From contig JANBPT010000001.1 in assembly GCA_027575765.1 (NCBI GenBank), forward strand, positions 124,001-188,000: a stretch of 64,000 nt of DNA. The letters run 5' to 3'. Below the pieces are notes generated by a model. That model was not told the origin of the DNA. It saw nothing but the letters and a program-made list of their open reading frames with translations, and made no database searches. The position numbers were made by a program, and so were the translations under genes. This document shows positions 1 through 64,000 of this stretch, piece after piece; positions within the stretch are counted from its first letter, which is position 1; each line of letters starts with the position of its first letter. Source of the DNA: Tieghemiomyces parasiticus (lineage: Eukaryota; Kickxellomycota; Dimargaritomycetes; Dimargaritales; Dimargaritaceae).

Positions 1-352
1 ACGCATACAGTGATCGAAGCCAAGCGGGCCGAATTGCGGGCTCTGCGCCAGGAGCTGCAGGCAGTATCCGCCAAGATTGCAGCCCTCAAGGAAAACGGCG
101 AGGTAAGTATCTAACCTCCATTTCCGAATTGGTATGGCAGATTTAGCCTATAAGCGCGTCTCTTCCTGACTGTAACAACGATCCTTTACTGTTCCTCGCT
201 TCGCGGCTCTCCTACACAACTTACGAATTATGTGTAAACAGGATGACACGACCATGCTAGAGGCGAAGGTGCAGAATGGCAGTGACGCTGACACGCCGGT
301 TTTGCGCGCCAAACGGCCAAGAGACGAAGACGTGGAGGTGGAGGTAGTATAA
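1..352 (+). CDS. 3' end of an unidentified coiled-coil protein gene
   Basis: Two exons are visible, 1..102 and 242..352, joined by a 139-bp GT-AG intron (donor gtaagt at 103, acceptor acag ending at 241) in phase 0. The start lies upstream of the window. The visible 70 residues begin with a heptad-like Lys/Glu/Leu/Ala-rich helix (KRAELRALRQELQ and onward) followed by an acidic linker. They end in a basic then acidic tail (KRPRDED followed by alternating Val/Glu) before TAA at 350-352. The tail could carry a nuclear localisation signal. I do not recognise the family. The splice model is supported by the open frame across the junction and by consensus splice sites. Confidence 0.6.
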
Positions 353-1391
353 GGTGGGCCTAATTCTCTGTCCGATTGTGTCTGCCCGCTCTACGGGCCC
401 AACTACCAAGGCATACCGTATTTTCGATGGGCAGCGTTGCTTTACATACTCATAATAATAAACCGACAATGGAAAGAGAGCAGTTCAACAATTGCCCACA
501 CTTTGGTATTTCCTCCTTACCAAACTGTAGTGGGATGTGCGGCCCGAGGAGAGGCCTGAGAGAACAGAGAACGAGCCAATCAACCGAATAAGGTTTCCAG
601 CAGGTTGGCCACAAGAAAAATAGATACTGACGTATAATATTTTTCGGGGCTACAAGCATTATTACAAATTAGGCGGGCTGTGGATGACTTAAATGCCGTT
701 GAGGAGCCAGGAGGTCGTTTGATGCAGTAGGGGACTCAACTCTGCCTCCCTCAGGGAACGAGTCGTAGACCGAACGTCCTATGTGCAGATCTGGTGGCGG
801 TGTATGTATGCCTCAAGGGATCCTTTGCTGGTTCTCTGCCCTGGTATATGCTGTAAACCTACTGACTGCACGTGGGTGAGGCTGCCAGCGTTACTGTTTT
901 CCGCCAATCGCATCCTTTACCCCTCTGGAGGGGGCGGGAGTGAGTTTATTTAATGTCTTGCCTGTGACACGCTTTATGGCGATTGCTCTTTGTAAAAAGA
1001 GAGGGCAGAGGGGGCTAGTCAGTTATAATCGGCCACACCGATCCATAATAGCCCGTGTTTACTCATTAGGCGGTATCACTGGCCACTCAAACTTTTTCCG
1101 AATTTCCTCTACCCGCCGATATAACTGGGGGAAAAATTCGTCATATTCATCAACTCCCTTTCTCGCCGCTTCGTGTCGTCAGTCTCGGAGAGCATATGGG
1201 AAAGCCTGACCTAAGTTACTTATCCATAACTTGCTTAATTCTCCACTCGTTCTTCTTTACCACCTTTATTCCACCATTGAAATTCCCCAAACCCCGCATA
1301 CATTCATCCCGACACTTCACTGCCAAATGGGTGTTAGGTTGTAGCGAATCCTTCACTCTTTTTTTTAACTTCTCTGCTTTAGCTCTTCAGG
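353..1391. other. intergenic region with pyrimidine-rich leader of the next gene
   Basis: No gene was found. The last 190 bases before 1392 are rich in C and T, with a run of eight T at about 1360. This is the leader composition seen upstream of several plus-strand genes in this window. The rest is unremarkable spacer. Confidence 0.6.
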
Positions 1392-2640
1392 ATGAATTAC
1401 CCACAGTTCCCCTATCCGTACTCTGCCTATCCCGACGACTCCTACCAGCACCAACCACAGCGCCAGCTGCCCGGAGCATATCCTTCACCTTACCCTCTTT
1501 ACTACCTCTCTTCGCCGACCCAAGCGAGTACCGCTTATGCTAATCCATCTACATTTTATGCAGCCCAGCCCGCCATGACCAAAGGCAAGACACCTAGGAG
1601 TAACAGTTCGGACAGCTCTGCGTTGAAGAAAAAAGTGAAGCATAATGACGTCGAAATGGTAAGACAATATGCGCAATAGCCGACCGGTAGGCCAATCCAC
1701 TAGACGCTTGACAGTCGATCTGAATGGCTTGCACCTGAATAACGGGGTAGCAGGCGTCATCCATCACCATGGAACTGAGAGGCCGGCGCTGTGTCCATAA
1801 GGGGTCATGGGCTTGTGGATACCCCTGATTCTTAGACGCCCTGCTCGCTTTTGAAACACTTGATATTAATCTCAGATTGTACTGCCTCCCTACGTTCCCC
1901 TCCCCGACCATGCTTCGTACAATTCTACACCAAAGGCCACACCAACCAGTAACTCGGCTGTTCATCCCGAGCTGGATGTCGACCATATCATGAAGACGAC
2001 ACCGCCAGGATCAAGTTATTTTTGCCAGACGTGTAGCATTAAAGTGCCACGGAGCCAGGCAAATATTGCCCAGCATATATATGGCAGAAAGCACTTGGCA
2101 AAGCTGGAGACCATCACCGCCGCTCCACTGCCAAGGAAGGGAGGCGGTCCCTCGACCACGTCGGAGCAAGAGCACTCTCCTTCGAGAGCCACAAGTACTG
2201 TGGCTTCCTCGCCTGTTACGGCTGCCAAGTCGATACCGTTATCCGTCCGGCTGTCGACTACGGAAGCGCCCCCGGCGCCGTCTCCTCAGGTAAAAATAGC
2301 TGGCACCTCACTACCCCCACCGCCTCCCTCACCCTTCCTGAACGAACCGGTGGCTCCCCCTAAGGACTACCATGGCGGCGGCGTTCTCGACGACGCACTT
2401 ACTGCCGAAGTGGATAGCCTGGTCACTACCGCTGCGACTCAGCCCGCCTCACTGCCACCCGGTCGGTTGGCAACGGCCGGAATCCATCCCGTCCATAGGA
2501 CCCTGTCCAAGGTTAAACCGACGATTTACAACAAACTTCGTAAAGGTTTGCCTATTCCCGAGTGGCCCAAGGCGCTTTTTCAACCAGATAATAATGGGTT
2601 GAATTATGAAGTTATTGGCCTACAGAAACGTAAAGGGTAG
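1392..2640 (+). CDS. U1-type (matrin-like) C2H2 zinc-finger protein
   Basis: Two exons, 1392..1658 and 1876..2640, with a 217-bp phase-0 intron, give 343 residues. The ATG at 1392 follows a pyrimidine-rich leader. The N-terminus is rich in Tyr, Pro, Gln and Ser. Residues 139-162 form one zinc finger, C-x2-C-x13-H-x5-H, with the spacing and 'GRKH' ending typical of U1-type fingers found in RNA-binding and splicing-associated proteins. The middle is low-complexity Ser/Thr/Pro. The last 45 residues are more ordered (KLRKGLPIPEW, then a basic end). The class of finger suggests dsRNA or snRNP binding, but nothing identifies a specific orthologue. Single copies of this finger also occur in ZMAT- and WBP4-like proteins. 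Confidence 0.8.
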
Positions 2641-5600
2641 GAGAAGGCCTGCTGGACCTGTGTTGGTTGTTTTCTGATTACGACGTCGTAGCGGGTACTA
2701 CCTCCCAGTCCATCGGCATTGCTTAGGTTTTTTTTATACCACATGCGTTTGGCACGGCCCACGCTTGACGTACTCATCTAGTGTCTCGCTGACCAACGTT
2801 AAGCGCAGTGCCTTTGTCGAGTTCTGGATACGGTCAGCTGAGGTCCTATGGTCAGAGAGTGGGAGTGATTCAGCGCCATACTACCGTGCGGAAGGCTGGG
2901 TCAACTCCGTATCCTAGCCATAGAGATACGGCTGACAGTGACTTGGCTTTCTATGACGAAGTGAGGTCACTATTGTTCTTTCCGTTCTCGCTGCTACCTT
3001 TCACACGAGGTTCGTAGGGTTACGTGGTAGGCTGAGCCTCCTTTTTTCGACTCGCACCATTCGTATTTCACCTCCTTTATCGTTTTACGTTTCTGAATCA
3101 GCACCATGGAAAACCAGCGTCATTGATAGCTTGTTACCATGTTCTTAATCGTCAGGACGTACCGGGCATTTATCACTGAGCAGTGTAGTGTTCTTTTTTC
3201 TTTTAGGAGTGCCACTACACCATTGACCCTCCAGTGAGACATAAGTAAGGCCTGTGAGGCCGTTCCTGTGACTGACCGTGGTCCACGTGCTAAGATTGTG
3301 GTGTTTGTTTAGTACCTGGGCACAACAGAGGACATTGTTCTGATAGCGCCTTTGTAAAGATGGCGCCCACCCTGCTGGCTTCCTATCACACTTTCATCTA
3401 GCGGATTGCCCACATGCTGAACTAGCCTATTAATTAGGCCTACGTGGCACAACGGGTCAACTCTAATACTGGTGTAAATAAACGGCTGACAAATATATAA
3501 TAGAGGAATAAGGAGCGCTACTACCCAAGGTTGGTCCGTAACAATGTAAATGCAGATTCGCTTCAAAGTCGGCGTCATTTTACTAATTCAACGTTTATAG
3601 TAAATAATGACCGTCTCCTTGGGCGTTTCGGCAAGCTCTGTCTAGCCATCTATCCATGAACCCCACGGAGAAGCTGAGCCGGTAACTTCATAATCTTAGC
3701 ATGCCGATTGTCCTAATATTCCAGGGATATTGCCAAACAACACTCAGGACTGCATATCTAATGATTAAATTTGGCAAATGAATCGTAACTGTACATTCCA
3801 GTATTGCCCACAATGCTAGCGGTGTCTCGCAAATAGCCTCCGACCCCAACGAAGTCCTTCCGGACAATGGGTGCACAGCGTACTGGCAATGTCAGTGGTC
3901 ATTAGCGACATTTTTGAGGAGCTGTCGATATATGGGGTTATATGAATCCTGATCCCTACGAACGGCAGCGCGCATCGTGCTAGAGATAGTGCGGTATGTC
4001 TGGGTTAACGACTCACTGGTTCGTAGGGGCTTTTGATTATACAAAGCCTAGGCTGGTGGTTGTGGACGAGGGGGTCAGTAATAGTCAGGATATAAATGCG
4101 TGCGTTTGTGGCAATGATTGCCGTAGCCTAAAACCCTACCCCCCGATCCATATCCCAAGTGAGGCCAGCCGACTGCCTTTTCCCCATCTCAGATGGTGAC
4201 ATCCAGCCTTGGTGGTGGCGCCTTAGAATAGCTGATTAATAGAAGGTCTACCTTTCTATCCTCACGGTGGCCCCGCCGTTTCATCACCGTCATTATCCAT
4301 ACCGAGTACTGCCTTCTATTCCTTCTAGGGCCTCGTCTTTTTCTATTGCTAATCCAACGGCCCCTGGTCATTGTCCTCTTCCTGTTGACGCCTGGTTCCA
4401 CCCGTACTGTTATTCCAGACCTCTCCTAGATCTGGCTGAGTAGCCGCTATGGATTTTGCTGGCTATGATTCGAGTATAAAAGTCTTCACGATCGCTATTC
4501 AATGGGACAGTCATCATCCAGTCTACACCCCAATTACGTTATAACGCCTGTTTCTTATATTTTTTAAGCGTACTCCCACCATAGAAATGCGGGTACTTCT
4601 TGCTTCGTTGGTGATGAATACCTCGTGTTTTTTTGTTCGGTACTATCATTGTACAATATTAAGCTAGGTACGGAATTAACATTCGTTTTAAGTATTGATT
4701 TCATACGCATAGTGCTCAGGTAGGAGTTGGTTGAAACGAGCTGGAAAGTCAGACACCAATATCTATTTGTGAGCAGGGCGCCCGGGAACTGTGCATCGCT
4801 GTGAAAGTAAGGGTACCTGTACGTTGCCAGTATTAGACCAGGTCTTCCTTACAGGAAACACTACTTTGTGCCCAAAGCTTAATGGCTGCAGATATCCATC
4901 TGCAAATGCCGGCCCTAATATTTTTCCTTCACCGCCCATGGTTTGGGAATGATCTTCAGCCTAGTCGTTATGCAAGATGTGCCGTTTATCGCACATTGTG
5001 AAACATTCAGTGATCTGGTTTCCAACTGACGGATAACCCGACCCGTTCAAGTGGTTGACTTCACAACTGTGCCTGCAACTGGTATGGATAATAGAGTCTG
5101 GAAGGAGAGCAACAGGCGGCTTCTATCTGTCCCGCATTGCCTTGGAGTTGCCTCATATATTGGGATGTCACAAAAATTGGCCTTTTCCAGCTGCGTGCGC
5201 TAAAATGGAAGCATTCCTTGACTGGGGGGGCAGGGTTACTACAAAGACAGCCGAGGAAGAGGTCGTCAGCAGTGGAATAGTCTACCTAATCAAACCCTGG
5301 GAACTGGTCCTCACAGTCGAACCACAGTACACATCGAAAGACCTGGATTTCCTTTTACGATTAACTCCCACCCTCTAGTGTACAATTATTTCCTAAGTTA
5401 AAAACCAAATCGTAAAAACGTAGGAAGTAGGGTCAAATCCCAGCCGATTCCGTTGGGCATTTATTTAGACAGTCGGTGTGTATCCGGTGTAAACAGGGAG
5501 ATAAAGTAAACAAAAGGTGAGTGCGAGTGTGGGAAGCTATATTGATTTATTGATGCCGGCGGCTGGGTGTCTTGTATATGGCGTGAGGACGCAGTTTAAC

Positions 5601-6800
5601 TCGGAGTCCGTATTGGTTCTGCATTTAGAAAGAGTAAGGGAGGGTGAGGTGTTGGTTGACGAGGACCAAAGGTATAGCTGGTTGGAGACGTGAGGTATTC
5701 AGAGTTGAGTTGGTAATGGTAGTGCGTACTGAGGGTGATTTAGACTAGGATTTCTATTGTTTACATGAGGCTGCCAAGAACCGTGATTGTTCCCCTTATC
5801 CGGATATTACTTGCGATAGGATTGATAGCGTAGCTGCGGTCTTGATTGTTCGTAGTATGGTGTCGCTATAGGTAAGTCGAAAGGTGCAATTCTTGGTTGC
5901 TGATTTGAACGACCACAGGAAGCTTCCAACCAGTAAACCAATCAGCTTAAGGTTTAATTATTTAGCCAAATAGCCACCATGAAGGCCGAGATGCCCCCAG
6001 TTGGTCGAAATGGGCCCATTTGAACCGTTACCTTTACGGGGTAAGTCGAGGCTCGGGTTTATAGAGGCACGGACAAGTTAAAGTAGTTATTGATGGTGTA
6101 TATATTGAATTAGGTTAGCTGGCTTAAATCTCCAGGTTGGAGGGGTGGGTGCCTTTAACACTGACAAGGTAGTGTGTTTGTTGGAGCTTTATTGAAGACG
6201 TGCTCACCAAAAGGGGGAAGGGGCGACAGAGCCAGACGTTTGCAAGTTAGGGGGCTAGAAAATGGGTGGGAACTGGAAGGCACAGACCTCCGTGAAGACA
6301 GGTAAAGTAAATAAATAAACGAATCAATACTGAATAGAAATAGGGTGGGGTCCTACCCAGCCCTTTTCTATAAACTCGGGAAAGTGTTGGTCTAGCCTTG
6401 CTATGAAGGACCTGGCGGCCGGCGGAGCGCAACAGTTGGGGATAGGAGTCGATATTAGGGGGGATTGAATCATAGTGAGGGAACATCCCCTTTGCGTCTC
6501 CCTGCCACAGTAGACCGATTGATCAGCCAGTTCAGTATTTACTTGCTGAACAGCTTGGAGACATCTGGTATCGGTCAATAGCCATGAGAGGGTTATATAG
6601 ATGCTACCAAATGTCGTGATGATTTTAAGCGGGAGGTCTCAGATCTCAGTGCTTCAAATGAAACCTGAGAGAATCAATGATGCCGAGGTGATTGGTACAA
6701 ACCGCTCCAGGATTGAACCATTTGTGACTTCACAGCTTGCTTTTTTAATTATCCATCATGTCTACTTTTCAAACCCACTCCACTCAAGTTAACCAGGTGT
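2641..6800. other. gene-poor stretch, left part
   Basis: No supportable gene in about 4.2 kb. The longest suggestive frame is 5037..5378 (+), 113 codons without an ATG at its start, ending in a plausible-looking segment (TTKTAEEEVVSSG). I could not assign it and treat it as chance or a relic. Bases 4451-4502 match a segment near 18.0 kb and are listed separately. From 5480 to 6240 the plus strand is rich in G and T without open frames. Confidence 0.5.
4451..4502 (+). repeat. copy A of a diverged dispersed repeat
   Basis: This segment resembles 17989-18041 at roughly three bases in four. The two share a core of TGCTGGC, then AT, ATTC and AGTATAAAAG, and then a CG.TCGC...TCAAT block with the same spacing. 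AGTATAAAAG looks like a TATA box. The shared segment can also be read in one frame in both copies (AG..SSIK..T.A.Q). It could be a fragment of a retroelement LTR or coding end, or two related core promoters. No flanking terminal repeats were seen. Confidence 0.45.
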
Positions 6801-7836
6801 GATGTACGGGTCCTTATATATAATTACTATCCGGAGGGCCACAAGGCATTCGATATTTTTAATGTTTTGACTTCCAAGCTGAGCTCAGCTGCCCCTAGCC
6901 ACTCCACCATCTACAGGTGGCTGGCTCACTTTTGCACAGGTCACCACTCTTTTGAAGCCGACCCTTATTCTGGCTGCCCATCAGATGACATAAGTGGATA
7001 TTACGGAGACGTAATCCTGAGACGGCCGGGGGAAGACCCTCGACTTACTGCTGAGCAGCTGGCCTGGACCTGCCACACTTCCCCTAGTACCATACGCAAT
7101 GTCCTGCACAAGAACCTGGGGCTGCACAGCTATTATAATAGCTGGATCCCCCACAACCTCACCGACGACCAGCGCCACCAGCGGGTACGTTTTGCCACTG
7201 AGTTCCTGGAGGAGTTCAATGGGTCCTGTGACTACCTGCTGGACTCCATTGTAACAGGCAATGAGATTTGGGAGTACCCTTATGATCCCCCCTGCTGGCT
7301 CCAATTGCCGGAGGTGGTGTCCTAATGGTGGCCCTGTCCCAACTGAAACCCGCCAAGGCCATACCACACCCAAGGTGATGCTGACCGTTAATTTCACCAG
7401 GCATGGCCTATTACACCTGAGTGTCAATCCCCCTTGTATCAAGGTCTCCGTCAAATTTTATGTAGAGTACGGACTGAATCCCATGGTTTAGGCCTGGGTA
7501 GAGGCACGTGGGAGCCTGGACCATTACCCTCTACGACTTTACCAAGATAATGCACCACTACGTTGTGATGCAGCCACCTATGTCTACATTTCCACTACTG
7601 GTCTCAAACTTCTGCCAACCCCTTCCTAAAGTCCTGATCTTGCCCCTTGCAACTTCTAGCTGTTCAGAAATATCAAACAGCGGCTGAGGGGCAAGAAGTT
7701 CAGAGCAGTGGAGGCAGCCGTGGACGCCTGGCAATTGCAGTTGGCCAGGTTTCAGCAAAATGACTATATAGCCTGTTTTGATAGATGGATAGAAAGGGCT
7801 CGCCGAGTGGTACAGAGTGGTGGAGACTATATTTAG
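6801..7836 (+). pseudogene. decayed mariner-family (Tc1/mariner) transposase
   Basis: Reading from about 6801, the frame shows the mariner helix-turn-helix end (APSHSTIYRWLAHF), an S-G-x-P-S-D-D stretch, and then the linker and catalytic start (DPRLTAEQLA, LHKNLGLHSY, WIPHNLTDDQRHQRVRFA). The frame is lost near 7270-7330. It resumes as TPKVMLTVNFTRHGL, then YQDNAP at 7540-7557, LLPTPS, stop TAA at 7627, SPDLAPCNF, stop TAG and LFRNIKQRLRGKKF, ending with TAG at 7834. The family needs three Asp. The first is Asn (codon 7260-7262, in TGNE), the second is present (7546-7548), and the third is Asn (7651-7653, in APCNF). The copy is dead: it has a frameshift, two stops and two lost catalytic residues. 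Terminal inverted repeats were not recognised, so the element ends are unknown. Confidence 0.88.
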
Positions 7837-10800
7837 TAAACACCATCTGACTAAGAAATCCTCATACATTTCTGTTGCACCTATAGTTGCATACTTGCTG
7901 GTGAGGCGGCTTGCAGCCGTTGGGATGTAGTCATTGTGGGTTGAGTCAGAAAACGGAATTATAGTAGTCTGGCTCCGGAAACAGGTAGTTTGGCCATTGA
8001 CACTACCACACACCCTCTGGTTTTCAATGACTGTCTCAGGTGGTAGCTGTTTGTTAGATCTGCTACAAGTTAGGGCAGCGTGCCACCGTGAAGACTCATT
8101 CAAGATTCTATTTAGATTGGCTTAGCGGGCGGGTACGGGCATTATTGTAGTATATGCGACGACCGCCCTTCGGCAATCCAACTGCCCCCTCTTTCCCATG
8201 TCACATCCCTTTTAACCGCAACAGCTACATTTTTACTTCGCCCACGATAATCTAAAAATGGTTATATAGCAATTAGCACAAACCACTGCGCAAATGCCGA
8301 TCCTGGTGATAATTCCTGGGTAGCCGGGCAGGCCGATTCGGACAAAAATGATGTGTAATGGAGTATAATCTCCTAGCACTATCTAGGTTAAAACTTAGAT
8401 ACAAGTGTGGGGACTTATTCTCGATTCAAATTAGGTCCCCCGAATGGCATAGTTACCCCATTCAAACTAAAGGGATTCTTACTTGGCTGCCGTATAGCCC
8501 TTCAATTCGATTTTTGTCGCCCGTTCAAAACCGTTAATACTGTAGTTCCTACCAAGGCCTTTCTCGTTTCGCCCAGACTATTGTCCTTCCTTATATTTCA
8601 ACCCGGGATTAAAGGGGAAATTTATTCTTTAGCCTGTTGGATCTCATCGTGTAGTAGGTTCCGACTCGGCCCACCTTCCTCTTCCCGGCCATGGCGGTGG
8701 ACGGATGTCCTCATCTGCAACGTAAGTGAGCTTTGACCATGGAAGTTTGTGACAAGGATCATTCCCGAAGGTTACAGCAAACATCAGGACACTACCTTGC
8801 CCCATACCAGGCCCCTAATGTTTCGACACATCCCCAAAACGGTCCCGACTTCCAGATATTTATTAGTAACACTCTCTCACTGTTGCTATCCCAAGTACAC
8901 TCGCGGTTAACCACAACAAATTGAACGTTATCCCTGTTCATTGGATAACGTAACCACAAACCGCGGCCCTGAATGGGCGGAGTGCAGCTGTCAAGAAGAG
9001 AGTTCAATGATGCAAACGATAATATATGGCAACCAAGGCTATAGAAAGCCATTTCCACTTCCTGATTCGCACGGCTGGTTTCACCAAACTATTTCCGCAC
9101 ATACGTAAGGTATTCACTGATTCACTGATCGGCCTTTCAAGAAGGGCAGCTTCCACCCAGAAAATGCCAAACTTAGAAATTCTTGAATTTCAAATTGGGC
9201 AGACGGGAACGGAAAAAAGGGGTGGGTGCCCATAGATTGACATCACCATTCCTTGGCCGTTTTTCCCTTCTACCTTGCTACTAGTCGTATTCGTAAATGA
9301 TGGGGAGGGTTCGGGGCGGAAGCACGATTAAAGCAAGACTAAGTGTCGGTGTAAGCATGGCTAGGATGCTGGAGGATTAGGTAGGAGTTAAGGTATATGG
9401 GGACCAGTAGGGGATACGGAAGTAGAATGAGGCCTTTACGAATACCGGACAGTATGGGAGTGTAAGCTGCGAGTTACAATAGGCTTGGTGTATTGCGGGA
9501 GCCTTTGAGGACGCCACGCCATTCTTGGCTGTGTGAGACTAATCGCTTCACAGGAGCGACCTGCAAGACCAGGGCCAAACCAGAAACAGGAATTTACCGC
9601 AGCTGATTAGTATCTTTTGATTCACCTGTATTGCGCATTTGGGCTAAGCATGCCACCTTTAGTTGATTTGATAGGCTGATTAACTAGCAACGGTCATTTA
9701 CGCTCCCCCTAAGTTTGATCCTTCTATTTTCCACCTTTTTTTCTCTACTATTAAAAACTGCTAATCTTAAGGCTTTCCCTGCCGACAGCCGCGTGTAAAC
9801 CCTAAGGACCAAATCACGGGCTCGATCGTAAATGCGCCCAGAGTCTCCTAGCCCATCTGGGCCCCTTCTCCATTTGTCACCTTATTTTCCCCTGTATTGC
9901 TCGACCATGTGTAGCACTCGACACCTTATGTCGGTTTCCTACCCTTCCTAGTAGACCTAAATTAGCTCATCTTTCCGTCCAGTTGGAGTTTACCGTGTAC
10001 CGCTACCATAGAAATCGCCAATTCTAGTGCTCAAGCCACTCTGTGAATGTTGATTTTTTATCCGCGGGCACCCATTGATTAAGTGATACTATCAGCACCC
10101 ATAGAAAGTGGTGGGTAGGACTTGGGCTCGCCCTAGCTACTGGGAGCGCATCTAGAAATCTAAAATCTAGCCCACAAGACTCGTACTCTGTCATTTGAAG
10201 CACGTGGGGCCGAAATACTATTTTACAGTATGTGTAATAGACCAATGTAACCGTTGGCAATTTGCGATGAATTAAATGTAGCACTTATAAGGGATATAAC
10301 AATAAGCAAACAGATGAGCCACCGTCTTACACATCCAGCTAGCCACTGCAGTTAGTTGGAGTCAGGATGTGAAAACAATAAAGGCATTTAGAGGCCAGTA
10401 AGTACGATTAGTACTGAGAATGTAAGTTAATAGTTTTGGTTTCTCGCTTTGCATGTGGCGATAGGAATTGGTTGTTCTTGGTATCTAGTCACTTTATGGT
10501 TGTAAGGATAATAGTCTGGTTGAATAAAGGGGTGGCCGTTATTTTTGTCAGATGCTTGACCGTAGGTAAGTTTGTAAACAGTCGAAGAGTGATTGCGATC
10601 AGTAAATAGTCGATATCCTTAGGTTGCTAGCTCAATCCGATCTGAGGATATCCCTTTATCGATGTCGGTTCGTTCCTTTTCCTGCTGGACTGTACGATCA
10701 CATTTACCTCACATTTAATCACCAAGAAAGCAGCAGGTAAGACCAACATCGACCGGAATAAGGGGCTTACCAAATTAATCTAATTCATAAACCACGAGGA

Positions 10801-13800
10801 AGGGCTAATGACGCGGCAGCCGATTATGCAGACAAGTTTCTTACCTGATCAGCAGTACCTTACTGGATTGGGATACCCCCTTATTAAAAAAGAAAATACA
10901 CGGCAGCCTCTATGGTATCGGCCATCTGTATTCATACTAGGATATGGTCCAATTGGTTTAACGCTCGAAACGAGCAAACAGGATCACAGTACTTAGCAGG
11001 GGGGTTTGGGATGAACTAGGAAAGTCGAGACATAGCGTGTGGTCTCCCACCGTTAGTTCACATTAATGCGGGGCACCGTAGATGTCACTATGCCTTCATC
11101 GCTTTACAAAATTGATTCGAGTTGGACGAACACAAGCCGGCACTCGGTTATCTCTCTGCCCCTCGCTGTCACTATAGCCATGCTGTTTTCTAATTAAGGT
11201 GAGCTTGAGAACTGGGATTTTAATTACCTCACTTCCTAGCGGCGCGAAGCTTGCCTTGCGTGCCCGTAGGCTAACCGCCAGCCCTAACCTTCATCCCAGT
11301 ACCCTAAAGGGACTGCATTTCTCCTTAAAGCTGCCGCAGATAGCATCGCTGCCTCCAGTCTCCCATTATATTGTTTCATTTACAGTCAGCACTGCCCTGT
11401 TGACTATTGGGGCCATTCCCACCCCTGACGTGCCGGGACCTCCTACTTTGTGGACCCCGGACTTCCATTCAACTCTGTTTTCCCAGTAAAGTTGCGAGAC
11501 CTGGCGTGCTGTATTATCATAATGAGGGAAGAATCTCCGGGGCTCTCACTCCTAAGATAAAAAGTATAACGGCGGCTTCTCAACTTTATCACTTAGGTGG
11601 CCAAGAGACAGGAAATAATTATGACATCTATATCAGTGGTGGACTTCCAACCTGGTTTTCCAGATCACTCTTCTTGTCTGACCACATTCCTTAGTACGGC
11701 CGACGAAGAAATTCCGAACCAATTGGCAGGTGATGGAGAGCGCAAATATGTGGTCCTTAGCTGTCTAATGCATAAAAATTATTGGTTTACTCTATTTTTC
11801 ATCCTACTAGACCTCCGATAAACTCGGCGTTTTCTTGGTACAATGCATCGGATGGGCGTGTGTCATGGAATTCCTGTAGAATAGTAATACCTGATTACAT
11901 TCGCATCAAATCCGTAGTGTGTTCCTAAACCTTGATTGACTAATGACCATTACTTAGACTAGCCACAATCTAGTCCCGCTTCTTGGTACTCGGGGCATAC
12001 TTACCGATTTGTCCACTTTTGTCCCGTAGTAATTTTCTTTTAGCTGATGCGTTTTCGTATGGTTACACCATTTAAAATTATGTCAAAATTAATAAAGCGC
12101 GTGCCGATTCTCAGTTAAAAGATAGAGAGTAGATCGAAAATAAAGGCCGTATATCCCGATCGCTAGCCTGTAAGCACCTTCACCTATTCCCGATGAAATC
12201 CACAACACATACCTCTTTCGTGTTACTCTGCAACATGAGGGGAATAATAGTTTCACTGTTAGCGTGTGGGTAAAATGGTGCCTAGCTGTAGAGAGTGGAT
12301 CATGGGTGCCTTGACCACTAAAAGAGGAGCTGGAGGTGATGAAGAACCATACGAAACACCCGGCCCTTATATGGGTAAATGATCCAGCCAGCTTGGGACT
12401 TAGGGTGGTCGTCCTCAACACCATAATTGAGAGTGTAATGAAAGGTAACCCTCATTCTCGTGGATTAAAAAGACATAACGGCGACCGCTTTTACCATACC
12501 GTGTCAAAATATGGTCCTGTATAGCTATACCCGTCGAAGAATACAGCCAACGTTGTGCTAGCCCCCAGGTCGTCGTACTATGACCATGCAGACCGTGTCA
12601 CGGAGCGGGTATCGGAATGGTTTTATTACTGTGCGCTTGCAGCAGGGGAGGAGTTATGGGGCAGCCTGATGCCCTTGTGCGAGACCTCTGATAAATGATG
12701 TTGGTAAACATATAATCAAGATCCGACGGTGGTGTTCTCATCGCAGAGAAGGCCGAACGGAATTATCCGACATTACATGTGGAAGAGTCGGATCGGATGC
12801 CTTTAACGAGTTAGCGCAAGTCTGTTGGTGGATACAGAATACATAATCCCAGGAGGAGAAACGTCCAGCCGATGGTGCCGGTTGCCTTGGCGAGCAATGA
12901 CTTACGTGGACTAGGCGCCACGAGTGTCTGCGCGTCCTTCCGACGTGACCACCTTCCTTGGTTGACGGGTTCAAGATGAGACGGGGACATGTTGATGACG
13001 GGTGTCAGGGGATGTAAGCCACCACTTGCGAAGGACAGTGTGCCAAGGAGGTATGCAACTGGAGAGTGCGCGCTCGGACATCCCAGGCCATCTGCGTTGG
13101 ACTTCCGTCGGGCATTCTAATTCCATTCGCACGATTAGCAGCTTACCCTTCACAACCTCTTTCCTATTTACCACACACCTCTTGGATGTGCGGCCCGCCT
13201 CATCCAAATACTGTGATAATACCGGTTTATATTTCACAGGGAGGCTAGCCACCGCTATCCCTATGTAGCATTCAAAGAGATGAGAGGATAAACAGGCCAG
13301 CCCCAAGCCATACTGGTCAAAGAAAGGGGGAGTGCATTTGGGCGAGGGAGAACCAATCTGATGGAGGACGGCTGTGGTAGCCTTATGTGGGCGGGTCGCC
13401 AGGCAGACCTGTATCACGAACTGCCTTGCCTTGCCCGATCCGCCCTCCCCTCGTAAATTACAAACCACCGACGGCACTCCGGTTGGTACTAGGCGGGATC
13501 GGAGTACCAGGAAGGTGAGGCCAGGCTGTTGACGAGGCACGAGGGCCTCTGTAGGCAGTTGGGCCGGGAAATTGAGGGGGGCTCCGGATTGATAAATTGA
13601 GGGGAGAGGGAGACTGAGTAGACTGCATGTTTGTCTCGAAATACCCACCTTTCCTGCATCACTAAACACCTCAAGGGCCCTTACAAGGCCGTTTCTTACG
13701 AGTGGCGGCTCGGGGTGAACGGGTGAAATACGCTATCCGATTTCTATCGCAAAGGTGTATTCCCTCTGCTTACAAGTTGAAATCAAGGGAGCGAAGGAGG

Positions 13801-14150
13801 GGCACTATCGACATGTGAAACGGGTAGAAAAATGGGCGACAACCTCATTCTACCCTGCCGAGATTCCAGAACGCTATGTGGAAGCCCATGGTAATTCTCA
13901 CTCTGGGTGGCAGGGATTCGTGGGTGACCATTCCCATTGGAATAAAGGGGCTGAGGGGGGATTGGAGCGGTTATGGTCTGCGCGCGGACCACGATCAACA
14001 CACCTATGGGTGGGCGGCGGGAGGGTCTGCAGGATGAAGTCAACTGTCTGAAATGGTGCAATGTGGTGTGCGATGTTGCCCACTTTGCCGCAAATTAGGG
14101 GAGAAAAGGGGGGAGGCGGGGATGGAAGTGCCTCTTTCGCATTGATCCCC
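7837..14150. other. gene-poor stretch, middle part
   Basis: About 6.3 kb with no supportable gene. A frame of 232 codons lies on the minus strand at 12971..13669, but it lacks an upstream ATG and has no recognisable domain. Between about 13300 and 14150 the plus strand is rich in G and A, which flips to C and T at about 14150. This is the pattern of two leaders pointing away from each other. Confidence 0.5.
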
Positions 14151-15901
14151 TTCAAATATGGGTTGGATCTTCCTTCTCATCTCCCTTGCCAGTTATAAAT
14201 ACGCGCCGCTCGCTCGCAGGTCCTACTTGGCTATCCAAGCTTTCCACATCACCGGTACGCTACCCTCCCCTCAGGCTCTCCACGCCTACTCCAATGCATC
14301 ATCCAGGTCCAGCTGCCCACCGCTGAGTACCATCCGTCCGTTCTCGATTCAAACTGGCGCTACGCTAATCTCGCTCTGTACATTGTCGTTTGAGTGGTAA
14401 GTCTTCCCAAAGCCAGTTCGCTTTATTCGGAACTTGAACGGCCGAATGTACTGTATTGCCCCTCAACGGACCCCCCCCCATTTATCAGTAGGTGAGGGCA
14501 TTACGCCCGCCGGGGCCTGTCGCTCGGAAGCCGTGTCAGCCACGTATCCCCTTCATTGACAGGTCCCAGTCGGCAGAATGTCTTGACCGCACCAGTGTCC
14601 GAGCCAGCCCTACGGTTCTATATTCGTTTCAGGCCGGCAGCCCTGTATCTAGTTGGGATATCCTAGACCCTTCCCCTCTCCCTCCCCCTGGTCTGTGTTA
14701 TAGGTGTGGGTCTTCTTTACTAACCAGCGGCCTGTACCCTTCCCTTTGGATTCCATCTCCCTGTAGCCTTCCCCGTCAGCAAGCCCTATCCGCCTGACAC
14801 CCCGCCCCTGTGACAGATCGTTAAGTCCACAACATCTCAATCGGTAAGTCCTGAGGGTATTAGCAGATACGATTTGGGTGTCTCATCGGGAAACGGGTCG
14901 ATACATTATGCCGCCTTCCAGAGTAGAGGAGGGCACGTTGGACCTTATACGAGCGGGTGGGCCGGCTCTGCCATAAAACCACGCACTTTACCGCACCTGC
15001 CTTCCGTACCACGTCGTACAGCAACGGGCGGCCGGTCTGCTTTGTAAAGGATGTGGATTCTACAGCTGTCTAGTTTGCATGTCTGGATCTCGTGATATCA
15101 CCTCGTCGATCTGTGTAGGTTGGTTTGGTGCTTTATACGCCTTTGCTTGGGCAACTGTTCAGTCAGTAGTGCCCCTTCCCCATTAACCTGCGCAGTGATC
15201 CCTCTCGTCCATTTTTTATGCAAATCATTTTTTATTGACGAGCAAATGGGGCAATTTTTGGTGGGAGTGCCTCAGAACTGCTGCTGGAGGTGTACGGTTA
15301 TGGTGCGTTGGCCTGACTCCCTACGTGTGCTAGTCTCCGCTCCCATCCTGCCGTCACTTTACCCTACCTCCCTACCGGTCTAGTCCCATTTGGCCTTTAT
15401 CCTCCAACATAGTATCTTTACGCCAACCTGTGCCTCTACCGTCGATTCAAACGCTAATCGCGCACTCCATGGGATGCGGGCGTTCAGCGGTCCACCGCCT
15501 TGCCAACACCTCGTAAACGGGAACTAACCTCAACTAGCACGCGTGCACTCCCCTGGTACTTTATTCACATCCTGGATTCTCGACTTGTGTGTCGTCAATT
15601 CCTTGCCACTGGCAACTCCAGACGACTACGTACCCCCCCTGGCAGGACTTAGCCTCCTACCCCGTGATACGCGTTTTATTGTAACTCGTGTCCCCCTGCA
15701 GTGACTTTCACTTTCCGAGTCGCCAATTATTGTGCTCTGCTGTACCATATTGTTCTCATTGCTGAAATCGTCAACCCAGTAGCTTCCATTGCTAGTCCCG
15801 CCTGCGCAGTTATTGAATTGTCACCTACTCTCTATACGACTACGCTTGTCCCCTGACCTCCCCCGCTCTTCGTCTCTCGTCTAGGGATCGTTACACTCGC
15901 C
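14151..15901 (+). promoter_or_regulatory. long pyrimidine-rich upstream region of the BED-finger gene
   Basis: The 1.75 kb before the ATG at 15902 is C/T-rich on the coding strand, much like the short leaders of other genes here but far longer. It begins beside a TATAAATA at 14194-14201. No coding exon could be joined convincingly to the BED gene. It may be an extended promoter, a long 5' untranslated leader, or contain small upstream exons. Confidence 0.4.
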
Positions 15902-17050
15902 ATGCCCAAGTCCCCCAGCGAAATCTGGACCCACTTTGAGGTGGTGCCCAAGTCGGAGCAGGCCAAGAACGCCCACCTCCAGACCGACCAGTACCGCTGT
16001 CGCTACTGTAGGGAGGTCCGCGCCAAGAACGCATCCCGGTTCATCAATCATATCGCCCGCGACTGCACCAAGGTACCACCCGCTGTCGCCCAGGAGGTCC
16101 GCACACGACTCTACAAGCAACACCGGGCGACTGCTCCACGTGAGGCATACGGCGGTCGACCGACGCGCACTGGCCCGGAGCTGCAAGTCTTGACTGGCCG
16201 GTACGGCTATTCCGAATATGGGGCGCAGTTTAGCGAGCAGATACCAGTGGCTTTTTCGCGGACCGGCTATGATGACACCCAGGCGCCACCAGTCCATCCC
16301 CCGTATGTCTCACACAGTACGTCTCAAGGCGGCGACAGGGTTCAGGATATAAGCAGCAAGGATATACACCCCGACCGTCGGTGGATTCCTGACCCTCACT
16401 TGCCTCCTCAGCGAGTGGTCCTTCCCTCGATTGATACGCTAGTCAATCTTGCCGAGGATACTTACGACATTGAGTCGGTGAAACAGACTTCATACTCCCC
16501 TCAACATCACCCTCGATGGACCAGTGTCAGCCCACCCCAGCGGCCTTTCGCCATTACCAACCATCTGCCCAGCCCACCAAGTCTGTCATTGCCAACATTG
16601 GCCGCGGTCACCCGTGACTGCGGGATTGCTGAGGGTCAGCAGCCCTATCCTAATGATTTAGCCACACACATCACCTCATATTATCCGTCTCAGAGTGCAG
16701 AGAACAACTACACGAGGCGCGATCACATCACGTGCCATCTACGGCGGCTGTCCCAGACGGCACCTGGTAGTCCCTCTAGCTTCAATGTCACATCGGACAG
16801 AGAAACGAGCTACCTATCCTACACACCCAATGCCAGGCTTCTACCGCCTGTTGACGATTACCCCTTGTACCATCACGCCGTAGGGTCCACCTCCTTGGGG
16901 GTTCCCCTGAAAAAGCAACTCATCCGTGCTCTAGCCTCTAGTGGTCTGAGCCCTGAAGTACTTAATCGGTCCGAGTGGCAACCCATCCTGGCTAACATTG
17001 GCGGCTCTGACGCTGAGCAGGACAATCAATCATTCCGGTGCCTAGGTTAA
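15902..17050 (+). CDS. BED-type zinc-finger protein
   Basis: Single exon, 382 residues, ATG at 15902 and TAA at 17048. Residues 7-55 form a BED finger: the aromatic W9-x-H-F12 start, C33-x2-C36-x13-H50-x4-C55. BED fingers bind DNA and occur both in hAT transposases and in chromatin or transcription regulators derived from them. The remaining 325 residues are Ser/Pro/Tyr/His-rich and low complexity. They include no hAT dimerisation domain or catalytic residues that I can see. This looks like a regulator rather than a live transposase. The long pyrimidine-rich upstream region would also fit a regulated gene. Target and partners are unknown. Confidence 0.8.
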   Translation: MPKSPSEIWTHFEVVPKSEQAKNAHLQTDQYRCRYCREVRAKNASRFINHIARDCTKVPPAVAQEVRTRLYKQHRATAPREAYGGRPTRTGPELQVLTGRYGYSEYGAQFSEQIPVAFSRTGYDDTQAPPVHPPYVSHSTSQGGDRVQDISSKDIHPDRRWIPDPHLPPQRVVLPSIDTLVNLAEDTYDIESVKQTSYSPQHHPRWTSVSPPQRPFAITNHLPSPPSLSLPTLAAVTRDCGIAEGQQPYPNDLATHITSYYPSQSAENNYTRRDHITCHLRRLSQTAPGSPSSFNVTSDRETSYLSYTPNARLLPPVDDYPLYHHAVGSTSLGVPLKKQLIRALASSGLSPEVLNRSEWQPILANIGGSDAEQDNQSFRCLG

Positions 17051-18538
17051 TGCCGCACTTAGCCCAAACGAAGCATGCATGTAAAAAATGGCGAATCTGC
17101 TATCCCTCATAGTATAAAACTATCCCAGATTGATGAGTTTCTAACCAATCGTATGTCAGTCGTTGCGGGGAAATTCCACCTGCTTCGACCTATGGCCTTA
17201 GTGTGTGGATCCATACAGGTGCTAGCGATGTTTCAGTATGAGCGGACAACCCGTAAGACTGGGCCAAGTCGGGACAACATTCTCCGGTGGGCGGGTGGGT
17301 TGTCGTCGTCGTTGACGAGGCACTCTAGAAAAATGATCCCGCCCCTGCGTTCGTTAAGTCGTTTCCGGGTACTTTATTTTCCCCTGAAGACGACCTTGAC
17401 CATTACCACCCCCCTGCAGGTTTTCACAAACTATCTCCTTACCCCCGACTTATACGCGGCTACTGCATATACTGCACCTTTTACATACCCGGTCAATGTG
17501 CCTTGGTTTAGCTAATGACTGAACAAAAGTTACAACGGTATTAGCCGATTCAACGTATAGCTGGCTTTGGCCTTGCTAGATATACGCGTGTGGTCGATTG
17601 GAATGCCTTCCCAATGTTAATCTCATTGAATCATTGATTGATGCTACTTTCCCGCCTCCGCCCACCCCATATCATAGCTTGATCCCAATCGATGATGGCC
17701 TGCCTATTTGGTGGTCTGCATTATCTAGGCTGCACGCTTTTATCCATATCTATTATCCCCCCTTTCTTGACCTACTTCCCATCTATCCTTTCCAATAGAC
17801 GTTCCATTTTCCTGATCTTCGAACATTGCCTCCATCCCAGGCGCCGCCGCCTCCTAACCTTCTAGAACCTTCTCTCTTCTCTACCCTTGCTCTGGCGACT
17901 ACCTAGCTGCCCTTCTGTTCATACCGGCGCCCGGTCCCGCCATGGCCTGTCGCCCTGGATTCCCCGAGTCCAGGTTGGCTAGATACTTGATTGATGCTGG
18001 CCATCATTCAAGTATAAAAGATGTAACGGTCGCCACTCAATAAACGACAACATCTAATATAACAATCCCCAACCTCCGTTCGAAGCTCTAAGCTTATTAA
18101 GTGTTTAGTAAGTTTAGGCCGACCACAACGAGTATATCAGGTAGTTCCACCTATTGATCCCAGCCATACATAACTTGTTTTCCCTTATCCTTATCCTCTT
18201 TACTTGCCAATGGTATATTTCCTCAATACTAAGTCCCAATTATACTCGAGATGGACCCATGGCAGCACACGATAGGCGTGTGAATATTGGCCGAGTGATC
18301 AACAGCTGAGGTCAGGGGCTGTTTCGAAGTCAATACCTGGAATTGGTATCTCTCTGCCAGCTGAGTTTGTATCTCTACATTTCGTTTGACGATTGCTAGT
18401 GTTTGATATTTAGGCATTCATATTCTAATGAATATTAGCGACCAGTGTAAGACATTCTACAACCTGGTACAAGCCCACTTTCGGCTCGTAGCGACGCATG
18501 TGTCTCGTACTATAAAACCTTACTTGATCTCAAACTGA
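17051..18538. other. intergenic region with a repeat copy and unassigned open frames
   Basis: An ATG-started frame at 17075..17515 (+, 146 codons) begins 24 bases after the BED gene stop. It has no recognisable domain and I do not call it a gene. A second frame with a hydrophobic, protein-like end lies at 17598..17798 but lacks an ATG. The repeat copy at 17989-18041 is listed separately. Confidence 0.45.
17989..18041 (+). repeat. copy B of a diverged dispersed repeat
   Basis: This is the partner of 4451-4502, sharing TGCTGGC, ATTC and AGTATAAAAG with equal spacing. Here the segment lies in a short frame from ATG 17942 to TAA 18039 whose last residues (DAGHHSSIKDVTVATQ) parallel the reading of copy A (FAGYDSSIKVFTIAIQ). 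Similarity fades on both sides. Confidence 0.45.
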
Positions 18539-19249
18539 TCATACTGGTCGAAGAAGCTTCGACATCCGCACATGGGGTGCCCCTTTCTTCAAATATACAC
18601 CCCGCCCGGCGTCCACGACATAACCCAATTTCGTGTAAAATGGCGCCTGGCGGGCCACAGCGTCGAGTACGATAGCTTCATGCTGCGGAAATCGATCCAT
18701 AATCACTTGTTCCGCTTCGTGCATGAGCAGCCGGCCAATTCCCAACGATCGGTGAGTCCGACGGACAGCCACTTTACCAACCTGTACCCAGGGGTTGCCG
18801 TCGAGGGTCTCAAAGATGCGTAAGGTGCCGATGGGCAATGGGGAATCGTCCGGCGTTGCTTGGAGGCCATCCTGGTTTGCTGAAGCGGGGTCGGACGAAT
18901 CACTGCTGCTGCGGCCATCACTGCTGTGGGATGAAGCAACTGTGATGGCTATGAGATGCAGGGCCCGGACATCCACGCCGTCATTCTCGCTGGTAAGGTC
19001 AAACCCGCCTTCGTCGACAAAGACTGCCCGGCGGAGGGCGCGACAGGAATCTACCTCGGCGCGACTTTCTGTAAGGCGGACGGTCAGGGGTGGTGTGGAC
19101 AGGGTGGTCGATGGGGGCATGATGGGGAAGTCAGAGGTTTGACACATGCGTCGTAATGGGGGACTAGAGGTTGCAAAGCAGGTGTGGGGTGTATTCCACT
19201 GGCGTAGAAGGTCCTGTGAATCCGGGTGCGCCGGTGATTTTAAGGCCAT
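18539..19249 (-). CDS. GNAT-family N-acetyltransferase
   Basis: Single exon. The most upstream ATG (19249) gives 236 residues; the third ATG, at 19120 (residue 44), may be the true start because the GNAT fold begins just after it. The domain shows CRALRRAVFVDEGGF followed by an acidic stretch and ALHLIAI. It continues with PIGTLRIFE and the acetyl-CoA binding motif A, VQVGKVAVRRTHRSLGIGRLL, which contains R-x-x-G-x-G. It ends with APFYTKLGYV, the usual final strand and helix. This order fits the YjcF/ElaA-like branch. A Ser/Asp-rich insertion of about 35 residues interrupts the domain between strands. The substrate cannot be read from sequence. TGA lies at 18541-18539. Confidence 0.85.
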   Translation of the reverse strand: MALKSPAHPDSQDLLRQWNTPHTCFATSSPPLRRMCQTSDFPIMPPSTTLSTPPLTVRLTESRAEVDSCRALRRAVFVDEGGFDLTSENDGVDVRALHLIAITVASSHSSDGRSSSDSSDPASANQDGLQATPDDSPLPIGTLRIFETLDGNPWVQVGKVAVRRTHRSLGIGRLLMHEAEQVIMDRFPQHEAIVLDAVARQAPFYTKLGYVVDAGRGVYLKKGAPHVRMSKLLRPV

Positions 19250-20660
19250 AGTCGGTTCACATGGACTACGAGTAAACCCTCACAGCCTCAATCCTCAGGC
19301 TCCCACTTTCAAGGTTCGGTTTTGTATAAAGGAGGCTTTACTGCGACCGATTGTGAGAGCGAGGGACACGTACCATGCCAACAAACGCAACTGGGGTACT
19401 GTAAGGCCCACTTTGCACCAACATTGATACACTCCATCACATCCAGCTTCTTTGGTCAGCGAGTATGGTTGTTAACGTGTCCAATGCAGCACATGGAGCA
19501 CCCTAGCCCACCGACCAGGCCCACTGGTTCCTGCGATCAACCCTAATGCTGGCTGTCCTTGACCGACAGTTCTGACGACGATGACCTTAGAGGCACATCC
19601 ACCAAGCTACAAGCGCAAGCCACGCTAATATGACTATTGCTGTACCTTAACACAGTAAAAAGTGAGAATAGTAAATCACGCCAATGCTATTTTATTAAGG
19701 CGGATAAGCACCAGTTATTTATAATAAGGCGTTGGTCAACTATTCCTTAGTTAACCGCCGAGCAGGATCTTTGAGTTGGAGTGACGGCTACGGTTTACCG
19801 GAGGCGCTGTTGTGTGCAGTTCGTAATATAACCTCGGATGGTGGCGGTTACCGATAAAATATCATACCAAGGCCCAACCACTCACGGGTAAACCTATTCC
19901 CAGATAAGGCTCCTGGCTATGTGGTGTGCTGAGGCACAACGCTATCCTTTCTGTCGTTAGTCTATTCTGTCCAACGCGACGGCTTACTTGAGCTTGCAGC
20001 TACTTGCAGGTAGCAGTCCGATTTACTTATCTAGTATGTGACCCCCCCCCCCTTTGCCATTCTCCTCGCCCCCCTTGCTTACCACTGTATCCTACAGGTC
20101 ACGCGGGCTATTCCCGTCATGGAGAGCACCCGGCCGAACATCTCCAGCTAAGTTCCGGAATAGGCAACTAGGAGGGCAAGTCCGTCTCGATTCTGGCGGG
20201 TATCGCAGGACCCCTTGCCTACTCCGCAGTATATAATGATTAGTATGTTTCGCGGGGGTCAGGCGGTCGCATCTAGTGACCAAAGTCGGTAATATTTTTG
20301 TCCGCCAGATTGTTTCCCTGGGCCGTGACTCTTCGGTCACAGTGACCAGACCCACTGTCGGTGTGGTTCGAGTATAGCCATTGGTTGGCCTCCAGATCTT
20401 GTCCGATATTGCACCATGGGGTGACCACCTTGGTTGCGTCGTCGGGCCACATCTCACCATCTAAGCCCTCCCCGCTCCCGCAGCCACCCTAGTAACCTAG
20501 GTCTGCATATCAGACACTTCATCTTCAGTCGGCTTCTGCCTATTAACCCGGTCTGTTCCGACACCTAATCTCCCCTGCCTCCCTGCTGCCACCTTCGTCC
20601 CTACTGAATCCTAAATGGATGCGGGTTAGGGTGGTACAGGCTAGTGGGGACATTGTCTAT

Positions 20661-20668
20661 TATAAATA
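20661..20668 (+). promoter_or_regulatory. candidate distal TATA box of the aminotransferase gene
   Basis: TATAAATA lies 514 bases upstream of the first ATG, at the start of the C/T-rich leader. The assignment rests on motif and position only. Confidence 0.35.
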
Positions 20669-21172
20669 CCCTATCGTGAGCCGTTTGGGTACATTACTAG
20701 CGCTTCTCCCCTTCCGGCTTCCACCACTGCCTCGCATCCTTTGCACCCGTTAGTATTCTGCAGAAACGCACCCCACCGGCTCCTGACCAGGCCTTGGCGT
20801 CCATTGCCCAAACCCTCTACACCGAACATTGTTTTCTGTGAACCCTCTCCGCGATTAGAATACTGTGCCAGCTGTCTGGTGACTCATCGGCTGAGACCCC
20901 GCGACCACGCACGCCTCGGCCCACCACTTACCGGCCGTACTTGCAGAGGTACACCGTTTGCTCTATAGGGCTTTCCATTAGCCGTGATAGTGGGTCTTTT
21001 TACGCTTCCACCGCCCTCCCGGTGCCGACAACCCGTTCTGCCTATTCGCTCTTAGTAGCTTGGCAGTCGCCTTCCTCTCAGCTCTGCTATCTACTCCCAC
21101 GCCCTTGCCCTTCGTTGCCGCGTGCTCTTTCGCCGTCTGGTTCCAAGCCTCTCCCCTCGTATCACCCGCCCG

Positions 21173-21180
21173 TATTTAAA
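21173..21180 (+). promoter_or_regulatory. candidate proximal TATA box inside the aminotransferase leader
   Basis: TATTTAAA ends two bases before the first ATG (21182). If used, transcription would begin after that ATG, and the next ATG (21290, residue 37) would be the start, giving a protein without the presequence. Confidence 0.3.
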
Positions 21181-21181
21181 C

Positions 21182-23293
21182 ATGCTTCGCGCCGCCGCCC
21201 ACCGACTCCAGACTACCTCTCCACCCCTCGTTCTTTCCGCATTCCGCCGGTCTCCATTTGATCCCCTCTGCGCATCCCACTATTCCACCATGTCACCCCC
21301 TGCCACCACAACCCAGACCGGAGGGTCTATCAGCTTACCTACGGCTCTCAGCAAGGCCCTTTCCACCTCCGCGGCTTCCCTCCCTGTGTCGTCCCGGCGT
21401 GTCAACGGCAACGGCCTCGACGTCTGGACCCTCTTCAACCAGCTCACCCAGCGCTACGGGGCCGTTAACCTTGGCCAGGGTTTCATGGGATTCCCTGCTC
21501 CGCAATTTGTAAAGGAGGCTGGTCGTGAGGCCGTCATGGACGAATCAACCACCCAATACGCGCCCCCGCGAGGCAAGCCCGAGCTGCGAAATGAGCTGGC
21601 TAAGCGCTATTCTGAAGCTTTCGGCCGCACGATCAACCCCGACACGGAAATCGTCGTCACTGCCGGTGGCAATGAGGGCCTCCTCTGCACCTTCGCCGCC
21701 TTCCTCAACCCGGGCGACGAGGCTATCCTCATGGAGCCGGCCTTCGACCAGTATATCGTAAGTTGTTATGCAGGCTGCGCTGGGATAGCTACGACCCCTG
21801 GCTCTGACCCAACCAGGAGAAGGGAGGGGGGAGTAATTCATTAGGTGGTCAGGGGTGGGGTGGCCTGACTGACAGGTGGACACAGTACGGCGGTCGCGAG
21901 CTTGGAAGTAGAAGCGAAGGAAGCGACCGACTGCCGACTCTCCTCCCATGATGCCTCTCAAATGGACAGCCTGCCCCACTGCTGTCCATTCCTACATGTC
22001 CTGGGCCACTACCCCACTTCTGGGTGGTAGCGTGGCGGGTTCGATCCACGGGCGGAACCCCGGGATATCTAAGCTCCAGCCAGTACTGCGACAGCGCAGT
22101 AACCCCGTGACAAACCGCGGATCAGCAGCACTGGATGCCCTATGGCTATCAATATCCACGAGGCTAGCGGGATGCGGTAGGGCTGGAAATTGGTGCTGGC
22201 TGAGGGGTCAGCTACGTGCCTGCCGGAGCTCACAGGACTCTCCTTTCCTTACCTTTGCTGGTTTGACGGCCCCGTACAGGGCATGTTTCCGCTGGTCCTT
22301 TTTTTGAATGTGCCCTCGTTGATTATTACTCACTAACACCCTGATTTATCTTTCAACCTACTCACCCCCCCTTGCCTCCTCTTCCTCCTTTGACCACACC
22401 AGATGAACCTCAAGATGGTCGAGGGCGTGCCTAAGTTTGTGCCTTTGACCGTCAGGGCAGGTGCGGACCCCACCCGGGGGGTCATCTCGGCCGACGACTG
22501 GGAGCTCAACATTGACGCTTTGCGCGCCCAAATCACGCCACGGACGCGGATCATCGTGCTCAACACGCCACACAACCCCGTCGGCAAGGTGTTTACGCGG
22601 GAAGAACTCGAAGCTGTGGCCGCCATAGCTCAGGAGCACAATCTGGTAGTGCTGAGCGACGAGGTGTACGACCGGTTAACCTACGAAGGTCGACCACACC
22701 TGTCCATCGCCACCCTGCCAGGCATGTGGGAACGCACCGTGGTGGCATGCAGCGCTGGCAAGGCCTTCGGCGTGACCGGCTGGCGTATCGGGTGGACGGT
22801 GGGTGCCGAGGCCCTCATGACGGCCTGCCTGCGCGCCCATACGAGCTACGTTTTCACTGTCAACTCGCCCATGCAGGTGGCCATCGCCAACGCGTTCAAG
22901 GTGGCCCATGCCACGGGATTCTTTGAACGCCAGCGTGATGAATACCTGGCCCGCCGGGGACGGCTCACTCGCGCCTTGGATGCCGCCGGCCTCTCTTATA
23001 CCATGCCCCACGGCTCCTACTTTGTCCTGGTTAATGCCCACAATGTGCGTATCCCGGACGGTTACCAATACCCCCCAGAAATTGCCGACAAGGATGCTTG
23101 CTACAAAATGTGCTACTTTTTCACCCGCGAGATCGGCGTCACCGGTATCCCGCCCTCTGAGTTCTACTCGACACCCAACGCCCACCTGGCCCAGAACCTC
23201 ATTCGCTTCGCATTTTGTAAGCCTGACGACGTCCTCGATGAGGTTGCCAGGCGTTTGCAGCGGGTCAAAGCTTTCACCAAGTCTGACGCGTAA
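21182..23293 (+). CDS. BNA3: kynurenine aminotransferase-like PLP enzyme
   Basis: Two exons, 21182..21757 and 22403..23293, with a 645-bp phase-0 intron, give 488 residues. This is a fold-type I, class I aminotransferase of the kynurenine/glutamine transaminase branch. It shows NLGQGFMGFP, TQYAPPRGKPELR, TAGGNEG and NTPHNPVGKVF, with Asn250 of the cofactor pocket. SDEVYD carries Asp278 and Tyr281, and SAGKAFGVTGWRIGW carries the Schiff-base Lys312. It ends with NLIRFAFCK, holding the substrate carboxylate Arg. It would convert kynurenine to kynurenic acid or transaminate glutamine and cysteine conjugates. The first 36 residues are Arg/Ser/Ala-rich without acids until Asp27 and could be a mitochondrial presequence; Met37 would give a cytosolic form. 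The symbol is by family (yeast Bna3) and not proven orthology. Confidence 0.9.
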
Positions 23294-26253
23294 ATATTTC
23301 GACCGGCCCTATCGACCTCGTATGCCTCGGTAACTCCTCTGATTCATCAGTGCTCGCCCAGTTTGTACTCGCTCTATTTTTTTGTACAACCCATTATGCA
23401 ATTATTTTTTCAATCGCTTTTACCTTTATCTTCCTGTCTCTCTATTTTTATAGTAAATATAGGTCACTAAACCCCTGTGCACATGAGGTGCTAAAACCCG
23501 ATTGCTACGCAGTTTGGGCATATACCAATGCCTTGATTGGCGTGGCTAACGAGGTATATACATATATTATGGAAACGGTGTGATTTAGGATTCAATTCCG
23601 GGCGCGGAGTCGCCTAAACCAGCAAGCATCAAACCGGATAACTGGTAACGCCAGGAGACGTATCTGCAATGCGAACGTATTTATTCCACCAGAAAGACAA
23701 TAGGAGACGTCAAGCAGTAGCCGCCACCAAAGACAGGCCAGTAATCATTCCAGTCTGCTGATCGTCAATTTTTTATTGCCTCATCTAGAACTATACTACA
23801 GACAGGTTACAGCTGACCAATGACGACCCTCACCTTGACCAACCCTCCGCACCATTGTGTGTCACTCGTTCTTTAGACCAATATCGGCCGGTTCTCTGAT
23901 GTTCAGCGGCCACATCTAGCCGTCACTTTTTCTCTACACATGTCCAGCTATCGGACCGTCGAGTACTTCAGATAATTACATGCTTCTTCGCCTTATATAA
24001 GGTGTCCCATTGCGCGTCCTCGGTATAGATGCTTGCATATACAGCCACTCGGTTAGCTACTAGCTCCACTCCCGAGTCTACGCTTATCATAAACGTCTGG
24101 GCTTTTGAAGTAGTTTACAGCGGAATCATCGAGGGAGGCCACCGATGACATGACCCAAATAATCCTATGTTAACTATAACGGGTCTCGGCCCCGCCATCA
24201 TCTGCGGAATATTACATGGCGTAGCATTGTTTGTATAATTCAGGTATCGTTGTTAACGTACGGCTCTATTACTCACAGTTGGATTCATTTATCGGAGGTT
24301 ATTGGCCTAGTCCTGGGGAGTAGACATAGATTCCTAATGTGGAATCCATCATTTAGTCCACTCGGCCTGAGCCACGTTATGGCCAACTCAGAACCAGCCA
24401 TTTCCTACAAGGTAATTTGTAATATCTTCCTGATGCGTTACACTGACACCGAAGAGGTCACATAAGGGACACCCGGATGTCGGCGTTGTCACTCGATTCC
24501 AAGGTCACATCCAAGAACCCCACCATGCGTTCCCCAGGTCTCGACCCTGACGCCAAGCTTGACACAGGCCTCAGAACTCCGCTCTTGACCCCCCCGCCTC
24601 CCTGTCACCCTGTTCGCCAACGAGAATGGCCAAAGCTGGCCGACTATAAGGGGTCACCTGGCTACCGTCTTGGTTACCAGCTTCAACCAGCCACAACGGC
24701 ATGGGTCCACTAGTAACCATGGGCGGCAGTCCTTCGATATCCTGCCCGCGGTGGCTCAGGGCATACTAGCCGTGCTTTGATGGGTGGTTTGGGAGGGGCA
24801 GCCTAGCTAACCATTGGACGTTTCGATCGGTCGCAGGCGATCGAATCGACGGTTTAGGACCTTGCCAATTAGTTCACCACCGTGACGCCTAGCTTGACCG
24901 AAGGTCTCGAGTATCCAACAATGCCATGTAAGGCCACTGCCGGTGACATGGTTAGGGTCAGCAAAGTCGAGCGTCGGCAACCTCTGCAGCCCATCAGCGC
25001 TATCGACTGTTCTGGTAATGGCCTTGCCCTTTCAGGACCCAGTAACGAGATGGGCTAAGTCCACCAATAGCACCGCACCAGAGTACGAGGGTCGTACCAT
25101 CACCTCCGCCGCGTTCGATCACATCACCTCGGTCCTGGTCCAGGCACTCGTACGTGGCCAAAGGACCTGACCCGATACGTGCTTTGCCCTCCTCCAACTC
25201 AAATCCGTCGAGTTCGTTGTAGATCTAATCAGCGTGCTCAAGTCCTGTGCTGCTTCTGTGCCCATCGATTCAGAGTATGTAGAAGAGAGCGTTCATTAAA
25301 TTCTCAGAGACAGTCCAGTCACTTTGGTGGTAACCAATTCGACGGCCCGGAGCTCTTTGGCAGCTATCCTAAATACCCCGATGCGAATGGTGAACGACTG
25401 GCTGGTAAAATTCTAGGCTTCAACTCAGCTTGGTCAGCCTTCTGCCACTGACACCAGTCAATGATCGGCCCCAACCTTTACTGATTACAGCCTAGTTGCA
25501 GTCACCGAGAGACCCGTCGGGAGGTCTCCCGGCACAAGGCCAAAACCTTCTGTCATATAAGACCTTCCCGATGGAATTCATTCTCCCGGACTACCATCAT
25601 GAACCTGCTGCTCCTTCATGATCAAGAGAATTGTAACCTTCCGACTTCGGAGGCGAGCTCGGCTGGAGCTTGAACCCTCCCCGTCATGGAGGGAGGGGGC
25701 GGAACAAGGCCCCTTACCTACACCAAACAGTGTTTCGTCATCCGCAACAACACAGGGTTTAAAGAGGGCGAATTGTCCCTACGTATGTATCCTTTAAGTG
25801 TGCAATTATGTTCAATTTTTTCCCCTTAGCCTTTATCACCAATTGAGTCTCCCTTGAGCTTCCCTCTCTCCGCTCCCGTCCCTCAGGCCGCGTACCCCGT
25901 TATAATTCTCAAGGCAGCAGAAGGCGACCAGTAGAGCCATATGGGGCGCAATGTATAGGGCTTAAGCACCTCTAACAACTCCTTAACAATAAACGGGTGC
26001 AGGCATGACAGTAGCCGCTTGACATGCTATGGCATCCTATGTTAGTCGAACATTCCCAAATGTCCTCGGGGCACGTCAAGGTATATATCGGTTTTAAAGA
26101 TGAAATTCAATAGACAATTAAGTAAATCGTACATTGTTACCGGTATGAAGTGCACATCGCCTAGTGTTGCCAGTACAGTGGGTGACGGGGTCACGGGCGT
26201 GGCGCAGTGTGTGTCGTATCAAACCAGGGCCGATGGGCCGGCGCTGACGAGAC
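23294..26253. other. intergenic region with decayed coding-like sequence
   Basis: No intact gene. Between about 24470 and 25450 several frames on the plus strand show protein-like runs broken by stops and frame changes. Examples are PTMRSPGLDPDAKLDTGL near 24530, TSAAFDHITSVLVQALV near 25110 and LLQLKSVEFVVDLISVLKS near 25193. This is the look of an old pseudogene or transposon body, but I could not name the family. No terminal repeats were seen. Confidence 0.4.
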
Positions 26254-26472
26254 TTAAAGCTTACGTTCAAAGTAGCTGGTACTGGCCAGGATGCTGGCGC
26301 CAAAATCGAACACACGCTCACCAATGCCCAGGTATGTGTTGATACCCGAGCGGATTTCCTTGCTTTCGATGCTTTCTTGCTTAAATGTGAGGCCCGTAGA
26401 GCGACGGATGCCGGCTAGTACGGCTGAGATGAGAACGGCATCGGCCGCGTAGTGTACGAGACGCCCAACCAT
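26254..26472 (-). CDS. ATG44: mitofissin (Atg44/DUF1748 family)
   Basis: Single exon, 72 residues, ATG at 26472 and TAA at 26256-26254. The protein shows the whole family signature: GRLVHYAADAVLISAVLAGI, then RRSTGL, an amphipathic middle, YLGIGERVFD and the terminal SYFERKL. Yeast Atg44 is about this size and resides in the mitochondrial intermembrane space, where it drives membrane fission needed for mitophagy. The frame stays open far upstream, but those codons are Pro/Ser/Leu-rich leader sequence with no homology. The chosen Met matches the family start. The C/T-rich coding-strand leader extends to about 26770. Assignment to the family is firm; activity is inferred from it. Confidence 0.88.
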   Translation of the reverse strand: MVGRLVHYAADAVLISAVLAGIRRSTGLTFKQESIESKEIRSGINTYLGIGERVFDFGASILASTSYFERKL

Positions 26473-27473
26473 ATTGAATAGAGGGGCGAGCAGCAAGGGG
26501 GCAAGGAACAACAGTTTGACAGGAGAACGCTCGAGGGTTGGCAGGGAGAGCGGGGACGGGGCGCTGCTATAGTGATGGGCAGACTGATGTGGCAGTGAGG
26601 CGCGGTACGCACTGGGAGAGGAAACTGGTTGATGGGCGACGGTTGAATGGGGGAGGGGTATTGGCGAATGAAAAAAAAAAAGAATAGGTAATGAGTTAGG
26701 GGCCAAGCGTTCTCTATGGTAGAAGAACTGGAATCGGTGGCGAGTCGGGTGACCCGGGGGACGGGGATGTGCGGGTGGGCAACGCGGCGGGATTAATGTG
26801 AGGCGTGCACGATCAAAGTTTAGGTGGTCACGGGCATACCTGGGGGCGAGAGGACCTGCAGATGCCAAAGGAACGAGAGCAGTACAGGTGAACAGAATAA
26901 AGGAGGTGGAGGAGATAAGTTTAAACAAGGGCGGGTTGAGGATTCTGACATCTATTATCTTGGTAGGTAAGTCACTATTGGAGCAGCGGGCCGGAGGTTC
27001 CTGGGCCAGGCTATTGACAAGGCTGACGTGGCCTGCTGAAAACGTTGGCGGTACCATCCGCAGCCGAGCTGCACCCTTGAGGATGAACTTAGGTGATCCC
27101 CCCGCCGTAGCATATCCAGGCTAATAGCCCTCAGCCATCATCAACCCTTGGCCTGCCATACAGCCATAAGGAGTTGCAATTGTAAGCCGCGGAACGACGG
27201 GGCCAGCCGCAGTGGGGAGTGCCAAGTTAACATAGTGAACGTCTATAAATGGGGATACTACAGGTATTTACTATGAGGGTGGACATTAGTGCGAGGAGCC
27301 GAATCTGGTACGAAATGGAACTAAAAGGAGCCCACCAATGGTAGGAAGAAAAAGCAGCAGAGCGTCAGCCGTGGGTAGAATAGAGGCAAGCAATTTTCGT
27401 AGTCGAGACCTATATCTGCGAACGTGGCTGGAATCTCACTACGTGAAGGCTGTGTTTCTAGGCCAGCACACAG
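26473..27473. other. intergenic region with mitofissin leader
   Basis: Bases 26473 to about 26770 are the pyrimidine-rich leader of the minus-strand mitofissin gene. The remainder, up to the stop of the Kre9-like gene, holds nothing I can support. Confidence 0.5.
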
Positions 27474-28007
27474 TTAGACGAAGCTCATGGCTAGTACGCC
27501 GCCCACGACGAGGGCGAAGGTGGCACAAGACACGTAATGGCTACTGACGGCTGAGTTGTGCTCGTCATCGTCGCTGCTCTGGGCGGTGGGTTGGCTACCA
27601 TCGGAGGCGGCGCTCGACTGAGTGGGCTTGGTACCGGCCTCGCGAATACTGAAAGGCTGACTGCGAGCAACTTCCGTACCACTGCCGAATGCGGGGTCGA
27701 CACCGGCTACGCGCATGACGATGACCCAGTTGTCGCCGACCGTCCCCCGCTCCACTACGATTTTGGTCGAGCGGTCGGCGGTGGAAATGGCGTTGGCCAC
27801 AGCGTAGTCCCCGACAAACTTCTGGTTTTGGCCCTGCAGGAAGATGCTGACCAACGACGGGTAGTTGTCCTTGAGATCCCAGCGGATGTAGAGGGGTTCG
27901 CCCTCCACAGCGTAGATGCTCGAGGACGGCTCCGTGACGCTGACACCGGCCAGGACCATCGCCGTTAGTGAGAACAGGCAGGTAAGGAAGGAAAGCACGG
28001 ACTTCAT
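27474..28007 (-). CDS. Kre9/Knh1-like GPI-anchored cell-surface protein
   Basis: Single exon, 177 residues. Residues 1-20 are a signal peptide (MKSVLSFLTCLFSLTAMVLA). The body, residues 21-121, matches the Kre9/Knh1 N-terminal domain pattern: VTEPSSSIYAVEGEPLYIRW, then repeated strands ending in SQPFSI. A Ser/Thr/Asp linker follows. The last 20 residues are hydrophobic (CATFALVVGGVLAMSFV) with small residues just before them, which is the layout of a GPI-attachment signal. Family members sit in the wall or plasma membrane and are linked to beta-1,6-glucan assembly in yeast; function here is inferred. TATTTAAG lies on the coding strand at 28215-28208, about 200 bases upstream. Confidence 0.82.
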   Translation of the reverse strand: MKSVLSFLTCLFSLTAMVLAGVSVTEPSSSIYAVEGEPLYIRWDLKDNYPSLVSIFLQGQNQKFVGDYAVANAISTADRSTKIVVERGTVGDNWVIVMRVAGVDPAFGSGTEVARSQPFSIREAGTKPTQSSAASDGSQPTAQSSDDDEHNSAVSSHYVSCATFALVVGGVLAMSFV

Positions 28008-28207
28008 GACTAGATTGGTGCCAATGGATAGGAGATGGGGTCAGCCGGTGAGTACGCTGGGATGGATGGTGGGTAGTGGGCAGGGCCTGGGGCGTGTGAA
28101 AGGGAGGACGGTGCGGTGCGGTGTGGTGAAGGCAAATGGGTTCTGGAGGCCAGGTGAGCGGACGTGGGTAGGTGAAGCAGTTAGGTCATGGGCGAGCGCC
28201 TTAGTTG

Positions 28208-28215
28208 CTTAAATA
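28208..28215 (-). promoter_or_regulatory. candidate TATA-like box of the Kre9-like gene
   Basis: TATTTAAG on the coding strand, the same octamer as the one before centrin, at about 200 bases from the ATG and followed by a pyrimidine-rich leader. Confidence 0.4.
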
Positions 28216-29898
28216 CCGCACATGGGCTATCGCCCTCGCCCTACTTATGTGCGGAGGTGGCACGCAACTGGGCCGGTTTAACCTGTAATAAATCGGCACC
28301 TTCATAAAGATTGCAGGGGAGGGGGGATGAGGGTACAGAAAATGTGCAGGGCAAGGTTACGAGAGGAAGACAAATATTTACCGGCGATGGTGGGCGACCA
28401 GGCCATTCCGTCCCTAACCTTGGAGGCTAGCCGCAATCCGCCGCCCTTGCTCCACTCTCCCTTCGGTCAACCCAACCTCGCATTATCCATCAGTTCCACG
28501 ACCCAACGCGCACCCACGACCAACCCTTCCCATCCCCAAGGTCGGTATTATTTAGGAGGGAAAGCATGCATCAGACGCGTCGATAGCCAACCAGTGTGGA
28601 AGGAGTACAGACGCCTTGCCCTACTCGCTACTCGCCATTCGCTGTACCCTCCCCAGCCCTGGGGGGATGGGGTAGGGTGTCTGACGTTTGGGCCAGGGGT
28701 GCGATGTGGAAATACGCAACACTGCGAATTGTCCGATGCAGGGCCAATGTCAGAGGTGCAGGTTAGCATGGGTAATGACATCGGTGGTTGGGATATTGAG
28801 GGTGCTTGATGCTCGGCCAGGAGAAACCGTCCATCACCATAAGTAGGTGTAGTATATCACAGTAATATGTGGTCTATATGATTGTACTTCCAATTGACGA
28901 TGGATGCCAGGCACGTCAGGCAAGTGCAGCATGTGAGAGCGGGAGTTTAGGCAATAGGAACAATATGGGCAGTGTGTCCGTCACTCGCTTGTAAGGAGCG
29001 CGAATCGCCTACCCTTCTAATCCGATACCATACGGTAGAATCCCAATGCCCACATGGCTAATATAACGGCTCCTATATGACCTGTACACAGACCCAGTAT
29101 GAAGGGTGGGGTCCAGTTCAACCCATGGAGTACCCGGTCCAGGCGCGTGTGTACCGAGTCATGGCATTAAAAGGAATACAACGACAGCCTGTACCCAACG
29201 CTACGACCGTGCCGTCCCGTCGTAGCGAGTTACCTGGCCTTCTGAAACCGTGCTATCGCCACTGGGCACCTTCAGGTGCTAATGCCAACCCTTATGCGCT
29301 GTAGAAGGCCTCGTCGCTATCCACCCACCCACCTCCTTCTCTGCGACCGGGGGGGGGTACCCTACCACTTAACGCTTCAGCGTTTCAAATCGAGTGGTAA
29401 TAAAACTCTCAGGCTGTAGGATTGCTGATCCTAACAATCGATGTAAGTCGACTGGCACACGTTTGGAACGACCATGCCTTTGTCTGTGACTGAGATGTCC
29501 CAGAGCCGGTTCTCGATTTCAATGTGGGTGCTGGCAATTTCCAAGGCCAACGTACCTCGTTCCCAACCATTCCTCTATTTATCTACTTCCTAATATCTGA
29601 AAGAGAGGCGGGCGATACATATTGTAAAGGGGGTAGAGAAAACGTCCTTGGGCCATAGGGATGCTATAGTAATAAGTATTTATTATAATAGACATGCCTA
29701 AAGAAAGAGAGGGGTCGAACGGTTTGGGGTAATTCGAAGTTCTCCTCATCAAAGCTGCTGAGGGACTCACCATTCTTTTCCCCGCCCACTCCCCCACGTC
29801 AGTCTCTGATGCCCCTGTCATCCTATTACGCGCACGTCCTACGCTTCCGAGGTGCGTGAGAGAGAGAAAGAGAGAGGGAGAGAGGGGGATGGAGCTTG
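28216..29898. other. intergenic region, 3' side of the S9A gene
   Basis: No supportable gene. A GA-rich simple repeat lies at 29857-29888, just beyond the stop of the S9A gene. An open frame at 28327..28809 (+) has no recognisable domain. Confidence 0.5.
29857..29888. repeat. GA-rich simple repeat
   Basis: An imperfect (GA)n tract with interspersed AA and GG. It lies in the likely 3' untranslated part of the S9A gene, where it would read (TC)n in the RNA. Confidence 0.8.
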
Positions 29899-32800
29899 TC
29901 ACTTTTGACGCATGGTGTGTGTCGGCTTAGAGGCCTTTGGTGGCGTCAATGGTGTCTTCCCGGGCTGCTTTTTGGGTGACCGCTTCATCTTCCCGAGCAA
30001 ACGCTGGGGTACATCACTCTCCGTCTCGTCCTGGCTACCCATTTTGGCCGTCGTTTCGTCGATCCGCGATAGCTGCGCCACGGTGGGCGTAGACTTGTCG
30101 TCGACCCGGAGCGAGAACTTTAAAAAGGCCACGGCTGACGCGGCGGATCCACGTGGGAACGGGTACAAATCGCTGAAGGCCTCCTCCTTCACGGTAGCAC
30201 CCGACGGGTGGAAATGCATGGTGCGGCAGTGGGCCGTCGGTGCGGAGGAAAGCACGAACTTGCCCTGGGCGTTCGGGACGAGGTGCTGCGTCTCCTGCGT
30301 AAGATCAAACGGATCAGTGATGCGGTAGATGGTGGCCCGCAGTTTGGTCACCCATTTGGTCACCTGCGCCTGATTGATGGTCGCTACATCCTGGTACGGT
30401 TTCCGGCCTACCCGTGCGGTGAGGTAGAGCGAAGGCCAGTGGTACTGGATGTTTATAAAATCCTGCAGCGTTAGGTGGTCGACATCTTCCTCGCTACTAC
30501 CAGCACTATTCGGTGGCGGTGCGGGCATCGGTTCGCCGTAGAGCTCGGCCGTGATGCGCGCCTTGAGCCGGTTGAGCTGCTTGGGCGAAGGGTAGTTAAG
30601 GTTGTGATACGGTGAGAGTTTCAGCATCGCACGGGCCGCCTCAGCGTCGTTGTTCAGGTCACCCCACTCCCGGGTTTCGCGGCCGACAAGGTAGGCCGGA
30701 AGACGGTTCACCAGGAAGAGCGGGTCAATGACCGGACTATCGAGAAACACGGCCCGGAAGAGGCCTGGTAAAGGGGAGGAAGTAGGGTAGGAGGGTGGAC
30801 AATGGTAGGTGGTTAATAGTAAGGAATAAAGGTATTAGAGGTATCCCACAGAGCAATGGCTTCCCCACCAGATGGTGATCGATAATGCCCTCCCTATAGA
30901 GCGATGAAGGGTGTTAAATGGCGGTAATTGAGGTATCTATAACAGTGGCATGTTTTGTACCGCCTGTGGGGGGGGGGTCATCCGCGAAACTGACCACTAG
31001 CGGACGGTCAACGAAAATTCATGTCAGTCCTTCACCCGCCTTCTTCCTTTCCTCGGCTTAATAACCAACCTATCCAGCACTGCTCCGGCGTTCTCGAAAT
31101 TCCACCCATCAATCCCTCCTTTCTTTTCGTTTTTAGCTCGGAAGATCCCCGTTTCCACGCTCCACCCATCGATTAAAACTTACCTGGCCTCATATTCATG
31201 GCCGCGGCACCGACAAACCCGCCCCCACCGGTACATTCAAGGGCTAGGTGGTCTTTATCGGCGCGGCCAGTCTCGACCAGCCACTCACTGACACGGATCA
31301 AGTCGTTCACCGCTTCGACCTTCCGCAGCCCCGTCGCAGCCTCGTACCACTGTGTACCCATATCACCACCGCCGCGGAGGTACGGGTAGGCCAGCGTTGT
31401 CCCACGCTTTAGGAGGTCGATGTTCTCCGGGCGGAAACGTGGATGGTTGAGTTCGCCGTAAGCCCCGTGCGAGCGGATGTAGACTTCCTGAGGGAGTGGG
31501 GTGCCACCCTGGGCAACCTCATCACCTCCTGTTGATACTGGCGGCATGCTCACAAGGAGCATCGGAATCTTTATCTCTGGGTTAGCGGTTGTCGGAACAT
31601 TGACTATCTCATACTTGACCTCGCCCACACCAAAGCCTGGCGCAAGGGTCCATGGCAATCGAGCAAGGTAGGTTGTAGGAAGATACATGGGAGGAGGTGA
31701 GGGGGGGGGGGTTCAGGTCAGTATTAGTGCAGTCAAAGTCTCAAGCCGGGCCTTTTATCGGATTATTCTATTCACAGGAACTAAAGTGTCACCCAACGAA
31801 AAAAGCAAAAATTTCGGCACCTACCTTTGATATGCGGCCCCTCAGTGAACTGCACCGCCTTCGTTATCAGATCGTACTGTACCAGGTGCGTGTCGGTGGT
31901 GGGTGACTCATAGTAAAATTGAAGCCCATGACTGTTAATCTGCGGTGTTAGGGTGGGCCACACCGTCACGAATGTTTCGGGTAACGTCACATCAGTTCCC
32001 CTGGCCGGCAGGTCACGAGCGGCCTGAGGTAGCCTGTTGGGCAGGGAGGAATGGTAATCGGCGACGTGACCCGGTAGGTCAAACACGCGTACGAACCCGG
32101 CGCCACCCTGCGTGCCGTAGACAATCAAGTAATCTTGCTGGACGTGAAGCGCGGTGAGGGTCGTACCGGGTGAGAATTCAGTAAACTGGAACAGCTTCGC
32201 AAATGAGCCGCCCTTTGGTTGGTAGACACTGATCTTGGGTCGGTCGTCGGCGGGGTCTTCCGAAGCGACGTAAAAGTGGCCCTATAGCCGATAGGTTTCA
32301 AAAGTGGCAGTGGGAACCAGGGTCAGTATGGAGATGTGGAGTGAATGGGTTAGCCGCACGCGTGTGAGGCCGTCAGTATCACTAGGCAAATTAAATATAA
32401 CTGGCAAAGAGAGTTTCATCAAATGGTGAGGCTTCGAAATGAACCCCGAAGCAAGGGGATATACTTCGGGCATGCCAGCAGGGGTGGTTTAGGAGCAGTG
32501 CAGTTTCCATCGGATGGTCCACCTACCTTGTGATGATCAACGAGCGGGCCGAATCTGGAATGGGGAAGGCACAAGCGCCGCGACCGTTCAATGAGATTCG
32601 GAGCCACGGCATGGCCGCTGGCGTCCGTCATGTGGGTCACGACAATTGTCATTTTCTGGTAGTCCGTTGCAGCGCACACTATGTAGTTCTATATTCGGGG
32701 AGAAGAGTGAACGGCGAGTAGGTAGTACATGCGAGAGCATACATATATACATATAATGTTGAATTACGAAGGCGTGCGTTAGTTATGTCGGATCACCGAG

Positions 32801-34342
32801 GTATGATTACAGAGCGTAGATAGGCCCATTTACACCATTTAGCAGCTAACTGTGGCCCGCCACACACTTACCAAGTCGGTGGTGGCGCTCAACCGCAGAT
32901 CCGATTGGGGGTCGAGCGACGGCGGCAGGTTTATCACGTCCAGCATGGGATACTCCTCATCAAGGCTGTTGATGGCTTTGTTGCCGGGTACATCCTTCAT
33001 CGCTTTGAACGACATGGTCTTTACCCCCGGGCGTTCCCGACCTATGGTCATTAAAAAGTGGACCATCTGCCCATCTGACGACCAGAGAAAATTCGGATCG
33101 CAGATCAGGGTGGCTTTCTAGACACCACAAGGAGGGCAGGGAGAAGAGGCGAACAAGATAAATCGAGGGGTTAGGAAGGGTGACATAGAAAGTGCGGAGG
33201 GTACTCATGAGGCGTTAGAGGATCGGCTTTAAGTCGGAAGGCAGTGACTAGGTAAGGATCGGTAATCCAGCTCGGTGACTTACCATAAGCATATCTCCAG
33301 TGTCGCTGATATTGAAGAAGTGCGTTCTCACGTTGTTCTGACCGGGGCTGCACAGTTGCGGGTCATCGATTAACACGGCGATACTATTACCAGAGGGAGC
33401 GATGCGGACGTCGTAAAGGTATCGGTGCTCCGGGAGGGACGAGGAGTCAAACAGGACCTGCAGGCCGGCGTCGCGGTCGGCGTCCTCCATGCCGTCGGTG
33501 ACGGTCGGACTGGTCACTCCATCAGCAGTTTGGTCTGACGTCATGGCGTCTCCATGGACTGCGGTGGCATCCATAGCGTCTTCGGTAGCCGAGGCGGGCT
33601 CGACGGCATCAGCCGCAGAGTCACCGGTGGCGGTGGGGGTGGTGGCGACACCAGTTGCTTCATCGCCATGTTTTACCGCCGTCTCGTAAATCTCTTGGGC
33701 CTTCGCTGCCGATTCCACGGTATCCTCCTCCGGGGACCACTGGCGCACCACCTGGATCCGCGGCCATGTCTGGGGATTTCTGGTCTCAAAGATACCCGTC
33801 TGGATCACGCGCGTGGAAAACAACCAAGGCCCGTACCGGCCGCGTACCGGCCGTCGGACACGATGGTGGCGATAATACCACCATTGACTCTTGAGTTCGT
33901 TGAACCGCGACTTGGACCACATCTTGCGGCAGCAGATGTGCAAGCCCATGACTTCCCGGTCACGAGCGGCCTGGGCGATGGGGCTGATGGGTGCTTCAAT
34001 TTCCACGTAAGGGTCCGGGTACCGGACGCCGCACGGGAGACGGACCTGTGAGCTACTGCGACCCGGCGGTGGGGCGCGCGTAGACGTGGCCAGGCGGGAA
34101 ACACGATTGTTGCTCCGAGGTTTGTCGTTGTGCGCTGGGTGGTAGGTGAGCTGACCCGTAAGACTGGTCAGTTCCGCCGTGGTCACGTCAATTGGCCGGT
34201 CGCTACCACTGAGAAAGCGCGGCTGGTGGTGGTAGTAAGGAGCCCAGGCTGAAATCGCTGGGCGGTCGAGACGGGTTCGGACGAGCCGGGTCGCCAGTGT
34301 GAAGCGACCAGGCGTGGCAGTCGCACTCAGGAGGCGCAGCAT
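29899..34342 (-). CDS. S9A oligopeptidase B-like protein, predicted catalytically dead
   Basis: Six exons on the minus strand: 33284..34342, 32872..33117, 32527..32688, 31825..32281, 31184..31636 and 29899..30764. All have GT-AG borders and matching phases (0, 0, 0, 1, 1), giving 1080 residues. Residues 1-45 are basic and acid-free, a likely mitochondrial presequence. Residues 80-640 hold the N-terminal and beta-propeller parts of the prolyl oligopeptidase family. Residues 643-1010 are the alpha/beta-hydrolase part: RSHGAYGELNHP, YLRGGGDMGTQWYEA, MNMRPGLFRAVFLDSPVID, REWGD and KWVTKLR. The nucleophile elbow, normally G-x-S-x-G, reads C776-T-G-G-G, so the Ser position is Gly778 (codon GGT, 31229-31227). 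The Asp region reads ARVGRKPYQD and the His region HPSGATV, so Asp and His also seem replaced. An insert lies around 848-900, and a basic Lys/Pro tail follows 1030. A substrate-binding or chaperone-like role is possible. Confidence 0.85.
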
Positions 34343-34879
34343 ATTGTTCGGCGATTGGCGCGATGAACGTTTACGAATGCGCTATATCAAAAGTAGCTAC
34401 AGTGTAGAGGTTCAACGAAAAAATATTGAGAACGTTGTGGACGAGCTGCGAATGACCACGAATGTGATCCATGGCATCACCGGCTAGAAACGTCAGGTTA
34501 CCGTTAAGGTAACGTGGGGAGTGCGGAGCCCAGTGTCAATCCTGGTGACATGGAACTGAGGTACTAATCTTTTTCTTTTTTATTTCGACCAGACTTGGAG
34601 TAAATCGTATGGAATTCGTAAATTCCGAAAGGTCGCTTGCGGTCACGGACCAAGCGGCCTGGGACTGCCACCCACATTGTACCAGTATGTAGGCCAACCA
34701 TGGGAACATACTGCAATCGTATTCGCTCAACTTCTGACCACTTCTCACTCCATGCCAAACCAAGGCGACATTTCTTTACTATCGGCACGCTGATTCCCCT
34801 TCACGTTCTCCCTTCCCTTCCCAGCGCCTCCTGGCTAACCTTCCACTAGCGACCAATTGGGACCACTCCCGTCCTCAAC
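34343..34879. promoter_or_regulatory. divergent intergenic region
   Basis: 537 bases between the starts of the S9A-like gene (minus) and the next gene (plus). The last 60 bases are C/T-rich on the plus strand. No clear TATA box is visible for either gene. Confidence 0.4.
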
Positions 34880-35916
34880 ATGGGCGTCCAGCGCAACCCC
34901 TCCCACGACATTCGGTCCATCTTGACCCGCTTCAACGAAGAACCCCTTCGACCATACACCGTCACGACGACTGCGACGCCTCCTAGTCCATTGGCGGTTA
35001 CCCTTGCCGACCTAGCGGCTACTAAAACTACCGCTGACTCAAGTAACGGCCGCAGCGTACAGTCGACATCCCTACTTTCCAAGCGGTTCCTTCAACGCGG
35101 GCTACGGGCATACGTGGACCCGGAAAAGTCTATGAGAAATACTCGGAGACAATGGACCGAGAGCGACCTGGCGACCCTGAGATACATCCTCAACTATGCG
35201 ACCGCCCACAAACCGGCCGGGATGGATGCTGACGGTGGTAGTGGGATGGTTGGGCCAGCGGATAAAATGGTCCAAGTTATGAGCCGCGTGTTCCTGCCTG
35301 AGTATACGGAGCGGGCTGTCCATAACCAAGTAATCCTCATGAGGCGAGCAAACATGACGTAAGTTGCACTTAGTAGTCCGGATTTTTTGGTTCCGATTTC
35401 CCCTCTCCCTAATACAATACCTAACCTGGGACCCAACCCTACGAATCGAAACTCTTTCCAGGGTCGCAAACAAGCATCCTAATCACTCAACTCCTCCACC
35501 CACCTTACCTGTACAACCTATGCCGCCATGTCTAACCTTTACCACGCACTCTTTGCAGAACACCATTCGCAACAGCTGGGCCGGAGGTACCCCCTAACTC
35601 GTTGGCCGTTGACCAGAACGTGCTGGCATCCCACCAGGGTAATCCCCCGGTCGATGGTGGTATCCCCGACCTTAATGTCTCGCCGCCTTCCCCATCGCAA
35701 CCCGTCATTACCGCACCTCGCCTTCCCGAACCTGGCCATAATGTTGAACCGTCCGCACCGATAACTATCGAGCGAGTCCCTACCGCCCGGGTCTGGTCAA
35801 GGAAGGTCCAGCGTCGTCGGTATCGCGCTGAACCCCGCCCGAGCGATACTGAATCGCGCCGGCGTGCCCTCGATGAACTATTGGGACTACGGCCCCACCC
35901 TTCAGATGGATCCTAA
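34880..35916 (+). CDS. unassigned protein with possible SANT/Myb-like segment
   Basis: Two exons, 34880..35358 and 35559..35916, joined by a 200-bp phase-2 intron, give 278 residues. Residues 91-155 begin RQWTESDLATLRYIL and end ERAVHNQVILMRR. The Trp, the acidic and Leu pattern of a first helix, and the basic last helix resemble a single SANT/Myb repeat, but the middle is longer than usual and the second Trp is absent. The rest is Pro/Ser-rich with a basic patch near 240 (WSRKVQRRRYR), which could be a nuclear signal. The frame continues cleanly over the junction. I am confident of the gene and unsure of the domain. Confidence 0.6.
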
Positions 35917-36714
35917 TTGTCCGCATGGTTAGCGACCCAACTACCCAAGGGGTAAAGCTAGAGTATAAGCCCTCATCAATCGATACAATGCATATCTCGT
36001 ATTAGGATTTTTACTGTTCCTGCTAGCTGGTGATAATTTAGATCGATGTACCTTTGACTTGTGACATGTAATTTTAATAAGACATAAGTTGGCTGCAAAC
36101 TATGATAATGGAAAAGCGGGATAATGCACAGCCAGCACCTTTTGTGAGGGGAGAGGGATGGTTATTTTTTTTGGGGGGGCAACAACAACTGGAAGCAACT
36201 AATAGAGCATAGAGAAAGGATGGATCGGCAGGGTAGATTTTAAGGAAGTGGAGACATCAGGCAGAGGAAGATTGTAAAGACGGCCGCAAAGTGCAGAGTG
36301 TGTGAGGAGAATATGGGGTAAAGGGATGGTGAGAGCCAAGGTATTAAGACTGGTACAGAAAAGAGGTAGGAACAATCACGTTAAGAAATATCTTCCTCGA
36401 GACGTATAACACGTAGACAGTACAGAGAGGATGCGGGGAGACCCACCGCCAGGGCAGGAGAAGATATTAGTAGAAGGGACATCCGGACCTATAAGAGAGA
36501 ATGGTTGTAGAGAAAAAATAAAAAAAGGGAGATGTCTGGGTGAGTGTGAATAGTGTGAATACGCCCGTCAAGTGCGTTCTACCAGCCGTGCGTGGCTATC
36601 GCTCCAGAGATCATAGTGATCAACAGCAGAGACATGCACCCGCAAATAATGATGGCTAGCCCAACGAGGGAGCCGGTCGATTCTTTTGACGAGAATCACG
36701 CTTTCAGAGGCGAA
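35917..36714. other. convergent intergenic region
   Basis: Nearly 800 bases between two converging stops. The plus strand is rich in G and A from about 36120 to 36540, with a T-run followed by seven G near 36165-36180. No gene seen. Confidence 0.5.
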
Positions 36715-38565
36715 CTAGGACGGACGGTTGGTGCCGGGCGGCCAGGCCGAGGCGGCGAGTCCTGCCGGTGGAAATCCATTGAAAAGGGCACCCTCGGCAG
36801 CCACTGAGTAGTTGGCGAGCGAGGGCGGCGAGAGAATACTATGCGTGTAGGGTGGACGGACCGGCCCGGAGGCAGAATGCGCGGGGGATAGTTCCGGCGA
36901 TAGGAGAAATGGTTGGCCGCTCGAGGTAGCCGCCGGGGACTTGTCTAGCGCAATAGCTCCTAATCTACGGGTGGTCTGAGTAAGCTCTTCGTCATCGTCG
37001 TCCATCAGGAATGGCAGGTCACCGACCTCCTCCTCCTCCCGCTGAGGACCATGAGACGTAGTGAATCGCCGGCGATTAGCAGCGTTGGTGGCGAGGGGAA
37101 GGTTCGAGGTCGAGAGCTCGCGGGGCACCCCCAAACCGTGCAAACCACTGCCCTCCAGAGTGAAGCCAGGCATTGTCGGTGTCCCAGGAGTGGGTAGCTC
37201 GCCGGCGTAGGGTAGGCTTCCCGGGGACTGGGCGTGCGGGAATGGTGCAAGGCGATTGGGGTCTAGTCGGTTGTACATAGTATCAAGCTCGGCCCGTCCC
37301 TGGGCGGAAAAGTTATGGCTAGACCGCAGCTGCTGTGAGTTACGCTGAGGAGAGGTGGCCGACAGACCGTGCATCGAATCGGCGAGGAGGGACCGGGAGA
37401 GCGGGGAAGGGATTGCAGTAGGGCTCCAGATGCTGGAGCTGAAAAACGAGTCGCTGGCGGTGGTGGAGGGCAGGGAGCCTAGCGAAGCCAGTCGGGACAT
37501 TCCTAAGGACGGGATGTTGGCCTGGCGCAGCGGTGAGGCAGGCGACCGGCCGAGGGTGCCTCCCAGGGAGGTTGGGTGAGGATCAACCAGGCTGCCGCTG
37601 AGGGCGCGGTGGCTACCGCGACGTCGGCTAGCTAGTTCGCTGCTGTCCAGCAGCTCGTCCAGGGATGAAGGAAGAAGCACGGGGGTGGCCTCGTCGTCGT
37701 GCTCAGCGGCGGCTGGGTACCTAGAACGGAGCGAAACTGGGACCTGGCGAGCGCTATGAGTCTCGTGGATAATGTTGAGGTGGCGGGGGCCGGCCGTGTG
37801 CGCATTGTACCCGCCGAGGTGGGGTGCGGCACTGGCACGGCGTTCCATAGGGTAAGGGTACGGACGTGGATCGGGTAGTGAGGTGTCCGCGGGCACGGAC
37901 GTCGAGAGCTGTTGCGCTACATTGGTCACCGCTAGGTCGAAATGCGGGACAAGCGACCCGCCGGCGGCCCCGGGATTCAGTCCGGACCGGGTGCGAGGAC
38001 GGTAGGGAGGACGTGACAGGCCCTGGTTCAGGTTGAAGGCTTGTTGCGTCGGCGGGGCTGTGTATACGTCAGGCGCGAACATGTGGCGGGGCGCGCTGCC
38101 GGATGGGTGAGTGGTGTGCACAGTCAAGGAAGGGTGGCGGGAGTGCTGGTCTAGAGAGTGCGAGTAGGAGTGCGCCCCTTTGAACGGAAGATGGTTGCTG
38201 GAGATGGTGCGACGGTGAGGCAGGGGCCCCGCACGGCCGGTGCTACTCGGCCGGCGGGTTTCCGGGTAGCGAGTAGAGCGTGCAGGTTCCCCCGGTCGGA
38301 CGTGGGCCAGGGCACACTTGTTTTCGAATTTACAGTTGCCCTTGAGATAGTACTCGCAAATGCCGGACGCGGGTACATTCGTGTGTGCAAAAGGGCACTT
38401 GGTACCGGAGGCGCAGGTACCCTTGAGATAGAACTTACAAGGCACGTGCTGCACGGAACCGCCCGTGCGTTCCTTGATGGCAGGGGTTTTGCTAGAGCTA
38501 CCAACATTGGGGCGGGCGGCACTCTCAGCGAGGCGTTGCCATTTTCCCGAGTTAGGTCGGGACAT
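36715..38565 (-). CDS. tandem CCCH zinc-finger protein (yeast Lee1 / fission yeast Cps3-like)
   Basis: Single exon, 616 residues, ATG at 38565 and TAG at 36717-36715. Two CCCH fingers lie at the N-terminus: C43-x7-C51-x5-C57-x3-H61 (CKFYLKGTCASGTKCPFAH) and C70-x7-C78-x5-C84-x3-H88 (CEYYLKGNCKFENKCALAH). The second finger with KGNCKF..KCALAH is characteristic of the fungal Lee1/Cps3 group, which are presumed RNA-binding regulators. The remaining 520 residues are Ser/Pro/Ala/Arg-rich and disordered, with an acidic patch (FLMDDDDEELTQ) near 520. No nuclease or RRM domain is visible. The gene has a very long pyrimidine-rich region upstream, similar to the BED-finger gene. Confidence 0.87.
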   Translation of the reverse strand: MSRPNSGKWQRLAESAARPNVGSSSKTPAIKERTGGSVQHVPCKFYLKGTCASGTKCPFAHTNVPASGICEYYLKGNCKFENKCALAHVRPGEPARSTRYPETRRPSSTGRAGPLPHRRTISSNHLPFKGAHSYSHSLDQHSRHPSLTVHTTHPSGSAPRHMFAPDVYTAPPTQQAFNLNQGLSRPPYRPRTRSGLNPGAAGGSLVPHFDLAVTNVAQQLSTSVPADTSLPDPRPYPYPMERRASAAPHLGGYNAHTAGPRHLNIIHETHSARQVPVSLRSRYPAAAEHDDEATPVLLPSSLDELLDSSELASRRRGSHRALSGSLVDPHPTSLGGTLGRSPASPLRQANIPSLGMSRLASLGSLPSTTASDSFFSSSIWSPTAIPSPLSRSLLADSMHGLSATSPQRNSQQLRSSHNFSAQGRAELDTMYNRLDPNRLAPFPHAQSPGSLPYAGELPTPGTPTMPGFTLEGSGLHGLGVPRELSTSNLPLATNAANRRRFTTSHGPQREEEEVGDLPFLMDDDDEELTQTTRRLGAIALDKSPAATSSGQPFLLSPELSPAHSASGPVRPPYTHSILSPPSLANYSVAAEGALFNGFPPAGLAASAWPPGTNRPS

Positions 38566-41500
38566 GGTGCAGTGGTGGCGGCGAGATGGACGAGGTAGCT
38601 ATAGAGTGTTGGAGCGGATGCGTCCCGGCGGCGGGGGTGTATTTAAGAGCAATGGCGGAGGAGGACGTCGCTTAGGATAAGGGTCTAAGTGGCGGAGCGG
38701 TTAAGATTAATTAACTGTCGTCAAGTTGAGGGAAGGTAAGGCATATAGAAAGGAAAGAGAATGGCGGAAAAAATGGGAGGCGGGTTAGATATACCGCACA
38801 ATGGATCAGGGGGGGAGCGTCACGGTAGCCTGAATCAGGTAGTTTTACGTGGTGTCTGCGTAGAAAGCAAGAAGAGGGAAATAGGGGTCAACAGGCAAGG
38901 CTACGGCTCTGGGTAAGCAGTACACGCCAGTAAGCAGCTGACATGAGCTGACTTCCAATCACCATGCCATGAGAACTGGATCCGCAGGACCTGCGCGAAT
39001 TAACGGCCAAGGGGCCAAGAGACTCCGCTTTGGCAATCACACGGCCGTAGGAAAGGACAGGAGATACGGCCCTTGATTCTCGACCTACCCATCCTTTCCC
39101 CCGCTGCGAACGATAGCCTACTACCTGTACCTGTCCCAGTAACGATGGTCAGGTAGCAAGGATAGGAGCCACCGGACAGGACAAACCCTCCTCCGCCGAC
39201 ACGACGGCGGTCTTGGCAGACCGGGGTGGACCGCTTTCTCTCCCCGCAGGACAACGCACACTGTGACTTACCTTGTATACTGTTGGACGGTGGAAATAGA
39301 GGGTTTCACAGATAGACAGCCGTGCACTGGCAGGCTCGGTAACGAGTGACAAGGATCGGATATATAGGGGGGACCAGGGCGCGGCGTTAGCCAGCTCCGA
39401 AGGTCAATCGGTATAGCCAGTTGGACCACGAGAGTGTATCACAGGGGGGAAGGAAGCAGGGGACTACGGCGTTGCTGCTTCCGGTCGGCGGAGGTTACCG
39501 AGTTGCCAATTATAGAAGAGGAAAAGAGGTGTTCTCCGGGTCCGAGCGTAGACGGGGGAATGAAGGGCAGCACAGGTGAAGAAAGTGGGGCGAGAAGTCC
39601 AGAAAGTTGCTGAGGGGAAATAGAGGGCTCTAAAGAGACCGCTAGCGAGATAACGACCCCCGCTGCGAAGGTCGGCTCCGATTGTGACGCAGACGTGTAG
39701 GCTGCGGCAAGCCAGGCAAAGTATCAACGTCGGGTTGACACACGGTGGGGAAGGGTCCGAGCACGGCTGGCTTCCTGGTGACCGGATGGTGAAATGCGCG
39801 AATCGGTGGTGTGACGGGGACTGCAATGGCCAGAACACTTTGGTGCCGCGATACCAGCAGGGTGGGTCGGGGATTCCAGTGGTCGAGTGGCGGGTGTCGA
39901 AAGGCAGGTAAATGGCTGTGGCAGGCAGACGGAGAAAGACAGCGAGCGACCGGTTCGCCAGGCGGAAGGTTGGAGGTAATAAAAGAACAGGTCACTGGGC
40001 AAAAGCAGCGGCTAGGGCGGACGGTGCACACCGTGGGGCGCGCGGTCAGGGGAAGGGGAAAGATTGGATACGAAGAGGTGGACCAGACATAGGAGGTGGC
40101 CGAGGGTGAATTGTGGAAGGAGTGAAGAGTGGGGAGTGCCTGGGATTATTTAGGAAATAGAGGCGGGGAGCGAGAGAGGAAATCGTACTGAGCGGGATGT
40201 GGTGTGCTTGAGTTATGAGGGAATAGTGGGAACCCACCAGGGGGGGGATTGTGGAGGGCAAGCGTGGACGGAAACTCGGGTGGTAAGGCTCGGAGGGAAT
40301 TGGGAAAGACCCAGGGCAATCTGGCCAGATGAAGCAGGGCGGGTGCATACGTGATAGGTGAAGGGTGTGGCAGAGGGCAGGGAAGGTACGGTTAGTAAGC
40401 CCCGATAGAAGTGTCAGTTGATTCGCAAGCAGGCATTAGCTGGGTCGTGCATATAGCTGCGTGGGGGGAGCGGTAAGGGTAAGGTATGCCTATCGATGCG
40501 GCCAAACGCCGATGGCAGTGTCGTACAGGGCGACCCGAGACCGGTCCACCCAAATAATGTTGCTGAATGGGTCTGTGGGTGGCAGGAAGTACAGGGGGGT
40601 ATGTTTGGGTGCGGGGAAGACCAAGCGGCACCGCCACCCGAAGAAAAATACAAGATACGACAGGCCACCGTCAGAATGGCCAGGCCACCGAAGTAAAGTG
40701 CTGGAAGGGGGAAGGAGGGAGGGACGGAGAGCCTGATGAGGGCGTGTCCTTCCTTCCCTGTCTGCCCAGCAGTCCTATCTACTTCACGCCAACCACACGG
40801 CCCCACAAGGATGGCCAGTGGGTATGGAGGTCCTGCAACGGCTTCTCTGTCCAAATGGTCAGGATTTGCCTCCAAGGGCCAGCTCGGGTGTCAAGTTTGC
40901 GGTAAAGCCATAGACAAGAGCGACACAACTCTAGAGGACAACCGCATGGGCTACAGCTCGTCGACCTGACACGGCTACTAAATTAGGTCAGATCGCCAGG
41001 AGCGCGGGAAGGTTGCCAGGTAGAGAGGTTGTGGTCATACGCCGGAATAGGGGAGAACAGTAGGAGGATGGGCGGCCTTTGAAAATCGATACTGGGACGC
41101 AAATCCAGGGGTAATAAGGCGAGGACTTGGAGCTGTGGGTGCGCCATCCAGTCGCCTATATTTTTAAAACAAAGAAACGCATTGTCGGATGTGGCTACCG
41201 GTCAATAGCGGTTGCTGTGGTGCATAGCAGGGCCAAGCCCCTGACCCGATGGAGAGAACAGGGAGGGCGCATAGCCAACCGGGTCCATGCGAAGGAAGCA
41301 TGCGAGTCGACGCACCACATTCTAAAAGGAGGTATGGCAGCCGGGCGACAAGTAGAACCTTACCACAATGCGGCCTAGAGTGGGAGGTGTAAAGGGGCGA
41401 ACTTACCACTACAGGATATCTACTGAAGCTGATGGGTTAAGGGGCTGATGGACTGGGCACTACTATACAATGACGGCGCTCGGGTCGATACCAAAGGTAC

Positions 41501-42850
41501 CCAGGATATATGCGGCTGTGCGGAGGACTGGCAGATAGAGCCGGGAAGCTGGGCAGCATACAACGGCCGCGAGTCGTGAGCCGGATGGGGCAAGGGGACA
41601 GGCCGACGGGTCCGTGGAGAAGCGCTAACGGCCCTGTTCAGGAATGGCTGGACCGATTCGGTAGTGCAGCGGCGCGATATTGCTTAAGCCGCGGGTGGCA
41701 GCACTGGTTAGGGAAGCCAAGGAGAGCGGTGGCGGACTGTGGAAGCAACAATGCCCACGGCGTATTCAGGCGAGGCCAGGGGTTGATCACCGGGATCCCG
41801 AGGTATAGATTAGACACGGTAGGCGCGGAAATAAGGTAGTAGCAGGGTAATGAAGGTAAAGCGACAGCCAGGGAGAACTGGGAAGGGGACGGGGTATTTA
41901 TAGGCTGTCCAACGTGGATGGAGCACGAAATCGGGCGGACTGGCTGCCCCCTTCCTCCCGCAGCAGAAGTCAGTTTTTATGTGGGCATTTGAAGTGCATA
42001 GAGACACTGGTTGGGAGAACGGTCGGACGAGCATACGGCCGGCTACTGTGGGCGAATGGGTGGGCAAGAAGGCGCGGATTTGGGGGGGGGGAAGAGGAGG
42101 GGTGAGACGTACCTTGGTCATCGGGTCAGGCGGGAAAAGAGGTCTGATTAGAGCACTGGGGGAAAAGACAAGGCGGGCTGGTGCTTCGAGGGTGACAGTA
42201 GCCTCCCTACCGCAACGTTCAAGGGTGGCGCGACGGGGAAAACGGGGTGGCGAACCGGTGGCGCTGCTGTGCGGCCCGCCGACCCACAAGTTGTGGGTGA
42301 TCGTGCGGGAAACGTCTTTCCGTCGACCGGGTTTGTTCCCCGCACGCCAGTGTTCGTCCTCCGCATTATTTCTATCTGGCGGCCTACCAACCGCCGCTGC
42401 TACACGGCACGCAGACGGGCGCCCACTTGTCACCCCTTGCTGCGTTCGAACTCCGTCCACCCACAATTTCACTGGTCTGTAGAATCGCATTGCATGGTGC
42501 AAAGTGCGGGAAACCCCGGAGTCCGCCTACCGCAGAATAATCAACGGCAGCCATGAGGTGGATCGCGCGTCTAGAGACTCCCCGGACTTGGGCGACTTGA
42601 GAGCCTACGGAGTACGAATCAGCGGACGTGAGGCCGCCACCCGTCGCGTAGGTGGGCGGTGGAGTGGGCAGATTGGCTAGCGATCCAGGAGTGACTGGCT
42701 AGCCAGATAGTGGCTAGTGGAAGTGCAGCTGGAGACCCCACTGGCGACGCTAGAGCCGACCACCATGGCCGTATTGACATCAATTACATACTTCCCCACC
42801 ACGGGCCGCTCCTTTGGCTATTAATGGCCGGTGGCGTGTGACAGTCATGC
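38566..42850 (-). promoter_or_regulatory. long pyrimidine-skewed region upstream of the CCCH gene
   Basis: Over about 4.2 kb the plus strand is G-rich and the CCCH coding strand correspondingly C/T-rich. The skew flips near 42.9 kb. CTTAAATA lies on the coding strand at 38647-38640 and TATAAATA at 41902-41895. The many open frames on both strands here come from the skewed composition; none has a recognisable domain. A tiny ATG frame at 40811..40969 (+) contains GCQVCGKAIDKS but is not enough to call a gene. Confidence 0.4.
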
Positions 42851-44227
42851 TTGGTCAAGACAAGTATATGGATTGGAGCGGTGCAGTGCGAGTCGGCACA
42901 GGTGAGTCAGCGGCCAAGTCTGATAAATCGATGCGGGCGCAGTGACACTCCCCAAATGACCGAGCTTCTCGTCTGTCCTCCAAGATGACCCGTGGTGAAG
43001 CTGGTAAAGGGCTTGGCAATTTCCCCGGCGTTGTTGCCGTGATGTTCCTCAATCCCACCGACCGTTTGCTTCTTCCGCCTCCCCCCTCTTCCTACCCAGC
43101 TGTTCATCACCTTTCTAATGGCTTGCAATGGCCAACCCCTACCAGAAGGAATCGCAATCGAATGAGGGGTGCACGGTGTGGGATACCCCCCCCCTGGCCT
43201 TTCCCCGCCCCATGCGCGGAATACAACCACTGCAGCCGCAAATCACCCCCTTCCCGGTCACGCGCCCCGCCTTACTGCTCCACTTGGCCATTGATTGGGA
43301 CATTCCTTCCACCCCTTTTCGATCCTTCCCCCACATGCTGAGGTAACAGTAACACAGGAGACGCATGTCCATCCAAGGCCCTTCACACCTCCATTGTGTT
43401 CCATGGTAAAGGCCTCTCGTTCACTTACGGCCATAGACCACGCACGTTCCTACAAAGCAGGCCAGCACAGCCTCGGTAATAAGAAGGGGTATACAACGTA
43501 ACACAGGACACAATGGTGTCGGATACGCTATACTTACGTCATTAGTTTCCCCGCACCGGAGATCTCATCGCCAAGGGCCGATGGTCATGCATTGGAGCGC
43601 AACCCCAGCCAGCGCACTGTATTGCGCTATGATTAGAGTGACTACCAAAAATGTATCAAGTAGGTTTAGTGTACCGTGCGACAGTGGGGTGAGGCCCAGG
43701 CGCCGGGTAATCGTTCGCAGCATTCTTTACTTTCTGATCGCACACGCCCTTGGTCGTGGTAGCAATATCCGTAGAACACGCCCAACTCCGCCGGTCACCT
43801 ACCCTTCCCCTCTGCCCCTTAATTGCCACACCACCGCCCCTTTACCCTCGTACTCAGTCGGTCAATAGATCTTGACGTATGCATGTCATTTAGTATGGCA
43901 TATAATTCCTCCTCACCTCCCGCTTATTCCAGGCCCCCAAGAAGATAAGGAGAGAGCAACGTTATCTTGCCTGGGATAGTCGTCACCAGGGAAATCGGTA
44001 TAACCGTTAAGCATAGTCACGTCAGCTATATCGTCACCCTACGTGGTTGGTCACCAATGTCAAAGTACTACAATCGCCCACTTACTTTTGCCTCGCGAGT
44101 ATCGGGCTCGATTTTAACGCTATGGAGCGCTGCTTACCTTAATGGCCAGTGACTACGAGACAATCAAGCCAAGCAACCCCTTCCGGTACACACAGCCATG
44201 GGTCATAGTTTTATTTAGGTTACTGCG

Positions 44228-44304
44228 CTAGTCTGCCATCTCAATGTTGTTTCGCAGGAGTACAGTCTTACCAGTTGTCGACTTCTTGCCCCCAATGTCT
44301 TCAG
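44228..44304 (-). pseudogene. possible Ty1/Copia RNase H relic
   Basis: On the minus strand the frame reads PEDIGGKKSTTGKTVLLRNN and then IEMAD and a stop. Copia RNase H domains typically carry an Asp, then RKSTSGYV, a hydrophobic stretch and an Ile before a Trp. The match is short, lacks the Gly-Tyr pair and fades on both sides, so this is a weak call. Confidence 0.22.
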
Positions 44305-45280
44305 GCACTACGCTATAAGGAAGGATGGGGTAAACTAGCCAAAAATACAATAAACTGACGTGCGAAACCTATATCATTGCAATCGGCCCGAATACGAGCG
44401 GGAATGAGATCGTATCGTACTCCTCTGGATGGGGTATAGCCCTATTGGGTCAGTCGCCAACTGACCATAGGCAAAGGTTAGCCTGGACGGCCGAATTATC
44501 TGATTTAGCGGCCCATACTCTGAAGCTATGTCACCCTCCCCGCCTCACCAGCTAGTAATCACATTGTCAATCCTGATTCAGTCGGCCACTCCAGCCGCGA
44601 AAACTCTCACAAAATAAAAATAGCCCAACCTCATTTTCGAAATGAAAGGAAGTACACACACCTGAAACACAAAGCTGACGCCATCTATATTTATCGGGAG
44701 CAGCAGCAGGGATTCTAGTGGTCGGTATCGAAAAAGAGGGATAGTTGTGAGTACAAATGGGAAGAGGCGGTAGTCCCAGCTGACGGTACACCAGTCCGTC
44801 GCACAACGGAGGCCGCAGTCTACCAGAGTGCGACAAGCCGTCGTGACTGCGAGAGCCCTTTTTTCTTCTTTTTGTTTTTTCACCCCGCCCCCCCCCCTTG
44901 ACCCCGACGACTAATTGTCTAATTTTTGTAGGGTAGCTGAGGACTGGGGCAGTCAGGCGAGTTGACTTATACCCTGATGCGACCACGACGGTCACCTCCG
45001 AAGTGACCCCACACAGTCGGTGAAGGTGTGTATGATTAGCCATTATTAGAACAAGGTTACTTTAATGTTATTGTGTGGTAAGGTTTCGATTGCATACTAT
45101 GGGATGCCTTGTAATATTTCGAATTGCTCGTAGCGTTTGCCACCAGCAACATTAGCCTCGTCCCGGCATACCTCCAGCAGGCTCAGTGAACGATAGTTGG
45201 GCACGAGTCAATCGCCATCCCGTGAGGTGCTCAATGTAGCGTTGGTTTACGCGTCAGTTTCGGCTTGCTACGGGTGAGGT

Positions 45281-45300
45281 GGGGGGGGGTGGGTGGGTGG
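45281..45300 (+). other. G-quadruplex motif
   Basis: Nine G, T, three G, T, three G, T, two G. Single-base loops between G-triplets make this a strong four-tract candidate in DNA, or in RNA if transcribed to the right. It lies in gene-poor DNA. Confidence 0.6.
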
Positions 45301-47290
45301 ACACTGAGGATGCACGAGCGAAATGTTGACTACATAAGTGAAGGTGTTCTTCAACCTGTAAAATACCATTGATACCTTACTGGTCCTGCGGCACTGACCA
45401 TATCGAACTCTAGCCAGGGACGCCATGAAAGAGCAAAGTGGGTGACTACCTACTTGTAAGACCCCTTACCTCGCACTTGACTCCAAAGAAAAGGCACTCA
45501 TCCCTTATCGCACCCCTGGCTTTAACTTCCACGCTCCCAATTCCAATAAGAAAATCCAACGCTAGGCGGCGAAGAACGAGATGAGGGAGGTAAGGTCACG
45601 ACACACTCCAGTTCCCCTCCCCTTCCGTTAAGGTATGTGCGGGAACCTGCAGCAAACAAACTTTGTTTGTCTATCTATTTCACGAGTTCAACGCGAACGG
45701 GGGCGGGCGATAGATTGAGCCGAAGTGCGAAAGCCCCCTTTATGGGAGAATTCTTATTAGGCCTATCCATTATACCAGAGGTGCCTTCACTCATATTTAC
45801 CAATGACTCCCATCCCCCACCCCTCCGTCATTTATGATTTACGTAGTAACGGCAGCCCTGTGTCTCAGACGCTGAAGCACGGAAGTGAGCCCCCCCAGGA
45901 GGATGGTCAGTCTGGCCCTACATTCCAGAATGGTAGTCGTCCTTGATTCCCGCCGGGACCCCACAACCGCAACCTAATCCGAGCTTGCACGTGGGTTGCG
46001 TAGCCTGGCGTAATAGTGTATATAATGCCCAACTACAGCTATATACATGTTTACCTGGCGGCAATTCTTACAATAATAGATCAATCAATGAATCAGTTTT
46101 TTTATTGTAAAGAACAATAACCCTAGGGGGTCTAAAATTAGGCTGCGGCGGTTGGGGCCAAGGTGGCCTCATCCCCATCCGCACTAAGCTTCATTGCTGT
46201 GATAACACCGTTACTGTAGTCTGCGTCTCTTCTATCTCCCCTCCTTCAACCTCATCTCCCCTACGCGGCTCCGGGACCTCACGTTTTCCATAATGGTGCT
46301 TTCTTTTCTTTTTTCCCACACTACCACCTCATCCCCTGAAACAAGTAGGACAAGTTACCAACTTCCCGAAAGGGATAGACTATGGTCGTCGCCTTTTTTA
46401 TAAAAAAAAAGAAGGAAGAAGCAAAAGAGGTGTCTTCGCTTTCAGGTGATTCAATGACGAGATGATGGCTTTAGCCCGATTAGAATCATTCATATACGGT
46501 AGGTCGGTACGGTACAAGGTGGCCACCGGTAACATTATCTGTAGCGACCAGCTACACGGAGTTTAGATGTTTCATGGGTGACTTAGATGGTAAAAAGATT
46601 GTATTGAATGTCGCGCCAGGTCGTACGCACAGCAGACGGGTGCACGAGACACCTAGCAGTCAGATTGCAATCCATAGGATTCTCTAATCCCACTCATAGT
46701 GCGAATCGACGGACTAGCCATAGTCCCCAACCCTTCTTAATTTTCCTATAGGAACTTGACGACCCTGGCATTCCCTTGTCGATGCGGTGGTCACTCGGGA
46801 TTTTTTCTATTAACCCCTGCATCTCCTACAAGCGTTTGAAGCTAAGACTTTTACATATTAATATCGTCATTCTGAAACACATACCAGACTTGGATTGATT
46901 CGCTATTGATTAACCCTGGCTGCGTTTCGAAGGACAATTCTGTGATACCGCTTAGCATTCTAGAATACGACCAATATGTTCCAGGCAGGAAATAGTTGGG
47001 AGGGGGAAGAGGAGGGGGGTCTGCATCAGTCGCCCGATGACGGACTTGGCCCCGATTAGACTTATCACATGGGCAGAACACAGCCATTTCGGCTTTTTTT
47101 ATATGCGACTCCTTAATAATATACCCGCATTGGGAATGGAATATTTTAACTCTATATTTGATGCCCTGATACTCTATATATTCAGGGTAACGGACGCAAC
47201 AAAGTGAGCTTTCCAGGATGAAGAACTGTCTCAGTACTAGGGGGAATTGGTAATGTTTTAGTCAGGGTGGCCACCTACCCGCTGGGACGC

Positions 47291-50200
47291 TCAAACAGTG
47301 CGTGATTCCCACTGTTTAAAGTAGTAGCTGTGCGGCTGATCATTCACGCGGACGGAATTGCCCAGCTCACCCTCAAGAAGTCGACGCCTAGTCGGAGATA
47401 AATGCAGAGCGGATCGAATATATATATAAAAAAGGAAAGACGAGGGTATGAGCGCCAAGGAATAATAAATCAATTGTATGGGAGTATGTATGTGGGGATG
47501 GAGTGGCGGTCAGTTAGAACCACAGAGTTCGGAGGGTAAGAAGCAAATAATTCTCGAGCCCCTCTCTCACCCGGTTTACCCGGCACTTACCGTTGCTGTA
47601 GGAATTCGTGAAGATTTTGGCTTTCCTCTGCACCGGCATCGGCAATCGTCAAGACTTGCTGCAATTTCGGCAGCGACTTCTCGGCATGACGAATGTAGGT
47701 CGTGTGCAAGTGGTCTGGTGGCCAAGCCTCCCCCGCAAGTTCAGTATGAAGGGTGGCGTGTGAGGTTGGATGATAGTTGTCAAGCGGTAGGGAGCGGGTG
47801 AGTACGTTGGTCCGGTGCACAGTGACGATAATATCTGCTCAGAGTGTAGTACAGCTTAGCCGTAGGCCAGCAAGGGTGAGGGAGGGCAATACCTGTGGGT
47901 TGTACTAGCCCTGGCAGAACATAACGGGCCTTACCTTGTAGATACTTCACCACCACTGCGGCCGGGTTGGTGTTAGTATCGATCGGCAGCGATGCTCGCT
48001 CAGACTCAGGGAGGCTGTGCAGTAGGTCATTGACTAATTGGGGGGAAGGGTTTGCGTTCAGTATGTGGGCGGATCGGCCATTTTAGTGCCGTTTCAGCGG
48101 AATCAAGTGTCACCAGTTTCGGATTGTCGCTTGTTTGTGTACGCGGTGGGCCGTATAACCTATTCTTACCTTGCTTGAGCAGAGCTTGGCGCTGGTCGAT
48201 TTGGGCACTCTGTAGTACAAGCGCTAGGAGGCGATTGTCGTCATCTGTGCGGAATGAACCATAGACATCGAAATAATCAATGGGCTACCGGAGGTGAGTG
48301 GATGTCGAGGATGTGCCAGGGAGGTAGGCTGTGTCCTTGCTTACGGGCCTTTGCAGGACTCATGTCCGTGGCGCGGGTGTAGAATATGCCAAATTACCTT
48401 TCCAACATCGGTCACGCAGTTCATGTACGACCGTTTCGGAACTCTGGTATGAGGAAGAGGTGAAGGACATGGTATACTCAGTCAATGGATACGTACACAT
48501 GATGGTGTACAGTAAATAGAACGTTGGTCGCCCAGTAGCGTCCGTAGCACTTACCGAGTACACCGGTAGGTCAAGCGATGTGACGAAGCGGCGGTAAAGC
48601 TCGTCGTGAATCGCACGGTGTGGCGTACACAAGTTTAGCGGTCTCTTTACCGTGTGGCTGTCAATTGGGTTCACGAGGCAGTAACGCAGGTTTGCTAGGC
48701 AGAGTCGGTGGCTACTCACGAGGTCGACCTGGATGTGACCCTGGAGATCAGTCATGGCGGCCTGCAAGGCGTGAGTCGCGGCTGGTGGCTGCAGGGCAAC
48801 CCGGGCGCTGAGATCGGACAGGATCTGAGTGATAGCCAGGACCTTGCCGCGGAGCAGAGCCAAGGTCGCTCGTAGTTCTTTGGCCGTACGCTTCTGCGGT
48901 CAGTGGGAAGGTTGGGCATTTCAAGTGATCCACAGACATACATATCCATGCTAACACGGTGTTAATTCGTTAACCGAGTTCTGAGATGGGGCCTGGGGTG
49001 CCCTGATGTACAACCGACATCCCACCACTACGGACGTGGACCCGAAGACTTACCAGGAGCACCTCGGCGGCCTTGGCCTTCATCTTGGCGACGGTGTCCT
49101 TCCGAGCGGGACAGTGCCATTCGGCGAGGATCCGGTCAGCAGTACTGCCACCTAGTAACTCCGTAACGTGCTGGTGGGCCGCCCGGTGGGCCTGTTCGAC
49201 TGCAGCCGCGGACGCAGGGGAACCGGGGCTGGTAAAATCTCGGCCTTCAGATTCCCAGTGTTGGATGCGTCGGGTAAGTCCGATACACTCGATCTTGCGC
49301 TGGGCGTGGTGACGGTGTAGGCACGCCAGGAATTGACCAAGAGATGCGAGCGCTTCAACTAGTGCCTCCGGAGCGGTCTCGTGGTGGACACTATGGCCCC
49401 AGTCGACGAGGGTGGCTTGGGCGGCATCGCCGTTGGCTTTGGCGTAGTTCACGATGGTCCGGCCGTCGACCGTTTGGCTGATGTCTTCCGCAAGGGCAAT
49501 GATTTCGTTAGGTAGGTCCGGCGGGTCTAGAGGACGCTGGGTAAGTTCGCGTTTCAGACGATCCTTGATCAGGGTTTGCAAGTAGAGAAGTCGCTCCTTG
49601 TCCGTTGTGTTATTCTTCGGCGAAAGTTGGTCCGGCTTCCGCGACCGCCACCGTTGCGTTTCCTCGTCATATTTCCGGATGCGTTGGCGGATCTCGTGCT
49701 CGTAGCGGTACTTGAGGTGGGCACGGGATTCGGCATCACGTAGGGCCTCCCGAGCCTCGCCCAGTTGAAATTCTAGACAAGGTAGAGGATCCAAGGTTAG
49801 GAACGGACAATAGCGACGCAAGGTCATAATTAGGCATCCATCGGGCGGGGCGATGTACGCTTATAATTTTGAGACTGCTGGGTATCCGCGGTAGAAGCGA
49901 TAATTTTTTTTTAGACCAGTCTAACTTATTGCCAGTCGGCCAGATTCACTTACCGGTATCCAAAGCCTGCTGGGCCAGCTGCTGGTTATGTGCCAATTTA
50001 CGCTCTACCTGGGTCCGCAGTTTCTGCACTTTCTCTGTCAATTCTTCGGCCCGAGTGACCTTGTTGATTAGTGCTAGTGGGTTCTGTCCATTCTTGTCTC
50101 CGACGGCGTACCTCGCCCCGCTAGCGCCAATCGCTTCCACGACATCTGCTCGACGTTGGTAAATCAAATAGTTCAACTTCCGACGGATATTCCTTACGAC

Positions 50201-50458
50201 CGCAGGGGATTTGACCCGAGGCAATAGGTACTCAAAGATCGGGCGGAGCGGAGCGGTTTCCAGCGCGGAGGCCAGGTGGGCGTTGGGCGACAAGGTGTTA
50301 GCACCCGAGGCCGGAAGAAGCAGTACTTGATGCTGCAGGCGCAGGCCGAGGTCATTGGTCGCCCATTGGGTGACCTCAGTAACAAAAGGGTCGGTCTCGA
50401 GATCGCCATCTGCCCCGGGGACCGGTCCGCTCTGTAGTGGATGTTTCAATTGAGCCAT
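47291..50458 (-). CDS. HAUS5: HAUS augmin-like complex subunit 5 homologue
   Basis: Exons on the minus strand: 49954..50458, 49054..49772, 48555..48893, 48345..48443 (with an internal 39-nt GT-AG segment at 48359..48397), 48170..48284, 47935..48033, 47591..47834 and 47291..47387. Phases match throughout, giving about 725 residues. The N-terminus has the HAUS5 layout: TEVTQWATNDLGL, then PIFEYLLPRVKSPAVVRNIR. In the vertebrate protein a Trp-containing helix and a 'V.S..TVK.IRGNL' helix occupy these places. Long coiled coils follow (residues 150-250 and onward). The last exon ends NDQPHSYYFKQW. Augmin binds existing microtubules and recruits gamma-tubulin ring complexes to make branches in the spindle. 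Budding and fission yeast lack it. Family identity rests on pattern memory and should be confirmed; gene structure is well supported except inside the fourth exon. Confidence 0.68.
48359..48397 (-). other. 39-nt GT-AG segment containing an in-frame TGA (exitron-like)
   Basis: Inside the fourth HAUS5-like exon, bases 48397 to 48359 start with gtaatt and end with ag. Their length is a multiple of three. Kept in the RNA they add GNLAYSTPAPRT and then TGA (48362-48360). Removed, they join WK to VLQRP and the frame continues into the next exon. All other introns in the window except the following 60-nt one exceed 110 bases. Confidence 0.5.
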
Positions 50459-51012
50459 GGTCCAGAAGACAATAAAAAAGTGAGTAGGTAGTTTAGACAA
50501 GACCACGTGCTGTCATGGGCATGTGCTTGTCACGCATGGACTAGTTTTAGCTGTGCCCCTTTTAGAATGGCCAAACTGCCCAATACAGGGTACCCTTGGC
50601 ACTGAAAACTCCGCTCTACCGTGCTGGCCGATTAGGCGCAATGGCAGGAAGGGCTATGGAGCAAGGATGGTACATGTAAGCATAACGCCAGCTATCCGTG
50701 CCCAGGGGCATATACCCAAACAGACAAGTGCCACAGAACGTAAATAAAATTTAAAAAAAGTATCGCAATCTCCTCTGCGGGCCAATTGCTCCTATCCCCT
50801 TAGCATACACACCCAGCTCCGACGAGGTCTGCGTCTACGTATGCTTTTGTCACCACATTCCCTTCTCACCCAGCTTGACATGTATTCCCCGCTTTACTAG
50901 TTATTTAAGCCCCCACCCCTCCCTTCCCTCGTTTCGCGTATCCCCAATCTGTTTATACGCAACTACTTGACGATAACGGCATCCTGGTATTACGACTCCG
51001 CATTCCCCAACC
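50459..51012. promoter_or_regulatory. shared divergent promoter region, HAUS5-like and centrin
   Basis: 554 bases separate the two start codons. TATTTAAG at 50902-50909 lies 103 bases before the centrin ATG and is followed by a C/T-rich leader. On the HAUS5 side no equivalent box is obvious; an A/T-rich patch at about 50740-50765 lies near the middle. Confidence 0.5.
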
Positions 51013-51964
51013 ATGGTGCCTACCCTTCCCCGTTCCAAGAAGGCCGACGTGACGGCTGAGCAGCTCCACGAGGTCAATGAGGCCTTCAACCTATTCGACT
51101 CCGATAGCGATGGTCAGCTCGACTATTACGAGTTTAAGGTAGGTGCCTCCAAACTGTCAACGCTCGCCAGAGTAGAGCCTTTCAGGTTCATTTCCTTCCT
51201 GCTCGGTCCTCCGATTATAGTCTAGGTATCAATGGAAACTGCCCGTCTGACCACTAACGTCAAGCCTTTCTGGCACCCCAATCATTTCTTCCATATTACA
51301 ATCTGACAGGTTGCCATGAAAGCCTTGGGTTTCGAAGTTCCCAAGAGTGAGGTACTACAACTCCTCAAACAATACAGTCGGGGCGACAGCCAACGGGTCA
51401 CTCAGTCCGACTTTATCACCATCAGTAAGCTTTCACCTAAACGTTATCGCCGTGAGCGGTGTCGATCTATGAAAACCTAGCGGTTCGTAGACGTACCCAC
51501 CCTAATCTGGCCACCATTTGCTGATTACCTCTTTTTTTTTTTGGTTTCATCCAACCCACTCCGATGATGGTGACGGCCACCACCACAGTGACGGAAAAGA
51601 TCCGTCAGCGTGACCCGATGGACGAGATCCATAAGGCCTTCAAACTCTTTGACGAGAACGGCAACGGTCGGATCACCGTCGGTGACCTGCGACGAGTGGC
51701 CCAGGAACTGGGTGAGAGTCCGAACGATGAAGAACTCCAGGCCATGATTGACGAGTTTGACATGGACAACGACGGCGCCAGTAAGTGATACGTTGAGGGG
51801 CAGACTTTTCAGAGCATAGAACCGGCGTGCTAGCTAATTCGTTTCCTCGGCGGTACGGCTGGCTGATCAATTATCTAACCGTCATATCTACTGTAATTTG
51901 CCTGCTTGCTCACTGTCCTCCAGTTAATGAGAAGGAATTCGTTAGCATTATGCGCGGCGATTGA
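51013..51964 (+). CDS. CDC31: centrin (Cdc31-type EF-hand protein)
   Basis: Four exons, 51013..51138, 51310..51424, 51589..51780 and 51924..51964, with introns of 171, 164 and 143 bp, give 157 residues. Four EF-hand positions are present. Loop 1, D29 to E40 (DSDSDGQLDYYE), is canonical. Loop 2 around 65-76 (YSRGDSQRVTQSD) has lost its Ca ligands. Loop 3, D102 to D113 (DENGNGRITVGD), has Asp in place of the final Glu. Loop 4, D138 to E149 (DMDNDGAINEKE), is canonical. TEKIRQRDPMDEI between the two halves and the ending FVSIMRGD mark it as centrin rather than calmodulin. Centrin acts at spindle pole bodies or centrioles and with nuclear pore/TREX-2 and Sac3 partners. The N-terminal extension is short. 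Confidence 0.92.
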
Positions 51965-52233
51965 TCGCCAACCACCACCGTAGCTCCTGTGGGTACCGTT
52001 GACCACCCGAGGACTTTGCCCTCGACCCCTATAGTAGATACATGTCTGTCAATACTGGATTGATATTTTTTTTCTTTTTTTATACCATTCCGTGCCCTCA
52101 ATCTAGTCTTTACCACACTGGCCTTCTCAGTTGATTCCCTCTCCGTTAAATATATAGTTTTTATTATTAGCATTTAATACACCTTTCCCATCCCATGAAC
52201 GATCCAAGTCGTAGCTGGAACACCGGAGTTCAG
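51965..52233. other. convergent 3' region
   Basis: 269 bases between the centrin stop and the stop of the prolyl-tRNA synthetase gene. An A/T-rich tract around 52060-52165 probably holds the centrin 3' end signals. Confidence 0.4.
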
Positions 52234-54348
52234 CTAGGCCAGATTGTGCATTCGTTCTAGGGAATCCAGTGTCGAAAGAAGGTCGGCTGCTGGGACCATT
52301 CGTCGCTCGTTAGTATGCCGGATATGCAGCTCTACTTCGCCGTGGAGCAAAAACTGCTTGCCGACCACCACCACCCAGGGGAATCCGATAAGCTCGGTAT
52401 CCTTGAACCGTTGACCGGGGGTAAGCGTCGTGCGGTCGTCAATGATGACCTGGTCTCGCCAGTAAAACGGCTCAGCCGGGACTTCCGTGGCCACCGAGCC
52501 CGGGGTCGATTCATCAACCTCCAAGCCCAGTACATTGGTGGCAGCAGTCGTAGGGGCGATGAGGCTGCGGGTCTGGAGGTGATCGTAGAGCCGTTCGACG
52601 AAACGCCATACGGTACCCTCCGGGTCTGAGACGCTCGCAGGGATCTGCTTGGCCCGAGGTACGATGGGTAGGATACAAAGTCGGTAAGGTGCGATGGCCG
52701 GCGGCCAGAAGATCCCTCGGACGTCGTGGTTGCGGTCGGCCACCGCGGCGACGATACGTGAGAGACCGATGCCGTAGCAGCCCATTTCGATGGGCGACCC
52801 CTCGGTAGTGGTGCCAGCCGACGTGTTGCGGATGAGAGCGCCTAGAGGTTGCGAGTACTTGGTACCCAAGTAGAAGGTGTGACCCACTTCGATGGTGGTT
52901 ACGGCCTCAATCGGGCTAGCCATCGGGGTGGGCGATTCGGCATGACAAGTCGGACAGAGGTCACCAGCCTGGATTTGAACCAAATCAGCACCGTGGACCG
53001 AGACGACCCCGGCAGCCTTGCCCTGCAGGCGCTCATCAGTCAACTTGGTACCTTGGGTCCCGGCCGATAGAAGCTGCCCGTCGATCAGGAGTTGACACGG
53101 TAAAGGATGGGCCAGGCTCGTCCGCAAGGAGTTGGCCGGGGTCAAATCCGATTGTGAGGAACTTGAAGTGGGGCCACTACCCAGGGCCTCAGCTAGCTGG
53201 TCTAGGGTATACGTGGTCACGTCGTGCTCGCTGTCGGTAAGGTGCGGTGTCAGTTTGTGCGAGTTCAACGACCGGTCTTGGTGCACCACCGTCACTAGGG
53301 CCCGGGTAGTGGCCGCATGAGGATCGGCGCCGGTAGGCCCAGAATCGTGGCCCCGGACGAGAGCGACGTTTACAGTGAAGGGTAGTTTGGTCAGGGTGGC
53401 GAGTAGTACATGGTCGACGTGGCCATGGTGAAGGCCATCTGCGAACGTTAGGAGGAGCGGCCAGGCCTCCTCTAGGGCAATGGACAGGGGGCTCGTCGTT
53501 AAGTCAGACTTGGCATCAGGCTGGACGACCCCGGTGGCGCACTCGGCGTTGGATGCATACCGGCACCGCGAGCAAGTTAACACGTGGTCCTCGCCCGTAG
53601 CCGACGGATAGTGGAACTCGTGTGATAAGGTGCCGCCGATATTCCCACTGTCGGCACGGGCCTCCACAAAGGCCAGGCCGATCTGCTTAAAGAAGTACCG
53701 ATACAACTCCCGCACCTCGTTGTAGGTGCGCAGGGCGCCGGACTGGTCGGCGTCGAAGCTATAGAGGTCCTTCATGACAAACTCACGGGCCCGCAGTAAT
53801 CCGGCCCGGGGGCGCAGCTCGTCACGGAACTTGCGGCCGACCTGGTACAGCCGAAGCGGGAGCTGGCGGTAGGACGAAACGTCCCCAGCCACCAGGTGGG
53901 TTATCTCCTCCTCGTGAGTTGGACCCAGGCAGTACGGTGTGGCCTTACGGTCAGTCAAGCGGAATAGTTCGCGGCCCGTGGTCTCCCACCGCCCCGTCTG
54001 TTTCCATAGGTCAGCGGCGAGTAGGTTTGGCAGCGCTAGTTTGTGGGCACCGCCGTGGTGGCCCATGGTCCGGTCGACAAGAGCCTCAAGGCGGGCAAGG
54101 ACCCGCTGTCCTAGCGGCAGCAGGGAATAAATCCCTGTGCTGGACACCCGGATCAGGCCGGCCCGGACGAGCAGACGATGGCCCGCGGAAGTGGTATCGA
54201 GGGAAGGTCCCGATTCAGGTTTGAGCGTGGGCGCAAATAGCCGCGAGAGGTGCTGCCGGTAGGTATGGAGGGTGCGGGCGGCCAGAGGGCGAGTTCCCCG
54301 GACGGTGGGGGTCCTAAGGGGCCGCACACGGTCGACAAGTCGCAACAT
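52234..54348 (-). CDS. prolyl-tRNA synthetase, bacterial/organellar type
   Basis: Single exon, 704 residues. The frame is open further upstream, but the first ATG is at 54348. It starts with MLRLVDRVRPLRTPTVRGTR, a basic presequence free of Glu, as expected for mitochondrial import. The class II catalytic core shows the start STGIYSLLPLGQRV (about 70-83), GPTHEEE (142-148) and motif 2 with KFRDELRPRAGLLRAREF (173-190). Motif 3 is GCYGIGLSRIVAAVADRNHD, followed by GIFWPPAIAPY and the anticodon-binding end. Two Cys pairs, C259-x2-C262 and a later CPTC, flank the central insertion, typical of bacterial-type enzymes. The insertion region seems larger and Ser/Thr-rich compared with E. coli (572 residues). 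It attaches proline to mitochondrial tRNA-Pro. The starts of this gene and BUD6 diverge. Confidence 0.94.
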   Translation of the reverse strand: MLRLVDRVRPLRTPTVRGTRPLAARTLHTYRQHLSRLFAPTLKPESGPSLDTTSAGHRLLVRAGLIRVSSTGIYSLLPLGQRVLARLEALVDRTMGHHGGAHKLALPNLLAADLWKQTGRWETTGRELFRLTDRKATPYCLGPTHEEEITHLVAGDVSSYRQLPLRLYQVGRKFRDELRPRAGLLRAREFVMKDLYSFDADQSGALRTYNEVRELYRYFFKQIGLAFVEARADSGNIGGTLSHEFHYPSATGEDHVLTCSRCRYASNAECATGVVQPDAKSDLTTSPLSIALEEAWPLLLTFADGLHHGHVDHVLLATLTKLPFTVNVALVRGHDSGPTGADPHAATTRALVTVVHQDRSLNSHKLTPHLTDSEHDVTTYTLDQLAEALGSGPTSSSSQSDLTPANSLRTSLAHPLPCQLLIDGQLLSAGTQGTKLTDERLQGKAAGVVSVHGADLVQIQAGDLCPTCHAESPTPMASPIEAVTTIEVGHTFYLGTKYSQPLGALIRNTSAGTTTEGSPIEMGCYGIGLSRIVAAVADRNHDVRGIFWPPAIAPYRLCILPIVPRAKQIPASVSDPEGTVWRFVERLYDHLQTRSLIAPTTAATNVLGLEVDESTPGSVATEVPAEPFYWRDQVIIDDRTTLTPGQRFKDTELIGFPWVVVVGKQFLLHGEVELHIRHTNERRMVPAADLLSTLDSLERMHNLA

Positions 54349-55307
54349 CGTTAAGAGCAGCAGAATGGACTGAGTGGGAAGCGGCGAATGTGTATTGAGA
54401 GGAAATGCAGCGTGCCCTCGAGACCTGAGGGGGCAAAGGCGATCAGGAGGGTGTGCACCCGCCTTGCAGACCCATCTCCGGGCGGAGAGGGCCACTTAAG
54501 GAAATTCTGGACTATATCGCTAGTCCAACCACTACGCCGGAAAGGCAGCGAAGGCCACGTCCCGCAGCAGATATTCCAATGAGGGGACAGCCCGATCCTC
54601 CTCGGGGAGCGCATATAGCAGGTCAGCGATCATACCCCTAACGTGGCGGTTGGTTGGCCAGATTGCTGACGGGGAGCAGATATGCGGGGTCGTATGGTGA
54701 GCTAACCCTTGATCAGCCCGCGTCCGCTTTTTCGCACTCCGCTCGAAACCTCTGAGGGGAAAGTGCCCAGCGCCGCGATGTGTACGTCAGGCGGGCCGAG
54801 TGGCAGCCTGGCCAAGGCTACAGTCCTGGCGGGTGGGGGTGGCCAGCTAGTGTCGATCGAGGACCTCGTGGGCCGGCCAACGGACCTCAGCAGCGGCGTT
54901 CGCACCTCCCGCTACAACGCCCCGATACCAGGTTCCTTGTGCCGCGGACGCCACTATTAGGCCCAGGGATGTTGAGAGTCCAGGGAGACCTGGCGCCCAA
55001 GCTCTTTGTCTCTTAAACAGTCTCGGGTGTCACTTGCCCGTCGACAGCAGTTCCCCTCTCCCCTCATTTCCGCACCAGTCCGACCGGGATTGACCCCTTC
55101 CCCCAACCCCCTTCCTAGCATTGCCCACCCTCACCGTCTCAGCCTAGTGGTGTCTTACCCATTCCCCCTGCTTTTGGACCTTCCCCAGCTCGACCCCCAA
55201 TCCCCGCCTCATCCCCCAACCATCCGACCACATAGCCACCCGGGCACTCTTTCGACATCCCTTCTCCCTTGTGTAACTCCCTACTTCACCTCGTTCCCGG
55301 GCCACCC
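54349..55307. promoter_or_regulatory. divergent intergenic region with BUD6 leader
   Basis: 959 bases between the two starts. Bases 55020-55305 are strongly C/T-rich on the plus strand, forming the BUD6 leader. No TATA-like box stands out on either side. Confidence 0.45.
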
Positions 55308-57560
55308 ATGTCATCCGAGCATCACTACTATCCGCAGCAGCAGCAGCCCCGGGCCCCGGTGTCGGAAGGTGCCCATCCGCGCTACCCCGGGGATGAGGCT
55401 TACACCGGCGGCAACTTCAGCCAGTCGGTCCAGGGCCTGGCTCGGTCGGGCATGTCCAGCCGGCGCCGCATCTCCAGTGGCGACCGGAGGGGCGGCAACC
55501 GTCAGCAAGTCGTAGTGGGCGGGCTGAACGAATTGCAGGGACATTACCCAGGCGACCAGCTAGCCGCCACCCCCACGGACCCTTATCCAGCGGGCCACCT
55601 GAGTCAGGAGCGGCCCACGTACCCCGGGGGTCATCCGTCGCCGCACGCCTACCGCACGGGCGTCGCCCCCACCACGCACAGTCCCTTGCTCCCGGCCTCC
55701 TACCTTCCTGATGGCGGCCCGTACGCCCCGGCCCACCGGATACCTTCTTCGGAACGCTTCGCTGTCCACAAGCCGTTATCCCCAGGTGCCACGCAGAACG
55801 CCGGTCTGGCCCGGCGGTCAGCTGAACCACCACTGATACGGCCTAACCCAAGCTATAGTCCCGCTCACGAAGGAGAAGCACCCTCACCCCCCATGATGTA
55901 CACCTCGGCCTCCTCGCCCGTAGTGGCCCGGCGGTCTCGTGAGGCGAGTCTTTTCGTCCAGTACCGGCTTAGGGTAAAGAAGGTCCGGCCGGTTGGATTC
56001 GCTAGCGTAGATGAACTCACAGCGTGGTTGACCGAAATCTACCGCGACGCATTCGGTGACACGGAGACAGCCGGCGGTGACTACATTCCCTACGTATGCC
56101 AGCCCCAAAGTACCGTGTTTTACGAAGTGGAGGATGTGGCCGAGGTTGTCCCCGGTTGTACGCTCCGTTTCAACCTTGACGACGTCCCAGCGGCCCCGAC
56201 TGTACCCACCCGCTCTGACCCGACCGTCGAGGGGGTGCAGGTGATCGGCGAGGGTACCAAAGAGGTACTGGAGCTGCTCAAGTCGCTTGCGTTGGCACAG
56301 TCCGAGCGGCATGAATCACTGCTTACCCGTATCGATGCAGTCCCTGCCGCCATCAGCATCAATCCCACCAACGCGCGCTCGGCTCGTGGCAGTCCCGCCA
56401 AGCCCATCTCGGCCCAGACTGCCCAGGATCTGGGGTCGCAACTTCGCACAGCCCAGCAGGAGCTCCGTCTCCTTCGCCAGACATACCGGGACCAGCAGGA
56501 GCAAACCGAGGCGCTGATCCGTACGATGAAGGCCGAGTACGTGGTCCTTCGCGAGGGTCTGACTCGGCAACCCAAGGCGATGCGGGCGCTGATTGAGAAC
56601 GGCAAGGCCAAACTGGGAAAATCGACGGACGACATTGCGGCACGCAACGACGAGCTCCGCACCCTGATTGACACGATACGACAGGACCTCACTCAGCGTC
56701 GCAGCCGGCCCAGCCCGTCCATCATGGCCTTTATCGAGCGCGAGTGCGCGGCGGTGTCGCGCGAGCTCCAAGAGCACCTACGCTTCGTCGAGGACGTCAA
56801 GCCCGTGTGGAAGAACGCGTGGGAGGACGAGCTGCAGAACATCATGAGCGAGCAGCTCTTCGTCAAGGACCAGCAGAGCCTCCTGGAGGACCTACAACAC
56901 GAGAGCGAGGTGATGAACAAGTTCTACACTCAACTCAAGCAGTACGCCTCGATCCGTGACACTTCCGATCTGGCTGACGACGACGGCGGCGCGAACGGCG
57001 GTGGCGGTGGCAGCCGGGGCATCCCGCGGGTGTTTGATGTGGCACCCGCGGAGGACGGACCCATGATCCTTCAAGACGTGTTCCAAGAGATCTCGTGCAT
57101 CAGCGTTAACTCGCAGAAGCGTCTGGAGGCCCTGGAACGTGCGCAGAAGGTTCGGCAGCGTGAACTAGCGTCCAAGACGGACGAGTTTGCGGACGAGTTG
57201 GCCGGGTTCGTCCAAGCCCAGCGACTCCGTAAGACGGGCGGGACGGAGGAATTGGAACGCCAGCGTCAAAAGAAGGACCGTGAGGTGCTCCGTATGATGA
57301 ACGAGACCCAGCAACAGCTCCTGGATTACCAGCGCGAACAGCGGTTGCTCCGCCAGACTCAGAAAGCCGAGCAGCAGCGGCGGGCCCTCCTCCGGCAGCA
57401 GGCCCTCGCGGCCGCCAATTCGGCCAACCTGGCCAGTGCGGCGGAACCGCCGGCGGGGGTGGAGGCAGCCGCCGAACCGAAGCAGGATGGTGAGCGGGCA
57501 GGGCATGGAAACGACCAGGCCGCTACTAAAGGGGACGACCCCGAGCCGGCAACCCCCTGA
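55308..57560 (+). CDS. BUD6: actin-interacting polarity protein Bud6/Aip3
   Basis: Single exon, 750 residues, ATG at 55308 (the frame is open a little upstream, but without ATG). Residues 1-205 are Pro/Gly/Ser/His-rich and disordered. Residues 212-291 match the start of the AIP3 domain: ASLFVQYRLRVKKVRP, then DYIPYV, FYEVEDVAEVVPGCTLRFNL. Long coiled coils fill about 320-480 and 490-565, then the conserved C-terminal core with ILQDVFQEI and a helical, Gln/Arg-rich end before an Ala/Glu-rich tail. Yeast Bud6 binds actin monomers and the formin Bni1, and belongs to the polarisome at growth sites. The gene converges on the exomer adaptor gene. Confidence 0.9.
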   Translation: MSSEHHYYPQQQQPRAPVSEGAHPRYPGDEAYTGGNFSQSVQGLARSGMSSRRRISSGDRRGGNRQQVVVGGLNELQGHYPGDQLAATPTDPYPAGHLSQERPTYPGGHPSPHAYRTGVAPTTHSPLLPASYLPDGGPYAPAHRIPSSERFAVHKPLSPGATQNAGLARRSAEPPLIRPNPSYSPAHEGEAPSPPMMYTSASSPVVARRSREASLFVQYRLRVKKVRPVGFASVDELTAWLTEIYRDAFGDTETAGGDYIPYVCQPQSTVFYEVEDVAEVVPGCTLRFNLDDVPAAPTVPTRSDPTVEGVQVIGEGTKEVLELLKSLALAQSERHESLLTRIDAVPAAISINPTNARSARGSPAKPISAQTAQDLGSQLRTAQQELRLLRQTYRDQQEQTEALIRTMKAEYVVLREGLTRQPKAMRALIENGKAKLGKSTDDIAARNDELRTLIDTIRQDLTQRRSRPSPSIMAFIERECAAVSRELQEHLRFVEDVKPVWKNAWEDELQNIMSEQLFVKDQQSLLEDLQHESEVMNKFYTQLKQYASIRDTSDLADDDGGANGGGGGSRGIPRVFDVAPAEDGPMILQDVFQEISCISVNSQKRLEALERAQKVRQRELASKTDEFADELAGFVQAQRLRKTGGTEELERQRQKKDREVLRMMNETQQQLLDYQREQRLLRQTQKAEQQRRALLRQQALAAANSANLASAAEPPAGVEAAAEPKQDGERAGHGNDQAATKGDDPEPATP

Positions 57561-58337
57561 CGGCATCAAGGAGGCAAAGAATGAGAAGTAACGGCTAGCC
57601 TCGAGCCTGCTGTCTGACCCCAACACGTTCAAATCCTAGGGTCTCCCCCCTCCCCTCCAGCCCTAGCGCGCTACCTACGAAGCTTCCTCTTCTTCACCCT
57701 TACATACCGATTTCTTCTCCACTCTACGTTTACACTTTATTCGTCATCCGCATCCTCTTGATTCACGTTGTCCCACCCTCTACATAGCTTCTGTTTCCCT
57801 TTACCATTAGCTTGCAGCGCCCCTCCTCCCCATTAAAGACAGTGGTTATTTTGAATCTTTTCTGGAGCCAATTTAGTGGTACAAGTCGTGTGAGTAGGAT
57901 GGGAGTGGAGAGGGGGGACTAATGTAGCGAACTACGATGTAACATGAGCTGGCATGGTGTGACAAACATTGCATTATAACGAAAGTTTCGTGAAATGTGA
58001 CGGCCTATTTGATGTGTATTTATAACGGTATAGCACAGCCAGTTGTCAACTACCAATGGTTCAGAACTGCCCAGCAAGAGTTAACATAAACCAATGTCGA
58101 TAGATATCATCATGAACCTAGGAACTTAAGATAAATATGTAATTTCGATAACGGTGAATAAGAGTTGGAAATAAAATGGCGCCCGACGGCGCCAGCGGAA
58201 AGAAGGTGTGGGTGGGGATTAGAATGCGCTATTGGTTGATTGTGCGTGTGTGTGTGTGTTTCTTTTAAAGGAAGGAGGGTTGAAGATCAACATTATTTGC
58301 TTGTCAAATAAGGCGGGAAGGGGAAGGGGGACTTGGC
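57561..58337. other. convergent intergenic region with GT repeat
   Basis: 777 bases between two stops. The first 270 bases are C/T-rich. A (TG)n tract with one C lies at 58241-58259. No gene seen. Confidence 0.55.
58241..58259. repeat. (TG)n microsatellite
   Basis: TGTGC followed by seven GT units, near the 3' end of the exomer adaptor gene. Confidence 0.85.
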
Positions 58338-61300
58338 TTACCACTCGCTCCCCTCCATCTGAAAAGTCTGGGCGAAGGCAAAGTACCGGGTAACGAGTCG
58401 ATGGAGCGGGGGCGCGAGGTTCATCGAAATCAGCACATTTTGAACCTTAGACAGCCCATGTTCCCGGATCAACGTGACGACGTGGGCGGCGACGGCCGAG
58501 GGGTAAATCATTTCGTTGTACCACCGTTCCTGGTAGATGGCGAGCTGCACCACGGCATTGAGCGCCATCTGGAGGTTACCTTCCTCGGTGTACAGAGTCA
58601 GCAGCTGGAGCCAGGGTTTAGGGGAGAAGCGCTGCTGGACGCTGTGGATGTAGGCCTCCTTGGACTCCGCCTTGTACAATAAGCGCCACGCCAGGTCACC
58701 GAGCGCTTCCCACTCGGCCGCCGTGTGGCGGAACGTCGACTGCGGGTTGGCCTGTGAGCGGTAGATTTCTGACATGGAGTCAATGTACGCCCGGAGGTCT
58801 TCGTACAGGACCATAAATAGATTGTCCAGCCAGCGCTCACACAGCCGTTTGTGGTGGATCGAACCGATCGGATCGCGGTGTGCCGCTGCCGTCGCCTGCG
58901 GGGGTTGCTTCTCCGTGAACGGCGCGCTAGTGCCAGGTGTCCGCGGCTCAGCATCTCTAACCACGACGGGACCGTCACCTGTATCCACCGGCGGGTCGGG
59001 TTGGGTCGTAATCTCGTCCGCGTCGGTCGTCGTCGTCGTCGCCGCCGCGGTAGCCCAGGCCGACGCGTCATGGGTCTGATCATCGGTGGCAATCGTCCGC
59101 GATTCCGCTTCGATATCCACACTAATCATGGATTGGCCATCGGCGTCGCGGTCCTCCTCGTGGTGAGTGCCCGTCCCTCGGTCTTCGCCGTTGTCGGCAC
59201 CTGGACGTTCGTGCGACGGTTGGAATCCTACGGCGTCCTCAAATTCAGAATCCATCGATGTCAGGGGATCACGAGTACGTACCGAGCCGTCCTGAGAGGC
59301 ACCGAAGGTACCAACGTCGTCGGCCACGGCAGAATCCGATAGATGAAGGTGGTCCAGGTCGTCGAGGACACGTACCTCGTCCGGGGCCGCTAAGGTTTCG
59401 GCTCCCGCCGGCGGCGGAGAGGATGAGGTAGGCGTCCCCGATGTTGGCGGCGTAGGTGATGGAGCCCGGGGTTCGGTGGGCTCGTCAGCGGTTCGAACCG
59501 GTGCGGCCACGGGTGAGGCGGCGGTAGTGGCGTTGTCATCGGGAGCCGTGGTGGTAGTGGTGTCCTCCCGCGCTTTTTGCTGCCGGTACTCGTCCTCCAT
59601 GACAAATACCGCCGACCGTAGTCGTAGCAGCTCGTCCCACCCGACTTTCTTGACGAGCTGAGCCAGGAACCCGTACGCCTTGGAGAACGTGCCTCGCAGG
59701 CCTGGGGCCGGTAGCCGCAGTAGGTACGATTCAGCCGGGTCGACCAGTTTGGGCTCATAGTCTGACAGGTCCATGACGTTGCTGAGTTCCGTCTTGACCG
59801 GCAGGTGTACCTTGGCCGGCTGCGGCATGCGCGGGTAGTCCTTGTCGGTGAAAGTGAACATGGGGCAGGAGTTGAGCGTGAGGAGGGCCAGCTCGAATCG
59901 TTCCGCCGTCACATAGGCCTCGGTTAGCTTGGCCCAGGCCAAAAACTCCGACGGCGCGCACTTGACGGCATACTTGGCCAACTGGATTGCCGCGTCGAAC
60001 TTCTTCTTGCGCAACAGGAAGTCGACCTGTGCGTGCAGGAGGCTGTAGCTGGCCGGGGATTTCTGCAGAGCCTCGTGCAGGATACGCACACCCTTCACCT
60101 CCAGGTTAGCCCCGAAGTAGCAGCGCGCCAGTAGGGCTCCCACTTCGGCGTCCTTCGGGTACAGGCTCTCGTAGAATTTGGCGGCGGTGGTGAACCTGCC
60201 GCAGTCCTCAAAGTACTTCAGGAGACCGTCGTTGAGGTAGTTGCGGATGGGGGTCGTCATTTGCACCTCGGAGTTGGACCCGAGCTGCCAGCCTGAAGAG
60301 GGAAAAGGCGGAAGGCGGTGGAAGGGATGGTTATAAAGGAGTAATTAGGGCTGAGTAGAGGGAGAGGGACTGGTAGTAAGGCGGCCATTTGGCAGTATGA
60401 ATGGTCACTCGGGCCACCGTCCAGCCAGCTCGTTCAAGGTAAAAATGTGGACCTACCTTGCCAGTAGAGCGCCGCACAGGACTCCAGGAACCGGTTCTCC
60501 ATCATAGTCGAGGCGAGAGGGTACACGCGCCGCAGGGCGTGCAGTCGATAGCCGCCCTCCTCGTTGTACAAAATGGCGCGTAGCGTCGCCGAGACATGGC
60601 ACTCCTGCCACAGTTGGGCCGTGGTAGCAATTCGTTCCCCACGGGGTGTCACGGCGTAGCTGTCGACACCGCCGGGGATCCTGACCTCCACCCGCACGTC
60701 CACATGGGAGAAGGCGTTGTAGCAGCTGGGGTAAGAAAATGAGGGTTGGTCAGTGCGGAGGATAAAATCGGAGGTTAGGGCTGGCATCGATATTCGGAGA
60801 TATTGTTGGTAGGAGGGGTACCGTAAGCTGACAAACAAGAAATTCGCCTCGGCGGGAAGTGGGAAACCTACCAGAAAATGCCTGACCGGATCTTCCATGT
60901 GGGAGTTTTGGTGAACCAGCCCTGGCTGTCGTCGACAGAGTACGTCAGCGAATTGATATAGGCGGCCAGACTAGCGGAGGAGGAGGCGTCGGCACCCAAG
61001 ACATTATGGTAGGAGCCGATCTAATGGGACAAAGGAAGTAGATGTAAATGTAATATTCGTGGCTGAGTGTCAGTCAGGATGCACCAAGGTTACGTTCATC
61101 ATCTCACCAATGGCTGTTGTAGGTCACCCAAGGCTCTACCGTTCAAACACTGAAGACATCAGCAATATACTTACCTCTTTGATGGCGGACTTGTTAATGG
61201 TGTTGACTTTGGTGACGTGGCAAAGGTCCGGCGGGCCGAGGTCACGGAAGGCGGCTGTAAAGGCCGGAGGCGTAACCCATGGGGATTAAGGGGATTACGA

Positions 61301-61587
61301 TGGTTTACAGAAATGAGAAAAAAGGGCGAGGGTAAATAGTGGTAGAGGTGGTTAAGACACATCATTTGGGCGGGTCTCGTGCTATTCATATCACCTCCCC
61401 TGTACCAAAAAAAAAAAACAATGCTGGATGCACGTCTTGCTAACCATATCCATCATAATCCGGCACTCCGGCGGAGTTCGGCCGATGAATTATTCCAGCA
61501 CTTACCTAGACTCTCGGTCCGGACGGCGAGGGCCTCGCCGACCTCATTCTCAAAGAATTCGGGGACGTCGCGTAGGGTGTCGGCCAT
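58338..61587 (-). CDS. exomer cargo adaptor, ChAPs family (Bch1/Bud7/Chs6)
   Basis: Five exons on the minus strand: 61506..61587, 61175..61254, 60872..61020, 60457..60725 and 58338..60292. Introns are 251, 154, 146 and 164 bp and phases match, giving 844 residues. Conserved ChAPs segments appear in order: FRDLGPPDL (about 30), WKIRSGIFCCYNAFSHVDVRV (about 95-115), GGVDSYAVTPRGER, GGYRLHALRRVYPL, then PIRNYLNDGLLKYFEDCGRF and YESLYPKDAEVG. Helical-repeat (TPR-like) segments and a conserved end (YQERWYNEMIYPS) follow. Exomer adaptors bind Arf1 and Chs5 at the trans-Golgi and carry chitin synthase III and other cargo to polarised surface sites. An acidic Ser/Thr/Asp/Pro-rich insert at about 435-668 separates the halves. 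I cannot say which yeast paralogue it matches, so no symbol is given. Confidence 0.92.
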
Positions 61588-62721
61588 GGCTGCTGAGTAG
61601 GAATCGGCAGGCTTCAGATGTGATAGGGGACGGCAGGCGGAGCTACAGTGCACTGGGTTGCGAGGGGGATGGGTAGGTGGATGGTCGGGCCGCGATGTGG
61701 TTTACGATGAGACGCTAGATGGGCCGGCGCCAAGTAGCCGCAATGACGAGACGGATGGGGGGAGGCGAGAGGAAAGGTCAGACCGGAGGGAGTGAGGACA
61801 CGAGCAAACCGCGGGCTGGAATGGTCGACCAGCTGAAGGTGTGAATGGGTCAATGTAGATGACAGGCGCAGGGCTCACAAAAGTTAGTGGGGGGGGGTGA
61901 CGAGATGAAGCCCGATGAGGCACCTGGGGGTGTTTGGGAGATGGAGAGGGGGGGAGGCGGCGTCCCGAGCTGGGACGGTGCGTGCGGCACAGAGGCGGAA
62001 GAAGGACCTCACTGGGGTATCGGGCCGCAAGCGAGCCGAATTTCTGGTTGTCTTCTCCCCTGCATTTTGAATGGAGACGGCTCCCTCGCTGTGCTGTCAT
62101 CCGGGAAGCACGCTATGCTATAGGGTCAGGATGATGGGGATCACTTCATTCCGGTGCAGTGGGAGCTAGCTATATACAGTCCCCTTGGACGGCAATGTCA
62201 GGCCCTCGGCTTGCAAACCCAAAGCGAGACACACCATATTCGACTCGACCTTCGACATGCCTGGATTGCGTTCTCGGCCAACCGATTGATGATCGGGCAA
62301 CCTATGAACTCTAAACGATGACTGATTCTGCCCCCCTCCCCCTCGTTATCTGTACCTATTATCCCGCGGGTCTCGAGACACTTGAGATGCTTCCATAAGA
62401 GCGTGGGTGGTATACAAAAATTTATCTCTTCAATGGACACATAAAAAGTCGGGCTTCTGATTTTTTAGAAAAGGAATTGAGAATACACGTATGTACGAGT
62501 AAAAGGGTGAACGGGTTAGATAAATAAAAGGCAATAAAATAAGCTTGCGGCCTAAACTTCTTGGGGGACTGAGAGGCCGAGGAAATGGGGACTACGCATG
62601 AACCTGATCGCGGGCGGAGTAAAACCCACCCTAATGGGTATCTGTCACATCTAGGGACCAAACCAAACCAAGTAGATAGGGGGCCGGACATAATAGCCAG
62701 TCAAACAGGACAACGAGGCAG
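61588..62721. other. intergenic region with exomer adaptor leader
   Basis: From 61588 to about 62000 the plus strand is G-rich, so the adaptor coding strand is C/T-rich as for other leaders. An A-run of twelve lies inside its first intron (about 61408-61419), not here. From 62440 to 62530 the DNA is A/T-rich, fitting the 3' end of the ceramidase gene. No separate gene seen. Confidence 0.5.
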
Positions 62722-64000
62722 CTACAAGAAGCCCTTATCGTCCAGGTTGTGGTGGAGGTAAGGCAAAAGGCCTCGGTAGTAGCAGATGCTGAACTTGTGG
62801 TGCCGACCGAGGAAGTAGAGACGCATGGCCTGGTTGAGCAGGATGAATCCGTAGCAGCCGAGCGAGGTGAGTACGTGCCACCAGCCGTGGAATTGGAACA
62901 CGGCGGCTAGGGGTAGACCGACACTGTGCCGGGCGCTCTGGAGCTGACTGCAGAATGCATTGTCCAGGTTCCACATGACAAACCCGCCGGCAAATGTCAG
63001 CGAGCTGAACGTGGCCAGCTTGGCCAAGCTGCGGCGGTAGGGGCCCTGCGGGATGCTGCGCACCAGGTGAACGGAACGGCCCAGCACAATGAACATCTGG
63101 AGGGCGTAGGCCACCTGGTGGAACACTGGCTCGTGGGTCAGTAAGTAGGCCACCGTTACGAACGTGCAGTAGAGTACCAGCAGGCCCAACAGCTTCCAGT
63201 CCATACCCGCTCGCTTATTCATCTCGAAGAGACAGTACATGGAGATGGAGGTCGCGTAGATCACTGGAGGAGGAAGGGGCGAGAGGTGGACAGTTAGTGG
63301 TCGCAAATATGATATTTAGGGGTAGGCGGGTAACGTAGTGCCAGCCGATGGAGATTTCAAAACCAAGGCTGAGTTCTGCGGGCGGAGGTATCACTTACTG
63401 GGCAGTTCGTCCATCAGTTGCATCTCATAATGGAGGGTCGTATGGAACAGGCAGCTGGTTCATAGTTCGGTAATAAGACGAGACGAAGAAGGCGTAGGGT
63501 TAGCGACAACGCAGAGTATATATCTATACTGTGCGCTCGGTTCGCGCGCAACGACGGTCCGCCTGGGGCTCTAGTATCCCGATTCTTCCTTACCTGCCAA
63601 TACCGACCAGGAGCATGCCAAGATAACATATGGTAAAGCGGGTTTCCAGCTGGTGCTTGCGGATGAAGCAGATGCCGAGCACAGATAAGAAAACTATGTG
63701 AAGGTATTACAGAGTTTGAGTGGAAAGCGTAACGAAAAGGGTCGGTCAGACACAGCCGTACGGGTGGTTGTGAGTGAGGTCACCAAGCTGCTCTCGTGCC
63801 CGCAGTTCAGAAACACGGGATATGCCCCTTGCAACGCAACCAGGCATTGACTACCCGACAACACATAGCCAGGAGGCCACTTACGAAAACAGATGTTGGT
63901 GGCCGTGTTCCAAAACTCGGCAATGTAGAGGCTCGTAACGTAGTTTTCCTGATGGATGCGAGCCGCAATCGAGGAGGATGGATACCCGTGATAACAATGG
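62722..64000 (-). CDS. alkaline ceramidase (ACER/Ypc1 family), 5' end outside window
   Basis: Four exons visible on the minus strand: 63885..64000 (continuing beyond the window), 63594..63693, 63399..63454 and 62722..63263. Introns are 191, 139 and 135 bp with matching phases. The visible protein starts with GYPSSSIAARIHQENYVTSL and YIAEFWNTATN, the family N-terminus. It continues with ETRFTICYLGMLLVGIGS, CLFHTTLHYEMQLMDELP (metal and catalytic His and Asp) and several hydrophobic helices. Then come GGFVMWNLDNAFC and QFHGWWHVLTSLG, which supplies the HxxxH zinc ligands. It is a seven-helix ER/Golgi membrane hydrolase that releases sphingoid base from (phyto)ceramide. The usual Trp-Gly-Pro after GY appears altered to Pro-Ser. 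Perhaps only a few residues are missing at the N-terminus. Confidence 0.93.

Follow-up and report, generated by a model that had tools for sequence, protein, structure and literature searches.

The window analysed here, 64,000 nt of a contig of the fungus Tieghemiomyces parasiticus, carries on its minus strand (34342-29899) a gene of the oligopeptidase B (OpB) branch of the S9A peptidase family, with six exons, GT-AG junctions and a 3243-nt CDS encoding 1080 residues; all of the landmarks that an initial annotation had quoted were found in the protein. Exon 1 (33284..34342, minus strand, as for all features below), an open frame with a GT donor at its 3′ side, holds the start codon, a likely targeting stretch, the N-terminal part with an Ala/Asp/Thr-rich insert, and the first propeller strands. 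The propeller continues through exon 2 (32872..33117), which has GT-AG introns on both homologous contigs, exon 3 (32527..32688), with VDHHK at its end, and exon 4 (31825..32281), containing the conserved LPE motif. Exon 5 (31184..31636) encodes the hydrolase domain with RSHGAYG, YLRGGGDMGTQW and the nucleophile elbow, LECTGGGG, and exon 6 (29899..30764) the remaining hydrolase domain, including the loops expected to bear the catalytic Asp and His (D- and H-loops), a basic C-terminal tail and the stop codon. A copy with 93% DNA identity lies on the homologous contig C821 (IWQ60_001547), where the frame is open and GT-AG is found at 5/5 introns; its public protein (1079 aa) has the same gene model and shows 95% identity across residues 300-1030, the part used in the search. 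The first 45 residues contain seven K/R and one D/E, and have a hydrophobic moment of 0.39 vs 0.69 for the genome's own OpB; a mitochondrial location, as initially proposed, is plausible but weakly indicated.

At the position of the nucleophile (S532 of Serratia OpB), codon 778 reads GGT (31227..31229), as first reported. Gly occupied this column in 112/112 trial alignments (64/64 and 48/48) and in both copies, so that Ser, Cys and Thr were found there in none, while Ser was present in 121/121 OpB relatives compared. The column of the oxyanion-hole Tyr (Y452 of Serratia OpB) is filled by His698 (CAC, 31468..31470) in 112/112 alignments and again in both copies, and by Tyr in 121/121 relatives. 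Because both residues are replaced, cutting of peptides by the family mechanism would be impossible. Loss of the oxyanion Tyr had been missed initially, and is as firm as that of the Ser. Like OpB, the Gly778 protein retains the Glu of P1 specificity, Glu822 (GAA, 30676..30678; 112/112 alignments), whose counterpart E576 has a P1-binding role in Serratia OpB (PMC9917282), and the P1-lining Tyr701, counterpart of Tyr455. However, another P1-lining residue, F558 of OpB, is replaced by Val804, and position 460, acidic in 117/121 relatives, is His706; the pocket is therefore not simply conserved.

The hydrolase domain was recognized by PF00326 (74.6 bits vs a cut-off of 22.6; residues 708-849). 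The Pfam model of the S9A N-terminal propeller, PF02897, had no match in the protein at E 0.001, and in a search of the fungus's own genome it found the other two S9A gene pairs only. OpB profiles built from 28 and 120 sequences aligned from residue 289-290 onward, and a predicted model superposed on OpB structures over residues 86-1011. A two-domain fold, propeller plus alpha/beta-hydrolase, is predicted to be kept, and together with the hydrolase core motifs it would be shared with OpBs of Serratia (7ywp), Leishmania (2xe4), Trypanosoma (4bp9) and the fungus itself. Many prolyl endopeptidases and cyclases matched at equal Z, so the model alone does not say OpB. The structure prediction that had been suggested as a check gives an intact predicted fold but low confidence for the D- and H-loops in both models made; the second (32 fungal sequences; pLDDT 60.8, pTM 0.65) was poorer and left these loops unsettled. 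Unlike OpB, the Gly778 protein has enlarged D- and H-loops, a basic C-terminal tail and an extended N-terminal part that includes a low-complexity insert. A catalytic residue is lost here within a conserved predicted fold, as is characteristic of maintained pseudoenzymes.

The genome contains two other S9A gene pairs. Its canonical OpB (C476/C634) has a coding region of one open frame; given the five introns of the Gly778 gene, against none in that coding region, and an identity of ~25%, a retrocopy of the local OpB was rejected. The other pair (C482/C525) is a second decayed gene with an 805-aa frame, present on both homologous contigs (dN/dS 0.132). It keeps Ser625 at the nucleophile column (47/48 alignments), while the Asp column holds Gly in 48/48, the His column a gap in 36/48 and a non-His residue in the other 12, and the oxyanion Tyr column Asp544 in 48/48. 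In the tree, the Gly778 protein grouped with Dimargaritales OpBs with support that is not strong (82/84), and in a quick 36-row tree it fell on the fungal side, not with Dimargaritales in particular; the C482/C525 gene was placed with bacterial OpBs, although one fungal clade was not rejected (p-AU 0.278). Both placements are unsafe owing to long branches. We do not claim a bacterial origin for the C482/C525 gene. That the two decayed genes share an origin appears disfavoured (p-AU 0.054). Prokaryote genomes searched with the fungus's OpB gave 13 matching stretches, of which none was a relative. A protein search found no orthologue outside the species, its four matches being the C821 copy and three distant S9 relatives (25-35% identity), and a second returned only the query itself; both also missed the genome's own OpB and would miss diverged orthologues, so that this is weak evidence. 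Maintenance is accordingly read from two copies of one species, no orthologue having been found on which long-term persistence could rest.

These observations suggest, with a probability of roughly 0.6, that the gene encodes a maintained OpB-like pseudopeptidase without a nucleophile, which likely binds peptides or partner proteins and does not cut them. From the initial proposal of a maintained pseudopeptidase, the loss of the nucleophile in both copies, the predicted intact fold and the purifying selection on both domains stand; the triple replacement does not. Between the two copies, overall dN/dS was 0.365 (purifying selection, p 3e-8), and, in the domain-wise check proposed at the outset, it was 0.27 in both the propeller and the hydrolase (p 1e-5 and 6e-4 vs neutrality). 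Since the core is under selection despite the missing Ser, a binding role is likely.

The same data have to be weighed against the reading, unlikely in our estimate, that the gene is on its way out, with catalysis lost, constraint relaxing and a frame that is intact merely because the loss is recent. Relaxation of constraint is real, as dN/dS of the canonical OpB is 0.052, ~7-fold lower (Fisher p 3e-7), and even the second decayed paralogue has a lower value than the Gly778 gene. Across residues 1-300, 32/47 changes are nonsynonymous and neutrality is not rejected (p 0.19), and the branch of the protein is very long (5.28 changes per column). However, in addition to the constraint on the core domains, only 2/8 changes are nonsynonymous in residues 700-860, around the dead elbow (dN/dS 0.11), and both copies have GT-AG at all five introns, although the intron sequences have diverged by 10%. 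The statement that the gene is not decaying thus holds for the frame and the core, where constraint is nevertheless looser than in canonical OpB, and does not extend to the N-terminal 300 residues.

If the gene is a maintained pseudopeptidase, its propeller and inter-domain cavity could still admit a basic peptide or protein surface and retain it uncleaved. The likeliest user would be a partner in the same compartment, e.g., the fungus's canonical OpB; alternatively, it might be a client protein like those for which human PREPL acts without need of its hydrolase activity. Non-peptidase members of the wider family exist: DPP6 and DPP10, animal S9B pseudopeptidases that are membrane-anchored, have no peptidase activity and act through partner binding. 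They resemble the Gly778 protein as maintained S9 relatives without peptidase activity, although they belong to another subfamily and to animals. Closer by family is PREPL (7obm, 8rfb), an S9A relative found by sequence search (E 2.4e-16). One study describes a PREPL function that persists when the catalytic Ser is removed, and links the protein to mitochondria (PMC11385081); the same study, however, reports hydrolase activity and a requirement for Ser559 in the mitochondrial role (PMC11385081), which counts against a non-catalytic role there. Ser559 is present in PREPL, whereas Ser is naturally absent from the Gly778 protein, and the likeness is one of sequence and not a comparison of function. 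As PREPL illustrates, S9A proteins may have roles for which the active site is not needed, but in PREPL such a role is difficult to disentangle from hydrolysis. An S9A protein that naturally lacks the nucleophile, in a fungus that also has a canonical OpB, would allow a cleaner look at what propeller and cavity do through binding alone. In fungi, Ecm14 is an M14 pseudopeptidase that is evolutionarily kept, secreted, conserved across ascomycetes and without detectable activity (PMC7706225). It parallels the pseudopeptidase proposed here, but belongs to an unrelated metallopeptidase family, while the Gly778 protein is known from one species.

The C482/C525 gene is also an S9A relative that has lost catalytic residues and occurs on both homologous contigs; it differs in keeping Ser without Asp and His, while the Gly778 protein lacks Ser. 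It is conceivable, though quite unlikely, that the three gene pairs form an OpB set in which two dead relatives, whose losses complement each other (Ser; Asp and His), act on the one live enzyme as its regulatory or peptide-presenting subunits. If true, no such pseudoenzyme system would have been described before in the S9A family.

All three triad residues had been called apparently replaced; only the Ser loss is proven, and as a proven statement the triple replacement was rejected, since Asp may survive as Asp918 (30388..30390) and the His position is method-dependent. For the VGRKPYQD loop, in which Asp was said to be replaced, the first set of MAFFT trials (n = 64) put P915 (36), R913 (21), a gap (4) or V919 (3) on the Asp column, and the second (n = 48) P915 (33), R913 (8), a gap (6) or E884 (1), with D918 there in 0/112. 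Full-length profile-HMM alignments, in contrast, placed D918 (D917 of the C821 copy) on it in 5/5 readable of 6, while a C-terminal fragment against one profile gave Y916, and hhalign a gap. Profile-HMMs thus favour a surviving Asp at Asp918, which is possible but unproven. The proposed replacement of His by Ala (S-G-A) was not recovered, with Ala on the His column in 0/112 trials. Instead, the first set gave D1015 (36), H976 (19), H978 (5), P979 (2), H971 (1) and K1033 (1), the second D1015 (32), H976 (10), H978 (4) and H971 (2). A four-row alignment with Dimargaritales OpBs, in which an APAA..R motif was common to the protein and the fungus's own OpB, put Lys985 (K984 of the C821 copy) on this column. 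His971, His976 and His978 (30208..30231) nevertheless lie near the expected His loop, in a candidate stretch with pLDDT <50 over most of its length in both models. Should Asp918 and a His have been retained, the active site could have been remodelled. A hydrolase of this kind, in which another residue, or water activated by a surviving His or Asp, attacks and yields a weak esterase or different activity, is very unlikely. Besides Asp918 and the three His, Cys776 and Thr777 directly before Gly778 favour it, as does the possibility that residues have migrated in certain pseudoenzymes (PMC10211241). Against it stand the absence of Ser, Cys or Thr from the nucleophile column, the loss of the oxyanion Tyr and the low confidence of both loops.

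That a normal OpB is masked by a gene-model or sequencing artefact is barely credible and was rejected: apart from GGT being one base from AGT, as noted initially, nothing was found for it, and the other contig has the identical Gly and His, which also disposes of a sequencing error at the Ser codon, while the public annotation is the same protein and the canonical OpB a separate locus pair.

In titles and abstract beginnings of the open-licence literature, no fungal S9A pseudopeptidase was found, though a prior mention may exist, and no paper on the T. parasiticus genome was found in that literature. A survey of fungal serine proteases excluded likely inactive homologues (PMC5567314), and passages of an Aspergillus niger survey count 91 non-peptidase homologues and name no S9A case (PMC7804941). 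The UniRef name of the protein, 'Prolyl endopeptidase-like', carries a warning for annotation, as it is attached to a protein without the cutting residue.

The S9A gene (window 34342-29899, minus strand) comprises six exons (34342-33284, 33117-32872, 32688-32527, 32281-31825, 31636-31184 and 30764-29899) separated by GT-AG introns throughout, and its coding sequence of 3243 nt specifies 1080 residues. Tieghemiomyces parasiticus belongs to the Dimargaritales, Kickxellomycotina, and its genome is assembled in 1363 contigs totaling 46.5 Mb; one of these, C821, aligns with the window over 8 kb, with 93% identity. The C821 copy keeps the frame and has five introns at equal places, all GT-AG, with a single three-base gap between its coding part and the window gene, in agreement with the exons, splice sites and frame described as intact in the initial annotation. 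Two further S9A genes of the genome are likewise paired across contigs, and we infer that the window contig and C821 are homologous haplotype contigs. The protein of the C821 copy is publicly recorded as IWQ60_001547 (1079 aa), a 'hypothetical protein' at NCBI; the UniRef label 'Prolyl endopeptidase-like' sits on a protein without the catalytic Ser. The window gene is real and intact, and encodes an S9A protein lacking the nucleophile. The initial headline, an S9A protein with its catalytic residues replaced, was correct in kind and overstated in detail.

Functional columns were read with MAFFT in four modes on random sets of relatives, with the fungus's own canonical oligopeptidase B (OpB) and the functions assigned to residues of Serratia OpB (PMC9917282) as references. 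The reported replacement of Ser by Gly778 was borne out in every trial alignment (Ser532 column, 64/64 and 48/48), with the same counts for His698 on the oxyanion Tyr452 column and Glu822 on the P1 Glu576 column, while Tyr701 and Val804 occupied the Tyr455 and Phe558 columns in 48/48 trials of the second set; because the sets overlap, these counts measure alignment stability and are not independent evidence. A single control alignment covered 121 of 124 retrieved proteins (the best 120 of 7856 matches plus the relative P0002), excluding the C821 protein and the divergent P0003 and P0004. Ser, Asp, the oxyanion Tyr, Tyr455, Phe558 and Glu576 were each present in 121/121 relatives, and His in 120/121, with a gap in one.

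The claim that Asp and His are also replaced was not confirmed, since the residue on each column shifts with alignment method and the loops are modeled with low confidence. MAFFT trials placed Pro915, Arg913, Val919, Glu884 or a gap on the Asp column, and hhalign a gap. Profile-HMMs of 28, 120 and 3 OpBs placed Asp917 of the C821 copy there, the 120- and 3-sequence profiles placed Asp918 of the window protein, and a C-terminal fragment against the 28-sequence profile gave Tyr916. The His column fell on H970, H975 or K984 of the C821 protein (window H971, H976 and K985) in alignments of 88 rows, 32 rows and 4 rows with Dimargaritales OpBs, respectively, and mostly on Asp1015 or His976 in the trials. 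The 3-sequence profile pairs the region around His971 with residues ahead of the last strand, which disfavors His971 as the catalytic His. A first structure model ends a strand at residue 967, three positions ahead of H970, but gives 970-983 a pLDDT <50; in a second, pLDDT is <50 at 909-920, 959-974 and 976-999. Both loops are enlarged and remodeled, and the catalytic Asp may survive.

Selection between the window gene and the C821 copy was assessed by NG86 counts, in regions that we picked from the domain layout and with p values uncorrected for region number. Nonsynonymous changes were below neutral expectation in the whole gene (dN/dS 0.365; 74/137 changes, p 3e-8), in residues 301-660 (0.272; 24/50, p 1e-5) and 661-1000 (0.273; 14/30, p 6e-4), the values for the propeller and hydrolase parts thus not being near 1, and in residues 700-860 (0.106; 2/8, p 0.004). 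Residues 1-300 showed no significant departure from neutrality between the copies (32/47, p 0.19); this N-terminal third (window 33284-34342) contains an Ala/Asp/Thr-rich insert at ~225-290, the remainder of the protein being constrained. By the same counts, canonical OpB gave 0.052 and a second decayed S9A gene 0.132. The core of the window protein is constrained, yet less so than a working peptidase.

With the nucleophile and oxyanion Tyr absent, the acyl-enzyme route of S9A, as known from the family mechanism, would be closed. Retention of the P1 Glu and Tyr, a propeller predicted to be intact and the constraint near the dead elbow point to continued use of the cavity, for binding. PREPL with its Ser replaced retains its trans-Golgi role and loses its mitochondrial role (PMC11385081), and T. 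cruzi OpB is a dimer (PMC3261901). By analogy, possible roles of the window protein are to hold a client or to form a pair with canonical OpB. Both N-termini are basic, the first 45 residues carrying seven K/R in the window protein and eight in canonical OpB, with one acid in each; the N-terminal amphipathic moment is weaker in the former (0.39 vs 0.69).

No orthologue outside T. parasiticus was found among 5.8 billion proteins, in searches that also missed the genome's own OpB, so diverged orthologues would escape them. A three-sequence profile search, whose length limits left the C821 protein out, had fungal and bacterial OpBs among the 120 matches listed. Canonical OpB (837 aa by public annotation) is a single open frame with a complete triad, at 3023-5602 of L027 and 2922-5501 of L028, stretches from contigs C476/C634. 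The second decayed gene, also a single open frame (805 aa), lies at C482:41293-43332 and on C525 (L029 2647-5064, L030 4936-2519). One of its two copies has Ser625 on the nucleophile column in 47/48 alignments, Gly711 on the Asp column and Asp544 on the oxyanion Tyr column in 48/48 each, and on the His column a gap (36/48) or Pro or Ser (12/48); the Ser lies in an altered elbow, TLSPDEGL. This gene falls beside bacterial OpBs in the tree, an unsafe placement given its long branch: a tree with all fungal rows as one group is not rejected (p-AU 0.278), and one uniting both decayed genes in a clade is borderline (p-AU 0.054).

In the window, ~540 intergenic bases (34343-34880) separate the S9A gene from a plus-strand open frame with its first ATG near 34880 (start MGVQRNPSHDIRSILTRF). 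A minus-strand open frame at 52234-54495 resembles, by eye, a mitochondrial-type prolyl-tRNA synthetase.
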